Assembly (NCBI GenBank): GCA_024743195.1
Contig: JANSXE010000017.1
Span: 1-64,000 of the forward strand
DNA from: Alphaproteobacteria bacterium
GTDB lineage: Bacteria; Pseudomonadota; Alphaproteobacteria; UBA8366; Aestuariispiraceae
DNA length: 64,000 nt
Direction: 5' to 3'
Shown: positions 1 to 64,000 of the stretch, piece after piece
Numbering within the stretch: position 1 is the first letter of the stretch
Layout: every line of letters starts with the position of its first letter
Notes under the pieces: generated by a model
Database searches by the model: none
Told to the model about the DNA's origin: nothing
Seen by the model: only the letters and a program-made list of their open reading frames with translations
Position numbers and translations under genes: made by a program

Positions 1-1
1 G

Positions 2-154
<153 letters not shown>

Positions 155-176
155 GGCGGAGACGCATAGACAGGCC

Positions 177-226
177 GCGGCGTCCGCGGCGCGGGTCCGA
201 ACGGGGCTCGCATCGACGGACGCCGC
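177..226 (+). promoter_or_regulatory. Inverted repeat between tuf and rpsJ, possible attenuator or S10 leader structure
   Basis: A perfect 10-bp inverted repeat (GCGGCGTCCG at 177-186, CGGACGCCGC at 217-226) encloses 30 bases and is followed by TTTCCTCC. A second small hairpin (CCCCG-GCAGT-CGGGG, 233-247) ends about 20 bases before the rpsJ start. The T-run is poor, so this may be a leaky terminator or an autoregulatory leader rather than a full stop; the function is inferred only from structure and position. Confidence 0.4.
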
Positions 227-268
227 TTTCCTCCCCGGCAGTCGGGGATGATTCGAAGGGTGGTTGGC

Positions 269-577
<309 letters not shown>

Positions 578-590
578 GGGGGATGATCCG

Positions 591-1379
591 ATGCGAAGCG
601 GCGTGATTGCGAAGAAGCTGGGCATGACCCGCATCTGGACCGACGAGGGCGACAACGTCCCCGTCACGGTGCTGCAGATGGACGGGGTTCAGGTCACGGC
701 GGTCCGCACCCAGGAGAGCGACGGCTACACCGCCGTTCAGCTCGGCGCGGGCAAGCGCAAGGTGAAGCACACGACCAAGCCGATGCGCGGGCATTTCGCC
801 AAGGCGCGCGTCGAGCCGAAGCGCAAGCTGGCGGAGTTCCGGGTGAGCGAGGACTGCCTGCTCAATCCGGGCGACGAGCTGTCGGCGGAGCACTTCCTGG
901 CGGGGCAGAAGATCGACGTCACCGGGACCTCGGTCGGCAAGGGCTTCGCCGGCGCGATGAAGCGGCACAATTTCGCCGGCCTGCGCGCCAGCCACGGCGT
1001 GTCGATCTCGCACCGGGCGCACGGCTCCACCGGCCAGTGTCAGGACCCGGGCAAGGTCTTCAAGGGCAAGAAGATGGCCGGGCACATGGGCGCGGAGCGC
1101 GTGACCGTGCTCAACCTCGAGGTCGTGCGCACCGATGCGGAGCGCGGTCTGGTTCTGGTGCGCGGCGCGGTGCCGGGCTCGAAGAACGGCTGGGTTCTGG
1201 TGCGCGACGCCGTCAAGTCCGCGATGCCGGAGGGCCTGCCTGTGCCGGCCGCGTTGAAGGCGGCGGCCGAGGCGGCGGCGGCTCAAGAGGCGCCCGCCGA
1301 CGAGGCGGCGCCCGAGGCGCCGGCTGAGGCCGCTCCCGAGGCCGCTCCCGAGGCCGGCGACGACAAGTCCGACGCGTGA
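591..1379 (+). CDS. rplC: 50S ribosomal protein L3
   Basis: L3 is an early-assembly large-subunit protein that reaches the peptidyl-transferase centre. The product has 262 residues. The core carries the family region [17 protein letters not shown] followed by the HG-rich stretch [16 protein letters not shown]. The last 45 or so residues form a low-complexity Ala/Glu/Pro tail (repeated EAAPEAP units, ending DDKSDA), making it about 50 residues longer than the E. coli protein. GGGG lies before the ATG, 13 bases after the rpsJ stop. Confidence 0.97.
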
Positions 1380-1408
1380 TACGGGCGTTTGGGTAGAGGA
1401 TTGGAACG

Positions 1409-2029
1409 ATGAAGACCAAGGTCTTGACGCTCGACAACAAGGCCGCCGGCGATATCGAACTCGCCGACGAGATCTTCGGGCTCGAGCCGCGCAAGGACAT
1501 CCTGGCGCGCATGGTCAACTACCAGCTCGCCAAGCGGCGCGCCGGCACGCACCATGCGCAGACCCGTAACGAAGTCACGGGGTCGAGCCAGAAGATGTAC
1601 CGCCAGAAGGGCACCGGCCGCGCCCGCCAGGGCAACGGCAAGGCCCCGCAGTTTCGCGGCGGCGGCAAGGCGTTCGGCCCGGTGGTGCGCGATCACGCGC
1701 ACAGCCTTAACAAGAAGGTCCGCAAGCTGGCGCTGCGCCACGCGCTGTCGGCGAAACAGGCGGAGGGCGCGTTGATCGTGCTCGACGATGCGGCCGCCGA
1801 GACGCCGAAGACGAAGGATCTGAAGGCGAAGCTCGCGGCGCTCGGTCTGGAGAACGCGCTGATCATCGGCGGGTCCGAGGTCGACGGCAACTTCAGCCTC
1901 GCCGCGCGCAATATCCCGGCGATCGACGTGCTGCCGACCCAGGGCGCGAACGTCTACGACATTCTGCGCCGCCACACGCTGGTGCTGACCAAGGCGGCCG
2001 TCGAAGGGTTGGAGGCCCGGTTGAAATGA
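1409..2029 (+). CDS. rplD: 50S ribosomal protein L4
   Basis: L4 lines the peptide exit tunnel and, in enterobacteria, represses its own S10 operon. The 206-residue product has the long basic loop expected of the family at residues 43-95 ([20 protein letters not shown], then [19 protein letters not shown]) and the C-terminal alpha/beta domain with [35 protein letters not shown] precedes the ATG. Its TGA overlaps the rplW start (ATGA), so the two are probably translationally coupled. Confidence 0.97.
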
Positions 2030-2349
2030 GCTGGAAACACTACGCCAAGCCGGCGCTGTCGACCGAGCGCATGTACGAAGTGATCGTCGCCCCGGTCATT
2101 ACCGAAAAGGCGACGCTCGCGGGCGAGCACAATCAGGTGACCTTCAAGGTCGCCAAGGACGCGACCAAGCCCGAGATCAAGGCCGCCGTCGAGAAGCTGT
2201 TCGACGTGAAGGTCACGGCCGTCAACACGCTGACGGTCAAGGGCAAGACCAAGCGCTTCCGCGGCCGTCTGGGCCGGCGCAGCGATTGGAAGAAGGCGGT
2301 CGTCAGCCTTGCCGAGGGCTCCTCGGTCGACGTCGGCGCCGGCGTCTGA
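2026..2349 (+). CDS. rplW: 50S ribosomal protein L23
   Basis: L23 sits at the tunnel exit and is the docking site for trigger factor and SRP. With the ATGA-overlapping start the product is 107 residues, slightly longer than the usual 95-100. An internal ATG at 2071 ([16 protein letters not shown]) would give a 92-residue form that begins at the conserved block. I keep the upstream start because it couples to rplD and has GGTTGGAGG upstream. The core [23 protein letters not shown] is typical. Confidence 0.95.
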
Positions 2350-2393
2350 GCCGGGCCGGGACGATCCGAGGCCGAAGGATAGGGATTTGAGAG

Positions 2394-3224
2394 ATGGCGC
2401 TTAAGAGCTACAAGCCGACCACCCCGGGCCAGCGCGGTCTGGTTCTGGTGAACCGCTCAGAGCTGTACAAGGGCGACCCGGTCAAGAAGCTGACCGAGGG
2501 CCTGACGAAGTCGGGCGGCCGCAACAGCACCGGGCGCATCACGGCGCGCCGGCGGGGCGGCGGTCACAAGCGCAAGTACCGCGTGATCGATTTCAAGCGG
2601 CGCAAGTGGGACGTGCCCGCGACGGTGCAGCGCCTGGAGTACGACCCGAACCGCACCGCCTTCATCGCCCTGATCGAATATCAGGACGGCGAGCAGGCCT
2701 ATATTCTGGCGCCGCAGCGCCTGAAGGCCGGCGACGTGGTGGTCGCGGGCGAGAAGGTCGACGTGAAGCCCGGCAACGCCATGCCGATGGCGCGCATGCC
2801 GATCGGCACCATCATCCACAATGTGGAGATGAAGCCGGGCAAGGGCGGTCAGTTGGCGCGGTCCGCCGGGGCCTATTGCCAGCTCGTCGGGCGCGACCAG
2901 GGCTACGCCCAGCTCAAGCTGACCTCGGGCGAGTTGCGCATCGTGCGGGCCGAGTGCATGGCGACCGTCGGCGCTGTCTCGAACCCGGATCAGCAGAACA
3001 TCAATCTCGGCAAGGCCGGCCGCAATCGCTGGCTCGGCAAGCGCCCCTCGGTGCGCGGCGTGGTGATGAACCCGGTCGACCATCCGCACGGCGGCGGCGA
3101 AGGCCGCACCTCGGGCGGCCGGCATCCGGTCACCCCCTGGGGCAAGCCGACCAAGGGAAAGCGGACGCGGTCCAACAAGTCGACGGACAAGTACATCATC
3201 CGTCGCCGCCGCACCAAGAAGTAA
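2394..3224 (+). CDS. rplB: 50S ribosomal protein L2
   Basis: L2 is a primary 23S rRNA-binding protein needed for subunit association and peptidyl-transferase activity. The 276-residue product matches family length. It contains the N-terminal RNA-binding region [18 protein letters not shown] and the highly conserved C-terminal block [18 protein letters not shown], including the histidine implicated in catalysis in E. coli L2, and ends in a basic tail. It is 44 bases downstream of rplW, with GGATTTGAGAG before the ATG. Confidence 0.98.
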
Positions 3225-3236
3225 GGAATAGGCGTC

Positions 3237-3515
3237 ATGGCTCGTTCAGTTTGGAAAGGTCCGTTCGTCGACGGCTACCTGCTGGCCAAGGCGGAGAAGG
3301 TGCGCGACTCCGGTCGCAAGGAGGTGATCCGCACCTGGTCGCGTCGTTCGACCATTCTGCCGCAGTTCGTCGGCCTGACCTTCGGCGTCCATAACGGCCG
3401 CAAGCATGTGCCGGTTCTGGTGACCGAACAGATGATCGGCCACAAGTTCGGCGAGTTCGCGCCGTCGCGGACCTATTACGGCCATGCGGCCGACAAGAAG
3501 GCGAAGAGGAAGTAA
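3237..3515 (+). CDS. rpsS: 30S ribosomal protein S19
   Basis: S19 is a 92-residue small-subunit head protein that contacts tRNA through the A-site finger. It opens [20 protein letters not shown] and contains [20 protein letters not shown] and [18 protein letters not shown], all signature segments of the family, and ends in a lysine-rich tail. GGAATAGGCGTC precedes the ATG, 12 bases after rplB; rplV follows three bases after its stop. Confidence 0.97.
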
Positions 3516-3518
3516 GTC

Positions 3519-3899
3519 ATGGGCAAGGCGTCTCGCGAACGCACGCTCGACGATGTCGAGGCCCGTGCGATCTCCCGCACGATCCGGATCAGCCCTCAGA
3601 AGCTGAACCTGGTCGCGGCGACGATCCGCGGCAAGGCGGTCCAGACCGCGCTGGCCGACCTGAGCTTCTCGCGCCGGCGCATCGCGGGCGACGTGAAGAA
3701 GGTGCTCGAGTCGGCGGTGGCCAATGCGGAGAACAACCATCAGCTCGACGTCGACCGGCTGTTCGTCAAGGAGGCCTATGTCGGCAAGAGCTTCGTGATG
3801 AAGCGCTTCCGTCCGCGCGCCCGCGGCCGGGTGGGCAAGATCCAGAAGCCCTTTTCGAACCTGACGATCGTGGTGCGCGAGCGCGAGGAGGCCGAGTAA
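3519..3899 (+). CDS. rplV: 50S ribosomal protein L22
   Basis: L22 lines the exit tunnel with a beta-hairpin near the macrolide site. The 126-residue product includes the N-terminal helices ([20 protein letters not shown]) and the tunnel hairpin with the basic tip around [14 protein letters not shown] (residues 92-106). Its TAA overlaps the first base of the rpsC ATG (TAATG), indicating coupled translation. Confidence 0.97.
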
Positions 3900-4594
3900 T
3901 GGGTCAGAAAATCAATCCGATCGGGCTGCGCGTCGGCGTCAACCGCACCTGGGACAGCCGCTGGTTCTCGAGCCGCAACTACGCCAAGCTGCTGCACCAG
4001 GATTTGGAGCTGCGCAAGTATCTCGAAGGCCGCCTGAAGCAGGCCGGCGTCAGCCGCATCATCATCGAGCGGCCGGCGGGGCGCGCCCGCGTGACGATCC
4101 ACACCGCCCGTCCGGGCGTCGTGATCGGCAAGAAGGGCGCCGACATCGAGAAGTTGCGCCAGGATCTCTCGAAGCGCACCGGCGGCGACGTCGCGCTGAA
4201 CATCGTCGAGATCCGCAAGCCCGAGCTGGACGCCAAGCTGGTGGCCGAGAACATCGCCCAGCAGTTGGAGCGCCGCGTCGCCTTCCGCCGGGCCATGAAG
4301 CGCGCCGTGCAGAACGCGATGCGCATGGGCGCCCAGGGCATCCGGATCAACTGCGCCGGCCGGCTGGGCGGGGCGGAGATCGCGCGGACCGAATGGTATC
4401 GCGAGGGCCGCGTGCCGTTGCACACGCTGCGCGCGGACATCGATTTCGGCGTGGCCGAAGCGCACACCACGTACGGCGTCTGCGGCGTCAAGGTCTGGAT
4501 CTTCAAGGGCGAGGTCATGGCCCATGATCCGATGGCGCTGGACAAGCGCCTGTCCGAAGCGCAGGGCGGTCCGGGCGGCGGTCAGAACCGCTGA
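3899..4594 (+). CDS. rpsC: 30S ribosomal protein S3
   Basis: S3 forms part of the mRNA entry tunnel. The 231-residue product begins [20 protein letters not shown], carries a type II KH domain with the GxxG loop [12 protein letters not shown] (about residue 78) and the C-terminal domain with [21 protein letters not shown] glycine-rich tail (GGPGGGQNR) ends the protein. It overlaps rplV by one base; a 79-base gap with no recognisable signal separates it from rplP. Confidence 0.97.
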
Positions 4595-4673
4595 CGAGCA
4601 ACACCAAGGCGGGCGGGCGGCCCCTTCTTGAGAGACGCCCCCGCACCGCGGCAGAGAGACGGGTTGGTTAGAG

Positions 4674-5087
4674 ATGCTGAGTCCGAAGCGCACCAAGTTC
4701 CGCAAGGCGCATAAGGGCCGTATTCATGGCCTGGCGAAGGGCGGGACCTCGCTCAATTTCGGCAGTCATGGCCTGAAGGCCATGGAGCCGGGCCGCGTGT
4801 CCGCGCGCCAGATCGAGGCGGCGCGCCGTGCGATCGTCCGCCGCATCCGTCGTCAGGGCAAGGTGTGGATCCGCATCTTCCCGGACGTGCCGGTCTCGAA
4901 GAAGCCGGCCGAGGTGCGCATGGGCAAGGGCAAGGGCTCGCCGGAGCTCTGGGTCTGCCGCGTGAAGCCGGGCCGCGTCATGTTCGAGATGGACGGCGTG
5001 CCGGGCGACATCGCCAAGGAGGCGTTCGAACTCGCCGCGGCCAAGATGCCGATCAAGTGCAAGGTCGTCAGCCGCATCGGCGCGTAG
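4674..5087 (+). CDS. rplP: 50S ribosomal protein L16
   Basis: L16 is a late-assembling protein near the A-site tRNA. The product is 137 residues, the standard length, with [18 protein letters not shown] at the N terminus, the conserved [22 protein letters not shown] segment at about residues 35-56, and [25 protein letters not shown]. The start has GGTTAGAG upstream. Confidence 0.97.
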
Positions 5088-5100
5088 GGGTGAAAAGGCT

Positions 5101-5301
5101 ATGAAGATCGAAGACATCCGGGCGAAGACGGACGACGAGTTGAAGGACCAACTCGACGCTCTGCACAAGGAAGCCTTCAACCTGCGTTTCCAGCGGGCGA
5201 ACGGGCAGCTCGAGAACACCGCGCGCGTGCGCCAGGTGCGCCGCGACATCGCGCGCATCAAGACCATCGTGGCTGAGCGCAAGCGCGCCCAGGCCGCTTG
5301 A
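5101..5301 (+). CDS. rpmC: 50S ribosomal protein L29
   Basis: L29 is a small helical-hairpin protein at the tunnel exit next to L23. The 66-residue product [18 protein letters not shown]... contains the family core [20 protein letters not shown] at about residues 27-46. It begins 13 bases after rplP, with GGGGTGAAAAGG as ribosome-binding site. Confidence 0.96.
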
Positions 5302-5333
5302 CGCGCGCCGCGCCGGACACGGAGTAAGAAGCG

Positions 5334-5594
5334 ATGCCGAAACGCATTCTGCAGGGCAAGGTCGTCTCGGATAAGACCGACAAGACGATCGTCGTCGAAG
5401 TCGAGCGCCGGGTCAGCCACCCGGTGTTCAAGAAGTTCGTGAAGAAGTCGAAGCGCTTCATGGCGCACGACGAGACCAACGCCGCCAAAGTCGGCGACGT
5501 GGTGCGCATCCGCGAGTCGCGCCCCTACTCCAAGCAGAAGCGCTGGGAGTTGGTGGCCGAGGGCGCAGACGCCGCCGCCGCCGCCGAAGGCTGA
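5334..5594 (+). CDS. rpsQ: 30S ribosomal protein S17
   Basis: S17 is an OB-fold protein that binds 16S rRNA early in 30S assembly. The 86-residue product has the expected opening [18 protein letters not shown] and core [19 protein letters not shown], followed by [18 protein letters not shown]. It ends in a short Ala-rich tail. GGAGTAAGAAGCG precedes the ATG. Confidence 0.97.
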
Positions 5595-5645
5595 CAGGAC
5601 AGCAGGAATTCGACTGGCGACAGTCGGGATCGGGAGTAGATCGCC

Positions 5646-6014
5646 ATGATCCAGATGCAGAGCAACCTCGACGTCGCCGACAACAGCGGCGCCCGTCGGG
5701 TCCAGTGCATCAAGGTGTTGGGCGGCTCGAAGCGGCGGTTCGCTTCGGTCGGCGACATCATCGTCGTCTCCGTCAAGGAGGCGATCCCGCGCGGCCGCGT
5801 GAAGAAGGGCGCCGTCCATCGCGCCGTCATCGTGCGCACCGCGAAGGAAATCAAGCGGCCGGACGGCTCGACTATCAAGTTCGACGCCAACGCCGCGGTG
5901 CTGATCAACAAGGCGGGCGATCCGATCGGAACCCGCATCTTCGGGCCGGTGGTGCGCGAGCTGCGCGCCAAGCGGTTCATGAAGATCATCTCTCTTGCGC
6001 CGGAGGTCATCTGA
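5646..6014 (+). CDS. rplN: 50S ribosomal protein L14
   Basis: L14 binds 23S rRNA and forms intersubunit bridges. The 122-residue product is of exact family length: [20 protein letters not shown], then a basic loop [18 protein letters not shown] and the C-terminal [20 protein letters not shown]. It is separated from rpsQ by 51 bases and overlaps rplX by one base (TGATG). Confidence 0.97.
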
Positions 6015-6331
6015 TGGCGGCGAAGATCAAGAAGGGCGACCGCGTCGTCGTGCTGACCGGCCGCGACAAGGGCAAGGAAGGCGAAGTCGTCTCCGTGCGC
6101 CCGAAGGAGCACAAGGTGGTGGTGCAGGGCGTGGCGCTGGCCAAGCGCCACACGCGCGCCAGCCAAACGAGCCAGGGCGGCGTGGTCGAGAAGGAGATGC
6201 CGATCGACGTGTCGAACGTCTCGCTGCTCGACCCGAAGGACAACAAGCCGACCCGCGTCGGCTTCAAGGTCCTGAACGACGGCCGGAAGGTTCGCGTGGC
6301 GAAGCGCTCCGGCGAGGTTATCGACGCCTGA
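6014..6331 (+). CDS. rplX: 50S ribosomal protein L24
   Basis: L24 is an assembly-initiator protein with a KOW motif. From the ATG at 6014 the product is 105 residues; the frame is open further upstream, but TGATG coupling to rplN and the family N terminus ([20 protein letters not shown]) fix this start. The KOW motif spans about residues 6-36 ([20 protein letters not shown]). The C-terminal half has [20 protein letters not shown]. Confidence 0.96.
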
Positions 6332-6396
6332 CGACGCGTCCGGCGCAATGCGGCGCCCGGATACGGTCCTCGGGTTAGGGTGAAGGAACAGGAACG

Positions 6397-6954
6397 ATGG
6401 CGGAAGATCGCTACGTCCCGCGGCTGAAAAAGCTCTACGACGACTCGGTCAAGGCCGAGATGAAGAGCGAGTTCGGCTACAAGAATGCGATGGAAGTGCC
6501 GCGTCTGGAGAAGATCGTGGTCAATATGGGCGTCGGCGAAGCCGCCGCGGACCGCAAGAAGCTTCAGAACGCGATTGAGGAGCTTGCGCTGATCACGGGC
6601 CAGAAGCCGATTGCGACGAAGGCGCGCAAGTCGGTCGCCGGCTTCAAGATCCGCGACGGCATGGCGATCGGCTGCAAGGTCACCCTGCGGCGCGAGCGCA
6701 TGTGGGATTTCCTCGATCGGCTGATCACCATCGCGCTGCCGCGCGTGCGCGACTTCCGTGGGGTCAAGGCGACCAGCTTCGACGGCCAGGGCAACTACGC
6801 CATGGGCCTGCGCGAGCAGATCGTCTTCCCGGAGATCGAGTACGACAAGGTCGATCAGACCCGGGGCATGGACATCGTGATCTGCACGACGGCGTCGTCG
6901 AACGAGGAGGCGAAAAGCTTGCTCTCCAAGTTCAACATGCCGTTCCAGAGCTAA
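6397..6954 (+). CDS. rplE: 50S ribosomal protein L5
   Basis: L5 binds 5S rRNA and contacts P-site tRNA. The 185-residue product has the family's [20 protein letters not shown] near residue 27, the segment [21 protein letters not shown] at about residues 64-84, and [19 protein letters not shown] at about 148-166. The start has GAAGGAACAGGAACG upstream. rpsN follows after 16 bases. Confidence 0.97.
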
Positions 6955-6970
6955 GACGGGAGACGTCGAG

Positions 6971-7276
6971 ATGGCTAAGAAAAGCGCCGTCGAAAAGAAC
7001 AATCGTCGGGTCAAGCTCTCCAAGCGCTACGCCGCCAAGCGCGCGGCGCTCAAGGCGCTCGTGCACGATCGCGAGCTGGCCCCGGAGGAGCGCTTCCAGG
7101 CGCAGATGAAACTGAACCAGCTGCCGCGCAATGCGTCGCCGGTTCGCGTTCGCAACCGTTGTGAGATTTCCGGGCGTCCGCGCGCGGTCTATCGCAAGTT
7201 CCGCATTTCGCGCATCGCGCTGCGCGATCTGGCCTCGATCGGCCGGATCCCGGGCGTGGTCAAGTCGAGCTGGTAA
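6971..7276 (+). CDS. rpsN: 30S ribosomal protein S14 (long, zinc-free type)
   Basis: S14 is a head protein of the small subunit. The 101-residue product is the long proteobacterial form: it lacks the CxxC zinc ribbon of short S14 paralogues and ends with [20 protein letters not shown] and [11 protein letters not shown]. The start is preceded by GGGAGACGTCGAG. The frame stays within the spc operon between L5 and S8. Confidence 0.97.
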
Positions 7277-7289
7277 GGAGGATCGGACG

Positions 7290-7688
7290 ATGGCGATGAG
7301 CGATCCGCTCGGCGATATGCTGGCCCGCATCCGCAACGGCCAGATGGCGCGCAAGGATACGGTGCCCGTGCCGGCCTCGAAACTGCGCAGCAACGTGCTG
7401 GACGTGCTCCAGCGCGAAGGGTTCATCCGCGGCTATTCGCAGACCGAACTGCGTTCGGGCGTGGCGGAGCTGACGGTCGAATTGAAGTACCAGGACGGCG
7501 AGCCGGTGATTCATGAGATCGCCCGCATCTCCAAGCCTGGCCGCCGGGTCTATTCGAAGATCAAGGATCTTCCGCTGCACTATAACGGCTTGGGGATTTC
7601 GATCCTCTCGACTCCGCGCGGCGTGATGTCCGATCAGGAAGCCCGCGAGGCGAATGTCGGCGGCGAGATCCTGTGCCGGGTCTTCTGA
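7290..7688 (+). CDS. rpsH: 30S ribosomal protein S8
   Basis: S8 is a 16S rRNA-binding assembly protein that in E. coli represses the spc operon. An in-frame opening extends upstream, but the ATG at 7290 has AAGGAGGA about 8 bases before it and yields the standard 132 residues, beginning [18 protein letters not shown]. The C terminus [20 protein letters not shown] and GGEILCRVF is the conserved RNA-binding end. Confidence 0.97.
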
Positions 7689-7731
7689 TCCGGACGCGGG
7701 AGAGTGAAGGTCTGAAAGGGATACACGAGCC

Positions 7732-8271
7732 ATGTCGCGTGTAGGCATAAACCCGGTGAGCATCCCCAGCGGCGTCGACGTGACGCTTGCGGACGGGTTG
7801 CTCACGGCCAAGGGCAAGAACGGCGAGCAGCAGGTGCGCGTTCTCGACTTCGTCGATCTGAAGATCGCGGACGAGAAGATCACCGTGACGCCGCAGAACA
7901 TGACCAAGAAGGCCCGCCAGGCCTGGGGCACCACCCGTGCGCTGGTCGCAAATGCGATCCAGGGCGCGTCGGAGGGCTTCATCCGGCGGCTCGAGGTCAA
8001 CGGCGTGGGCTACCGCGCGATGGTCCAGGGGTCGACCCTGAAGCTGTCGCTCGGCTACAGCCACGACATCAATTACCCGATCCCGAGCGACGTGAAGATC
8101 GCCATCGAGGGCGATCGCGGCAACGTCATCGCGGTGTCGGGCGCCTCGAAGCAGCGCGTCGGTCAGATCGCGAGCGAGATTCGCGCCTTCCGTCCGCCGG
8201 AGCCCTACAAGGGCAAGGGCGTCAAGTACGCGGAAGAGACCATCCTGCGCAAGGAAGGCAAGAAGAAGTAA
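7732..8271 (+). CDS. rplF: 50S ribosomal protein L6
   Basis: L6 lies near the factor-binding site of the large subunit. The 179-residue product opens [19 protein letters not shown] and has two L6 repeats; the second contains the C-terminal signature [16 protein letters not shown] at about residues 152-167. It lies 43 bases after rpsH and 12 before rplR. Confidence 0.97.
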
Positions 8272-8283
8272 AGGACGACGGTC

Positions 8284-8646
8284 ATGCTGAGTGCCAAGCA
8301 ACTGCAAGAGCGCCGCAAGCGGCGGAGCCGCTACCGCGTCAAGCTGAACGCGAACGGCAAGCCGCGCCTGTCGGTGTTCAGGTCGTCGAAGCAGATCTAC
8401 GCGCAGATCATCGACGATCGCGAAGGGCGCACGCTGGCGGCCGCCTCGACGCTCGACAAAGAGCTCAAGGGCGCGCTGAAGAGCGGCTCCGACACGGCGG
8501 CGGCCGCGGAGGTCGGCAAGCTGCTGGCCGCCCGCGCCAAGGACGTCGGCGTCGGCGAGGTCGTGTTCGACCGCGGCGCCTATCGCTATCATGGCCGCGT
8601 CAAGGCGCTGGCGGACGCCGCGCGTGACGCCGGCATGTCGTTCTAG
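8284..8646 (+). CDS. rplR: 50S ribosomal protein L18
   Basis: L18 binds 5S rRNA. The 120-residue product has the basic N terminus ([20 protein letters not shown]), [16 protein letters not shown], and the C-terminal [19 protein letters not shown] that identify the family. GGACGACGGTC precedes the ATG and the gene is tightly packed between rplF and rpsE. Confidence 0.97.
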
Positions 8647-8662
8647 AACCGGGAGCCTGATA

Positions 8663-9235
8663 ATGGCGAGAGGACCCAAAGACGACCGTCGTGACGGGCA
8701 GGACCCGGATCTGGTCGAGAAGCTGGTCGCGATCAACCGCGTGGCCAAAGTTGTGAAGGGCGGCCGGCGCTTCGGCTTCGCCGCCCTGGTGGTGGTCGGC
8801 GACGGCCGCGGCCGGGTCGGCTTCGGCGCCGGCAAGGCCCGAGAGGTGCCGGAGGCGATCCGCAAGGGCACGGAGCATGCGCGCAAGAACATGATCCGCG
8901 TGCCGCTGCGCGAGGGTCGCACCCTGCATCACGACATCCACGGCCATTTCGGCGCCGGGCGCATCGATCTGCGCGCCGCGCCCCCGGGCACCGGCATCAT
9001 CGCGGGCGGTCCGACCCGTGCGGTGTTCGAGGCGCTGGGCGTGCAGGACGTGGTCGTGAAGTCGGTCGGCACGTCGAACCCCTACAACATGATCAAGGCG
9101 GTGTTCGCCGGCCTGCAGCGCTGCCAATCGCCGCGCATGGTCGCGGCGCGCCGCGGCAAGAAGGTCAGCGATCTGGTCGGCCGCCGCGACGACGGCGTCG
9201 ACCAGGGCGCGCCGAAGGAGGCGGCCAATGGCTGA
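8663..9235 (+). CDS. rpsE: 30S ribosomal protein S5
   Basis: S5 helps maintain decoding accuracy and mRNA unwinding. The frame is open upstream, but the ATG at 8663 with GGGAGCC before it gives a 190-residue product starting [20 protein letters not shown]. It contains the dsRNA-binding-like S5 domain ([20 protein letters not shown], residues about 29-48) and the C-terminal S5 fold with [19 protein letters not shown]. Its last 8 bases overlap rpmD. Confidence 0.97.
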
Positions 9236-9413
9236 GAAGAAGACCATTCGCCTTCGCCAGAAGCGCAGCGCCATCGGCCGGCCGCAGGACCAGCACGACA
9301 CGCTGCGCGGGCTCGGCCTGCGCCGGGTGCGCCACGAGGTCGAGCGTGAGGACACGCCGGCCGTCCGCGGCATGGTGAATAAGATCCCGCATCTGGTGGA
9401 GATCGTCGAATAG
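9228..9413 (+). CDS. rpmD: 50S ribosomal protein L30
   Basis: L30 is a small large-subunit protein. The 61-residue product has the expected [18 protein letters not shown] segment (about residues 22-39) and ends [13 protein letters not shown]. It overlaps the end of rpsE by 8 bases, with AAGGAGG inside rpsE acting as its ribosome-binding site. Confidence 0.96.
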
Positions 9414-9469
9414 GCGACGGCGCCAGCGGCGGCTTCGAGGAACACTCGAGCGTTCGAGGATTGACGGTC

Positions 9470-10024
9470 ATGAAACTGAACCAACTCGCCGACAACCAGG
9501 GCGCCCGCAAGGGGCGCATGCGCGTCGGCCGCGGCATCGGCTCCGGCAAGGGCAAGACCGGCGGCCGCGGCGTCAAGGGTCAGAAGTCCCGCACCGGCGT
9601 CGCGATCAAGGGCTTCGAGGGCGGCCAGATGCCGCTCTATCGGCGCCTGCCGAAGCGCGGCTTCAACCACAGCGCCCTGCGGGCCGATTATGTCGAGGTC
9701 AATGTCGGCCGGCTGCAGCAGGCGGTCGACGCCAAGAAGCTCGACCCGAAGAAGCCGGTCGACGCCGAGGCGCTGGTCGCCGCCGGCGTGGTGCGGCGCG
9801 TGCGCGACGGCGTGCGTCTGCTGGGCAAGGGCGACCTGACCGCGAAGCTCGATCTGCAGGTCGCCGGCGCCTCGAAGGGCGCCGTCGAGGCGGTGGAGAA
9901 GGCGGGCGGCTCCGTCACCCTGCCGGCCCCGGTCGAGCGCAAGGAAGGCAAGCGCGCGGCGCGCAAGAAGGCGGCCGCCGAAAAGCGCGCCGCCGGCGCC
10001 GCCGCCTACGCCTCGCAGGAGTAG
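9470..10024 (+). CDS. rplO: 50S ribosomal protein L15
   Basis: L15 is a late-assembly large-subunit protein. A TTG at 9461 is in frame, but GAGGA abuts it directly. The ATG at 9470 has proper spacing and matches the family start [20 protein letters not shown], so I chose it (184 residues). The basic glycine-rich region [20 protein letters not shown] is characteristic. The C terminus carries an extra Lys/Ala-rich tail of about 30 residues. Confidence 0.96.
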
Positions 10025-10055
10025 GCTTACGCGGCGCGGGCCGCGGACGGTCCGT

Positions 10056-10080
10056 CCCGAACCGGTCCGGACGGTTCGGG
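10056..10080 (+). promoter_or_regulatory. Perfect hairpin between rplO and secY
   Basis: A 9-bp perfect inverted repeat, CCCGAACCG (10056-10064) and CGGTTCGGG (10072-10080), encloses a 7-base loop. There is no T-run after it, so it is not a standard intrinsic terminator. It lies in the unusually long 189-bp gap inside the spc operon and could modulate secY expression or mRNA stability; that role is inference. Confidence 0.4.
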
Positions 10081-10213
10081 CGGCCGACCGCGGCGCGGAC
10101 GGCGGCGCAGCCGCGCCCCGCATTGCGCGTCGATAGGTCCGACGCCATATCGCCGAGGTCCGATCGTCAAGACGGCGCCGACGCGACGGTTCGAACACGG
10201 GATTTGACAGAGC

Positions 10214-11563
10214 ATGGCCTCACCCGCCGAACAGCTAGCCGCAAACTTCAACTTCGGCGCCATTTCGAAGGCGACCGAACTCAAGAAGCGCATCTGGTTC
10301 ACGCTGGGTGCGCTCGTCATTTATCGGCTGGGCACCTACATCCCGCTGCCCGGAATCGATCCGACGATCCTGCAGGACGTCTTCGACCAGCAGCGCGGCG
10401 GCGTGCTGGACATGTTCGACACCTTCGCGGGCGGCGCGCTGTCGCGCATGACGATCTTCGCGCTCAACATCATGCCCTACATTTCGGCCGCGATCATCAT
10501 GCAGCTGATGACCGCCGTCGTTCCCTCGCTGGAGCAGATGAAGAAGGAAGGCGAGTCGGGCCGGAAGAAGATCAACCAGTACACCCGCTACGGCACCGTC
10601 TTCCTGGCCACGATCCAGGGCTACGGCATCGCGGTCGGGCTCGAGGGCATGCTGTCCTCGGGCGGCCAGTCGGCGGTGATCGATCCCGGCCTGTTCTTCC
10701 GGCTCACCACCGTCATCACGCTGGTCGGCGGCACCATCTTCCTGATGTGGCTGGGCGAGCAGATCACCCAGCGCGGCGTCGGCAACGGCATCTCGCTGAT
10801 CATCTTCGCCGGCATCGTCGCCGAACTGCCGACCGCGCTCGCGAGCACGCTGGAGCTCGGCCGTCAGGGCCGGCTCTCCACCGCCTTCATTCTGCTGTTG
10901 TTGGTGATGTCGGTCGCGGTCATCGCCTTCATCGTCTTCGTGGAGCGCGCCCAGCGCCGCATCCTCGTGCAGTATCCGAAGCGCCAGGTCGGCAACAAGA
11001 TGTTCGGCGGCGAGAGCTCGCACCTGCCCTTGAAGCTCAACACCGCGGGCGTCATCCCGCCGATCTTCGCCAGCTCCGTCTTGTTGATGCCGCTAACTGT
11101 GGCGAACTTCTCTGGCGGGCAGGGGCCTGAATGGTTAACCACCGTCTCGGCCCTGCTGGGACGGGGCCAGCCGCTCTATCTGGCGCTCTACATCTCGGCG
11201 ATCGTCTTCTTCGCCTTTTTCTACACAGCCGTCGTCTTCAATCCGCAGGACACGGCGGACAATCTGAAGCGCTATGGCGGGTTCATCCCGGGCATCCGGC
11301 CGGGCAAGAACACGGCGGACTATCTAGATCATGTGCTGACGCGGCTGACCACGGTGGGCGCCGCCTATCTCGCGCTGGTCTGCCTGCTGCCGGAATTGTT
11401 GATCAGCCAGTATGCGGTGCCCTTCTATTTCGGGGGAACCAGCCTGCTGATCGTGGTCACGGTGACGATGGACACGGTGACGCAGATCCAGAGCCATCTG
11501 CTGGCGCATCAGTATGAGGGACTCATCAAGAAGTCCAAGCTGAGGGGGAAACAGAGGCGATGA
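10214..11563 (+). CDS. secY: Protein translocase subunit SecY
   Basis: SecY is the channel-forming subunit of the Sec translocon in the inner membrane. The 449-residue product has the expected ten hydrophobic segments. Early ones are FTLGALVIYRLGTYIPLPGI (about 29-48) and MTIFALNIMPYISAAIIMQL (about 79-98), and the MWLGEQITQRGVGNGISLII region falls near residue 180. The cytoplasmic QRRILVQYPKRQVGNKMFGG segment is conserved. It ends in the basic KKSKLRGKQRR tail. Its stop overlaps the adk start (ATGA). Confidence 0.98.
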   Translation: MASPAEQLAANFNFGAISKATELKKRIWFTLGALVIYRLGTYIPLPGIDPTILQDVFDQQRGGVLDMFDTFAGGALSRMTIFALNIMPYISAAIIMQLMTAVVPSLEQMKKEGESGRKKINQYTRYGTVFLATIQGYGIAVGLEGMLSSGGQSAVIDPGLFFRLTTVITLVGGTIFLMWLGEQITQRGVGNGISLIIFAGIVAELPTALASTLELGRQGRLSTAFILLLLVMSVAVIAFIVFVERAQRRILVQYPKRQVGNKMFGGESSHLPLKLNTAGVIPPIFASSVLLMPLTVANFSGGQGPEWLTTVSALLGRGQPLYLALYISAIVFFAFFYTAVVFNPQDTADNLKRYGGFIPGIRPGKNTADYLDHVLTRLTTVGAAYLALVCLLPELLISQYAVPFYFGGTSLLIVVTVTMDTVTQIQSHLLAHQYEGLIKKSKLRGKQRR

Positions 11564-12219
11564 ACATCATTCTGCTGGGCCCGCCGGGCGCCGGAAAGGG
11601 CACGCAGGCGAAACGCCTGGAGGACCGCCGCGGCTTGGTGCAGCTCTCCACCGGCGACATGCTGCGCGCCGAGGTGAAGAGCGGCAGCGACCTCGGCGAG
11701 CGCGCCCGCGGGCTCATGGAGGCGGGCCAGCTGGTTCCGGACGAGTTGGTCATCGGCATCATCGCCAATCGGATCGATGCGCCGGACTGCAAGAACGGCT
11801 TCATCCTGGACGGCTTCCCGCGCACGGTCGCGCAGGCGGAGGCGCTCGACGCCATGCTCGCGCAGAAGGCGATGGGGCTTGACGCCGTGGTCGAGATGAA
11901 GGTGAACGACGCCGCGCTGACGGAACGGATCGTCGGCCGCTTCACCTGCGCCGGGTGCGGCGAAGGCTATCACGAGACCTTCAAGCGGCCGGTCAAGGAC
12001 GGCGTCTGCGACAAGTGCGGCGGGACCGAGTTCACCCGGCGCAAGGACGACAACGAGGAGACGGTCAAGAGCCGCCTTCAGGCCTATCACGAGCAGACCG
12101 CGCCGATCCTGCCCTACTACGCGGATCGCGGCCTGCTGTTGGAGGTCGACGGCATGGCCGACATCGACGAGGTCACGCGCCAGATCGATGCGGTTCTGGA
12201 GGATGCGGCGGCCGGCTGA
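11560..12219 (+). CDS. adk: Adenylate kinase (zinc-type lid)
   Basis: Adenylate kinase interconverts ATP plus AMP and two ADP in the cytoplasm. The 219-residue product has the P-loop GPPGAGKGTQAKRL at about residues 7-20, the AMP-binding stretch LSTGDMLRAEV, and DGFPRTVAQAEAL. The lid carries four cysteines (CAGC and CDKC, near residues 130-153), so it is the long form with a structural zinc. It is coupled to secY by a 4-base overlap, a common alphaproteobacterial arrangement. Confidence 0.97.
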   Translation: MNIILLGPPGAGKGTQAKRLEDRRGLVQLSTGDMLRAEVKSGSDLGERARGLMEAGQLVPDELVIGIIANRIDAPDCKNGFILDGFPRTVAQAEALDAMLAQKAMGLDAVVEMKVNDAALTERIVGRFTCAGCGEGYHETFKRPVKDGVCDKCGGTEFTRRKDDNEETVKSRLQAYHEQTAPILPYYADRGLLLEVDGMADIDEVTRQIDAVLEDAAAG

Positions 12220-12531
12220 AACGGGCCGGCTGAAAGGCGCGGCTGAGGGGGAACGGGCGGCTCGGCCGCGCGGCGTGCGGAAAATCGGGGCGGGCGCGTT
12301 GACAGAGACGCGCTTTTCCCTATAATCCGCGCGCTTCGCCCGGAGAGGCCTTTGAAATCACTGGGTTTCGGTTGGCCGCCGGCGACAGCGTCGCCCGAAG
12401 TTGGTGGAATGTGCGTTGACACGCTGCGTAGGCGTCGGTCTTGCGCACGGACGAGACGACCGGCCCGAAGAGGACGGGAACCCGGGCCGCAGGGTTTTGC
12501 GGCCCGTTAACGGTTTGAAGGAGAAGACATC
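12220..12531 (+). other. Intergenic region: alpha-operon promoter and leader
   Basis: The 312 bases between adk and rpsM contain no credible gene. They hold a consensus promoter (12299-12326), a predicted transcript leader of about 200 nt, and a perfect 8-bp hairpin (CGGGCCGC at 12483-12490, CGGCCCG-type arm at 12499-12506, loop AGGGTTTT) ending 25 bases before the rpsM GTG. A TTGACA at 12416-12421 has no good -10 partner. Confidence 0.7.
12299..12326 (+). promoter_or_regulatory. Sigma-70 promoter for rpsM-rpsK-rpoA-rplQ
   Basis: Both hexamers are perfect consensus: TTGACA at 12299-12304 and TATAAT at 12321-12326, with a 16-bp spacer. Transcription would start near 12333. It is placed to give the alpha operon its own strong transcription independent of the upstream spc operon. 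Confidence 0.85.
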
Positions 12532-12900
12532 GTGGCGCGTATCGCTGGGGTGAACATCCCGACCAACAAGCGGGTGGTGGTGGCGCTCACCTACATCACC
12601 GGCATCGGGAACACGAGTGCGAAGAAGATTCTCGATTCCTGCGGCGTGCCCGAGAGCACCCGGGTGAACGAGTTGAGCGAGGACGAGCTGGCCCGCATCC
12701 GCGAATCCATCGATCGGGAGTATCTGGTCGAAGGCGATCTGCGGCGCGAGACGGCGATGAACATCAAGCGCCTGATGGATCTGGGCTGCTATCGCGGGCT
12801 TCGCCATCGCAAGGGGCTGCCGGTGCGCGGTCAGCGGACCCACACCAACGCCCGCACGCGCAAGGGGCCCGCGAAGGCCATTGCGGGCAAGAAGAAGTAA
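12532..12900 (+). CDS. rpsM: 30S ribosomal protein S13
   Basis: S13 forms head-to-body bridges and contacts P-site tRNA. The 122-residue product starts at GTG (12532) with GAAGGAGAAG upstream; the next residues [20 protein letters not shown] are the family N terminus. The helix-hairpin region [19 protein letters not shown] and the C-terminal [20 protein letters not shown], with basic tail AGKKK, confirm it. It is the first gene after the consensus promoter. Confidence 0.97.
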
Positions 12901-12921
12901 GGTCGGAAGGACGCATCGATC

Positions 12922-13311
12922 ATGGCAAAGGCTCCGGCTCGCATTAAGCGCAAAGAGCGGAAGAACATCACTTCCGGCATCGCGCATGTGAACGCCTCGT
13001 TCAACAACACGATGATCACCATTACGGACGTGCAGGGGAATGCGATCTCCTGGGCGTCGGCCGGCGCGCAGGGCTTCAAGGGCAGCCGCAAGTCGACCCC
13101 CTTCGCCGCCCAGATGGCCGCCGAGAACGCCGGCCGCAAGGCGCAGGAGCACGGCATGAAGACCCTCGAGGTCTGCGTGAAGGGGCCTGGCTCGGGCCGC
13201 GAATCGGCGCTGCGCGCCCTGCAGTCGGTGGGCTTCCAGATCACCGCGATCCGCGACGTGACGCCGATCCCGCACAACGGGTGCCGTCCGCGCAAGCGCC
13301 GCCGCGTCTGA
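12922..13311 (+). CDS. rpsK: 30S ribosomal protein S11
   Basis: S11 is a platform protein of the small subunit at the mRNA exit site. The 129-residue product has [19 protein letters not shown], the segment [20 protein letters not shown], and the C-terminal [19 protein letters not shown] that defines the family. It lies 21 bases after rpsM, with GGTCGGAAGGACG upstream. Confidence 0.97.
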
Positions 13312-13325
13312 TTTTCGCGCGCGTG

Positions 13326-13406
13326 CGCGGCGGCGCTCGAAGCCGCCGCGTCACGCCGAACGACTTTCGGGAAACCGGGCGGCCGCGCTAGGCCGCCGGT
13401 TTTCCG
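13326..13406 (+). terminator. Tandem hairpins between rpsK and rpoA, possible attenuator
   Basis: Hairpin 1 is a perfect 9-bp stem (CGCGGCGGC at 13326-13334, GCCGCCGCG at 13342-13350). Hairpin 2 (about 13368-13406) pairs GGAAACCGGGCGGCC with GGCCGCCGGTTTTCC with one offset bulge, followed by GCTTT. The second ends about 25 bases before the rpoA start. Since rpoA must be transcribed, these would act as a leaky terminator or a processing site; this is inferred from structure. Confidence 0.45.
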
Positions 13407-13431
13407 CTTTAAGAGAAAGAGGCCGAATTCC

Positions 13432-14466
13432 ATGAGCGAACCCGCAGCGATCGTGCAACGGAACTGGCAGGCTCTCATCAAGCCGAAGCAGCTGACCATC
13501 GCGCCGGGCGCGGACAAGAACCGCGTCGCCACCGTCACCGCAGAGCCGCTGGAGCGCGGCTTCGGCATGACGCTCGGCAACGCGCTGCGCCGGGTGCTGC
13601 TGAGCTCGCTGCAGGGCGCGGCCGTCACCTCGGTTCAGATCGACGGCGTGCTGCACGAGTTCTCCTCGATCGCCGGCGTGCGCGAGGACGTCACCGACAT
13701 CGTCCTCAACGTCAAGGCGCTGGCGCTGCGGCTGCATGGCGACGGCCCGAAGAAGATGCGCCTGTCAGCCGAAGGCCCCTGCGAGGCGACGGCCGGCATG
13801 ATCGAGGTCGGCCATGACGTCGAGATCATGAACCCCGACCATGTGATCTGCACGCTCGACAAGGGCGCGAAGGTCAACATCGAGTTCACGGTCAATAACG
13901 GCAAAGGCTACGTGCCGGCGACCCAGAACCGGCCCGAGGACGCGCCGATCGGCCTGATCCCGGTCGATTCGGTGTTCAGCCCGGTCCGCAAGGTCGCCTA
14001 CAAGGTGGAAAACACCCGCGTCGGCCAGACCACGGACTACGACAAGCTGTCGATGCAGATCGAGACCAACGGCGCGGTCACGCCGGACGACGCGGTCGCG
14101 CTGGCCGCCCGCATCCTGCAGGACCAGCTCCAGGTCTTCATCAATTTCGAGGAGCCCGACCAGCGCACCGAGGAGGAGCAGGCCAGCGAACTGCCCTTCA
14201 ACAAGAACCTGCTGCGCAAGGTCGACGAGCTGGAGCTGTCGGTTCGCTCGGCGAACTGCCTGAAGAACGACAACATCGTCTATATCGGCGATCTGGTTCA
14301 GAAGACCGAGGGCGAGATGCTGCGGACCCCGAACTTCGGCCGCAAGTCTCTCAACGAGATCAAGGAAGTGCTCTCCCAGATGGGGCTGGCGCTCGGGATG
14401 GAAATCCCGAACTGGCCGCCCGACAACATCGAGGAGCTGGCCAAGAAGCTTGAGGAGCCGTTCTGA
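13432..14466 (+). CDS. rpoA: RNA polymerase subunit alpha
   Basis: The alpha subunit dimerises to seed RNA polymerase assembly and contacts UP elements and activators. The 344-residue product has the N-terminal assembly domain with [20 protein letters not shown] at about residues 41-60. The C-terminal domain after about residue 255 contains [20 protein letters not shown] and [18 protein letters not shown], the DNA-contacting helix-hairpin elements. GAGAAAGAGG precedes the ATG. Confidence 0.98.
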
Positions 14467-14565
14467 CGGTTTCCGAGCGACCCGAGCGCCTGACCATCCA
14501 CCGCCGGCAGTAGCCTTGCGCGACCGGCGGCAGGCGAAACGAACGAAGAAGAGAAGGATCGGACC

Positions 14566-14985
14566 ATGCGTCACCTGAACAAGGGCCGGAAGCTCAACCG
14601 CACGAGTTCGCACCGCAAGGCGATGTTCGCCAACATGGCGACCTCGCTGATCAAGCATGAACAGATCGTCACCACCCTGCCGAAGGCGAAGGAGCTTAAG
14701 CCGATCGCCGACAAGCTGGTGACGTTGGGCAAGAAGGGCGGCCTGCACCGCCGCCGTCAGGCCTTCGCCAAGCTGCGCGACGACGCGGCGGTGGCGAAGC
14801 TCTTCGACACGCTCGCCGACCGCTACAAGGAGCGTCCGGGCGGCTATGTCCGGGTCCTGAAGGCGGGCTTCCGCTACGGCGACAACGCCCCGATGGCGGT
14901 GGTCGAGCTGGTCGATCGGGACGAGAGCGCCAAGGGCCAGGACAGCGGCCCGACGGCCGAGCAGGAGTTCGAGACGGAGGAGTGA
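14566..14985 (+). CDS. rplQ: 50S ribosomal protein L17
   Basis: L17 sits near the tunnel exit. The 139-residue product begins [20 protein letters not shown] and contains [20 protein letters not shown] and [20 protein letters not shown]. The last 20 or so residues ([16 protein letters not shown]) are an acidic extension beyond the core. GAAGAGAAGG precedes the ATG. It is the last gene of the ribosomal superoperon. Confidence 0.97.
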
Positions 14986-15013
14986 CCCTCCCCCGGATCG
15001 CGTGAAGATGCTG

Positions 15014-15042
15014 AAGGGCGGCCTCCCGGGCCGCCCTTCTTG
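15014..15042 (+). terminator. Intrinsic terminator after rplQ
   Basis: A perfect 10-bp GC-rich stem (AAGGGCGGCC at 15014-15023 and GGCCGCCCTT at 15029-15038) with a TCCCG loop is followed by CTTG. It lies 28 bases after the rplQ stop and ahead of the convergent kinase gene. The T-tail is short. Confidence 0.75.
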
Positions 15043-15055
15043 CGTTCGGACGCGA

Positions 15056-16243
15056 TCAGGCGGCGGTGCGCGACAGGCTGATCGTGACGGCCGTGCCCTT
15101 GCCCAACACGCTGGCGACCTCGATCCGCCCGCCATGCGCCTCCACCAGGCCTTTCGAGAGCCATAGCCCGAGGCCGGCGCCTTCCGCGCGGCGCACCGCG
15201 GCGGCGGTGAACCGTCGAAAGGGCTCGAAGATGCGCGCCAGATCCTCGGGCGCGACGCCCTCGCCGGTATCCCGCACCACCCACTCCACCGCATCGCCGC
15301 GCGTCGCCAAGGCCACGTGGATGGCGCCCGAGCCGGTGAACTTCGCGGCGTTGCCCAGGACATTCAGCAACACCTGGAAGAGACGGCGTTCGTCGGCCTG
15401 GAGCGTCAGGCGCTCCGTCGGCAGCTCCGCCTGCAACGCGACGCCCGGAAGCAGTTGGCCCCGCACCAGGCGAATGGCCCGCTCGGTCAGGCTGCTCGCG
15501 TCGACTGCCCCGGTTTCGATGTGCAGCCGCCCGGCCTCGATGCGCGACAGGTCCAGGATGTCGCCAATCAGTTCCAACAGATGGTGGCCGGAACGGAGGA
15601 TGTCGCCCGCATACTCCTCGACCCGCTCCGACGCGGCGCCGGTCCGCCCCGCGCCGCACAGCAACTCGGCGAAGCCGATGATCGCATTCAGCGGCGTGCG
15701 CAATTCGTGGCTCATGGCGGCGAGGAAGGCGCTCTTTGAGCGATTCGCCAATTCGGCCGCGGTCTTGGCCTCGAACAGTTCGTCCTGCAGCGCCTTGATC
15801 TCGGTGATGTTCGTCTCCACGCCGCCGAGGCCGAGCAGGCGGCCCTCGGCGTCAAGAATCGGAAATTTAACCACCGCATGCGGGCGGCCCTGCAGGTCGA
15901 TCTCGCGATGGAAGACGCGCCGCTCGGCCAGGACGATGCGATCCTCCGCGACGTACTCCGCGCCGCGCCGGCCCAAAGCCTCTTCCGACGTCTTGCCCAG
16001 AACCGCCGCGCGCGACGGGGCGCCGTAGCAGCGCAGGAACCAGTCGTTGGCGATCAGGAAGCGGGCGTCGGCGTCCTTGAAATAGACGGGGAAGGGCGCG
16101 CATTCGATCAGCGCGTCCAACTGCGCGGCCGGCAGATCGGTGCGGGTTCTGGCGCGCGCCGTTTCCCGGCGAAGCCGCCGGACTTCGGCGACGAGGTCCT
16201 CGCGGCTCATCTGCTCGGGCGCTCGATCGATCTCGTCGGGCAT
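15056..16243 (-). CDS. Cytoplasmic PAS-domain sensor histidine kinase
   Basis: The 395-residue product has an N-terminal coiled stretch, one PAS/PAC domain (about residues 60-165, with CAPFPVYFKDADARFLIAND), a HisKA domain with the phosphoacceptor His179 in FLAAMSHELRTPLNAIIGF, and an HATPase domain (LNVLGNAAKFTGSGAIHV, DTGEGVAPED, and AEGAGLGLWLSKGLVEAHGG). No membrane segment is visible, so it should sense a cytosolic signal. The start at 16243 has GAGAAGG about 10 bases upstream; the frame stays open another 37 codons into the divergent gene. No response regulator is adjacent, so the partner is unknown. Confidence 0.9.
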   Translation of the reverse strand: MPDEIDRAPEQMSREDLVAEVRRLRRETARARTRTDLPAAQLDALIECAPFPVYFKDADARFLIANDWFLRCYGAPSRAAVLGKTSEEALGRRGAEYVAEDRIVLAERRVFHREIDLQGRPHAVVKFPILDAEGRLLGLGGVETNITEIKALQDELFEAKTAAELANRSKSAFLAAMSHELRTPLNAIIGFAELLCGAGRTGAASERVEEYAGDILRSGHHLLELIGDILDLSRIEAGRLHIETGAVDASSLTERAIRLVRGQLLPGVALQAELPTERLTLQADERRLFQVLLNVLGNAAKFTGSGAIHVALATRGDAVEWVVRDTGEGVAPEDLARIFEPFRRFTAAAVRRAEGAGLGLWLSKGLVEAHGGRIEVASVLGKGTAVTISLSRTAA

Positions 16244-16383
16244 CGGCGGGTCGACCTTCTCGCATCGTCTCGATGGCCAATCTTGGCGGGCTTGCCCCCC
16301 CTCGTGCAACCCGTGCGTCGAGACGGCGCGGCGTCGAGGGGTCGGGCCTTTCATCCGCTTGGACGGCAGCCTATCTTGGCCCC

Positions 16384-17787
16384 ATGAAGCCCAGGCTCCT
16401 CAGCGCTCTCGCCGTCCTGCTCGCGCTCGCCGGACCCGCCGTCGCGCAGACGGTTCCCGACAGTCGCGTACAGATCGACCTCAGCTTCGCGCCGGTCGTG
16501 AAGCAGGTCGCGCCGGCGGTGGTCAACATCTACGCCGAACGCACGGTGGAGAGCCGCGGACTGCAGAGCCCGCTGCTCGACGATCCCTTCTTCCGGCGCT
16601 TCTTCGGCGACATGCTCCAGGGGCTGGGTCAGCCGCGCCGGCGGGTGGAGAACTCGCTGGGCTCCGGCGTGATCGTCTCCGCCGACGGCGTCGTCGTGAC
16701 CAATCACCATGTCATCGCGGGAGCCGACAAGATCCGCGTCGTGCTGGCGGATCGGCGCGAGTTCGACGCTGAGACGCTGTTGTCGGACGAGCGCACCGAC
16801 ATCGCCGTGCTGCGCCTGCAGGACGTGGACAAGGCGTTGCCCGCCGCGACCCTCGGCCGGTCGGACGATCTGGAGGTGGGCGATCTCGTGCTCGCCATCG
16901 GCAACCCGTTCGGCGTCGGCCAGACCGTGACCAGCGGCATCGTCTCGGGCCTCGCCCGCACGTCGGTCGGGATCACCGACATCCAGTCCTTCATCCAGAC
17001 CGACGCGGCGATCAATCCGGGCAATTCGGGCGGGGCGCTGGTGGCGCTCGACGGGACGGTGGTCGGCGTCAATACGGCGATCTTCTCGCGCTCCGGCGGG
17101 TCCATGGGCATCGGCTTCGCCGTGCCGGTCGACATGGCGCGCACCGTGGTCGCGGCCGCGGTGGAGGGGCGCGAGTTGCAGCGCCCCTGGCTCGGCTTCG
17201 CCGGCCGCGACGTCGACGCCGACATGGCGGAGGCGCTCGGCATGCCCGCGCCCCGGGGCGTGATCGTCGAAAGCGTCAGTCCCGGCGGTCCCGCCGACCG
17301 CGCTGGCTTGGAGGCGGGCGATATCGTCGTCTCGATCGGCGATCGACCGATCGCGGACGGTCAGTCGCTTCGCTTCCGTCTCGCCACCCGCGGCGTCGGA
17401 TCGGCGGTGGACATCGGCTATCTGCGCGACGGGGCGCTGGAAAGCGGGCTTTTCGACCTGATTCCGCCGCCCGAGGATCCGGCGCGCGACCCCGTCACCG
17501 TCGACGGGCGCACCCCGCTGACGGGGGCCACCTTCCTCAATCTCTCTCCGGCGGTCGCGGACGAGTTGGGGCTGCCCACGGACCTGAGCGGCGTCATGGC
17601 GGTCGAGGTTCCGCGCCGCAGCCCGGCCGCCCAGACCGGCTTCCGGCCTGGCGACATCCTGCGCGAGATCAACGGCGTCCCGATCGAGCGAACGGAGGAC
17701 CTGCGCCGCCTGCTGCGCGCCGCTCCCGCCGAATGGCGGATCGCCGTCGAACGCGACGGCGAGATCTACCGCGTGGCGGTGCGCTGA
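16384..17787 (+). CDS. Periplasmic DegP/HtrA-type serine protease
   Basis: This 467-residue protein starts with a signal peptide (MKPRLLSALAVLLALAGPAVAQ), which decides the start against a longer upstream frame. The trypsin-like domain has the full triad: His109 (TNHHV), Asp139 (RTDIAVL) and Ser215 (NPGNSGGAL). Two PDZ domains follow (about 275-360, with RGVIVESVSPGGPADRAGLE, and 385-467, with SPAAQTGFRPGDILREINGV). Such proteases degrade or refold misfolded envelope proteins. It is immediately followed by rarA, one base after its stop, a pairing seen in other alphaproteobacteria, so the two are probably cotranscribed. Confidence 0.93.
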   Translation: MKPRLLSALAVLLALAGPAVAQTVPDSRVQIDLSFAPVVKQVAPAVVNIYAERTVESRGLQSPLLDDPFFRRFFGDMLQGLGQPRRRVENSLGSGVIVSADGVVVTNHHVIAGADKIRVVLADRREFDAETLLSDERTDIAVLRLQDVDKALPAATLGRSDDLEVGDLVLAIGNPFGVGQTVTSGIVSGLARTSVGITDIQSFIQTDAAINPGNSGGALVALDGTVVGVNTAIFSRSGGSMGIGFAVPVDMARTVVAAAVEGRELQRPWLGFAGRDVDADMAEALGMPAPRGVIVESVSPGGPADRAGLEAGDIVVSIGDRPIADGQSLRFRLATRGVGSAVDIGYLRDGALESGLFDLIPPPEDPARDPVTVDGRTPLTGATFLNLSPAVADELGLPTDLSGVMAVEVPRRSPAAQTGFRPGDILREINGVPIERTEDLRRLLRAAPAEWRIAVERDGEIYRVAVR

Positions 17788-17788
17788 C

Positions 17789-19123
17789 ATGTCCCCCGCG
17801 TCGGACGCCATGGGCGGCCTGTTCGAGGCCGACGCGCCGCGTCCGCTCGCGGACCGTCTGCGCCCGCAAGCGCTGGAGGAAGTGGTCGGTCAGGACCATC
17901 TGGTGGGGCCTGAGGGCGCGCTCGCCCGCATGCTGGAGACGGGCCGGCTCACCTCGTTGATCCTCTGGGGCGGGCCGGGCTGCGGCAAGACCACGATCGC
18001 GCGCCTGATCGCGCAGCGCAGCGGTCTCGCCTTCGAGCCCCTGTCGGCCGTCTTCTCCGGCGTCGCCGATCTACGCAAGGTCTTCGAGCGCGCCCGCGAG
18101 CGGCGCATCGCGGGCCAGGGCACCGTCCTGTTCGTCGACGAGATCCACCGCTTCAACAAGGCGCAGCAGGACGGCTTTCTGCCCTATGTGGAGGACGGCA
18201 CGGTCGTCCTGATCGGAGCGACCACGGAAAACCCCAGTTTCGAGTTGAACGCGGCGCTGCTCTCACGCTGCCGGGTCTTCACGCTCAATCGGCTCGACGA
18301 CGCCGCGCTGGAGCGGATGCTCGCCCGGGCCGAGGCGCTGGAAGGGCGCCCGCCGCCGCTGACCGACGCGGCGCGCCAGGCGATGCGCGCGATGGCCGAC
18401 GGCGACGGACGCTATCTGTTGAACATGGCCGAGGCGCTCTATGGCCTCGGGATCATGACGCCGTTGGGGCCGGAGGAGCTGGCCAAGACCGTGCAGCGCC
18501 GCATGCCGGTCTACGACAAGGCGGCCGAAAGCCACTTCAACCTGATGAGCGCGCTGCACAAGAGCCTGCGCGGCTCCGACTGCGACGCGGCGCTCTACTG
18601 GCTGGGCCGCATGCTCAGCGGCGGCGAGGACCCGCTCTACGTCGCGCGGCGACTGGTGCGCTTCGCCTATGAGGATGTCGGGCTCGCCGACCCCGCCGCC
18701 TGCCAGCAGGCGCTCGCCGCTTGGGACACCTATGAACGGCTGGGCTCGCCGGAAGGGGAGTTGGCGCTGGCGCAGGCGGTCATCTATCTGGCGACCGCGC
18801 CGAAGTCGAACGCGGCCTACGGCGCCTTCAAGGCCGCGATGAAGACCGCGAAGGAGACCGGCAGCCTGAGCCCGCCCATGCACATCCTGAACGCGCCGAC
18901 CAAGCTGATGAAGGAACTCGGCTACGGGGCGGGCTACGCCTACGATCACGATGCGGAGGACGGTTTCTCCGGCCAGAATTACTTCCCGGACGAGATGGCG
19001 CGCGTCCAGCTTTACCAACCGGTCGAGCGCGGCTTCGAGCGCGAGCTCAAGAAGCGTCAGGATTACTTCGGGAAGCTGCGCGCTCAGCGCCGCAAGCAGA
19101 GCCGGACGGAGGGCGACGGCTGA
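17789..19123 (+). CDS. rarA: Replication-associated recombination protein A (AAA+ ATPase)
   Basis: RarA (MgsA) is a clamp-loader-like AAA+ ATPase acting at stalled replication forks. The 444-residue product has Walker A GGPGCGKTTIARLIAQ near residue 55, Walker B with LFVDEIHRFNKAQQD, sensor 1 in IGATTENPSFELNAALLSRC, and the C-terminal tetramerisation domain containing DVGLADP and APKSNAAYGAFKAAM. The first residues (LFEADAPRPLADRLRP) follow the usual family start. It begins one base after the protease stop and overlaps the cupin gene by one base (TGATG). Confidence 0.95.
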   Translation: MSPASDAMGGLFEADAPRPLADRLRPQALEEVVGQDHLVGPEGALARMLETGRLTSLILWGGPGCGKTTIARLIAQRSGLAFEPLSAVFSGVADLRKVFERARERRIAGQGTVLFVDEIHRFNKAQQDGFLPYVEDGTVVLIGATTENPSFELNAALLSRCRVFTLNRLDDAALERMLARAEALEGRPPPLTDAARQAMRAMADGDGRYLLNMAEALYGLGIMTPLGPEELAKTVQRRMPVYDKAAESHFNLMSALHKSLRGSDCDAALYWLGRMLSGGEDPLYVARRLVRFAYEDVGLADPAACQQALAAWDTYERLGSPEGELALAQAVIYLATAPKSNAAYGAFKAAMKTAKETGSLSPPMHILNAPTKLMKELGYGAGYAYDHDAEDGFSGQNYFPDEMARVQLYQPVERGFERELKKRQDYFGKLRAQRRKQSRTEGDG

Positions 19124-19806
19124 TGGAGATCAACGCCGAGTTCGACAGGCGCGCCCTGGTTCACAGCGCCGACGAACCCTGGGTCGCCTCGCCCATGGCG
19201 GGGGTCGAGCGCCGTATGCTGGATCGCATCGGCGCGGAGGTGGCGCGCGCCACCAGCGTCGTGCGCTATGCGCCGGGCAGCGCCTTCAGCCCCCACACCC
19301 ACGGCGGCGGGGAGGAGTTCCTGGTGCTGGACGGCGTGTTCCAGGACGAACATGGCGACTATCCCGCCGGAACCTATGTGCGCAATCCGCCGACCAGCCG
19401 GCATACGCCGGGCTCCGTCCCCGGCTGCGTGATCCTGGTGAAGCTTTGGCAGTTCGATCCGGACGACCGCACGCCTGTCCGGATCGAGACCGCCGGCAAG
19501 CCCGGCGCGCCGGCCGCCGACCGGCCCGGCGCATCGGTCCTGCCGCTGTTCGAGGATGAGCGGGAGAGTGTGCGGATCGAAAGCTGGGCGGCGGGAAGCC
19601 GACAGCGCCTCGACGGCCATGGCGGGCTGGAGCTGTTCGTGCTCGACGGCGCGCTGGAGGAGGCGGGCGCGCGCCTCAAGCCGGGGTCCTGGCTGCGCCT
19701 GCCGCCGTCGGCCCCGCTCGATGCGGCGGCGGGGCCGCAAGGCGCGCGGCTCTGGGTCAAGACCGGCCATCTGCGGGAGCGGCCGAAGCCGCCCGCCGCC
19801 GCGTAA
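19123..19806 (+). CDS. Double-cupin protein, ChrR-like
   Basis: The 227-residue product contains two consecutive cupin folds. The first (about 30-115) keeps the metal-binding set HTHGGGEEF and a later histidine in TSRHTPG, as in the C-terminal cupin of anti-sigma factor ChrR. The second (about 140-220, GHGGLELFVLDGALEE) has lost most ligands. It lacks the N-terminal zinc anti-sigma domain of ChrR, and no ECF sigma gene is adjacent, so anti-sigma function is unlikely; an acetylacetone-cleaving or other small-molecule role is possible but unproven. It is coupled to rarA by TGATG. Confidence 0.75.
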   Translation: MEINAEFDRRALVHSADEPWVASPMAGVERRMLDRIGAEVARATSVVRYAPGSAFSPHTHGGGEEFLVLDGVFQDEHGDYPAGTYVRNPPTSRHTPGSVPGCVILVKLWQFDPDDRTPVRIETAGKPGAPAADRPGASVLPLFEDERESVRIESWAAGSRQRLDGHGGLELFVLDGALEEAGARLKPGSWLRLPPSAPLDAAAGPQGARLWVKTGHLRERPKPPAAA

Positions 19807-19809
19807 CCC

Positions 19810-21333
19810 TCACTCCGCCGCCGGCAGGATCAGCGCCGCTTCCGCCCCGCCTTCCGGGCGGTTCACGACCCGCAGCGCGCCGCCCATCCGCTCCATCAGC
19901 GAGCGGGTGATGGCCAGACCCAGGCCGCTGCCCGTCTGGTTGGCGCGCCGTGGGTCTTCGTGAATGATGAACGGCTCGCCCAGCCGCGCCAGGACATAGC
20001 CCGGCGCCCCAGGCCCTTCGTCGCGCACCGCAAACAGGATTCGCCCTTCGGGCTCCCGCGCCGTCGCAACGGCGATCCGGCTGCCTTCGGGCGCGAACTT
20101 GATCGCGTTGGACAACAGATTCAGCAGGCATTGCTGCAAGGCGCGCCGATCGGCCTGGACGCATTCCGCGCCGACGCCCGCCGTATCGAGAGCCAGTCCC
20201 TTCGCCTGGGCGAGCGGGCGCACCGTATCCAGCGCGGCCTCGATGCAGGCGGCGGCCTCCAGGGCCTCCATCGCCATCGGCGCCGCCCCGCTTTCGATGC
20301 GCGAGAGGTCGAGCACGTCGTTGATCAGGTCTAGAAGGTAGGCGCCGCTCTGATGGATGTCGTCTGCGTAGTCGCGCACCTTTTCCGGGGACAGCGTCCC
20401 GCCGGTCGTGCGCAGCAGATCGGAGAAGCCGAGAATCGCGTTCAGCGGCGTGCGCAGTTCGTGGCTCATATGGGCCAGGAAGTCTGTCTTCGCCTTGTTG
20501 GCCGCCTCCGCGCGGTCGAGCGCCTGCCGGGTGGCGATTTCCGCCTGCTTGCGCGCGGTGATGTCGCGCACCGTGCCTTCGTAATAGAGCGGCCGGCCCT
20601 CCGCATCGCGCACCAGATAGGCGTTTTCGCTGATCCAGATGCGCTCGCGCGTCTTGTGGCGGTAGATCTCGCTCTCGAAGTCCTCGACGCCGCCGTCGCG
20701 CTCCAGGAGGCGCTTGAAATCGTCGCGCCGGGTCGGCTCGACATACCATTCGGTCGCGATGTCCTGCACCGCCTCCAGATGCTCCGCCTCGCTGTCATAG
20801 CCGTTCAGGCGATAGAGCGCCGGATTGGAGCGCAGTTGCTTGCCGTCGAGCGAGGAGCGGTAGATGCCTTCCGTCGCGCGCTCGAAGATGCGCCGATAGC
20901 TCGCCTCGGCCTCCGCCAACCGCGCTTGTGCGGCGACCAGCGCATCCACGTCGGCGATCGAGGCGACATAGCCTGTGATCGCCCCTTGCGCGTCGCGGAT
21001 CGGGGTCGAGTGTTCGCTGACCCAGAAGGTCGAGCCGTCCCGCCGCCGCGCCCGCAACAGGCGGCCCCGCACCCCGCCGCTCTCCGCGACGGCGGCGCGG
21101 ATGCTGCGCTGGTCCTCTGGATCGGCGTAGTAGTCCGCGGAATTGGCGCCGGCCGCGAGCAACGCCTCGGCCGACTCGAACCCGATCATCTGCGCCAGCG
21201 TGCGGTTCACATAGAGGAAACGCCCGTCGAGATCGGTTTCGGACAGACCGACGCCCGCTTCCTCCACCATCTGGCGGAGCGTCGCCTGCGTCAGTCGATG
21301 CGATCGCCCGTTCGGATCCGTGTCGCCCGCCAC
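19810..21333 (-). CDS. PAS-PAS sensor histidine kinase, cytoplasmic
   Basis: From a GTG at 21333 with GAAGAGGGG 6 bases upstream, the product is 507 residues. The frame remains open to 21753, but that stretch overlaps crcB on the other strand and is low-complexity, so I reject it. Two PAS/PAC units (about 10-130 and 140-265; ADYYADPEDQRSI and GTVRDITARKQAE) are followed by HisKA with His291 (FLAHMSHELRTPLNAILGF) and an HATPase domain (LSNAIKFAPEGSRIAV, DEGPGAPG, and QTGSGLGLAITRSLMERMGG). There is no membrane segment and no neighbouring response regulator. It shares architecture with the kinase at 15-16 kb. Confidence 0.88.
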   Translation of the reverse strand: MAGDTDPNGRSHRLTQATLRQMVEEAGVGLSETDLDGRFLYVNRTLAQMIGFESAEALLAAGANSADYYADPEDQRSIRAAVAESGGVRGRLLRARRRDGSTFWVSEHSTPIRDAQGAITGYVASIADVDALVAAQARLAEAEASYRRIFERATEGIYRSSLDGKQLRSNPALYRLNGYDSEAEHLEAVQDIATEWYVEPTRRDDFKRLLERDGGVEDFESEIYRHKTRERIWISENAYLVRDAEGRPLYYEGTVRDITARKQAEIATRQALDRAEAANKAKTDFLAHMSHELRTPLNAILGFSDLLRTTGGTLSPEKVRDYADDIHQSGAYLLDLINDVLDLSRIESGAAPMAMEALEAAACIEAALDTVRPLAQAKGLALDTAGVGAECVQADRRALQQCLLNLLSNAIKFAPEGSRIAVATAREPEGRILFAVRDEGPGAPGYVLARLGEPFIIHEDPRRANQTGSGLGLAITRSLMERMGGALRVVNRPEGGAEAALILPAAE

Positions 21334-21517
21334 GGCCAGCCCCTCTTCGCCCCCCGTCCGCTCCGGCGCCACGGCCGGTATTCGCCGCGCGGACCATCCT
21401 AGGCCATGCGGCGGCCGGACGGTAGATCGATTGCAGGCGGCGCGGCGCGCGCCGGCCGCCGCCCGCCGGACGCGCGCCTTGCATCGGCGCGGCCGGGGGC
21501 CTATAGGCGTCGTCATC

Positions 21518-21910
21518 ATGACGATGCTGATCGCCATTGCGCTAGGCGGCGCGCTGGGCGCGCTGGGCCGGCATTTCCTGGCCGGCTGGGTGATGGGCGC
21601 GGTCGGCGGCGGCTTCCCGTGGGGGATCGTCGCGGTCAATGTGCTGGGCAGTTTCCTGATGGGCGCGCTGATCGAGGTCTTCGCGCGCTGGGGCGCGCCT
21701 TTCGCCGAGGCGCGGGCCTTCCTGGCGGTCGGGTTGCTCGGCGGCTTCACCACCTTTTCGACATTTTCCCTGGATACGGTGTTGCTGATCGAACGCGGTC
21801 AACTCGTGCAGGCGGCCGGCTATGTCGGCGGCTCGGTCGTGCTCGCCGTGGGCGGGCTCTATCTGGGGATGGCGCTCGTGCGCCTGATCGCGGGAGGGGC
21901 GGCGGCGTGA
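21518..21910 (+). CDS. crcB: Fluoride ion channel CrcB/Fluc
   Basis: CrcB/Fluc forms a dual-topology dimeric membrane channel that exports fluoride. The 130-residue product has four hydrophobic segments and the family motifs GGALGALGRHFLAGW at the N terminus, NVLGSFLMG, and GLLGGFTTFSTFSLD, which contains the fluoride-path phenylalanines. The ATG at 21518 is chosen, with a second at 21524. I looked for a fluoride riboswitch upstream and did not see one. The stop overlaps the next gene's GTG by 4 bases. Confidence 0.93.
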   Translation: MTMLIAIALGGALGALGRHFLAGWVMGAVGGGFPWGIVAVNVLGSFLMGALIEVFARWGAPFAEARAFLAVGLLGGFTTFSTFSLDTVLLIERGQLVQAAGYVGGSVVLAVGGLYLGMALVRLIAGGAAA

Positions 21911-22911
21911 GCGGCGGGGTGAAGACCGTGACGGTGAAGCCGGACGAGGCCGATATGCGCGTCGACCGTTGGTTCAAGGCGCGCTTTCCCGACCTGCCCT
22001 TCGCCCGGCTTCAGAAGGCGTTGCGCAAGGGCGAGGTGCGCGTCGACGGCGGCCGGGTGAAGGCCGCCGACCGCCTGAAGCCGGGGCAGAGCGTGCGGGT
22101 CCCGCCCTATCATGCGGGAGAGGCGGCGACGGCCCGGCCCGCGGCGATCGACTCGCAGGCCGCCGATCCGAAGGACGCCGCCTTCGCCCGCGGCCTCGTG
22201 CTGTTCCGCAACGCCGCGATCCTGGCGCTCAACAAGCCGGCGGGTCTCGCCGTGCAGGGCGGCAGCAAGACCGTGCGTCATCTGGACGGCATGCTGGGGC
22301 ACCTGAAGTTCGAGGCGCCGGAGCGCCCGCGGCTCGTCCACCGGCTCGACAAGGACACCAGCGGCGTGCTGTTGCTGGCCCGCGACCGGCAGACCGCGGC
22401 GAAGCTGGGCCGCGCCTTCAAGGACCGGCGCACGCGCAAGATCTATTGGGCGGTCACGGTCGGCGTGCCGGACCCGAAGGCGGGGCGCATCACGCTGCCG
22501 CTCTCCAAGGCCGGGGCCAAGGGCTCGGAGCGGGTCGAGCCCGATCCCGAGGACGGGCAGAGCGCGATCACCGATTATTGCGTTCTGGAGAACGCCGGGA
22601 ACAAGGCGGCGCTGGTGGCGCTCTGGCCGCGCACGGGGCGCACGCATCAACTGCGCGCGCACATGGCGGCGCTCGGGACGCCGATCCTGGGCGACGGCAA
22701 GTACGGCGGCAAGGCGGCCTTCCTGGAGGGGGAGACGGCGGGCCGCGCGCTGCACCTGCACGCGCGCGAGATCGTCATCCCGCCCGGCCTCCCCGACGCC
22801 GGCGCGCGGCTGACGGCGCAGCCGCCGGCGGCGTTCCGCAAGACGCTCGACCTCTTCGAGTTCGATCCGGAACTGTCCGCGGCGGAAGACCCCTTCGCCG
22901 ACGTGACGTGA
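21907..22911 (+). CDS. RluC/RluD-type 23S rRNA pseudouridine synthase
   Basis: The 334-residue product starts at GTG 21907 (GTGA overlap with crcB; GGGAGGGG 7 bases before). An S4 RNA-binding domain (about residues 10-70, MRVDRWFKARFPDLPFARLQ) precedes the catalytic domain, with the active-site aspartate in HRLDKDTSGVLLLARD and the second signature GRTHQLRAHMAALGTPILGD. RluC modifies 23S positions 955/2504/2580 and RluD 1911/1915/1917 in E. coli; sequence alone does not separate the two here, though the short N terminus favours RluC. A HAD phosphatase follows. Confidence 0.92.
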   Translation: MSGGVKTVTVKPDEADMRVDRWFKARFPDLPFARLQKALRKGEVRVDGGRVKAADRLKPGQSVRVPPYHAGEAATARPAAIDSQAADPKDAAFARGLVLFRNAAILALNKPAGLAVQGGSKTVRHLDGMLGHLKFEAPERPRLVHRLDKDTSGVLLLARDRQTAAKLGRAFKDRRTRKIYWAVTVGVPDPKAGRITLPLSKAGAKGSERVEPDPEDGQSAITDYCVLENAGNKAALVALWPRTGRTHQLRAHMAALGTPILGDGKYGGKAAFLEGETAGRALHLHAREIVIPPGLPDAGARLTAQPPAAFRKTLDLFEFDPELSAAEDPFADVT

Positions 22912-22930
22912 GAAAGGGCGGGCGACCCGG

Positions 22931-23617
22931 ATGAGCGACGGACCGCTTCGTCTCGCCGTCTTCGACTGCGACGGCACGCTGGTGGACAGCGGCCACATCA
23001 TCGTGGCGGCCATGCGCGCGGCCTGGGCGGCGGAGGGGCTGGGCGAACCGGACGACGGGCTGATCCGCCGGCAGGTCGGTCTGCCGCTGGTCCAGGCGAT
23101 CGCCAATGTCGCGCTGGAGCACGAGGCGGACATGCACCACCGGCTGGCGGCGCACTACAAGACCGTGTTCACCACGGGACGCCTCGACGGCCTGCATGAC
23201 GAGCCGCTCTATCCCGGTTGCCGCGAGGCGCTTGAGGCGCTGGCGAACGAAAATGTGATCCTGGCCGTCGCCACCGGAAAAGGACGGCGCGGCTTGGCCT
23301 CGACCCTTGAGCGGCATGGCTTGGCTGCATACTTCACGGTGTTGAAGACGGCCGACGACGGGCCGGGCAAACCCAACCCGGACATCCTGGTCGACGCGAT
23401 GGCGGAGGTCGGGGCCGAGCCCTGGAATACGGTCGTGATCGGCGATACCATCTTCGACGTGACCATGGCGGTCCGGGCCCGCGCCAAGGCGGTGGGCGTC
23501 GGGTGGGGATATCATCCGCCGGAAGAGTTGAGCCGCGCCGGCGCGCATGCGCTGGCCGAGCGGTTCGAAGATGTGCCGCGTCTGGCGCGCGGCCTATGGC
23601 GAGAAGGGATACGCTGA
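22931..23617 (+). CDS. HAD-family phosphatase (phosphoglycolate phosphatase-like)
   Basis: The 228-residue product has all four HAD motifs: nucleophile in VFDCDGTLVDS (about residue 12), threonine in VATGKGRRGL, lysine in GKPNPDILVDAM and the acidic pair in VIGDTIFDVTMA. The alpha-helical cap between motifs I and II makes it subclass IA. In alphaproteobacteria such a gene commonly follows an RluC-type synthase. Its substrate cannot be read from sequence; phosphoglycolate or a sugar phosphate is likely. It overlaps the next gene by one base (TGATG). Confidence 0.85.
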   Translation: MSDGPLRLAVFDCDGTLVDSGHIIVAAMRAAWAAEGLGEPDDGLIRRQVGLPLVQAIANVALEHEADMHHRLAAHYKTVFTTGRLDGLHDEPLYPGCREALEALANENVILAVATGKGRRGLASTLERHGLAAYFTVLKTADDGPGKPNPDILVDAMAEVGAEPWNTVVIGDTIFDVTMAVRARAKAVGVGWGYHPPEELSRAGAHALAERFEDVPRLARGLWREGIR

Positions 23618-26600
23618 TGCGCACCGTTTGGAAGGTTCTGCTGGGCGTCCTGGGTCTGGTCGTGGTGGTCGCGGGCGGAGGCCTCGTCTACGTCCTGAAC
23701 ATCGACGCCAACGCCTACAAGGCGGACATCGTCGAGGCGGTGCGCGAGCGGACCGGCCGGGAACTGACGATCGGCGGGCCGATCGAATTGGACATCGGGG
23801 CCGAGACGCGGCTTCGCGTCACCAACGTCGCCTTCGCGAACGCCGACTGGGGCTCGCGCCCGCAGATGGCGACCGTCGGCGAGTTCGAAGCCGTCGTGCG
23901 CCTTATCCCGACCCTGTTCGGCGAGCCGGACGTGACCCGCATCCGCCTGATCGGCGTCGACGTGCTGGTGGAGACCAACGAGGCCGGCGTCGCCAACACG
24001 GCGTTCGCGCCGCCCGGGCATGCCCGCGGCGACGGCGAGGAGCGCCATGAGGGCCCCCGCGAGGTCGAGGCGCCGGAAGGGGGTCAGATCACGATACCCA
24101 TCCTGCGCGACGTGCTGATCGAGGACGTGACCGCGACGCTGCGCAACGCCCAGGCTGGAACGGAGAACGTCTTCCGGCTGGAGCGCCTGGCGCTCGCGGG
24201 CGAGGGGCCGGAGGCGCCGCTGACCCTGGACATGACCGCGGCCTTCGACGAATTGCCGCTGCTGTTGGCCGGGACGCTCGGCGCGCCGGCGGCGATGCTC
24301 GATTCCGGCCGGCCCTGGGACGTCGACGTCGCCGGCAATCTGGCCGGCGTGGACGTGGCCGCGACCGGCGCGATCCTGGATCCGACCACCGGGCGCGGCG
24401 TCGATCTCGCGCTTTCCGCGCTGGGCGAAGAACTGGCGGACGTGGCTCAGAAACTCGGGATCGACGCGCCGGAGGTCGGCCGCTTCGAGGTGCGCGCGGA
24501 GCTTCAGGGCGACACGGACGGCGATCTGGCGGCGGAGAATGTGCTGGTGGACGTGGGCTCGCCGGCCTTCATCCATCTGACCGTGGAGGGGCGGGTCGCC
24601 TCGGCGGTCAAGGCGGCGGGGCTTGATCTCGCCGTCGGCGTCGAGGGGGTGGAGATCGGCAATCTCTCGCCGCTCGCCGACCGGTTCGCCGGCCAGACGG
24701 TCCCGGATCTGGGGCCCTTCAAGATCGGCGCGCGGGTCACCGGCGGGCTGGAGCGCGGCGTCGCGGTGACCGGCCTCGACGCGGCGATGGGCGACGCCGG
24801 ATTGATCCTGCTGTCCGCCAAGGGCGGGATCGCGGATGCGGTCAACGCCTCGGGGCTCGATCTCTCGGTCGCCGCGCGCTCCAACCAGATCGGCGCATTG
24901 AGCGCGATCGCGGAGAGCTACACGGGCCAGGGCGTCCCGGCGCTCGGCCCCCTCGACTTCGGCGCACGGCTTGTGGGCGACCTGCCGATGGCCGGACGCG
25001 CGGGCAAACTCTCGGTGCGGGAGCTGGATTTTGCGCTGGGCGTCGACGATTTAATCCGCGTGACCGCACAGGGCGAAATCGCCGACGCGATGGCGCAGAG
25101 CGGCCTCGCGATCGACGTGACCGCCACGTCGCTGGAGGTTGGGGCGCTCGACGCGGTGTCGCGACAGTTCGCGAACGGGCAGGGGGTTCCCGATCTGGGG
25201 CCGCTCGATCTGCGGGCGCGGGTCGCCGGGTCGATGGCGGACGGGCTGGCGATCCAGGGTCTCGATCTCGATTTCGGCCGGGTGGAGACGTTGAAGCTCA
25301 CCGCCCAGGGCTCGGTCCAGAACGCGCTGCAAGGCGCGGGCGCCGACCTCAGTTTCGCGCTCGTCTCCCCGGACCTGTCGGTGCTTTCCGGCGTCGCGGG
25401 GGCTTCCGTGCCGGCGATCGGGCCGGTCGACGTGACCGGCGCGCTGACGGCGGGCGCGAACGAGCCGGTGACGCTCGAGCCCTTCACCGCGAAGATCGGC
25501 GGAAGCGATCTCTCCGGCTCCGTCGTCGCCGATCTCGGCGGGGCGGTCCCGAAGATCACCGGCCGGTTGAGTTCGCAACGCTTCGACACAGCGGACGTGA
25601 CCGGGGGCGGCCAACCGGGCGGCCAACCGGGCGCCCAAGCGGGCGGCGCGGCCGGCGGCCAATCGGCGGGCGCCGGCGACGCCGCGCCTGCCGACGACGG
25701 TCGGGTCATTCCGGGCGACCCGCTGCCGCTCGACGGACTGAAGGCGGTCGATGCGGACCTGCGCTACACGGCGCAGACGCTGGTCGCCAACGGCTCGGTG
25801 TTCGACAATCTCCAACTCGCTCTGGCGCTGGCCGGCGGGCGGCTGTCGATCGATACGCTGACGGCCGATGTGGGCGCGGGCGCGCTCGACGGAACCGTGG
25901 TGCTGGACGGCTCGGTCGCGCCGGCGCCGTTGACGATTGCGCTGACCGGCGAGGATCTCGACCTCGGCGCGCTCGGCGGCGCGGCGGGGCTCAAGGACAA
26001 GCTGGAAGGGCCGCTCGACCTCTCGATCGACTTGAAGGGACAGGGCGGCAGCCCGCGCGATATCGCAGCCTCGCTCAATGGGGCCTTCAGCGCCGTCATC
26101 GTCGACAGCCGCGTGCGCCGCCAGGCGGTTGAGGACGCGATGGGCCCGGGGCTCGCGCAACTCGGCGATCTGCTCCTCGGCTCCTCCGGCGATTGGGTGG
26201 TGGTCGATTGCGCCGTGGTGGATTACGGCGTCCAGAACGGCGTGATGGACGCGAAGGCCGTCTTTGTGGACACCGCCGTCTCCACCGTGACCGCCGACGG
26301 CCAGATCGATCTGCGCACCGAGGAGATCTCGATGGGCGTCCAGCCCCAGGCCGGGATCTTCAGCGTGCCGCTCCTGGTGACCGGGACTTTGGCCGACCCG
26401 TCGGTCGTGCCGGATCCTGGCAAGACGCTGCTTTCGGTGGGCGGCGCCCTGCTGACGGGCGGGGGCCTGACCGCGGCGCTGGCGATGATGAGCGCGGCGC
26501 TGCCGCCTGACCATCCCTGCATCGGCAGCGCGGAGGCCGCCCAGGAGGAGGCTGCGGCCGCCGAAAGCTCTCCCGTCGAACAGATCGTCGAGGAGCCTGC

Positions 26601-26721
26601 AAGGGCGCTCCAGGGCGTCGAGGACGCGGTGCAGGGCCTGAAGGACGCCGAGAGCCCGCAGGACATCGAGGACGCGGTCAAGGGCGTGACGGACGGTCTG
26701 AAAGGCCTGTTCGGACAGTAG
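23617..26721 (+). CDS. AsmA family protein
   Basis: The 1034-residue product begins with a membrane anchor (residues about 5-27, WKVLLGVLGLVVVVAGGGLVYVL) and then a long beta-rich periplasmic region. The N-terminal AsmA domain (residues 28-130, ELTIGGPIELDIGAETRLRV) and the C-terminal AsmA_2 region (about 760-960, ending VPLLVTGTLADPSVVPDP) are recognisable. A repeated phrase of the type GQxVPxLGPxxxxARVxG recurs at roughly 100-residue spacing in the middle (near 360, 445 and 520). A Gly/Gln/Ala-rich linker built of short repeats lies at about 663-693. AsmA-like proteins are implicated in phospholipid transport to the outer membrane. Confidence 0.85.
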   Translation: MRTVWKVLLGVLGLVVVVAGGGLVYVLNIDANAYKADIVEAVRERTGRELTIGGPIELDIGAETRLRVTNVAFANADWGSRPQMATVGEFEAVVRLIPTLFGEPDVTRIRLIGVDVLVETNEAGVANTAFAPPGHARGDGEERHEGPREVEAPEGGQITIPILRDVLIEDVTATLRNAQAGTENVFRLERLALAGEGPEAPLTLDMTAAFDELPLLLAGTLGAPAAMLDSGRPWDVDVAGNLAGVDVAATGAILDPTTGRGVDLALSALGEELADVAQKLGIDAPEVGRFEVRAELQGDTDGDLAAENVLVDVGSPAFIHLTVEGRVASAVKAAGLDLAVGVEGVEIGNLSPLADRFAGQTVPDLGPFKIGARVTGGLERGVAVTGLDAAMGDAGLILLSAKGGIADAVNASGLDLSVAARSNQIGALSAIAESYTGQGVPALGPLDFGARLVGDLPMAGRAGKLSVRELDFALGVDDLIRVTAQGEIADAMAQSGLAIDVTATSLEVGALDAVSRQFANGQGVPDLGPLDLRARVAGSMADGLAIQGLDLDFGRVETLKLTAQGSVQNALQGAGADLSFALVSPDLSVLSGVAGASVPAIGPVDVTGALTAGANEPVTLEPFTAKIGGSDLSGSVVADLGGAVPKITGRLSSQRFDTADVTGGGQPGGQPGAQAGGAAGGQSAGAGDAAPADDGRVIPGDPLPLDGLKAVDADLRYTAQTLVANGSVFDNLQLALALAGGRLSIDTLTADVGAGALDGTVVLDGSVAPAPLTIALTGEDLDLGALGGAAGLKDKLEGPLDLSIDLKGQGGSPRDIAASLNGAFSAVIVDSRVRRQAVEDAMGPGLAQLGDLLLGSSGDWVVVDCAVVDYGVQNGVMDAKAVFVDTAVSTVTADGQIDLRTEEISMGVQPQAGIFSVPLLVTGTLADPSVVPDPGKTLLSVGGALLTGGGLTAALAMMSAALPPDHPCIGSAEAAQEEAAAAESSPVEQIVEEPARALQGVEDAVQGLKDAESPQDIEDAVKGVTDGLKGLFGQ

Positions 26722-26741
26722 GCGACGGCGCGCCGGCGCGC

Positions 26742-28232
26742 TCAGGCGGCCTCGACCCGATTTCGGCCGGCCGCTTTCGCGCGATAGAGCGACCGGTCGG
26801 CCGCGCTCAACAGACGTTCGATCGCAGGCCCGGTCGGGGCGTCGCCGCCGCCCAAGTCGTCCGCGCTCAGCGCGGCGACGCCGAAGCTGGCCGTCACCGG
26901 CGCGCGGTCCGTTTCGGAGCCCGACAGGTCCTGCAGCAGGTCGCTCGATTCCAAGGCGCGTCTGATCTTCTCCGCCGCGGCGCCCGCCTTGGGCGCGGGG
27001 CAATCCTCCATCAGGATCGCGAACTCCTCCCCGCCCCAGCGGCAGACCGTATCGACGGTGCGCACGGCCTCCCGCGCGACGTCCGCCACGCGTCTGAGTA
27101 CGGCGTCGCCGGCGAGATGCCCATGGCGATCGTTCAACTGCTTGAAGCGGTCGAGGTCGAACAGCACGAGGCTCACCGGCCGCCCGCTGCGCCGGCCCCG
27201 GCGCACCGCCTGATCGAGATGCGCGTCGAAGAGTTGCCGGTTGGCGAGGCCCGTCAGCGGATCGGTCGTCGCCATCTCCTCCAGCCGGCGCTGGTATCGA
27301 TTGACGGCCAGAATCACCGCGATGACGGTCAGGATGATCGCGGTGAGCCCGATCGCCAGATTGGAGGCGAATCCGGTGTCGAGGTCGCGCAGCACGTCCG
27401 CCTCGTCCGCTTCCACGACCAGTTTCCAGTCGAGTTCGGGAATGTACCGGGTGGTCAGCAGGACCGAGCCGTGCGCGCGCTCGATCTCGAACGCGCCGCG
27501 CTCCTGGGCCAGGATCTCCGCGGCGGCGTCGGCCATGCCCTCGATCTCTGCGAGGCGCAGGTTGTACGCCTTCTCCGGATCGGGGTGGATGGTGACCAGC
27601 CCGCTGCGGTTCACGAAATAGACGGTGCGCCGGAACTGGCTGCGATAGCGCTCGACCAGCTTGGCGACGGCGTCCAACTCCAGCCCCACTCCCGTGATCC
27701 CGAGGAAGGCGCCGTCTTCGTCGATCACCCGGTAATTGATGAAGATGGTGAGCCTGTTGTCCTGCGCCTGATTGGGGTCGATGTTGATCTCGTAGGGCTG
27801 CGCCATGCCGCGGGCGCGGAAGTACCAGACGTCCTCGGGGTCGTCTTCCGACACCACCTGGGGCACGCCGCTGAAATGGTAGTAGCGCCGCGTCGCCTCG
27901 GAGATGAAGAAGGCCGTGAAGCTGTCGTAGCGCCGGCGGATCGCATCCAGATAGCGGACGATCGGCGCGGCGCTCGCCTCCCCGTCGCGCACCCAGTCGT
28001 GCAGGAAGGTGTCATTCGCCATCAGGGAGGCGACGAAGACCGGTCGGACCAGATCGATCTGGATCTCCGAATAGATGTTGTCGCCGGTCAGCGGCAGTTC
28101 GGTCTGCAGCACGGAGTCCCGCTTCGCGTCGCGCGAGACCTTGAAGCTCACGAGATTGGTTGCGACGAACCCGGCGACAAGAACGAAGGTCACCAGCAGG
28201 ATCAGGCGGCTGCGGAGGGAGGCCAGGGCCAT
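26742..28232 (-). CDS. Cache-domain membrane diguanylate cyclase
   Basis: The 496-residue product makes c-di-GMP from two GTP in response to an external signal. A first membrane helix (about 8-28) and a second (about 295-320) flank a periplasmic double-Cache region (for example YEINIDPNQAQDNRLTIFIN and TVYFVNRSGLVTIHPDPEKA). The GGDEF domain follows, with active-site GGEEF at 400-404 and an inhibitory-site RTVD at 391-394, exactly five residues upstream, so product feedback is expected. The start MALASLRSRLILL is chosen at 28232; the longer frame overlaps the divergent region. No EAL domain is present. Confidence 0.93.
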   Translation of the reverse strand: MALASLRSRLILLVTFVLVAGFVATNLVSFKVSRDAKRDSVLQTELPLTGDNIYSEIQIDLVRPVFVASLMANDTFLHDWVRDGEASAAPIVRYLDAIRRRYDSFTAFFISEATRRYYHFSGVPQVVSEDDPEDVWYFRARGMAQPYEINIDPNQAQDNRLTIFINYRVIDEDGAFLGITGVGLELDAVAKLVERYRSQFRRTVYFVNRSGLVTIHPDPEKAYNLRLAEIEGMADAAAEILAQERGAFEIERAHGSVLLTTRYIPELDWKLVVEADEADVLRDLDTGFASNLAIGLTAIILTVIAVILAVNRYQRRLEEMATTDPLTGLANRQLFDAHLDQAVRRGRRSGRPVSLVLFDLDRFKQLNDRHGHLAGDAVLRRVADVAREAVRTVDTVCRWGGEEFAILMEDCPAPKAGAAAEKIRRALESSDLLQDLSGSETDRAPVTASFGVAALSADDLGGGDAPTGPAIERLLSAADRSLYRAKAAGRNRVEAA

Positions 28233-28433
28233 GCGGAATACGGTGCGTTGGAGGAGGGGGGGCGGCGGCGCGCAGTATAGACGGCTTGGCGAAGATTGCA
28301 CGGCCAACCGGATCCGACTTCCACGCGCATGACGCGCCGCTTGATCCCTCGGCGCGCTTGTGGTCAGAGACGCGCGACGCGGCCCGCCCCTCCCTCCGGG
28401 CGCCAAGCCGCTGGAACGAGGCCGAACGCCGTC

Positions 28434-29147
28434 ATGAAGCGATTCTACAAAGCCGCCGAAGCGGCGCCCGTCGCAGCGCTGGACCGGATCGAGGGCGCGG
28501 ACGGCTACGCCGTGCTGCTCGACGGCAAGCCGATCCGCACCGCCACGCGCGTTCATCTGGTGGCGCCGACGCGCGCGCTAGCGGACGCGGTGGCCGCCGA
28601 ATGGGCGGCGCAGGGCGAGACGATCGTCCCCGACAGCATGCCGATGATGACCCTGGCCGCAACGGCGTTGGACCGGGTCGTCCCACAGCGCGAGGCCGTG
28701 GCCGGCGACGCCGCCGCCTATGCCGGCAGCGATCTGCTCTGCTATCGCAGCGACGATCAGCCGGAATTGGCGACGCGCCAGGCGGAGCGCTGGCAGCCGC
28801 TGCTCGACTGGGCGGCGGAGACCTATGGCGCGCGGCTCGCCGCGACCGAAGGCGTGATGCCGCTGCGTCAGGAGAATGCGGCGCTGATGCTGCTCGCCCG
28901 GCGGGCGGGCGCGCTGGACGCCTTCCGGCTGACGGCGTTGCACGTGATGACCACGTCGATGGGCTCGCTGATTCTGGCGCTGGCGGTGCTGGAAGGGCGG
29001 CTCGGGCCGGCCGACGCGTTCGAACTCTCCGTCCTGGACGAGCGCTTCCAGGCCGAGCGCTGGGGCGAGGATGCGCAGGCCGCCGCGCGCCGCGACCGCC
29101 TCGCCCGCGAAATAGACGAGGCGGCGCGCTATCTCGCGCTGCTCTAA
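28434..29147 (+). CDS. ATP12-family F1-ATPase assembly chaperone
   Basis: ATP12 proteins bind the F1 alpha subunit during ATP synthase assembly and occur in mitochondria and alphaproteobacteria. The 237-residue product starts MKRFYKAAEAAPV and contains the family segments VLLDGKPIRTATRVHLVAPT, EWAAQGETIVPDSMPMMTLA and SDLLCYRSDDQPELATRQAE; the C-terminal helical domain has LHVMTTSMGSLILALAVLEG. The open frame continues upstream, but the ATG at 28434 fits the family N terminus. It is monocistronic here, divergent from the cyclase. Confidence 0.93.
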   Translation: MKRFYKAAEAAPVAALDRIEGADGYAVLLDGKPIRTATRVHLVAPTRALADAVAAEWAAQGETIVPDSMPMMTLAATALDRVVPQREAVAGDAAAYAGSDLLCYRSDDQPELATRQAERWQPLLDWAAETYGARLAATEGVMPLRQENAALMLLARRAGALDAFRLTALHVMTTSMGSLILALAVLEGRLGPADAFELSVLDERFQAERWGEDAQAAARRDRLAREIDEAARYLALL

Positions 29148-29156
29148 GCCGGCGTC

Positions 29157-29987
29157 TCAGACCGTCGCCGTGGGTCGGCCGTAGACCGTCTCGTTCACCT
29201 GCGGGTCGCCGATGACGCCCGGCTCGGTCTCGTAGACGAAAACGCCCATGATGCGCAGCCGATCGCCCTCGACCGGCGAGACCCGGTGCAGCGAGTTGCA
29301 GCCGCGAAAGAGGCAAAGCGCGCCCGGCTCGCGCGCCACGGTCCGGATGCGGTCGTCGGCCTCGCCCTTCAGCACGCGCGTCACCTGATCATAGCGCTGG
29401 TCGTCGTCGCTGCGCGTATTGGGCCAGATCTGGAACTCGCCGCCGCGCTCCGGCGCCTGCAGCATCAGGGTCATGGTGAAGGCGTTCACCGAATCGAAGT
29501 GCCAGGCGGACCGGTCGCCCTCCCGGTAACACAGCGTGTTCACGGGCTGCAGCGGGTCTTCGTTCGGATAGAGACGCGCCTCGCCGACGATCTCCGCGAT
29601 CGCCTGCTGCAGCGGCGCCCAGTAGTAGAGCGTCTTCAGCGGCGAGGTCGGCGGCAGCAGGTCGGCCGCCAGCATCCGCGTGCTGGCGGACAGCATGATG
29701 TTGCGCGGATGGTCGCTGGGCAGGGACGGATCGCCCGTACGCTGCAGGTAGCAGTTGCGCTCGGCGCTGTTGTCATGCCCGCGGGGCAGGGCGGCCAGCG
29801 CGTCCGCGACGGCCCGGGCGCGCGCCGCCTCGGTGAGGAAGCCCGGCAGTTCGCAATACTGGTCGCGCTCCAAATCGGACCGGCAGCGCGCGACGATTTC
29901 CGCCCGGCGCGGGTCGTCGGGAGCGTCGAGCGGGTAGCGCGCAAGGTCGATGACGGCGTCCGGGCGGCTGACATCGGCGGCGTCCAT
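29157..29987 (-). CDS. HalD/ArpA-type Fe(II)/2-oxoglutarate-dependent oxygenase
   Basis: The 276-residue product has the double-stranded beta-helix iron site: His163-Phe-Asp165 in AWHFDSVNAFTMTLMLQ and distal His234 in CNSLHRVSPVEGDRLRIM, with the downstream arginine expected to hold 2-oxoglutarate. The spacing and the LFRGxxSLHRVxPVxG phrase resemble the HalD/ArpA group, which includes amino-acid halogenases. The intact HxD, rather than HxG, argues for hydroxylation. The ATG at 29987 has GGAGG 6 bases upstream; 24 further codons are open. It diverges from the solute-binding protein gene; the substrate is unknown. Confidence 0.75.
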   Translation of the reverse strand: MDAADVSRPDAVIDLARYPLDAPDDPRRAEIVARCRSDLERDQYCELPGFLTEAARARAVADALAALPRGHDNSAERNCYLQRTGDPSLPSDHPRNIMLSASTRMLAADLLPPTSPLKTLYYWAPLQQAIAEIVGEARLYPNEDPLQPVNTLCYREGDRSAWHFDSVNAFTMTLMLQAPERGGEFQIWPNTRSDDDQRYDQVTRVLKGEADDRIRTVAREPGALCLFRGCNSLHRVSPVEGDRLRIMGVFVYETEPGVIGDPQVNETVYGRPTATV

Positions 29988-30039
29988 GGCGATCCTCCAT
30001 ACCTGTCGGCCGTCGGAAACGCGGCCCGTCCCTTTCATG

Positions 30040-30085
30040 CCATAAAATATTTTGAACAACCAATATATTTTTTGCTAGGATGCAC
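30040..30085 (+). promoter_or_regulatory. AT-rich divergent promoter region
   Basis: About 45 bases here are far richer in A and T than the surroundings and lie between the divergent oxygenase and solute-binding protein genes. On the plus strand TTGAAC (30052-30057) is followed after 18 bases by TAGGAT (30076-30081), a plausible but imperfect sigma-70 pair. Minus-strand elements for the oxygenase may overlap. Assignment is tentative. Confidence 0.4.
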
Positions 30086-30184
30086 GCCATCGATCGCGAG
30101 ACGCCCGATGACAGGCCCGTTGAGAGGGCCGATTGACAGGGACGGGCGCCGCGTCCTGGGAATGAAGAGGCGGAGGAAGCAGCC

Positions 30185-31786
30185 ATGACCCGATCAATTC
30201 GCAGCCCCGGCGCGGGGCGCCCCTTTCTCGCGACGACGCGTCGTCGCTTCCTGCAAGGCGCGGCGGCGGCCGGCGCGGCCGGCGCCGTCGGCTTGGCGCC
30301 GCTCGGACGGGCGCGGGCGGCCGGGCCGAAATCCGGCGGCCATATGGTCTTCGGCATCAGCGCCAGCGCGACGACGGATACGTTCGATCCCGGCAAGGTC
30401 GGCAACGCCTTCCAGTCGGTGATGCAATACACCGTCGGCGCCATGCTGACGGAGGTGGATTCCGACGGCGCCGTCCAACCCAAGCTGGCGGAGAGCTGGG
30501 AGAGTTCGGCCGACGCGACCCGCTGGACCTTCGATCTGCGGCGCGGCGTCAGCTTCCATGACGGCCGCGCGGTGACGGCGGACGACGTCATCGCCTCCCT
30601 CAATCACCATCGCGGCGAGGAGACGGAATCCTCCGCCAAACCCATCATGGCCTCGGTCGAGGACATCCGGAAGGACGGCGATCACCGGGTGATCGTGACG
30701 CTCGGCGTGGCGGATGCGGATTTTCCCTTCAAGCTGTCGAGCTTCCACTTCCCGATCTATCCGGCGAACGCCGACGGTTCGCTCGACTGGCGCAGCCGCA
30801 ATGGCTGCGGCCCCTACAAGCTGACCAGCTTCGACCCGGGCGTCAGCGCGACCTTCGAGCGCAACCCCGATTACTGGCGGCTCGGCGAGCGGGCGCATTT
30901 CGAGAGCTGCGAACTGGTCGCCCTGACCGACACGGCGGCGCGGCAGAACGCGCTGATGACGGGGCAGGTGCATGCGATCGACCGGGTCGATCTGGCGACC
31001 GTCGACCTGCTTGCCAAGGCGACCGGCGTGCGGGTGGAGGAGGTCGCGAACAAGACCCACTACACCTTTCCGATGCGCACCGACATGGCGCCCTTCGACG
31101 ATCCGGACGTGCGGCTCGCGGTCAAGTACGCGGTCGATCGGGAATCGCTTCTGAAGACCATCCTGCGCGGGCACGGCGCGCTCGGCAACGACACGCCGAT
31201 CAACAGCACCTACCGCTACTACAGCGCCGAAATCCCGCAGCGCGGCTATGACCCGGACCGGGCCAAGCACCATCTGAAGAAGGCCGGGTTGGAGAGCCTG
31301 CCGCTGGAGCTCTACGCTTCCGACGCGGCCTTCACGCGCGCGGTCGACGCCTCGGTGCTCTACGCCGAGCAGGCGAAGGCCGGCGGCCTCGACATCACGG
31401 TGAAGCGGGCGCCGCAGGACGGCTACTGGAACGACATCTGGATGCAGAAGCCCTGGTCGGCCTGCTACTGGTACGGCACGCCGACGGAGGACGGCATCTT
31501 CACCACCGCCTATTCCGCCGGCGCCGCCTGGAACGACACCTTCTGGGACAACGCCCGCTTCAACGAGCTTCTGATCGCCGCGCGCGGGGAGCTCGACCAG
31601 GCGCTGCGGGCGGAGATGTATCACGAGATGCAGCTCATCCTGAACCAGGACGGCGGCTTGGTCGCGCCTGTCTTCGCGAACGACGTCTTCGCGGTGCGCG
31701 ACGCCGTCGCCTTCGATCCGGTCGCCAACAATTTCGAGGTCGACGGACGGCTGTTCTTCGAGCGCTGGTGGTTCGAGGACGCCTGA
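30185..31786 (+). CDS. Tat-exported ABC transporter solute-binding protein, family 5
   Basis: The 533-residue product begins with a twin-arginine signal (TRRRFLQGAAAAGAAGAVGL, cleavage probably after RARA, near residue 40) and is a periplasmic DppA/OppA-type binding protein. Family features include the N-terminal LAESWESSADATRWTFDLRRGVSFHDGR region and the DxxxRRA-like DPDRAKHHLKKAGLES segment. No ABC permease or ATPase genes lie nearby, so the transporter partners are elsewhere or lost. The next genes are a TetR regulator and an aminotransferase fragment, which suggests a reduced amine or peptide catabolic locus. The substrate is unknown. Confidence 0.88.
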   Translation: MTRSIRSPGAGRPFLATTRRRFLQGAAAAGAAGAVGLAPLGRARAAGPKSGGHMVFGISASATTDTFDPGKVGNAFQSVMQYTVGAMLTEVDSDGAVQPKLAESWESSADATRWTFDLRRGVSFHDGRAVTADDVIASLNHHRGEETESSAKPIMASVEDIRKDGDHRVIVTLGVADADFPFKLSSFHFPIYPANADGSLDWRSRNGCGPYKLTSFDPGVSATFERNPDYWRLGERAHFESCELVALTDTAARQNALMTGQVHAIDRVDLATVDLLAKATGVRVEEVANKTHYTFPMRTDMAPFDDPDVRLAVKYAVDRESLLKTILRGHGALGNDTPINSTYRYYSAEIPQRGYDPDRAKHHLKKAGLESLPLELYASDAAFTRAVDASVLYAEQAKAGGLDITVKRAPQDGYWNDIWMQKPWSACYWYGTPTEDGIFTTAYSAGAAWNDTFWDNARFNELLIAARGELDQALRAEMYHEMQLILNQDGGLVAPVFANDVFAVRDAVAFDPVANNFEVDGRLFFERWWFEDA

Positions 31787-31892
31787 AGCGAGCCGCAAAA
31801 GAGAGGGGCCGGCGGCCCGCGGGTTGGCCCCGCGGGCCGCGGCGGCCTATAGTGCGCGGGCCGGCTCAACCAGGCGGAAAGACGACAGACCC

Positions 31893-32552
31893 GTGCCGAT
31901 CGGTTCCAAGAGCGCGCTGCCGCGCGAGCGTCCGCGCACCCACGCCGAGATCAACGAGTATCGCCGCCGGGCGCTGCTGGAGGGGGCCATCCGCTCCTTC
32001 GCGGAGCATGGCGTCGCGGGCACCACCAACCGCACCATCTGCGAGGCGGCCGGCGTCTCCAGCGGTCTCATCCAGCACTATTTCGAGAGCAAGGAGAAGC
32101 TGGTCGCCGCTGCCTTCACGCATCTGTTCGAGAGCTTCGCGGCGGCTGTGGCGGAGCGGGTCGACGCCGCCGGGCCGACGGCGGCCGATCGGCTGCGGGC
32201 GCTGCCGCGGGCCATCCTCTCGCCCGACCTCGCCACGGACGAGGTGCGCAACGCCTTCCTCACCTTTTGGCATGAGATCCGGTTCAACGAGCTGGTGCGC
32301 GCCGAGAACAAGGAGTTCTACGCCGGCTACATGGGCCGGATGCGCACGCTGTTCGAGGAGGCGGCCGCAGAATCGGGCCGACCCGCCGACGCGGACCGCG
32401 CGACCAAGGGGCTCGTCTGCCTGCTCGACGGGCTCTGGCTGAACCTGACGATGGCGAAGCCCGTCCTTTCCGCCCGGGAGGCCGACGCGATCTGCCAGCG
32501 CTACATCGATCATGAGTTGGGCGGGGAGTTGGGCGGGGAGCCGGCCTCCTAA
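31893..32552 (+). CDS. TetR-family regulator, BetI-like
   Basis: The 219-residue product has an N-terminal helix-turn-helix (residues about 25-70: [20 protein letters not shown], then [20 protein letters not shown]), the typical TetR layout, and a C-terminal ligand domain with [20 protein letters not shown] as in BetI-like repressors. The C terminus ends in a duplicated ELGG encoded by a 12-bp tandem repeat. I take the GTG at 31893; the ribosome-binding site is weak and an upstream ATG at 31824 is possible. It probably controls neighbouring genes, but no operator was identified. Confidence 0.8.
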
Positions 32553-33040
32553 CACGCGTCGGCCGTCTGCGGATCGCCCGGCAACTCGATCGCCCCCATC
32601 AAGCCTACCCCGCGCACGTCCAGAACGATGGGATGGTCGGCCAACGGCGCAAGCCGGGTCATGAGGCGGGCGCCCAACGCGCGCGCATGCCGGGGGAGAT
32701 CCATCTCCTCGTAGATCGCGAGCGCCTCCAGCGCGACCGCCGCGCCGACCGGGTGACCGCCATAGGCGACGCCGTGGCCGCGCGTTCCCAGCCGATGCGC
32801 CTGGGCGGCGATCGGCGCGCGCACCGCGCCGGTCATCGCCACCGCCGACATCGGGAAGACCGCGCCCGTCATCTGCTTCGCGAGCGTCATCAGATCCGGG
32901 CGCATCCCGCAGGTCTCGCAGGCGAACCGTTCGCCCGTGCGGCCGAAGCCGGTGATGATCTCGTCGGCGATCAAGAGGATGTCGTGCGCGGCGAGCACCT
33001 CCTGCACCGCATCCCAATAGCCGCCGCGCCGTCTGGCCAA
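32549..33040 (-). pseudogene. Class III aminotransferase remnant, truncated at both ends
   Basis: The translated 163 residues match only the middle of a PLP-dependent class III aminotransferase (omega-transaminase type). Visible are [34 protein letters not shown], the PLP-lysine region [20 protein letters not shown], and [21 protein letters not shown] full enzyme has about 440-460 residues. Roughly 200 N-terminal residues are absent, with pccB's leader directly adjoining, and about 70 C-terminal residues are missing where the frame stops against the tetR end. Both substrate-binding halves are gone, so it should be inactive. Confidence 0.8.
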
Positions 33041-33148
33041 GCCCCCGAATTGCCGGTAGAAAGTCCGGCGCGCCGCACCGGGTTCGCGCGACGCGCGACG
33101 GTCGGGGCCGTCGAGAACAAGGACGCGTTACGCCAAGAGGGGACGCCC

Positions 33149-34681
<1,533 letters not shown>

Positions 34682-34698
34682 GAGGCGCGGGCCGCTAT

Positions 34699-34813
34699 CC
34701 TTCGAGACGGGCTCTGGCGAGCCCTCCTCAGGATGAGGGGTCGGGCGACGGTCCGGTGAGAGAAGCACGGAGGCCTCATCCTGAGGAGCCGCCGGGAGGC
34801 GGCGTCTCGAAGG
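34699..34813. repeat. Composite palindromic intergenic repeat (copy 1, complete)
   Basis: Between pccB and pccA lies an element with nested perfect inverted repeats: an outer 11-bp arm (CCTTCGAGACG, 34699-34709, with 34803-34813) and an inner 15-bp arm (CTCCTCAGGATGAGG, 34724-34738, with 34774-34788). Each outer segment holds its own small hairpin (GGCTC/GAGCC at 34710-34723 and GCCGCC/GGCGGC at 34788-34803). Related halves occur at 53727-53774 and 59209-59226. Transcribed, it would fold into a large cloverleaf. Confidence 0.85.
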
Positions 34814-34842
34814 GCGAGGCCGATGGTTGAGGGAAACGCCGA

Positions 34843-36852
<2,010 letters not shown>

Positions 36853-36887
36853 GAAGCGGGCTCGCGGATTGAATGAAGGACGATCGC

Positions 36888-38102
36888 ATGAGCGCACCCC
36901 GCGATCCGAAGGACGAAGCCGCCTGGGGCGAGCGCACCCGCGCGATCCATGCGGGCGAGGCGCCGGACCCTGAGACCGGCGCGTCCGCGCCCAACATCGT
37001 CATGTCCTCCACCTTCACGGTGGACGAGCCGATGTCCTTCTCGATCAACGATATGGCGGAGGAGCCGCCCTTCATCTACAGCCGCTGGTCGAACCCGACC
37101 GTGCGGCAGTTGGAGGAGAAGCTGGCCGCGATGGAGGGGGCGGAGGCCGCGGCCTGCTTCGCCTCCGGCATGGCGGCCTCGGCGGCGCTGCTGCTTTCGC
37201 GGCTCAGCGGCGGCGACCATCTGGTGATGGCCGACGTGAACTATCCCGGCACGGCGGAACTGGCGCGCGAGACGCTGCCGCGCTTCGGCGTCGCGGTCAG
37301 CCGTGTGGACGCCTCCGACCCGGCGAAGGTGGCGGCCGCGATCCGACCGGACACCAAGCTGGTCTGGATCGAGACGCCCTCGAACCCGATCCTGCGCCTC
37401 GCCGACATCGCGGCGATCGCGGAAATCGCCCATCGCGCCGGGGCGGAGCTTGCCGTCGACAGCACCTTCGCCACGCCGATCGCGACCCGGCCGATCGCGT
37501 TTGGCGCGGACTGGGTCGTGCATTCGCTGACCAAGTATATCGGTGGGCACGGCGACGCGCTGGGCGGCGCGCTGATCGGCAAGCGCGAGGCGGTCGCGCG
37601 CGTCGCGGCGGACGCCGGGGTGCATCAGGGCGGCACGCTCAGCCCCTTCAACGCCTGGCTGATCCTGCGCGGCGCCGCGACCCTGCCGATCCGCATGAAG
37701 GCGCATGCGGAGACGGCGTTGGAGGTCGCGCGCTTCCTGGAGGGCCATCCGCGCGTCGGCCGCGTGCTCTATCCCGGCTTGCCAAGCCATCCGCAGCATG
37801 CGCTCGCCAAGCGCCAGATGGCCAATTTCTCCGGCATGATCGCGTTCCAGGCGGACGACGCGCCGGCGCTGGCGGAGCGGATGATGAAGCGCCTCAAGGT
37901 GATCCACTACGCGGTCTCGCTCGGCCATCACCGCTCGCTGATCTATTGGATCGGGACCGAGGCGATCAACGCCAGCACCTACGGGCTCGAAGGCGAGGCG
38001 CTGGAGGCTTATCGCGCCTATGCGGGCGAGGGCGTCTTCCGCCTCTCCGTCGGTCTGGAGGACGCGGCGGATCTGATCCGCGATCTCGACGCCGTGCTGT
38101 GA
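36888..38102 (+). CDS. Cys/Met metabolism PLP enzyme (methionine or cystathionine gamma-lyase type)
   Basis: The 404-residue product belongs to the trans-sulfuration PLP family: YSRWSNPTVRQLEEKLAAME near residue 67, the cofactor-stacking region CFASGMAASAALLL, and the PLP lysine in HSLTKYIGGHGDALGG. Members include cystathionine gamma-lyase/synthase and methionine gamma-lyase; the sequence does not settle which. Methionine gamma-lyase would give 2-oxobutyrate and then propionyl-CoA, fitting its place directly after pccBA. I chose ATG 36888 (GAAGGA 7 bases upstream) over 36873. It is coupled to the next gene by GTGA. Confidence 0.85.
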   Translation: MSAPRDPKDEAAWGERTRAIHAGEAPDPETGASAPNIVMSSTFTVDEPMSFSINDMAEEPPFIYSRWSNPTVRQLEEKLAAMEGAEAAACFASGMAASAALLLSRLSGGDHLVMADVNYPGTAELARETLPRFGVAVSRVDASDPAKVAAAIRPDTKLVWIETPSNPILRLADIAAIAEIAHRAGAELAVDSTFATPIATRPIAFGADWVVHSLTKYIGGHGDALGGALIGKREAVARVAADAGVHQGGTLSPFNAWLILRGAATLPIRMKAHAETALEVARFLEGHPRVGRVLYPGLPSHPQHALAKRQMANFSGMIAFQADDAPALAERMMKRLKVIHYAVSLGHHRSLIYWIGTEAINASTYGLEGEALEAYRAYAGEGVFRLSVGLEDAADLIRDLDAVL

Positions 38103-38557
38103 GGGCGCAGGACGCGCCGCGGCCGGCGCGCCTGGCCGACGCGCCGGCCGTCAGCGCCTTGCTGGGCCCGCTTTTCGAGCGCCATATCGCCCCGACGTTC
38201 CCGGAGGAGAGAGGCCGCGCCCTGTTTCGCGCCTTCGTCGAGGCGGAGGCGGTCGCAACCCGGCTGAGCGCGGGCGCCGTCGCCTTCCTGATCGAGGACG
38301 CCTCCGGCGCCGCCGCCTATGGCGAGCGCGACGGCGCCCACATCCGGTTGCTCTTCGTGCGCGACGACCGCCAGGGTCAGGGGCTGTCGCGGCGCCTGCT
38401 CGCCGCCTTGATCGAGGGCGTCGACGCCACGGCCGTGACCTTGAACGCCAGCGACTATGCGCGGCCCCGCTATCGCCGCTTGGGCTTCGTCGAGACGGGC
38501 CCGCGCGGGATCGAAGCGGGCGTCGTCCAAACGCCCATGCGCCTGTCGATTTCCTGA
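38099..38557 (+). CDS. GNAT-family N-acetyltransferase
   Basis: The 152-residue product starts at GTG 38099, overlapping the previous stop by 4 bases. It has the acetyl-CoA-binding motif A ([20 protein letters not shown], near residues 78-97) and the C-terminal [16 protein letters not shown] that closes GNAT folds. The N-terminal segment [20 protein letters not shown] is typical of substrate-binding helices. The acceptor substrate is unknown. Translational coupling to the PLP enzyme suggests a shared transcript with pccBA. Confidence 0.8.
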
Positions 38558-38651
38558 CGCCCGCCTCTTGCATTCGCGGCGGCGCTCCCAACATTTCCCG
38601 GCGACAGAGCCGCGGCCGGGGGCGCCGGCGGCCGGGGCGAAGCGGGCTTCC

Positions 38652-38972
38652 ATGACCTCCATGCCGGATGGCGATTCCCAGAGCAGCGTGACCGATCGCA
38701 AGACGGTGCATGTCCGGATCAAGGGCAGGGTGCAGGGCGTCTGGTTCCGCGCCTGGACCGAGAAGACGGCGAGCAAGCTCGGCCTCGACGGCTGGGTGCG
38801 CAATCGCCGCGACGGCGATGTGGAGGCGGTCTTCTCCGGCCCGGCGGACGCGGTCGACCGGATGCTGGAGGCCGCCAAGGACGGCCCGCCGCTGGCCCGG
38901 GTGAGCGCCCTCGACGTGCGCGAGACGGAGGGCGCTGCGCCCGCAGGCTTCGAGACGCGTCCCGATGCGTGA
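38652..38972 (+). CDS. Acylphosphatase
   Basis: Acylphosphatases hydrolyse carboxyl-phosphate bonds. The 106-residue product has both catalytic signatures: the phosphate-binding arginine in [17 protein letters not shown] and the asparagine in [17 protein letters not shown]. The family is normally 90-100 residues, so the start may instead be the ATG at 38661. No strong ribosome-binding site is visible. It lies 94 bases after the acetyltransferase gene, ahead of the unusual intergenic region. Confidence 0.88.
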
Positions 38973-39186
38973 GGGGGGTGTTTGCACAAGAATTGCGCGG
39001 TGCGGCGCCTAAAGAGACTCCAGTTTATTTCGGATACCGTAAAGGAACGTGCGATCTGTCCAGTATTCCGTCGGAATCAGGACAAAAATCTGGTATGAAC
39101 TTTGCAATCCTATCATCTCGCATCTTACCCCGGCGGGGCGTCGGCCCCGGCAGATGCGGCGAAACGGACCCTGGAAGGCGAGACCC

Positions 39187-39252
39187 ATGCTGAATGCGAT
39201 CGAAGGGCAGCGTAAGGACCACCCATTGGACGGTCCGCACCCGACCGATTGA
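39187..39252 (+). CDS. Possible 21-residue peptide
   Basis: A short frame MLNAIEGQRKDHPLDGPHPTD has an ATG preceded by GGAAGGCGAGACCC, a credible ribosome-binding site. Its 3' end lies in a stretch with potential GGTCC/GGACC hairpins. It shows no repeated codons of a regulated amino acid, so it does not look like a biosynthetic leader peptide. There is no homology argument; treat it as a candidate only. Confidence 0.2.
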   Translation: MLNAIEGQRKDHPLDGPHPTD

Positions 39253-39304
39253 TCGGTCCGAAGGGACCCGGGCCGCGGCGGCGGCCCCCTGACCGGCGGG
39301 TTGA

Positions 39305-39320
39305 CGACGGCGCGCCGTCG
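39305..39320. repeat. 16-bp perfect palindrome downstream of the lipoprotein gene
   Basis: CGACGGCGCGCCGTCG reads identically on both strands and sits 16 bases beyond the lipoprotein stop codon. Without a loop it is a weak terminator; it could be a protein-binding site or simply GC-rich chance. Confidence 0.35.
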
Positions 39321-39335
39321 CGACGCGTCGACGGA

Positions 39336-39470
39336 TCAGAACTCGATCCCGATGTCGATTTCGGGGTCCGAGCTTGAACCGCCCTGACCGCGGAGCTTGA
39401 CCTGCTCGCAGGCCGTCGCGCCCAACAGCAGCGCCAAGAGCAGCGCGGCGAGGCCGATCCGTCTCTTCAT
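39336..39470 (-). CDS. Small lipoprotein, 44 residues
   Basis: A frame too short for usual gene callers encodes MKRRIGLAALLLALLLGATA followed by Cys21 and a short hydrophilic tail ending DPEIDIGIEF. The n-region, hydrophobic core and ATAC lipobox are those of a lipoprotein signal, leaving a mature chain of only 24 residues. GAGGGGGG lies 5 bases before the ATG. It starts 9 bases downstream of the lipB stop on the same strand, so the two are probably cotranscribed. Small outer-membrane lipoproteins of this kind occur widely, but I recognise no named family. Confidence 0.7.
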   Translation of the reverse strand: MKRRIGLAALLLALLLGATACEQVKLRGQGGSSSDPEIDIGIEF

Positions 39471-39478
39471 GGCCCCCC

Positions 39479-40207
39479 TCATGACCGTTGCGCCTTCTCG
39501 AACGCGCCGAAGACCTCGGCGAAGGCGTCTTCCAGAGCGGCGTCCGCATCCTGCAACGTCGCCGGGATCCCCAAATCGACCAGGGACGTGACGCCCAGAC
39601 CCTCCTGTCCGATTCCGCAGGGCACGATGCCCTGGAAATGCGCCAGATCCGGCTCGACATTGAGCGCGAGCCCATGGAACGCCACCCAGCGGCGCACCCG
39701 CACGCCGATGGCGGCGATCTTGTCCTCGCGCAGCGGGCGGCCGCCGGGGCCGCTGCGGTCGACCCAGATGCCGACGCGGCCCGCGCGCCGCTCGCCCCGG
39801 ACGGCGAAGCGCGCCAACGCGCGGATCGCCCAGTCCTCAAGCCTGTCGACATAGCAGCGCACGTCCAGCCCCCGCGCCTTCAGGTCGATCACCGCATAGG
39901 CCACCCGCTGGCCGGGGCCGTGATAGGTGTACTGCCCGCCCCGGCCGGTCTTGAAGACGGGAAACCGGTCCGGCGCCAACAGGTCCTGTGGCCTGGCGCT
40001 GGTCCCGGCGGTGTAGAGCGGCGGGTGCTCCAACAGCCAGACCAGCTCCGGCGCGCCCTCGTCGCGGACGGCCGCCGCGCGCGCCTCCATCTCGGCGAGC
40101 GCCGCCTCGTAGCCCACGGGGCGATCGCTGACGCGCCATTCGACGGCGCGGCCGGCCGCCGGCGGCGGGGGGCCGTTACAGGCGGCGTCTTGGGCGGTCT
40201 CAGCCAT
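39479..40207 (-). CDS. lipB: Octanoyl-ACP:protein N-octanoyltransferase
   Basis: LipB moves octanoyl groups from acyl carrier protein to lipoyl domains, the first step of lipoate attachment. The 242-residue product has the family blocks [20 protein letters not shown] and [20 protein letters not shown], the catalytic Lys163 in [19 protein letters not shown], and Cys197 in GIVPCGIG. The N-terminal 20 residues are a Pro/Ala-rich extension; the ATG at 40207 is the only good start. It is followed on the same strand by the small lipoprotein. Confidence 0.95.
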
Positions 40208-40361
40208 GGGCGGGCGGCCTTTCGAACGGATCGGGCGATGGTCGTTCGCTGTGCGAAAGCCCCGCTTGAAAGCCGGGGGTCGATTTGCTAGATCATCGCA
40301 CCGCGCGGGGGCAAGGGCCTTGTTCGACGGCCGGCGCGCCCCGCGTTACGTCACAAGATAT

Positions 40362-40448
40362 GCGGTCGTGGCGGAATTGGTAGACGCGCAGCGTTGAGGT
40401 CGCTGTGGGCGAGAGCCCGTGGAAGTTCGAGTCTTCTCGACCGCACCA
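40362..40448 (+). tRNA. tRNA-Leu (anticodon GAG)
   Basis: The 87-nt sequence folds as a class II tRNA: acceptor GCGGTCG (40362-40368) pairs with CGACCGC (40438-40444), then discriminator A and an encoded CCA. The anticodon stem CAGCG/CGCTG encloses TTGAGGT, giving anticodon GAG, which reads CUC and CUU. The variable arm TGGGCGAGAGCCC is long, as in tRNA-Leu, and the T arm contains GTTCGAGTC. A strong terminator follows 8 bases later. Confidence 0.96.
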
Positions 40449-40456
40449 TCCTTCCC

Positions 40457-40496
40457 AAGAGAAAGCCCGCCGGCGCTCCCGGCGGGCTTTCTCTTT
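40457..40496 (+). terminator. Intrinsic terminator after tRNA-Leu
   Basis: A perfect 17-bp stem (40457-40473 with 40479-40495) with loop CGCTC ends in CTTTCTCTTT. The core is AAAGCCCGCCGG paired with CCGGCGGGCTTT. It cleanly ends the tRNA transcript before maeB. Confidence 0.93.
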
Positions 40497-40575
40497 CCCC
40501 ATGCGCCCGTTAGCTTAGCCGCGGTCCGTTCCATGCGGGCCGAGGCAGGCGCAGATCGGGGGCGCATTCACCGCT

Positions 40576-42858
40576 ATGGCCGAGAATTTCGACGATGAGG
40601 CGCTGAAGTACCATCGCATGCCGCCGGCGGGGAAACTCGCCGTGACGGCGACCAAGCCGATGGCGAACCAGCGCGACCTCAGCCTCGCCTATTCGCCCGG
40701 CGTCGCCGCCGCCTGCCGCGCCATCGTCGACGATCCGGCGGAGGCCGCCGCGGTGACCGCGCGCGGCAATCTGGTGGCCGTGATCTCCAACGGCACGGCG
40801 GTCCTCGGCCTCGGCCAGATCGGGCCGCTCGCCTCCAAGCCGGTGATGGAGGGCAAGGCGGTCCTGTTCAAGAAGTTCGCCGGGATCGACGTCTTCGACA
40901 TCGAGGTGGACGAGCGCGAGGTCGAGAAGTTCTGCGACATCGTCGCCGCGCTGGAGCCCACCTTCGGCGGCGTCAATCTGGAGGACATCAAGGCGCCCGA
41001 GTGTTTCGAGATCGAGAAGCGCCTGAAGGCGCGCATGAACATCCCGGTCTTCCACGACGACCAGCACGGCACGGCGATCATCGTCTCCGCCGCCGCCGTC
41101 AATGCGCTGGAGCTTGTCGGCAAGCGCTTCGAGGAGGTGAAGATCGTCTGCTCCGGGGCCGGGGCGGCGGCGCTCGCCTGCCTGGACATGCTGGTCACTA
41201 TGGGGGCGAAGCGCGAGAACGTGACCGTCTGCGACATCGCCGGCGTGGTCTATGCGGGCCGCGTCGACGAGATGGACCCCTACAAGGCGCGCTACGCCAG
41301 AGAGACCGAGGCGCGCGCGCTGGGCGAGGTGATCGCCGGCGCCGACCTGTTCCTGGGCCTCAGCGCGCCGGGCGTGCTGGCGCCGGAGATGGTGGCTGAG
41401 ATGGCGGCCAATCCCGTCATCTTCGCGCTCGCGAACCCGACGCCGGAGATCTGGCCGGAGGAGGCGCAGGCCGTGCGGCCCGACGCCATCCTGGCGACCG
41501 GCCGGTCGGACTATCCGAACCAGGTCAACAACGTGCTCTGCTTCCCCTTCCTGTTCCGCGGCGCGCTGGACGTCGGGGCCACCGCGATCAACGAGGAGAT
41601 GAAGGTCGCCTGCGCCAAAGCGATCGCGAGCCTCGCCCGCAAGGAGGTGACGGAGGTCGTCGCCAAGGCCTATGGCGAGATCGGCGGCTTCGGCAAGGAG
41701 CATCTGATCCCCAAACCCTTCGACCTGCGCCTGATCCTGGAGGTCGCGCCGGCCGTGGCCCAGGCGGCGATGGAGTCGGGCGTCGCCACGCGCCCGATTT
41801 CGGACTTCGACGCGTACCGTCAGAAGCTCTCCGAGTTCGTCTACCGATCGGGCACGGTGATGAAGCCGATCTTCGACCGGGCCATGCAGGACCCGAAGCG
41901 CGTGGTCTACGCCGAGGGCGAGGAGGCCCGCGTGCTGCGCGCCGTCCAGGTCGTCGTGGACGACCGCATCGCCCGGCCTGTCCTGATCGGTCGGCGCGCC
42001 GTGGTGGAGAACCGAATCGAACGCCTCGGCCTGCGGCTGCGGATCGACGAGGATTTCGAACTCTGCGATCCGGAGAACGACCCGCGCTACAAGGAGTACT
42101 GGACGACCTACCAGCACCTCATGGGCCGCAAGGGCGTCTCTCCGGAGTACGCGCGAGAGGTCGCGCGTACGCGTACGACCGTCATCGGCGCGCTGATGGT
42201 CCATCTTGGTCAGGCGGACGCGCTGATCTGCGGCACGGTGGGCCAGTTCTCGAAGCACCTCAAACATGTGCGCGACATCGTCGGGCGGCGCCCGGACGCC
42301 CGTGATCTTTCGACCCTCAGCATGCTGATCCTCTCCAAGGGCGTCTATTTCATCGCCGATACGCAGGTCTCCTACGAGCCGACGGCCGAAGAACTGGCGG
42401 AGATGGTGGAGCTGGCCGCCGAGGAGGTCGGGCGCTTCGGCATCACGCCGAAGATTGCGATGCTCTCGCACTCCAATTTCGGGCTGTCAGACAGCCCGTC
42501 CGCCCGCCGGGTGCGCGAGGCGGTGGCGCTCCTGCAGGCGCGGCGGCCTGACCTGGAGGTGGAAGGCGAGATGCATGCGGACGCAGCGCTCGACCCCGAG
42601 CTGCGCGCCTCGATCTTTCCGGAGTCCAAGCTGACCGGGGCCGCGAATCTTCTCGTCATGCCCTCGCTCGATGCGGCCAATATCGCGTATAACGCGGTGA
42701 AGATGCTTGGCGACGGACTGTCCGTGGGGCCGATACTGGTCGGGGCGCGCAAGCCGGCCCATGTTCTGACTCCATCGGTCACCGCGCGCGGCGTCGTCAA
42801 CATGACGGCCCTCGCGGTCGTCGATGCGCAGATTCACGAGGAGCGCGCGGCCGGCTGA
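40576..42858 (+). CDS. maeB: Malic enzyme-phosphotransacetylase fusion (NADP type)
   Basis: The 760-residue product decarboxylates malate to pyruvate with reduction of NAD(P). The malic enzyme half (about 1-430) has [40 protein letters not shown], and a Rossmann motif [16 protein letters not shown]. The C-terminal half (about 435-760) is phosphotransacetylase-like ([20 protein letters not shown], and [20 protein letters not shown]). In characterised rhizobial and enteric homologues this domain is catalytically inactive and makes the enzyme responsive to acetyl-CoA. It gives pyruvate and NADPH when C4 acids accumulate, as in propionate or leucine catabolism. Confidence 0.95.
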
Positions 42859-42892
42859 CCCCGCCTTGGCCGCGCAGTCGGGAGATCCCGCG

Positions 42893-44362
42893 ATGGCCGA
42901 GGTCGAGGACAAACCGCGTCCGGAAGGGGACCCGCCGCCAGAGGGCCGCCCGCCAGAGGGCCGTGCGCCAGAGGGCCGCGCGGCCGGCGGCGAGGAGCAG
43001 GACGCCTTCGACGAGCTCTACGGCCTCGACGACGGGACCGTCGAGGCCGTTTCGGGCGCGGTCGACCGCGAGGAGCCGGCCGAGGCTCTGCGCACGCTCG
43101 TCGAGCCGCTGCACGCCGCGGATCTCGCCGACCTGCTGGAGCGCCTGACGCCCGACCGCCGGGTGGCGCTGGTGCGCGCGCTGGGCGAGGATCTGGACTA
43201 CGCGGTCTTCTCCTATCTCGACTACTCGGTGCGCGACGAGTTGATCGCGGTGCTGACCGTCAACCAGCTCGCCGCGATCGTCGCCGATCTTGAATCGGAC
43301 GACGCGGTCGATCTGCTCGAGGACCTGAAGCCCAAGAAGCAGCAGGCGGTTCTGCGCGCTGTGCCGGCCGCCGACCGCGCCTTCTACGAGCGCTCGCTGA
43401 GCTATCCGGAGGAATCGGCCGGCCGCCTGATGCGGCGCGAGGTGGTGACGATCCCGAATTTCTGGACCGTCGGGCAGACCATCGACTACATGCGCGACAA
43501 GCACATCGACCTGCCGGACGATTTCTACAACATCATCGTCGTCGATCCGGCCTTCCGGCCGACCGGGCTGCTGCAGCTCTCCCGGCTCCTGCGCTCGCGC
43601 CGCAAGGTGGCGATCGCGAGCATCATGGAGGCGGAGCCGAAACTGATCCCCGCCGAAATGGACCAGGAGGACGTCGCCTTCCTGTTCCGTCAGTACGGCC
43701 TGGTCGAGGCGCCGGTGGTCGAGGAGAGCGGCCGCCTCATCGGCGTCCTGACGGTCGACGATGTGGTCGACGTGATGGACGAGGAGCATGAGGACGACAT
43801 CCTCAAGCTCGGCGGTCTGCGCGCCGACGACTTCTATTCCGACGTCTTTCGCACGACGCGGCTGCGCTTCTCCTGGCTGTTGGTCAATCTCGGCACCGCG
43901 ATCGTCGCCTCTCTGGTGATCGCCTTGTTCGAGGACGCGTTGAGCCAGATCGTGGCGCTCGCCGTCCTGATGCCGATCGTCGCCTCGATGGGCGGCAACG
44001 CCGGCACCCAGACCCTGACGGTCGCGGTGCGCGCGCTGGCGGTCAACGAACTGACCGCGGCCAACGCGCTGCGCATCGTGTGGAAGGAGGTGCTGGTCGG
44101 CGGCGTCAACGGGATCCTGTTCGCGCTGATCATGGGGCTTGTCGCCTGGTACTGGTTCGGCGACCCGATCCTGGGCGCGGTGATCGCCTTCGCCATGATC
44201 GCCAACCTCCTGATCGCCGGCTTGGCCGGGACGCTGATCCCGTTGGGAATCGAGCGCATCGGGCAGGACCCGGCCGTCGCCTCGACCGTGTTCCTGACGA
44301 CGATCACCGACGTGGTCGGCTTCTTCGTCTTCCTGGGACTCGCCAGCCTGGTGCTGCTGTAG
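42893..44362 (+). CDS. mgtE: Magnesium transporter MgtE
   Basis: MgtE is a gated magnesium channel of the inner membrane. The 489-residue product has an N-terminal low-complexity segment made by 15-bp repeats, a helical N domain (residues about 40-165), a CBS pair (about 170-290, RREVVTIPNFWTVGQTIDYM and VVEESGRLIGVLTVDDVVDV), and five membrane helices from about residue 320. The pore signature ASMGGNAGTQTLTVAVRALA is present. I chose the ATG at 42893 with GGGAGA 7 bases upstream; an earlier in-frame ATG lies inside maeB. Confidence 0.93.
   Translation: MAEVEDKPRPEGDPPPEGRPPEGRAPEGRAAGGEEQDAFDELYGLDDGTVEAVSGAVDREEPAEALRTLVEPLHAADLADLLERLTPDRRVALVRALGEDLDYAVFSYLDYSVRDELIAVLTVNQLAAIVADLESDDAVDLLEDLKPKKQQAVLRAVPAADRAFYERSLSYPEESAGRLMRREVVTIPNFWTVGQTIDYMRDKHIDLPDDFYNIIVVDPAFRPTGLLQLSRLLRSRRKVAIASIMEAEPKLIPAEMDQEDVAFLFRQYGLVEAPVVEESGRLIGVLTVDDVVDVMDEEHEDDILKLGGLRADDFYSDVFRTTRLRFSWLLVNLGTAIVASLVIALFEDALSQIVALAVLMPIVASMGGNAGTQTLTVAVRALAVNELTAANALRIVWKEVLVGGVNGILFALIMGLVAWYWFGDPILGAVIAFAMIANLLIAGLAGTLIPLGIERIGQDPAVASTVFLTTITDVVGFFVFLGLASLVLL
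42938..42982 (+). repeat. 15-bp tandem repeat, three copies, in the mgtE N terminus
   Basis: Three units of the form CCAGAGGGCCGNNCG at 42938-42952, 42953-42967 and 42968-42982 encode repeated PEGRP/A in the disordered start of MgtE. The unit length is a multiple of three, so copy-number change would keep the frame. Confidence 0.85.
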
Positions 44363-44366
44363 CGCG

Positions 44367-44993
44367 ATGGCGGCGGAGCCGATCCTCTATGGCGCGTCTT
44401 ACAGCGTCTATGTGCGCGCGGTCCGTCTGGCGCTGGCGGAAAAGGGGGTCCGCTATCGGCTGGAGCCGGTCGACGTCTTCGCGCCGGCCGGGCCGCCGGA
44501 AGACCATCTGGCGCGCCACCCCTTCGGCAAAATCCCCGCCTTCGAGCACGGGCCCGTGCGCCTCTATGAGGCCGTCGCGATCGAGCGCTATGTGGACGAG
44601 GCCTTCGACGGCCCGCCGCTGCAGCCGGCGGACGCCGCCGGGCGCGCAAGGATGACCCAGATCCAATCCATCCTCGACAGCTACGCCTATCGGTCCTGGG
44701 TTTGGGATCTGTATGTCGAGCGCTGCGAGGGCGACCCGCCGGACGAAGCCCGCATCGCCGCCGCCCGCCCGATCGCCGGGACGGCGCTGGACGCCATCGA
44801 GAGGATTGCGGAGGACGGGCCCTTCTTCTTCGGCGCCGCGCCGACGCTCGCCGATCTGCACGCGGCGCCGATGCTGGCGCTCTTGTCGGAGACGCCGGAG
44901 GGCCGCGCGCTGCTGGAGGATTGGCCCTTTTGGCAAGGCTGGTGGACCGCCCTGTCCGAACGTCCGAGTTTCGCGCAAAGCGCGGGCGGCTGA
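44367..44993 (+). CDS. Glutathione S-transferase family protein
   Basis: The 208-residue product has an N-terminal thioredoxin-like domain (LYGASYSVYVRAVRLALAEK, then HPFGKIPAFEHGPVRLYEAV with the conserved cis-proline and the glutathione-binding E-A/S pair) and an all-helical C-terminal domain (residues about 90-208, with FFFGAAPTLADLHAAPMLA). The substrate is unknown; these enzymes conjugate or reduce with glutathione. It begins 4 bases after mgtE, so it may be cotranscribed, and converges on the DUF6614 gene. Confidence 0.88.
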   Translation: MAAEPILYGASYSVYVRAVRLALAEKGVRYRLEPVDVFAPAGPPEDHLARHPFGKIPAFEHGPVRLYEAVAIERYVDEAFDGPPLQPADAAGRARMTQIQSILDSYAYRSWVWDLYVERCEGDPPDEARIAAARPIAGTALDAIERIAEDGPFFFGAAPTLADLHAAPMLALLSETPEGRALLEDWPFWQGWWTALSERPSFAQSAGG

Positions 44994-45004
44994 GGCGGCC
45001 CGCC

Positions 45005-45355
45005 CTAGAAGCGCTCCTCGCCGCGCTCGCGGTGCGGGTCCGGGAAATCGCGGTAGAGCGCGAAGACCACCTCGTCCACCAGACCGTTGACGCAGTGATG
45101 CAGCGGCTCCCACTCGCCTGCCCGGGTGGAGACGACCCGGAAGGCGCGGTCGAGCTGGGCCAGGCCGTCGGTTTCGACCAGGAACTGGAATTCGTGCAGC
45201 TGCTCCGGGCCGAGGCCCAGCTTGCGGCGCATGAGGCGCCACCCCTCGATCGCGCCCTCGTCCTTCAGGCGGTTCATGTAGGCGGCGAAGTGGTCGGCGA
45301 ACTCGACGTCGCTGACGCCCTCTTTCAGCGTAAAGAAGCCCTGATAGTAATCCAT
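45005..45355 (-). CDS. DUF6614 family protein
   Basis: The 116-residue product begins MDYYQGFFTLKEGVSDVEFA and contains EGWRLMRRKLGLGPEQLHEF and the closing FALYRDFPDPHRERGEERF, which I recognise as the conserved frame of DUF6614, a ferredoxin-like alpha/beta family of unknown function. The larger frame upstream of residue 1 is antisense noise. It is a single gene converging on the GST. Confidence 0.82.
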   Translation of the reverse strand: MDYYQGFFTLKEGVSDVEFADHFAAYMNRLKDEGAIEGWRLMRRKLGLGPEQLHEFQFLVETDGLAQLDRAFRVVSTRAGEWEPLHHCVNGLVDEVVFALYRDFPDPHRERGEERF

Positions 45356-45514
45356 CGTGCGGAAGCTCCCGGTCGCAGAGCGGGTGGAGCGCGGACAGGG
45401 CGCAGTCTGCCGTCGCCGCGAAGCCGCCGCAAGCGGCGCCGCGGCCGCGCGGCGCTGCGGCCGCGTGGCGCCGCGCTTGCTTGGGCCTCGGAACGCGACC
45501 GAGGAGCCAGAACC

Positions 45515-46240
45515 ATGCCGACGACCGGCGCCAGCGCCGCCTTCCGCACCGCAACCGCGCTCGAGGCCATGCGCCGCGCGACCAGCGTCGCGCCCGAGGA
45601 GGCGCCCTATGCGGCCGAGGCGGGCCGCGCGCGCTTCTACGACGCGCTGGCCGGACGGTTGGGCCTGCCCGGATCCGCGGTCTCCTCCGGCCCGTCGGAC
45701 AGCGCGGTGTCGCTCCGCGCGGATCTGCAGATCGACCCCGCCCGCACGGATGTGGCCGGCGTGCGGCGGCTCGCGGGCGCCTTGGGCGCCGGCGGTTGGC
45801 TCGATCGCGATGGGGCGGGGCTGCTCGGCCTCGGCTTCGGCGGGTTGTCCTTCGCCGCCGATCCAGTCTTCCAGGCCTCTCCGCTCGCCCTGTTCGCGCG
45901 CGGGTTCGCGGGCCAGGCGTTGGGCGGGTTGTCGGGCTGGCCTTCGGGCGGGGCGTCGGGCGGGGCGTCGGGTGCGGTTTGGGATTGGATCGCCGAGCAT
46001 CGCGCGCAGCATCAATTCCTCGTGCAGGAAGGCGGCGACCCGCAGGCGATCCGAAGCTCCGAGGCGGTGCTCGATCAGCTCCATCGGCTGCGCGCGGAGC
46101 AGGCGCTCTACGCCGCCGCGGACCGCGCGCGCGACGCCCGTGAGGGGCGCGAACCGGATGCGGGCCGCGGCCTGTTTTCCGGCCCTTTTCAGACGCTCGC
46201 CCTGCCGCCGCAGGCGCTGGCGCTGCTGGCGGCCCGCTGA
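45515..46240 (+). CDS. Hypothetical protein, unrecognised
   Basis: The 241-residue frame starts at an ATG with GAGGAG 8 bases upstream. I recognise no family. It is Ala-rich, with a helical N-terminal third (TALEAMRRATSVAPEEAPYA). The glycine/serine-rich middle (about 140-158) is encoded by imperfect 12-bp repeats of GGGCGGGGCGTC type. The C-terminal helical part includes HRAQHQFLVQEGGDPQAIRS and ends LALPPQALALLAAR. No signal peptide or membrane helix is clear. Competing frames on the other strand are weaker because they lack a start signal. Confidence 0.55.
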   Translation: MPTTGASAAFRTATALEAMRRATSVAPEEAPYAAEAGRARFYDALAGRLGLPGSAVSSGPSDSAVSLRADLQIDPARTDVAGVRRLAGALGAGGWLDRDGAGLLGLGFGGLSFAADPVFQASPLALFARGFAGQALGGLSGWPSGGASGGASGAVWDWIAEHRAQHQFLVQEGGDPQAIRSSEAVLDQLHRLRAEQALYAAADRARDAREGREPDAGRGLFSGPFQTLALPPQALALLAAR

Positions 46241-46470
46241 CCCCGGGCGGCTTGGACGCTCGGCCCGGCGCGCCCGGAGGCTGAGCGGTTCGCGGCCGCC
46301 TCTCCCCCGCGCCGCGCGCCGGGCTTTCCAGCCGAGCTCCTGCATGGCGCGCGCGCATCCCTCGAGAAACCCGCCCGGCGCCTCGTGGAGCGCACGGGCG
46401 CGCCGGCGCGCCTCCAAAACGCCGCCGGCAGCGGGACGCTGCCCGCAATCGCTCCGCGGCTCGCTCTGTC
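46241..46470. other. Intergenic stretch upstream of the tandem array
   Basis: This is the first 230 bases of the 383-base gap between the hypothetical gene and liuR. It is extremely GC-rich, with no credible start signal on either strand, no recognisable RNA gene and no clear terminator. Small overlapping frames here look like GC-driven shadows. Confidence 0.5.
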
Positions 46471-46570
46471 GCCCCGAGATAGGGCCGATCGCCCCGAGAT
46501 AGGCCCGGTCGCCCCGAGATACGCCCGGTCGCCCCGAGATAGGCCTGGTCGCCTCGAAGCGAGCGCGGTC
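46471..46570. repeat. 20-bp tandem repeat array upstream of liuR
   Basis: Four consecutive units of exactly 20 bp (46471-46490, 46491-46510, 46511-46530, 46531-46550) follow the consensus GCCCCGAGATAGGCCCGGTC with one or a few differences each; a fifth, degenerate unit fills 46551-46570. The array ends 25 bp before the liuR operator. There are no spacers, so it is not CRISPR. It could phase binding sites for a protein or be slippage-generated. Confidence 0.92.
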
Positions 46571-46595
46571 GGCGCCGATGCGCTCGGCGCTTATT

Positions 46596-46619
46596 ATTGA
46601 CGTTTACGTAAACGTCAAT
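46596..46619. promoter_or_regulatory. LiuR operator: perfect 24-bp palindrome overlapping the liuR promoter
   Basis: The site has the core GACGTTTACGTAAACGTC flanked by ATT and AAT, symmetric over all 24 bases. It agrees with the TTTACGTAAACG-type motif described for MerR-family LiuR regulators of branched-chain amino acid catabolism. TTGACG inside it (46597-46602) can serve as -35, with TACCAT (46620-46625) as -10 at 17-bp spacing. MerR-type activators act within the promoter spacer region, as here. Confidence 0.85.
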
Positions 46620-46623
46620 TACC

Positions 46624-47052
46624 ATGCACGGCATGGAAGAGCTGCTCGCCCATCGCGCGACCTGGTCGATCGCCGAGCTCGCCCGCGAGTTCGGGATCAC
46701 CACCCGCGCCATCCGCTTCTACGAGGCCGAGGGGTTGATCGAGCCCGAGCGCCAGGGCGCCCAGCGTCTCTATCACCCGCGCGACCGGGTGCGGCTCAAG
46801 CTCATTCTGCGCGGCAAGCGGCTGGGCTTCACGCTGGCGGAAATTCGCGAGATCATCGATCTCTACGACCGCGAGCCGGGCGAGGCGGGGCAGTTGCAGC
46901 ATTTCCTCGACAAGATCGCGGAGCGCCGCGCGGACCTGGAGCAAAAGCGCCGCGACATCGCGCTGACGCTCGAGGAGCTGTCGGACGTGGAGGCGAACTG
47001 CCGTCGGCGGCTCGACGAACTGGCCGGGCCGCAACGCGGGAGGGAGTCGTGA
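46624..47052 (+). CDS. liuR: MerR-family regulator of leucine/isovalerate catabolism
   Basis: The 142-residue product has a MerR winged helix (WSIAELAREFGITTRAIRFY, EAEGLIEPERQGAQRLY) and a coiled-coil dimerisation region (about 75-130). It lacks the cysteines of metal sensors, as expected for the LiuR group. No ribosome-binding site precedes either candidate ATG (46624 or 46633), and the predicted transcription start falls near 46632, so the message may be leaderless from the second ATG. It heads the liu locus and is coupled to the thioesterase by GTGA. Confidence 0.88.
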   Translation: MHGMEELLAHRATWSIAELAREFGITTRAIRFYEAEGLIEPERQGAQRLYHPRDRVRLKLILRGKRLGFTLAEIREIIDLYDREPGEAGQLQHFLDKIAERRADLEQKRRDIALTLEELSDVEANCRRRLDELAGPQRGRES

Positions 47053-47561
47053 GCGCGCACGCCGCCATCGACGGCGCGCCGGCGGACGGCTGGATCGTCG
47101 GCTATCGCGGGACCTGCTATCCGGCGGACTGCGACCATATGGGCCACATGAACGTCGCCGCCTATGTGAAGAAATTCGACGAGGCGACGTGGTTTCTGTG
47201 GGATGCGGTCGGTTTGAGCGCCCACCGCATGGTGGAGAGCCGCCACGGCCTCGCCGCCTTGGAGAGTGCGGTGCAGTATGAGCGCGAGGTCTTCCCCGGG
47301 CAGTCGCTCACCGTACGCTCCCGCATTCTGGAGGTCGGAAACAAGACGGCGCGGTTCCGGCACGCGATGTCGGTCTCCCGGCCGGACGGCGCCGTCCGCG
47401 CCGCGCGCTGCACCTATCTGGTCTGCTTTCTGGATCGCGCGGGCCACAAGGGCGCGCCCTGGCCCGACGATCTGCGCGCGAGCCTCGAAGCCTGGGCCGC
47501 CGCCGGCGCCGCGGATGAGGCCGCCGCGGAAGACTTTGGCGCGGGAGCGGTCGGCGCATGA
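47049..47561 (+). CDS. Acyl-CoA thioesterase, hotdog (4HBT) fold
   Basis: The 170-residue product starts at GTG 47049, overlapping the liuR stop and preceded by GGGAGG. The hotdog core includes the DHMGHMNVAAYVKKFDEATW segment with the catalytic-type aspartate and the long helix, then FPGQSLTVRSRILEVGNKTA. It should hydrolyse acyl-CoA thioesters, perhaps releasing accumulated branched acyl groups. Its 3' end overlaps the second hotdog gene by 4 bases (ATGA). Confidence 0.82.
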   Translation: MSAHAAIDGAPADGWIVGYRGTCYPADCDHMGHMNVAAYVKKFDEATWFLWDAVGLSAHRMVESRHGLAALESAVQYEREVFPGQSLTVRSRILEVGNKTARFRHAMSVSRPDGAVRAARCTYLVCFLDRAGHKGAPWPDDLRASLEAWAAAGAADEAAAEDFGAGAVGA

Positions 47562-48037
47562 GCCAATTCCAGGCCCGCAATCCCGCCTTCGAGGCCCGGG
47601 TGCGCGAGAGCTTCGCGCGCCAGACCTTCATGCGAACCCTCGGCGCCGACCTCGTTTCGGTGGATCCCGGCCGGGTCGAGATCCATCTGCCCTATCGCGA
47701 GGATCTGTGCCAGCAGCACGGGTTCTTCCACGGCGGCGTGATCGGGACGCTGGCCGACAATGTCGGCGGCTACGCCGCCTTCTCCCTGTTGGCGGCCGAG
47801 GACAGCGTGCTGACGGTGGAGTACAAGATGAACATCGTGGCGCCCGGGACGGGCGCGCGGCTGGTCGCAGTCGGCGAAGTGATCCGGCCCGGCCGGTCGC
47901 TGACCGTCTGTGACGCCAAGGTTTATGGCGAGGCGGAGGACGGGACGCGCAAGCTCTGCGCGACCGCGCTCTGCACCCTGATGACCATGGCCGGCATGTC
48001 GGACGAACGCCAGGTCCACGACCCGAATGTCGGCTGA
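47558..48037 (+). CDS. PaaI-family thioesterase
   Basis: The 159-residue product is a second hotdog protein, of the PaaI type: QQHGFFHGGVIGTLADNVGGYAAF carries the conserved HGG turn and the catalytic aspartate helix, followed by VLTVEYKMNIVAPGTGARLV and a strand pair ending in CTLMTMAGM. It is translationally coupled to the preceding thioesterase gene. The exact acyl-CoA substrate is unknown. Confidence 0.85.
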   Translation: MSQFQARNPAFEARVRESFARQTFMRTLGADLVSVDPGRVEIHLPYREDLCQQHGFFHGGVIGTLADNVGGYAAFSLLAAEDSVLTVEYKMNIVAPGTGARLVAVGEVIRPGRSLTVCDAKVYGEAEDGTRKLCATALCTLMTMAGMSDERQVHDPNVG

Positions 48038-48118
48038 CCGCGAAAAGAGCCTTGAAACCATCCCCGAGGGCTCCCAGAGGGCGTCCTTACGGGCGACGCC
48101 GAGAGGCGAGGAGCGAGA

Positions 48119-49294
48119 ATGAGCATTCCCAACCGCTATCCCACCCTGAATTTCGACCTGGGCGAGACCGCCGACATGCTGCGCGACAGCGTCCAGAGTT
48201 TCGCCGCCGACGAGATCGCGCCGCGCGCCGAGGAGATCGACCGCACCGACCAGTTCCCGATGGATCTGTGGAAGAAGATGGGCGATCTGGGCCTGCTCGG
48301 CGTCACGGTCGAGGAGGAGTATGGCGGCTCGGGCCTCGGCTATCTCGAGCATATCGTGGCGATGGAGGAGATCAGCCGCGCCTCCGCCTCGGTGGGGCTG
48401 AGCTACGGCGCGCACTCCAACCTCTGCGTCAACCAGATCCGGCGCAACGGGTCGCAGGCCCAGAAGAGCAAGTACCTGCCCAAGCTGATCTCGGGCGAGC
48501 ATGTCGGCGCGCTCGCCATGTCGGAGCCGGGGGCGGGATCCGATGTGGTCTCGATGAAGCTGAGGGCGGAGAAGAAGGGCGACCGCTACGTCCTCAACGG
48601 CTCCAAGATGTGGATCACCAACGGGCCGGACGCGGATGTCCTCGTCGTCTACGCCAAGACCGATCCGGAGGCGGGACCGCGCGGCATCACCGCCTTCCTG
48701 ATCGAGAAGGACTTCAAGGGCTTCTCGGTCGCGCAGAAGCTGGACAAGCTCGGCATGCGCGGCAGCCACACCGGGGAGTTGGTGTTCGAGGACTGCGAGG
48801 TCCCGGAGGAGAACGTGCTGGGCGCGCTCGGCCGCGGCGTCAATGTGCTGATGAGCGGGCTCGATTACGAGCGCGCCGTGCTTTCCGGCGGGCCGACCGG
48901 CATCATGCAGGCCTGCATGGACGTGGTCGTCCCCTACATCCACGAACGCAAGCAGTTCGGCCAGGCGATCGGCGAGTTCCAGCTCATGCAGGGCAAGATC
49001 GCCGACATGTACACCATCATGAACGCCGCCAAGGCCTATGTGTATGCGGTCGGCAAGAGTTGCGACCGCGGCGAGACGACCCGCAAGGACGCCGCCGGCG
49101 CGATCCTCTATTCGGCCGAGAAGGCGACCTGGATGGCGCTGGAGGCGATCCAGATCCTGGGCGGCAACGGCTACATCAACGAGTATCCGACGGGCCGGCT
49201 GCTGCGCGACGCCAAGCTCTACGAGATCGGCGCCGGCACCAGCGAGATCCGCCGCATGCTGATCGGCCGCGAGCTGTTCAAGGAAACCGCCTGA
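48119..49294 (+). CDS. liuA: Isovaleryl-CoA dehydrogenase
   Basis: This FAD flavoprotein oxidises isovaleryl-CoA to 3-methylcrotonyl-CoA. The 391-residue product has acyl-CoA dehydrogenase blocks ([39 protein letters not shown]). Its putative catalytic base is Glu251 in [16 protein letters not shown], the position specific to isovaleryl-CoA dehydrogenases. The usual C-terminal site reads [11 protein letters not shown], without the standard glutamate. That distinguishes it from the second dehydrogenase at 51.7 kb. Upstream is a small hairpin (GGCGTC/GACGCC, 48080-48100). Confidence 0.93.
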
Positions 49295-49320
49295 TCCGTC
49301 AGCCGGAAGGGAGACGCGAG

Positions 49321-50514
49321 ATGAGCCGAGAAACCGACCCCGTCGTCATCGTCGGCGCCGCGCGCACGCCCATGGGCGGGCTGATGGGCGACCTGAAGGA
49401 CGCGGCCGCGCCGGAACTGGGCGCCGCCGCGATCAAGGCCGCCCTGACGCGCGCCGGCGTCCCGGCCGACGATGTGGACGAGGTGATCATGGGCGCCGTC
49501 CTGCCGGCCGGCCAGGGCCAGGCGCCCGCGCGGCAGGCAAGCCTGGGCGCGGGTCTGCCGCTCTCCGCCGGCTGCACCACCATCAACAAGATGTGCGGCA
49601 GCGGCATGAAGGCGGCGATGCTGGCCCACGATCTGATCCGGGCGGAGGTCAATTCGGTCATGGTCGCCGGCGGCATGGAGAGCATGACCAACGCCCCCTA
49701 CCTGCTGCCGAAGGCGCGGGCCGGCCTGCGCCTCGGCCACGGGGAGGTGGTGGACCACATGTTCCTCGACGGCTTGGAGGACGCCTACGAGAAGGGCCGC
49801 CTGATGGGGACCTTCGCGGAGGATTGCGCCGAGCACTACCAGTTCACGCGCGAGGCGCAGGACGACTACGCCATCACCTCGCTGAACCGCGCGCTGGCCG
49901 CCATGAAGTCCGGCGCCTTCGCCGACGAGATCACGCCGGTGACCGTCAAGAGCCGCAAGGGCGAGGCGGAAATCGTCGAGGACGAGCAGCCCAAGAGCGC
50001 GCGGCCCGACAAGATTCCGACCCTGAAGCCGGCCTTCCGCAAGGACGGGACGGTGACGCCGGCCAATTCCAGCTCGATCTCCGACGGCGGGGCGGCGCTG
50101 GTGCTGATGCGCCTGTCGGAGGCGGAGAGGCGGGGGCTCGCGCCGCGGGCCGTCATCCGGTCCCACGCCACCAAGGCGCAGGCGCCGAAATGGTTCACCA
50201 CCGCCCCCGTCGGCGCGATGGAGCAGGCGCTGGACAAGGCCGGCTGGAAGACCACGGACGTCGAGCTCTACGAGGTCAACGAGGCCTTCGCCGTCGTCGC
50301 CATGGCGGCGATGAAGGAATTGTCGCTGCCGCACGACATCGTCAATGTGAACGGCGGCGCCTGCGCGTTGGGCCATCCGATCGGCGCGTCGGGCGCGCGC
50401 ATCCTGGTGACGCTGTTGAACGCCATGGCGCGCGCCGACGCCAAGCGCGGCATGGCCTCGCTCTGCATCGGCGGCGGCGAGGCGACCGCCATGGCGGTCG
50501 AGCGCCTGACCTAG
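49321..50514 (+). CDS. Acetyl-CoA C-acetyltransferase (thiolase)
   Basis: Thiolase cleaves acetoacetyl-CoA to two acetyl-CoA or runs in reverse. The 397-residue product has the nucleophilic cysteine in INKMCGSGMKAAMLAHD (near residue 90), GGMESMTNAPYLL, NGGACALGHPIGASGARI with the catalytic histidine, and the second cysteine in CIGGGEATAMAVE. GGAAGGGAGACGCG precedes the ATG. It follows liuA by 26 bases, so it probably completes the pathway from HMG-CoA-derived acetoacetate once activated to acetoacetyl-CoA. Confidence 0.93.
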   Translation: MSRETDPVVIVGAARTPMGGLMGDLKDAAAPELGAAAIKAALTRAGVPADDVDEVIMGAVLPAGQGQAPARQASLGAGLPLSAGCTTINKMCGSGMKAAMLAHDLIRAEVNSVMVAGGMESMTNAPYLLPKARAGLRLGHGEVVDHMFLDGLEDAYEKGRLMGTFAEDCAEHYQFTREAQDDYAITSLNRALAAMKSGAFADEITPVTVKSRKGEAEIVEDEQPKSARPDKIPTLKPAFRKDGTVTPANSSSISDGGAALVLMRLSEAERRGLAPRAVIRSHATKAQAPKWFTTAPVGAMEQALDKAGWKTTDVELYEVNEAFAVVAMAAMKELSLPHDIVNVNGGACALGHPIGASGARILVTLLNAMARADAKRGMASLCIGGGEATAMAVERLT

Positions 50515-50536
50515 CGAACGCAAGGAGATCCGGGGC

Positions 50537-51199
50537 ATGCCCACCCTCTTCGTCACCGGCGCGAACCGCGGCCTCGGCCGGGAGATCGCGCGGCGGTACG
50601 CGGCCGACGGCTGGCGGGTGATCGCGGCCTGCCGCGACCCCGCCTCGGCCGGGCTCGACTGCGAGACGCAGGCGCTCGACGTCGCCGACGCGGCCAGCGT
50701 CGAGGCGCTGGCCGGGAGGCTCGACGGGACGCCGATCGACCTGCTGTGGAACAACGCTGGGATCTATCCGGACAAGGGCCGGACGCTCGACGACATCGAT
50801 TACGGCGCGTGGCTGGAGGCGATGCATGTCAACGCGCTGGCTCCGATCCGCCTGGCCTGGGCGCTGAAGGGGAATGTGGCGGCGTCGGAAGGCAAGTTGA
50901 TGGCCTTCACCAGCAGCCAGATGGGCTCGATTGCGCGCGAGTCCGCCGGGGCCTACGCCTATCGCTCCTCCAAGGCGGCGCTCAACATGGCCGCGACGCG
51001 GCTCAAGATCGACGTCGCGCCGCTGGGGATCGCGGTCTGTCTGCTGCATCCCGGCTGGGTGCGCACGGACATGGGCGGCGCGGAGGCCGACATCGACGTC
51101 GAGACCAGCGTCGCCGGCATGAAGCGGGTGCTGGACGGGTTCGAGGCCGCCGAGAGCGGCGCGTTCGTGGACTATCGGGGCGATCCGCTCGCTTGGTGA
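50537..51199 (+). CDS. Short-chain dehydrogenase/reductase
   Basis: The 220-residue product is a canonical SDR: cofactor motif TGANRGLGREIARRY at residues 7-21, NNAG near residue 74, catalytic serine in FTSSQMGSIA and the YxxxK pair in YAYRSSKAALN (near 139-143). It resembles the C-factor/sniffer-like group. The substrate is unknown. It sits between the thiolase and the DUF3291 gene on the same strand, within the liu locus. Confidence 0.87.
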   Translation: MPTLFVTGANRGLGREIARRYAADGWRVIAACRDPASAGLDCETQALDVADAASVEALAGRLDGTPIDLLWNNAGIYPDKGRTLDDIDYGAWLEAMHVNALAPIRLAWALKGNVAASEGKLMAFTSSQMGSIARESAGAYAYRSSKAALNMAATRLKIDVAPLGIAVCLLHPGWVRTDMGGAEADIDVETSVAGMKRVLDGFEAAESGAFVDYRGDPLAW

Positions 51200-51228
51200 G
51201 CGGGCCCCCGCACAGGGAGGCGAAGGCG

Positions 51229-51732
51229 ATGACGTGGCATGTGGCGCAGGTGAATGTGGCGCGGGCGCTGGACGATCTGGACAGCCCGCAGCTTGCGGAG
51301 TTCATGAACAATCTCGACCGCATCAACGCGCTGGCCGAGGCGAGCCCGGGTTTCGTCTGGCGCCTGCAGAGCGACGCCGGCAACGCCACCGACATTCAGG
51401 TGGGCGACGATGCGCGCTTCATCGTCAATCTCTCGGTCTGGGAGACGCCGGAGGCGCTGTTCGATTTCGTCTACCGCACCGCGCACACCAAGATCATGGC
51501 GCAGCGCCGTCAGTGGTTCGAAAAACCGGGCCTCGCGCATCAGGTGCTCTGGTGGGTTCCCGCCGGCCGTGAGCCGACGGTCGACGAGGCGCTCGCCAAG
51601 CTCGCCGTCCTCGACCGGTTGGGGCCCAGCCCGGCCGCCTTCACCTTCAAGCAGCGCTATCCGGCCCCCGACCAGCCGGCCGCCGCGCCCGACGACATGA
51701 AACCGGACCCGCACTGCGTCGGCTGGGCCTGA
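51229..51732 (+). CDS. DUF3291 family protein
   Basis: The 167-residue product starts at an ATG with AGGGAGG 8 bases upstream. [29 protein letters not shown] and [20 protein letters not shown] are the recognisable frame of DUF3291, a dimeric alpha/beta-barrel family related to heme-degrading-type monooxygenase folds. No function is established. It ends 16 bases before the second acyl-CoA dehydrogenase. Confidence 0.83.
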
Positions 51733-51748
51733 TGGGAGCACGCACACG

Positions 51749-52885
51749 ATGATCCTCACCGAAGAACAGACGATGATCCGCGACATGGCGCGCCAGTTCG
51801 CGGCCGAGCAGCTTGCGCCCCACGCCGCCGACTGGGACCGTGAGAGCCGCTTCCCGAAGGAGGCGATCCGGCAGATGGGCGCCCTCGGCCTGATGGGGAT
51901 CCAGGTGCCGGCCGAGTGGGACGGCGCCGGGGCGGACAGCGTCTCCTCCGCGCTGGCGGTGGAGGAGATCGCCGCCGGCGACGCCAGCACCTCCACCATC
52001 ATGGCGGTGCACAACTCCGTCGGCTGTATGCCGATCCTGAAATTCGGGACCGAGGCGCAGAAGGAGCGCTTCCTGCGCCCACTCGCCAAGGGCGAGGCGC
52101 TCGGCTGCTTCTGCCTGACGGAGCCGCATGCGGGCTCCGACGCGTCCGCAATCCGCACCCGCGCGGTGAAGGACGGCAACAAGTGGCGGCTCCGGGGCAC
52201 GAAGCAGTTCATCACCTCCGGCTCTACCGCCGACGTGGCGATCGTCTTCGCGGTCACCGATCCGGACGCCGGCAAGAAGGGGATCAGCGCCTTCGTCGTC
52301 CCGACCGAGACCGAGGGCTACACCGTCGCCAGCATCGAGAGGAAGCTGGGTCAGAAGGCCTCCGACACCTGCCAGATCGTCTTCGACGACGTCGAGCTGA
52401 CGCCCGACCTGATGCTGGGCGATGAGGGGCAGGGCTATCGCATCGCACTCAGCAATCTGGAAGGCGGGCGCATCGGCATCGCCGCCCAGGCCATCGGCAT
52501 GGCGCAGGCGGCGCTCGACCACGCCGTGGCCTACGCCAAGGAGCGCACCAGCATGGGCCAGCCGATCGCGGAGCATCAGGCGGTCGGCTTCCGGCTGGCG
52601 GAAATGGCGACCAAGATCGAGGCCGCGCGCCAGATGACGCTGCACGCGGCCATCCTGCGCGACGCGGGCGTCCCCTGCTTGAAGGAGGCCTCGATGGCGA
52701 AGCTCTACGCCTCCGAGATGGCGGAGCAGGTGGTCTCCGACGCGATCCAGACGCTCGGCGGCTACGGCTACGTCAACGACTATCCGGTCGAGCGGATCTA
52801 TCGCGACGTCCGGGTCTGCAAGATCTACGAAGGCACGAGCGACATCCAGAAACTCGTCATTGCCCGCCAGCTTCTGGCGGCGTAA
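51749..52885 (+). CDS. Acyl-CoA dehydrogenase (short/branched-chain type)
   Basis: The 378-residue FAD enzyme has the standard blocks [40 protein letters not shown] and the C-terminal catalytic glutamate in [19 protein letters not shown] (near residue 366). This is the usual position, unlike liuA. It resembles isobutyryl/2-methylbutyryl- or short-chain enzymes; sequence alone cannot settle the substrate. It lies 44 bases upstream of the halohydrin dehalogenase-like gene. Confidence 0.9.
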
Positions 52886-52928
52886 GCCCAAGCCCATCGG
52901 GGCGATACGGGAATAGGGAGGCGCCGCC

Positions 52929-53669
52929 ATGGCCGCGCTCGCCGGAAAGAACGTGCTGCTGACCGCGCTTGAGGAGTTCGTCGGCCGGCCGGTCGCCGCC
53001 GCGCTCGCCGCCGAGGGCGCGCGCGTGCTGGCGAGCGACGAGAGCTTCGACGACGTGGCCGCCCGCGACGCCTTCGAGGCGGAGAACGAGAATTTCCTCG
53101 CGGCCGAGAGCCTGGATCCGGACGACCTCGCCGACGAGGCGCTGGAGTTGCTGGACGGCCGGGTCGACATCCTGGTCAGCAACGACGGCTTCCCGGCGAT
53201 CCGCGCGCCGGTGGATCAGGCCGATCCACAGGACATGCGCGACGGGCTGGAGGCGCTGGTGGTGCGCCCCTTCGCGCTGGCCGGCGCGCTGGTCCCCGCG
53301 ATGCGCGAGGCGGGCGGCGGGCGGCTCCTGTTCGTCACCTCGGCCGCGCCGCTGATCGGGCTCGCGAACTACTCCATGTACGCGACCGCGCGCGGCGCGC
53401 AGAACGCGATGGTGAAGAGCCTCGCCCGCGAGCTTGCCCGCGATCAGATCCTGGTCAACGCCATCGCCCCCAACTTCGTGGAAAGCCCGACCTACTTCCC
53501 GGAGGACCTGCTGGCCGACGCCGCGTCGCGCGACAAGATCCTGAAAAACATCCCGCTCGGTCGGCTCGGCAAGCCGGAGGAGGTGGCGCAACTGGTCGCC
53601 TTCCTCGCCTCCGAGCGCTGCGGCTTCATGACCGGCTGCGTTCTGCCGATCGCCGGAGGCTGGGCGTGA
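52929..53669 (+). CDS. Halohydrin dehalogenase-like SDR (Ser-Tyr-Arg triad)
   Basis: The 246-residue product has the SDR fold but not SDR chemistry. Where SDRs carry TGxxxGxG it reads VLLTALEEFVGRPVA, matching the T-x4-F-x-G nucleophile-site motif (Thr12, Phe17, Gly19) that defines halohydrin dehalogenases. The catalytic residues are Ser138, Tyr151 and Arg155 (S-x12-Y-x3-R), with Arg replacing the SDR lysine. It also shares DESF, VDILVSND, ALVVRPFALAGAL and NAIAPNFVESPTYFPEDLL with HheC-type enzymes. Such enzymes convert vicinal haloalcohols to epoxides without cofactor, and reverse this with anions. GGGAGG precedes the ATG. The physiological substrate is unknown. Confidence 0.82.
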   Translation: MAALAGKNVLLTALEEFVGRPVAAALAAEGARVLASDESFDDVAARDAFEAENENFLAAESLDPDDLADEALELLDGRVDILVSNDGFPAIRAPVDQADPQDMRDGLEALVVRPFALAGALVPAMREAGGGRLLFVTSAAPLIGLANYSMYATARGAQNAMVKSLARELARDQILVNAIAPNFVESPTYFPEDLLADAASRDKILKNIPLGRLGKPEEVAQLVAFLASERCGFMTGCVLPIAGGWA

Positions 53670-53726
53670 GCGCGCGGTTGGCGTCGCTTTCTGCACAGCG
53701 GGTCCGTGAGCGGCTCGCTCCGAGGG

Positions 53727-53774
53727 CTCGTCCTGAGGAGCGGCCGGCAGGCGCCGCCCTCGTCCTTCGAGACG
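53727..53774. repeat. Intergenic palindromic repeat, partial copy 2
   Basis: CTCGTCCTGAGGAG (53727-53740) and CCTCGTCCTTCGAGACG (53758-53774) repeat, with one base change, the two characteristic modules of the element at 34699-34813, separated by a GC-rich spacer. It fills the gap between the dehalogenase-like gene and the DsbA-fold gene. Confidence 0.75.
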
Positions 53775-53850
53775 GCGCGTACGCGCTTCCTCGGGATCCG
53801 GGCTCGGAGCCGCAGGGCCAGGGCGCCTGGGCGTCGGCGGAGGCCGCTTC

Positions 53851-54444
53851 ATGACCACCCCCATCACCTTCTATTACGAGTTCGCCTCGCCCTACGCCTA
53901 TCTGGCCTCCGAGCGGATCGAGGCGATCGCCGAGAGACACGGGCGGGCGATCGTCTGGAAACCGTTCCTGCTGGGGATCGTCTTCAAGAGCACCGGCGCC
54001 GGCCCGCTGACGCAGATCCCCCTCAAAGGGAACTACGCCGCGCGGGACCTGCCGCGCGCCGCCCGCCGGCATGGGATTCCCTTCACCATGCCGCCGCGCT
54101 TTCCCTTCCTGTCGGTCAATGCGGCGCGGCTGGTCTATTGGGCGGGCGAACGGCGCGCGCCGGACCTCACGCACGCCTTCTTCCGAGCGTCGTTCCGCGA
54201 CGGGCTGAGCCTGCACGAGACCGGCGTGACGCTGGATGTTGCGGCCGGCGCCGGGCTCGACCGAGCCGCCGCGGAGGCGGCGATCAGGGACCCGGCCGTC
54301 AAAGCGCGGTTATCGGAGGAGACCGACGCGGCGATCGAGGCTGGCGTCTGCGGCTCCCCCTTCTTTCTGGTGGATGGCGAGCCCTTCTGGGGGAGCGACC
54401 GGCTGGACGAAATCGACCAGTGGCTCGCGAGCGGCGGATGGTAG
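53851..54444 (+). CDS. DsbA-fold 2-hydroxychromene-2-carboxylate isomerase family protein
   Basis: The 197-residue product has a thioredoxin-like core with helical insert: ITFYYEFASPYAYLASERIE at the N terminus, where the serine replaces the thiol cysteine (kappa-class GST type), and the C-terminal GVCGSPFFLVDGEPFWGSDRL. Characterised members are glutathione-dependent isomerases of aromatic catabolism, but many homologues act elsewhere. Its stop overlaps the start of the glycosyltransferase by 7 bases. Confidence 0.85.
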   Translation: MTTPITFYYEFASPYAYLASERIEAIAERHGRAIVWKPFLLGIVFKSTGAGPLTQIPLKGNYAARDLPRAARRHGIPFTMPPRFPFLSVNAARLVYWAGERRAPDLTHAFFRASFRDGLSLHETGVTLDVAAGAGLDRAAAEAAIRDPAVKARLSEETDAAIEAGVCGSPFFLVDGEPFWGSDRLDEIDQWLASGGW

Positions 54445-55409
54445 AGCGCGCGCTGCAGGAGAAGCCGGGCGTCAGCTTCGTGGTTCCGGTCTATAACAAG
54501 GCCCCCTGGCTGGAGGATGTGCTGGGGCGCATCCGCGCGCAGCGCGGGGCGTTCGAGCGGCAGGTCGTCCTCGTCGACGACGGCTCCACCGACGGATCGC
54601 TGGAGATCGTTCGGCGCGTCACGGCGGACTGGCCCGAGGTCGTGATCGAGAGCCAGCCGAACGCCGGCTCGGCGGCCGCGACCAACCGCGGGATCGCGCT
54701 GGCGGAACGGGAATTCGTCAAATTCGTCGACGCCGACGATCTGTTGCACGAGGACGCGACGCAGGCGCTGCTGGACGCGCTCGCCGCCCACCCGGACGCC
54801 TGTCTCGCCTTCGGTCGGGCGGTGCGCTTTTCGGACCGGGCCGCGCTCGACCTTTCGGCGCCGATCGAGGCCCCGCCGATGGAGCGCATGGAGCGCCCGC
54901 TGAAAGCCTCGATGGCGAACTCGCTGTTCAACCCGACGCAGTTCATGGCGCGGCGCAAGGCCCTGGTCGCGGTCGGCGGGTGCGACGAGCGGATCGTCTT
55001 CAGTCAGGAATACGCGCTGACCATGCGGCTGGCCCGGCGCTGGCCTTTCGTGAAGATCGCGGCCGACATCGCCTTTCTGCCGGACGAGGCGGCGGGTCGG
55101 CTCAGCAACAATGAAGGACGGCAGTTGCAGCGGGTGACGCGCTCGCTCGCCTATTTCCTGCGCGACTATCCCGAGACGCCCTGGGCGCTGAAGCAATGGG
55201 TCTGCAAGCGCATGGCCTACCGCGCCTGGAAATACCTGCACCGGACCGAACGGCCGCTGTGGCTGACCCATCCGATCTTCTGGCGTCAGGCGCGCTGCTG
55301 GCTGCCGATCCTTGGCGGCCACGCCGCATTCATCGAGGACTGCGGACGCGTTTTCGAAAGCGCCGACGTCCGCGTCGCCGACGGCGCCGTGGGGGAGGCG
55401 ACGCGATGA
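54438..55409 (+). CDS. Family 2 glycosyltransferase
   Basis: The 323-residue product has a GT-A nucleotide-sugar domain: VSFVVPVYNKAPWLEDVLGR, VLVDDGSTDGSLEIV, SQPNAGSAAATNRGIALAE and the metal-binding DAD in FVKFVDADDLLHEDA (near residue 95). The C-terminal half (about 200-323) is helical with WALKQWVCKRMAYRAWKYL; no clear membrane helix is present. The start overlaps the previous gene. It precedes an asparagine synthetase, a combination typical of polysaccharide or modified-sugar loci, here inserted in the liu cluster. Confidence 0.85.
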   Translation: MVERALQEKPGVSFVVPVYNKAPWLEDVLGRIRAQRGAFERQVVLVDDGSTDGSLEIVRRVTADWPEVVIESQPNAGSAAATNRGIALAEREFVKFVDADDLLHEDATQALLDALAAHPDACLAFGRAVRFSDRAALDLSAPIEAPPMERMERPLKASMANSLFNPTQFMARRKALVAVGGCDERIVFSQEYALTMRLARRWPFVKIAADIAFLPDEAAGRLSNNEGRQLQRVTRSLAYFLRDYPETPWALKQWVCKRMAYRAWKYLHRTERPLWLTHPIFWRQARCWLPILGGHAAFIEDCGRVFESADVRVADGAVGEATR

Positions 55410-55609
55410 GCGCGGTCTGCAATCGCCTCGCCCGCCGCCGCTGGTTCTACGCCGACCTGGGACGGCCCGCGCTGTCGTCCGCGCGGCGCACCGGGTCGGC
55501 CCGAAGGGCGCGAACGACGATCCGCATCGGCGCCGACAGCGACCGTGGCTGCGTGTCTTGGATTTCCGTCCTCCGGGACGAATGCGCCCGGCGGGCGGGG
55601 CGGGGATAG
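55406..55609 (+). CDS. Possible small protein between glycosyltransferase and AsnB
   Basis: A 67-codon frame starts at an ATGA overlap with the glycosyltransferase stop and ends just before asnB. The residues are Arg-rich (MSAVCNRLARRRWFYADLGR...) and look like translated GC-rich spacer. Coupling is the only argument for it; I recognise no family. Confidence 0.25.
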   Translation: MSAVCNRLARRRWFYADLGRPALSSARRTGSARRARTTIRIGADSDRGCVSWISVLRDECARRAGRG

Positions 55610-55614
55610 CGCCC

Positions 55615-57522
55615 ATGTGCGGGATCGCCGGGTTCCTGGATCTGTCGCGCGGGCGCTCGCGCGAACGGCTGGAGGCCGAGGCCATCGCCATGGCCGACCG
55701 CCTGACCCACCGCGGCCCCGACGATTCAGGCGTCCTGGCCCTGCCTGAGGCCGGGCTTGCCTTGGGCTTCCGGCGCCTCGCGATCCAGGATGTGAGCCGT
55801 GACGGCGCCCAACCGATGGCGAGCGCCGACGGCCGCTACAGCATCGTCTTCAACGGCGAAATCTACAATTTCCAGGACCTGCGCCGCCGTCTCGAGGATG
55901 AGGGCGTCGGGGGCTGGCGCGGCCGGTCGGATACGGAGGTGCTGTTGGCCGCGGTGTCGCGCTGGGGTCTCGACCGCGCGCTCGAGGAATTCGACGGCAT
56001 GTTCGCCTTCGCGCTTTGGGACGCTGAGGCGCGCACGCTCACGCTCGCCCGCGACCGGATGGGTGAAAAACCGCTCTATTGCGGGTGGCGGGGGCCCGTC
56101 TTCCTGTTCGGCAGCGAATTGAAGGCGCTCGCCGCCCATTCGGATTTCACGCCGGAGATCGAGCCCGAGGCCGTGGCCTGCTTCATGCGCTACGGCTACA
56201 TCGCCGCGCCGCTGTCGATCTATCGCGACATCGTGAAGCTTCCGCCGGGCGGCCTCCTGACCGTCTCCGCCGAGGGGCCGGCCGGCGCGGAGGAGCGCGC
56301 CGTCTTCTGGGACGCCGTCGCGGAGGCCGAGGGCGCCGCGCCCTTCGAAGGCGACGAGCGCGCGGCGGTCGACCGCCTGGAGCAACTCCTGAGCCGCTCC
56401 GTCGCACGGCGCATGGTGGCGGACGTGCCGCTCGGCGCCTTTCTGTCCGGCGGGGTCGACAGCTCGGCCGTGACCGCGCTGATGCAGGAGGTGTCGGATC
56501 GGCCGGTGCGCAGCTTCTCCATCGGCTTCCGCGATCCCCGCTTCGACGAAGCGCCCTACGCCAAGGCCGTGGCCGAGCATCTGGGGACCGAGCATACCGA
56601 GCTCTATGTCGATCCGCACGCGGCCCTCAAGCTCGTGCCCAAGCTGCCGGAGGTCTATGACGAGCCGTTTGCGGACGTCAGCGCGCTGCCGACCATGATG
56701 CTCTGCGCGCTTACCCGCAACCACGTGACCACCGCCCTCAGCGGCGACGGCGGGGACGAGCTGTTCTGCGGCTATCCGCGCTATCGAAAAACCGTCGACC
56801 GGTTCCGCGGGACGTCTCCGATCTCGCCCAACATGCTGAAGATTACGCCCTTCGGGGCGTTGAACCTGATCTCCAGCGGCTTCGGCAAGCCGGGCCGGCT
56901 CGGCGACAAGCTCTGGCGGCGGATGAGCGACCGCGCCGCGCCCTCCTTGGAGCGGCTCTATGAAGGGGAGATGAGCCGTTGGCGCATCTGGGACCGGCCG
57001 GCCGCCGATCCGAGAACCGGATTTTTCGCGCCCGGCGCCCGACGCGCGCGGCTGGACGACGATCTGCAGCGGCTGATGGTCGCCGACGCCGTGACCTATC
57101 TGCCCGACGATCTGTTGGTGAAGATCGACCGGGCCAGCATGGCGGCCTCGCTGGAGGCGCGCGCCCCGCTCTTGAGCCCCGACGTCGTGCGCTTCGCCTG
57201 GGGGCTGCCGAGCGCGTTCAAACTGAAGGACGGCCTGTCGAAGTGGGTGCTGCGCCAGGCGCTCTATCGGCGGGTTCCGCAGCGCCTGATCGACCGGCCG
57301 AAAGCGGGCTTCGAGCCGCCGCTGGGCGACTGGCTGCGCGGGCCCTTGCGGGACTGGGCGCAGGCGCTGATCAGCTCCGACCGGCTGGCGGCCGACGGCC
57401 TGATTGATCCGGAGCCGGTGCGCGCCGTCTGGGAGGAGCATTTGAAGGGCCAGCGCAACTGGCGTTTCGAGCTGTGGACCGTGCTGATGCTGCAGAGCTG
57501 GCGCGAGGCCTGGGCCGTCTGA
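55615..57522 (+). CDS. asnB: Glutamine-hydrolysing asparagine synthetase
   Basis: The 635-residue product has an N-terminal class II glutaminase domain, with the nucleophile Cys2 in MCGIAGFLDLS, RLTHRGPDDSGV and FNGEIYNFQDL. It is followed by the synthetase domain with PP-loop FLSGGVDSSAVTALMQE (near residue 280) and SFSIGFRDPRFDEAPYAKAV. It should convert aspartate, ATP and glutamine to asparagine. In polysaccharide loci this type often amidates sugar acids, which the adjoining glycosyltransferase makes possible. It interrupts the liu genes. Confidence 0.93.
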   Translation: MCGIAGFLDLSRGRSRERLEAEAIAMADRLTHRGPDDSGVLALPEAGLALGFRRLAIQDVSRDGAQPMASADGRYSIVFNGEIYNFQDLRRRLEDEGVGGWRGRSDTEVLLAAVSRWGLDRALEEFDGMFAFALWDAEARTLTLARDRMGEKPLYCGWRGPVFLFGSELKALAAHSDFTPEIEPEAVACFMRYGYIAAPLSIYRDIVKLPPGGLLTVSAEGPAGAEERAVFWDAVAEAEGAAPFEGDERAAVDRLEQLLSRSVARRMVADVPLGAFLSGGVDSSAVTALMQEVSDRPVRSFSIGFRDPRFDEAPYAKAVAEHLGTEHTELYVDPHAALKLVPKLPEVYDEPFADVSALPTMMLCALTRNHVTTALSGDGGDELFCGYPRYRKTVDRFRGTSPISPNMLKITPFGALNLISSGFGKPGRLGDKLWRRMSDRAAPSLERLYEGEMSRWRIWDRPAADPRTGFFAPGARRARLDDDLQRLMVADAVTYLPDDLLVKIDRASMAASLEARAPLLSPDVVRFAWGLPSAFKLKDGLSKWVLRQALYRRVPQRLIDRPKAGFEPPLGDWLRGPLRDWAQALISSDRLAADGLIDPEPVRAVWEEHLKGQRNWRFELWTVLMLQSWREAWAV

Positions 57523-57556
57523 CCGACGCTGAAGGATGCGAGAAAGCGAGACCTGA

Positions 57557-59164
57557 ATGAGCACGCTGAAGAGCCAATACGACCCCCGCGGCGAAGAGGC
57601 CGCCGCCAACCGTGCGGCCATGGAGGCGCTGGTCGCCGACCTGGCGCAGACGGTGCGCGGCGTGAAACAGGGCGGCGGCGAGCGCGCCCGCAAGAAGCAT
57701 GTCGGCCGCGGCAAGCTCTTGCCCCGCGACCGGGTGCGCACGCTGCTCGACCCCGGTTCGCCCTTCCTGGAACTCAACCAACTCGCCGCCCTGGGCGTCT
57801 ATGAAGACGACATTCCGTCTGCCGGGATCATCACCGGCGTCGGGCGGGTCAGCGGCGTCGAATGCGTGATCGTCGCCAACGACGCCACCGTGAAAGGCGG
57901 CACCTATTATCCGCTGACGGTGAAGAAGCACCTGCGCGCGCAGGAGGTGGCGGAGCAGAACAACCTGCCCTGCCTCTACCTGGTCGACAGCGGCGGCGCC
58001 AACCTGCCCAACCAGGACGAGGTCTTCCCCGACCGGGACCATTTCGGCCGCATCTTCTTCAATCAGGCCAACATGTCGGCGAAGGGGATACCGCAGATCG
58101 CGGTCGTGATGGGTTCCTGCACCGCGGGCGGCGCCTACGTGCCGGCCATGTCGGACGAAAGCGTGATCGTGCGCAAACAGGGCACGATCTTCCTCGGCGG
58201 CCCGCCGCTGGTGAAGGCCGCGACGGGCGAGGAGGTCTCGGCCGAGGATCTCGGCGGCGCCGACGTCCATAGCCGCACGTCGGGCGTCACCGACCATTAC
58301 GCGATGGACGACTATCACGCGCTCTCGATCGCGCGGCGGCTGGTCGGCAATCTGAACCGGCGCAAGCAGCCGTCCGTCGCGCTGCGCGACCCGCGCGACC
58401 CGCTCTACGACCCGGACGAGCTGTACGGCGTCGTGCCGACCGATCTGAAGAAGCCCTACGACGTGCGCGAGGTGATCGCGCGTCTGGTCGACGGCTCGGA
58501 GTTCGACGAGTTCAAGCAGCTCTACGGGACCTCGCTGGTCTGCGGTTTCGCCCATCTGTGGGGCTATCCGGTGGGGATCGTCGCGAACAACGGCATTCTG
58601 TTCTCCGAATCCGCGCTCAAGGGCGCGCATTTCGTCGAGCTCTGCTCGCAGCGCGGAATTCCGCTGATCTTCCTGCAGAACATCACCGGCTTCATGGTCG
58701 GCTCGAAGTACGAGCAGGGCGGCATCGCCAAGGACGGCGCCAAGCTCGTGACCGCGGTCGCCACCACCAACGTGCCGAAATTCACCGTCATCCTGGGCGG
58801 CAGCTTCGGGGCCGGGAATTACGGCATGTGCGGCCGGGGCTACAGCCCCCGCTTCCTGTGGATGTGGCCGAACGCGCGCATCTCCGTGATGGGGGGCGAG
58901 CAGGCGGCGAACGTGCTCGCCACCGTGCGCGAGGACGGCATGGCGGCGAAGGGCGAGAGCTGGAGCGCCGAGGAGAAGGAGGCCTTCATGGCCCCGATCC
59001 GCGACCAGTACGAGGCGCAGGGTCATCCCTATTACGCCAGCGCGCGGCTGTGGGACGACGGGGTGATCGACCCGAAAGACACCCGCATGGTCCTGGGCTT
59101 GAGCCTCTCGGCCGCCATGAACCGCGAGATCGAGCCGACGCGCTTCGGCGTGTTTCGGATGTGA
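57557..59164 (+). CDS. liuB: Methylcrotonyl-CoA carboxylase, carboxyltransferase (beta) subunit
   Basis: This subunit carboxylates 3-methylcrotonyl-CoA to 3-methylglutaconyl-CoA, the third step of leucine breakdown. The 535-residue product has [60 protein letters not shown] and [20 protein letters not shown], the segments that separate MccB from PccB. GATGCGAGAAAGCG lies upstream. It resumes the pathway after the glycosyltransferase-asnB insertion and pairs with liuD. Confidence 0.95.
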
Positions 59165-59208
59165 GGCGGGCGATGACCATCGGCGCCCGAAGGCAGAAGG
59201 CGGTCGCG

Positions 59209-59226
59209 CCCTCCTCAGGACGAGGG
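59209..59226. repeat. Intergenic palindromic repeat, fragment copy 3
   Basis: CCCTCCTCAGGACGAGGG differs at one of 18 positions from bases 34722-34739 of the complete element and lies between liuB and liuC. It is the inner arm only. Confidence 0.7.
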
Positions 59227-59260
59227 CGGAGCGAACAGCCTGTGACGGAGGCATGAAGCA

Positions 59261-60049
59261 ATGACCGAAAACCGCAAGTACCGCGTCATCCAGGACGGGC
59301 CCGTGGCGCGCGTCCGGCTGACCAATCCGGACCGGCACAACGCCTTCGACGACGAATTGATCAAGGGTCTGACCGGCGCCTTCCTGCTGCTGGGGGCGGC
59401 CGAGCATGTGCGCGTCGTGGTGCTGGAGAGCGAGGGCGCGAGCTTCTCCGCCGGCGCCGACCTGAACTGGATGAAGCGCATGGCCGGCTACGATCAGGCC
59501 GAGAACAAGGCGGACGCGATGGCGCTCGCCAAGCTTCTGAACGTGATGAATTTCCTGCCGAAGCCGACGATCGCGCTCGTCCAGGGCGCGGCCTATGGCG
59601 GCGGGGTGGGACTCGTCTCCTGCTGCGATATCGCCGTTGCGACGACGCGCGCCGGCTTCTCGCTCTCGGAAGTGAAGCTCGGGCTGATCCCCGCGGTGAT
59701 CAGCCCCTATGTCGTCGCCGCCATGGGTCAGCGCGCGGCCCGGCGCTATTTCCAGACGGCGGAGCGCTTCTCGGCCGAAGAGGCGCTGCGTCTCGGCCTC
59801 GTGCATGAGACGGTGGAGGACGAGACGGCGCTGGCCGTCGCGGGCGATCGGCTGGTCGAGCAGATTCTGACGGTGGGGCCGACGGCCGCGGCCGAGGCGA
59901 AGGATCTCGTGTTCGCGGTGGACAGGCCGCTCAGCGAAGCGCTGATCGAGGATACGGCCGAGCGCATCGCGCGCGTGCGCGCCTCCGACGAGGGCAAGGA
60001 GGGCGTCTCCGCCTTCCTGGAGAAGAGGAAACCGGCATGGCTGAGCTGA
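59261..60049 (+). CDS. liuC: Enoyl-CoA hydratase (methylglutaconyl-CoA hydratase)
   Basis: The 262-residue crotonase-fold protein should hydrate 3-methylglutaconyl-CoA to HMG-CoA. It has NPDRHNAFDDELI, the oxyanion-hole loop SEGASFSAGADLNWMKRMAG near residue 65, GAAYGGGVGLVSCCDIAVAT, and FSLSEVKLGLIPAVISPYVV. Context between liuB and liuD supports the assignment more than sequence alone. GGAGGCATGAAGCA precedes the ATG. Its end overlaps the next gene by 13 bases. Confidence 0.92.
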   Translation: MTENRKYRVIQDGPVARVRLTNPDRHNAFDDELIKGLTGAFLLLGAAEHVRVVVLESEGASFSAGADLNWMKRMAGYDQAENKADAMALAKLLNVMNFLPKPTIALVQGAAYGGGVGLVSCCDIAVATTRAGFSLSEVKLGLIPAVISPYVVAAMGQRAARRYFQTAERFSAEEALRLGLVHETVEDETALAVAGDRLVEQILTVGPTAAAEAKDLVFAVDRPLSEALIEDTAERIARVRASDEGKEGVSAFLEKRKPAWLS

Positions 60050-60648
60050 GCTGGGAGACGATCCGGCAGTATTATCCCGACGGCGCGGAGGGGACGGACC
60101 ACACCTTCCTGGAGCGCGCCGTCTTCACCCACGGCCTGCCCAGCCTGTTTTACGGCAGCCTGCGGGACGAGCGCGTCTTCGAACGGGTCGCGGGCCGGCC
60201 GCTCGCGGCCTGCCGCACCGAGCGGGTGACCGTCGTCGACCACAAGCTGGGCCGCATCATGACGGCGGCCGGCTATCCCGGCATCTTCCCCGAGCCGGGC
60301 GGGCGGCTCGAATGCCTTCTGGTCCACGACCTGGCGCCGCTCGAGAGCGCCCGCATCGCCTGGTACGAATGGGACGAATATCGATTGGAGCATTTCCCGC
60401 TGTCCGACGGGCGCACGGCCGAAGCCTTCGTGCCCGATGTCGAGCGCATCCGCCGCGCCTTCGGCGCGGTCGATTTCGAGCCCTGGTCCTTCGAGAACTG
60501 GCGCGCCGTTCACTACGACCACGCGCTGACCGATCTCGCCGCCTGGATGGCGCTGATGCCGGCCGTGCCGCACGACGATCCGCGGCTTCTCGAAGACGAC
60601 GGGCAAGACCATTCATCCGCACGGGAGGCGCGCCGTCATGTTCGCTAA
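60037..60648 (+). CDS. Gamma-glutamylcyclotransferase-like (AIG2/GGCT) protein
   Basis: The 203-residue product has the AIG2/GGCT barrel start LPSLFYGSLRDERVFERVAG (YGSLR motif), HKLGRIMTAAGYPGIFPEPG and the acidic LVHDLAPLESARIAWYEWDE, where the glutamate is placed as the catalytic acid. GGCT-fold enzymes cleave gamma-glutamyl bonds to 5-oxoproline. It overlaps liuC by 13 bases and liuD by 11, so it is built into the liu operon. Its role there is not evident. Confidence 0.8.
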   Translation: MAELSWETIRQYYPDGAEGTDHTFLERAVFTHGLPSLFYGSLRDERVFERVAGRPLAACRTERVTVVDHKLGRIMTAAGYPGIFPEPGGRLECLLVHDLAPLESARIAWYEWDEYRLEHFPLSDGRTAEAFVPDVERIRRAFGAVDFEPWSFENWRAVHYDHALTDLAAWMALMPAVPHDDPRLLEDDGQDHSSAREARRHVR

Positions 60649-62668
60649 GATCCTGATCGCCAACCGGGGCGAGATCGCCTGCCGCGTCATCCGCACCGCG
60701 CGCCGCATGGGCATTGCGACCGTGGCCGTCTATTCCGACGCGGATGCGGCCGCCCAGCATGTGAAGCAGGCCGACGAGGCCGTCCGGCTCGGTCCGGCGC
60801 CGGCGCGGGAGAGCTATCTGCTGGTCGAGAAGATCCTGGAGGCCTGTCGGGCCACGGGGGCCGAGGCGGTGCATCCGGGCTACGGCTTCCTGTCCGAGAA
60901 TGCAGGCTTCGCCGACGCGCTGGAGGCGGCCGGGATCGCCTTCATCGGCCCGCCGGCGGACGCGATCCGCGCCATGGGCTCGAAGTCCCAGGCCAAGGCG
61001 CTGATGGACAAGGCGGGCGTCCCCCTCGTCCCGGGCTATCACGGCGACGAGCAGGACCCGGATTTCCTGGCCGCGCGGGCGGAGGAGATCGGCTATCCGC
61101 TCCTCATCAAGGCGGCGGCCGGCGGCGGCGGCAAGGGCATGCGGCTGGTCGAGCGTGCGGCCGATTTCGCCGACGCGCTCGCGTCGTGCAAGCGCGAGGC
61201 GGCGGCCAGCTTCGGCGACGACCATGTGCTGGTCGAGCGCTTCGTCACCCGGCCGCGCCATATCGAGATGCAGGTCTTCGCCGATTCGCACGGCAAGGCG
61301 GTGCATCTCTTCGAGCGCGACTGCTCGGTCCAGCGCCGCCATCAGAAGGTGATCGAAGAGGCGCCCGCCCCCTTCATGCCGGAGACGCTGCGCGCCGAGA
61401 TGGGCAAGGCCGCCGTCGACGCGGCCCAGGCCATCGGCTATCGCGGCGCCGGCACGGTGGAGTTCATCGCCGAGACGGCGGAAGACGGTGCGCCCGCCGC
61501 CTTCTTCTTCATGGAGATGAACACCCGCCTGCAGGTGGAGCATCCGGTGACCGAGGCGGTGACCGGGCAGGATCTGGTCGAATGGCAGATCCGCGTCGCG
61601 GCCGGCGAACCCTTGCCGCGCGCGCAGGAGGATCTCGGCTTGTGCGGGCACGCGCTTGAGGCGCGGCTCTACGCCGAGGACGCCGAGAACGGCTTCCTGC
61701 CCGCCATCGGGCGGCTCGATCGACTGCGCATGCCGGAAGGGGCGGCCGGCCTCAGGATCGATTCCGGCGTGGTGGAGGGCGACGCGGTCACCGTCCACTA
61801 TGATCCGATGATCGCGAAGGTGATCGCGCACGGCGCCGACCGGACGGAGGCGCTGGCCCGCCTCGCGCGCGGGCTGGAGCAGGTCGAGGCGGTCGGCGTC
61901 GTCACCAACCGGGATTTCCTGATCCGCCTCGCCCGACACCCGGCCTTTCGGGCGGCCGCCCTCGACACCGGCTTCATCGAGAAGCACGGGGCGGATCTGA
62001 TCCCGCCCGCCGGCCGTGCGGCGCCCGATCGGGTGTTGGCGCTGGCGGCCCTGGGCGAGGTCATGGGCCGGGCCGAGGCGGCGCAGGCGAAGGCGGCGGG
62101 AAGCGGCGACCCCCATTCCCCCTTCGCGCTCTCGACCGGCTGGCGCCTCAACGATTGGAGCTTCAACGATCTCTATTACGACGCCGGCGCCGGCGAGGTG
62201 ACGGTGCGCTGCCGCTATCTGGCCGGCGGCGGCTACGGCCTCGACCTGCCGGGTGGGTCGGTCGAGGCGCGGGCCGAGCGCCTCGCCGACGGCCGGCTCG
62301 CCGTCGATTTCGACGGGGCCAAGACGCGCGTGGCCGTCGCGGTGGGCGCGGAGGCCGTCACCGTCGTCGACGGCGCCGAGACCTGGCGCATCCAGCGCAT
62401 CGACCGGCTGGCCGCCGCGGGAATGGAGGAGGCGGACTCCGGCGCGCTCGTCGCCCCGATGCCGGGCAAGGTGACCGCCGTTCATGTGGCGGCCGGCGAC
62501 GCCGTCGCGGCCGGCCAGGCGCTGCTCGTTCTCGAGGCGATGAAGATGGAGCACACCGTGCGCGCGCCCAAGGACGGAACCGTCGCCGAAGTCCGCTTTG
62601 CCGACGGGGAGCAGGTGGGCGAGGGCGCGACCCTGATCACCTTCGAGGAGGAGAGAGCCGATGCCTGA
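60638..62668 (+). CDS. liuD: Methylcrotonyl-CoA carboxylase, biotin-carrying (alpha) subunit
   Basis: The 676-residue product carries biotin carboxylase ([23 protein letters not shown]-grasp loop [36 protein letters not shown]), a BT region (about 500-590), and a C-terminal biotinyl domain with the lysine in [14 protein letters not shown] near residue 636. It pairs with liuB. It is a paralogue of pccA in the same window, sharing most conserved blocks. Its start overlaps the GGCT-like gene; its end overlaps liuE by 8 bases. Confidence 0.95.
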
Positions 62669-63575
62669 GCCGACGGGACCCGGCCGCATTCGCCTCGTCG
62701 AGGTCGGCCCGCGCGACGGGCTGCAGAACGAGGCGGCGGAGGTGTCGACCGACACCAAGGTCGCGCTGATCGAGAAACTGGCCGAGGCCGGCTGTTCGGC
62801 GGTCGAGGCGGGCGCCTTCGTCTCGCCCAAATGGGTGCCGCAGATGGCCGATTCGGCCGCGGTCCTCGCCCGGATCGTCAAGCGTCCGGGCGTCGCCTAT
62901 CCGGTGCTGACGCCCAATATGAAAGGCTTCGACGCGGCGCTGGCGGCCGGCGCGGAGGAGGTGGCGATCTTCGGCGCGGCGTCCGAGAGTTTTTCCCAGC
63001 GCAACATCAACTGCTCGATCGCCGAATCGCTGAACCGTTTTCGGCCCGTGGCGGAGGCTGCGGCCGCGCGCGGCGTCCGGGTTCGCGGCTATATCTCCTG
63101 CGTGCTCGGCTGCCCCTATGAAGGGGCGATCGCGCCGGAGGCGGTGCGCGAGGTCGCCGCCGCGCTGCTTGAGATGGGCTGTTACGAGATCTCGCTCGGC
63201 GACACGATCGGCGTCGGCGCCCCGCGCGAAACCGCCCGCCTGATCGACGCGGTCGCCGGCGCCGTCCCGACGGACAGGCTCGCCGGCCATTTCCACGACA
63301 CCTACGGCCAGGCCTTGGCGAACATCTGGGCGGCCTGGGGGAAGGGCGTGGCCGTGTTCGACGCCTCCGTCGCCGGGCTCGGCGGCTGCCCCTACGCCAA
63401 GGGGGCGAGCGGCAACGTCGCGAGCGAGGACGTGGTTTACAGTTTCGCGCGCTCGGGCGTGGAGACCGGCGTCGATCTCGATCTCCTGCTCGCCGCCTCG
63501 CGCTTCATTTCCGAGGCGCTGGGGCGCAAGCCCGTCAGCCGCGTCGCCAACGCGCTCGCCGCCGCGGACGTCTGA
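62661..63575 (+). CDS. liuE: Hydroxymethylglutaryl-CoA lyase
   Basis: This enzyme cleaves HMG-CoA to acetoacetate and acetyl-CoA, ending the leucine pathway. The 304-residue TIM-barrel product has [20 protein letters not shown] at the N terminus, [16 protein letters not shown], the metal-binding [17 protein letters not shown], and the catalytic cysteine loop [32 protein letters not shown] precedes the ATG within liuD. It is the last recognisable liu gene. Confidence 0.95.
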
Positions 63576-63645
63576 GCGACGGGGAGGGCGCCGCGGCCCG
63601 AGCGCGCGGGATGACGCCGGCCGCGCGCCGCGCTAGACAGAGGGC

Positions 63646-64000
63646 ATGACGCTCCATCTGCGAAAACTCTGCGTCGGGGTCGATCGGCTCGACGAACTCG
63701 CCGCCTGGCAGACCGTGCGCCTGGCGGAGAATGGCGGGCGCATCTGGCATGCGACGCGCAACTGGCCGCGCCGCCAGGCGGTGATTCTCGACGGCGGCGG
63801 TTCGCTCTATTGGATCATCCGCGGGCAGATGGCCGCCCGGCAGAAAATCCTGGGCTTCGAGCCCGCCCCGACCCGCGATCCGGACGAGGCGCCCTATTGC
63901 CGCATCCTGCTCGACCCGGCGCTCGTCCCGACCGAACCCTGGCCGCACCGGCCCTTCCAGGGCTGGCGCTACCTGACCTCCGACGAGGCGCCGCCCGACC
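63646..64000 (+). CDS. DUF1489 family protein (partial, runs off the window)
   Basis: The frame begins at an ATG with AGACAGAGGGC upstream and reads MTLHLRKLCVGVDRLDELAAW, then ILDGGGSLYWIIRGQMAARQ, PYCRILLDPALVPTEPWPHR and FQGWRYLTSDEAP. These are the conserved blocks of DUF1489, an uncharacterised cytoplasmic family of alphaproteobacteria. The final part lies outside the window. It begins 71 bases after liuE and is likely a separate unit. Confidence 0.85.
   Translation, partial: MTLHLRKLCVGVDRLDELAAWQTVRLAENGGRIWHATRNWPRRQAVILDGGGSLYWIIRGQMAARQKILGFEPAPTRDPDEAPYCRILLDPALVPTEPWPHRPFQGWRYLTSDEAPPD

Follow-up and report, generated by a model that had tools for sequence, protein, structure and literature searches.

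The window, by which we mean the whole stretch of 64,000 nucleotides analysed here, contains an open reading frame that, judged from its sequence and a predicted structure, most likely encodes a true halohydrin dehalogenase (HHDH). The frame lies in a leucine locus (Table 1), and the first-pass annotation was correct in placing it among genes of acyl-CoA catabolism: the gene for an acyl-CoA dehydrogenase (ACAD2) stops 43 bases before it, and downstream lie genes for carboxylase subunits, a protein of the enoyl-CoA hydratase family and a hydroxymethylglutaryl-CoA (HMG-CoA) lyase. Since the HHDH gene is on the same strand as ACAD2 and separated from it by a short gap, the two are probably co-transcribed.

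Table 1. Features of the leucine locus and of the HHDH gene within the window.
Feature	Position	Strand	Basis or remark
Isovaleryl-CoA dehydrogenase (ACAD1)	48119..49294	+	Top five matches among solved structures are of this enzyme
Ordinary SDR of the leucine locus	50537..51199	+	Homology and locus comparison
DUF3291 domain	51244-51654		Pfam; in frame 50746-51732, between SDR and ACAD2
Short-chain-type acyl-CoA dehydrogenase (ACAD2)	51749..52885	+	Ends 43 bases 5' of HHDH
Ribosome-binding-like GGGAGG	52916..52921	+	By eye; 7 bases 5' of the HHDH ATG
Predicted HHDH gene, probable A/C branch, 246 aa	52929..53669	+	ORF from ATG, solved-structure search, profile, tree, model
Motif 1, T12-x4-F17-x-G19, where SDRs have the glycine-rich NAD(P) motif	52962..52985	+	Translation, published motif
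Motif 2, S138-x12-Y151-x3-R155 (catalytic triad)	53340..53393	+	Translation, published motif
P181-N182-F183 ... Y189-F190 loop	53469..53498	+	Aligned with PNY loop of HheC; conservation
Family-2 glycosyltransferase and asparagine-synthase-type amidotransferase	53706-57522		Between HHDH and carboxylase genes, inside the leucine locus
Carboxyl transferase subunit, of methylcrotonyl-CoA carboxylase by setting	57557..59164	+	
Enoyl-CoA hydratase family protein	59261..60049	+	
Biotin carboxylase subunit with methylcrotonyl-CoA carboxylase BT domain	60638..62668	+	
Hydroxymethylglutaryl-CoA lyase	62661..63575	+	Above its cut-off

Translation of the frame confirmed the residues on which the earlier reading had been built: the glycine-rich motif of SDRs is absent, T12, F17, G19, S138, Y151 and R155 are all present, and so are the strings DESF and VDILVSND. 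The likeness claimed to HheC in the spacing of the triad was also found, as the aligned HheC chain 5kwe has the same S-x12-Y-x3-R arrangement together with DESF and VDVLVSND. The two motifs had been taken jointly to separate HHDHs from SDRs, and they are given as such discriminators in PMC11976700 and in PMC4989007 (section 5). Among seven SDR control rows (including one identical pair, and with three rows taken from the window's own genome), motif 2 occurred in none and motif 1 in one, by chance. The genome itself yielded 23 matches at E <= 1e-10 including the HHDH, and all the others had at most 35% identity. The loop of residues 181 to 190 aligns with the PNY-type loop of HheC, which we take to have a part in halide binding; SDRs have PG at the position of the PN.

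In a search against solved structures, the best 12 of 400 matches comprised 8xxb and 11 chains whose name or title reads HHDH, halohydrin epoxidase or dehalogenase (for 7b73, the title); 8xxb is named only SDR yet groups with HheD2 in the tree. The best match was 6a41 (E 1.2e-64, 45% identity), and HheA, HheC and HheD2 were also recovered; the first ordinary SDR, FabG, followed at E 3.1e-27, which is 37 orders of magnitude weaker than the best match. A seven-row profile search returned the identical 12 chains at E <= 1e-40, that is, only HHDHs and 8xxb. In a tree of 70 rows, with six SDR rows as outgroup and subtypes E, F and G left out, the HHDHs including the query formed one clade outside the SDR rows (support 100/99). 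Within it, the HheB/HheD types were separated from the rest (100/99), and the query fell in the remaining 58-row branch together with HheA2, HheC and 6a41. This branch has weak support (94/72), and the long branches of HheA2 and HheC are insecurely placed; the query is probably an HHDH of the A/C branch. It stands beside a relative from Marivibrio halodurans (78-79% identity).

The same data bear on whether the gene could encode an NAD(P)-dependent SDR in which the motif changes are coincidental. The family databases would allow this, because Pfam (adh_short_C2 and adh_short) and NCBIfam (best 25 of 205 families, all below their own cut-offs) give SDR-like names only, and the fold is common to SDRs. 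However, the presence of both HHDH motifs, the difference of 37 orders of magnitude in E-value, the 100/99 clade and the retention of Asn182 in 116 of 119 relatives, at a position where SDRs carry Gly, all speak against it, and we consider an SDR very improbable. An HHDH-type enzyme is thus supported by motifs, solved-structure and profile searches, tree and fold, and by analogy with known members the protein is very probably cofactor-free. Literature searches found no paper on the query protein, so the label "undescribed" stands to that extent; but the protein is by no means isolated, as it has many relatives, one of which, at 45% identity, already has a solved structure. It is a new member of an already known enzyme family.

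The AlphaFold2 monomer model (53-row alignment) was of high confidence (mean pLDDT 96.2, pTM 0.93). Foldseek placed HHDHs at ranks 1-16, with 6a41 first (TM 0.95), and the first SDR at rank 17. By VIA-align, Z was 36.0 for 6a41 and between 33.8 and 32.0 for the other listed HHDHs, the lowest of which tie with the first SDR (Z 32.0); HheD2 was absent among the best 50 matches. This tie indicates that the fold is common to both groups and that function is not proven by fold alone. The structure prediction that had been proposed as a check gave a confident SDR-like model nearest to 6a41 and the HHDHs, but not a separation of HHDH from SDR.

Conservation was assessed in 119 distinct relatives, which remained of 142 extracted proteins after removal of repeats and of those below 110 bits. 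Ser138 was kept in all 119, Arg155 in 116 and Tyr151 in 116, the last figure being partly built in, because the set was selected for likeness to the query and 80 of its loci had been fetched with patterns that cover residues 85-93 and 144-152 (the same holds for N85, D86 and R92). The motif 1 column was reached by 116 relatives, all of which have Gly19 and 113 of which have an aromatic residue at position 17. The ratio dN/dS (NG86) was 0.26 (0.161/0.615) between the query and its Marivibrio relative, and 0.06 (0.046/0.794) between two other members of the family, G012 and L069; the gene is under purifying selection. A recently acquired copy, non-functional or fading, might be suspected from the patchy presence in the window's own family (6 of 14 genomes at E <= 1e-35), but these two ratios, the complete triad and the open frame leave this reading with very little probability.

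Several relatives depart from the canonical residues. Three genomes of one family carry tandem HHDH-like pairs (L151, 5647-7137, forward strand; L152, 5360-6837, and L153, 4780-6249, both reverse strand), in which one copy keeps S-Y-R, while in its partner Gln replaces Arg and motif 1 lacks an aromatic residue; by sequence, the pairs look as though a catalytic subunit had been joined with a degenerate one. In a sub-clade with support 97/85 (L154, 4917-5693, reverse; L156, 4702-5445, forward; L157, 4589-5326, reverse), Ser and Arg are kept and Pro or Ala is aligned at the position of the catalytic Tyr. In motif 1, six relatives have Trp for Phe/Tyr (L018, L020, L023, L068, L070 and L078) and another six have Ser for Thr (L028, L042, L059, L064, L104 and L111); the published motif would pass over both kinds. 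Natural variation at the Thr position is also noted in PMC11976700, which mentions two recent variants.

Relatives of the query are widespread in the class, not rare. At least 43 of 385 sampled genomes had one at E <= 1e-35, a count that may be low since at most seven candidates per genome were scored. Within the order, 10 of 43 genomes had a match at the same threshold, three of these being short B/D-like proteins, and in one other family of the class 27 of 40 genomes had a match at E <= 1e-30. In G005, the sixth genome of the window's own family with an HHDH, the gene belongs to another lineage, and other families of the class have shorter HHDH-like proteins that fall in the B/D branch (L015, L016, L017 and L158).

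The leucine locus was compared with ten other genomes, L069 and G010 being treated as one because they agree in protein start and identity and their contigs differ by less than 100 bases in length. The order ACAD2-HHDH with a gap of 5 to 43 bases was found in five genomes (the window, Marivibrio, Pacificispira, G012 and L069), where the locus also holds the isovaleryl-CoA dehydrogenase, the SDR, the carboxylase subunits and the enoyl-CoA hydratase; HMG-CoA lyase lies within the locus stretch of the window, Marivibrio and Pacificispira. The HHDHs of these five, together with that of L051, a Kiloniellales bin with the gene in another setting, form a clade (97/85). HHDH is missing from the six other compared genomes, all of which have ACAD2 (70-78% identity) as well as genes for the carboxylase, the hydratase and the lyase; isovaleryl-CoA dehydrogenase is in the stretch of five of them and absent from that of G004. 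Across the family, ACAD2 is present at >=70% identity in 12 of 14 genomes, 7 of which have no HHDH match, so that HHDH is an optional part of the leucine locus.

Outside this setting the neighbours were varied. Seven of 80 loci matched ACAD2 by tblastn, three of the seven being the leucine locus; at L122 an acyl-CoA dehydrogenase-like gene directly upstream of the HHDH was found by Pfam. With 24 first-look acyl-CoA dehydrogenase candidates in the 4.17 Mb of the window's genome, about as many such neighbours could turn up by chance in stretches of at most 20 kb (a rough estimate). A Pfam scan covered 86 neighbouring ORFs from 47 loci, out of 167 ORFs listed for 50 loci picked from the 80. Among the best 25 of 103 families, alpha-amylase, phosphofructokinase and SDR occurred in 3 of 86 each and acyl-CoA dehydrogenase in 2 of 86; ORFs were called by a simple codon score, and since this failed to pick up the glycosyltransferase frame and one thioesterase frame in the window, individual neighbours may be wrong. 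The tight same-strand neighbours in other lineages (20 ORFs) included a sulfatase, the acyl-CoA dehydrogenase-like protein of L122, RadC (2), COQ9, dihydroxy-acid dehydratase, hydantoinase B, phosphofructokinase (2), an AMP-binding enzyme, regulators and others, and two without assignment. Where neighbours recurred, they were confined to a lineage (phosphofructokinase beside the 6a41 relatives; a set in Sneathiella), and no fixed partner gene across the HHDH relatives was found in the neighbourhoods compared. The suggestion that the leucine locus hints at the natural role has thus lost most of its force, as the arrangement belongs to five genomes of one family, most of whose ACAD2-bearing members lack HHDH. 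A role in leucine breakdown is therefore not read from the locus, HHDH being optional there and the neighbours differing in other lineages.

These comparisons also weigh on a broader alternative, in which an enzyme of the HHDH fold natively acts on an epoxide or halohydrin of acyl-CoA metabolism that is anionic or bound to CoA, is functionally linked to the acyl-CoA dehydrogenase and could hold a carboxylate or phosphate with R92. The order and spacing with ACAD2 in the five genomes and the upstream gene in L122 would fit this, as would residue 92 (codon 53202-53204), which is basic in most of the 119 relatives (Arg in 88, Lys in 18), a conservation partly owed to the search pattern used for the loci, and which aligns with a Phe in HheC, presumably Phe86. 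A basic residue at this position is a possible substrate contact. However, the seven ACAD2-bearing family genomes without HHDH and the 2 of 86 neighbours with acyl-CoA dehydrogenase domains elsewhere do not favour a functional link, and HheA2 also has Arg there, so that R92 is not special to the query group; we hold this alternative to be unlikely. Unlikely, too, is its extension to a large alphaproteobacterial HHDH family whose native work is not the dehalogenation of pollutants: its enzymes would turn over an epoxide or halohydrin of acyl metabolism that is anionic and is recognised by the mostly basic residue 92, and in the window's family the acyl-CoA dehydrogenase would be their physiological partner.

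The explanation we prefer, and to which we assign a high probability as a whole, is an HHDH, probably of the A/C branch, that needs no cofactor and whose likeliest role is stand-alone. In the mechanism described for HHDHs (PMC4989007, section 4), the hydroxyl is positioned by Ser and deprotonated by Tyr, which Arg activates, and the halide exits into a pocket that replaces the cofactor site. By the same scheme, Ser138 would hold the hydroxyl of a vicinal haloalcohol and Tyr151, with its pKa lowered by Arg155, would accept the proton; the alkoxide would then displace the halide to give an epoxide, and the halide would depart into a pocket that motif 1 lines and that takes the place of the NAD(P) site of SDRs. 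The reverse reaction would be epoxide opening with halide, cyanide, azide or nitrite, and no cofactor would be used in either direction. Because no fixed gene partner was found across the family, a stand-alone role, for example in handling natural bromo- or chlorohydrins or epoxides, would be likelier than a step of leucine breakdown. Against this explanation counts that the genome has no match to an EHN-type epoxide hydrolase (the EHN family being the one searched) that could take the epoxide on. The same genome encodes a type-II haloacid dehalogenase above its cut-off (L193, G000:C20:145349-145933), which is also found in 2 of 14 control genomes and is a possible halogen link.

Synthetic chemistry makes use of HHDHs, and the alphaproteobacterial family offers many new enzymes to try. 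The natural substrates of HHDHs are largely unknown, as PMC11976700 states for HheC. The main interest lies in how common HHDHs are in the class and in the absence of a fixed partner gene in the comparisons: with relatives in at least 43 of 385 genomes and the triad kept, HHDH chemistry seems to be common outside enriched pollutant degraders.

Compared with known systems, the query is closest to 6a41, a solved protein titled "dehalogenation enzyme". The two share both motifs, length and tree branch, and superpose well (TM 0.95, Z 36.0), but they are only 45-46% identical, and the genes beside the nearest 6a41 relatives differ from those of the query; 6a41 shares 95% identity with the L038 protein, and no paper naming 6a41 was found in the literature search. 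HheA/HheA2 (4z9f, 1zmo) resemble the query in motifs, in length, in lacking a C-terminal extension and in having Arg opposite R92, at 36-37% identity in structure alignments. HheC of Agrobacterium radiobacter (1pwx and variants; 33-36% identity in structure alignments) agrees with it in motifs, triad spacing, DESF, VD-LVSND and the PN loop. In contrast to the query, HheC has a C-terminal extension (PMC4989007), and its operon includes an epoxide hydrolase gene (PMC11976700), whereas the gene studied here is preceded by that of an acyl-CoA dehydrogenase. HheB/HheD2 (4zd6, 7b73) have the HHDH motifs in common with the query, but are shorter, with about 220-230 residues in the structures, and form a clade of their own (100/99).
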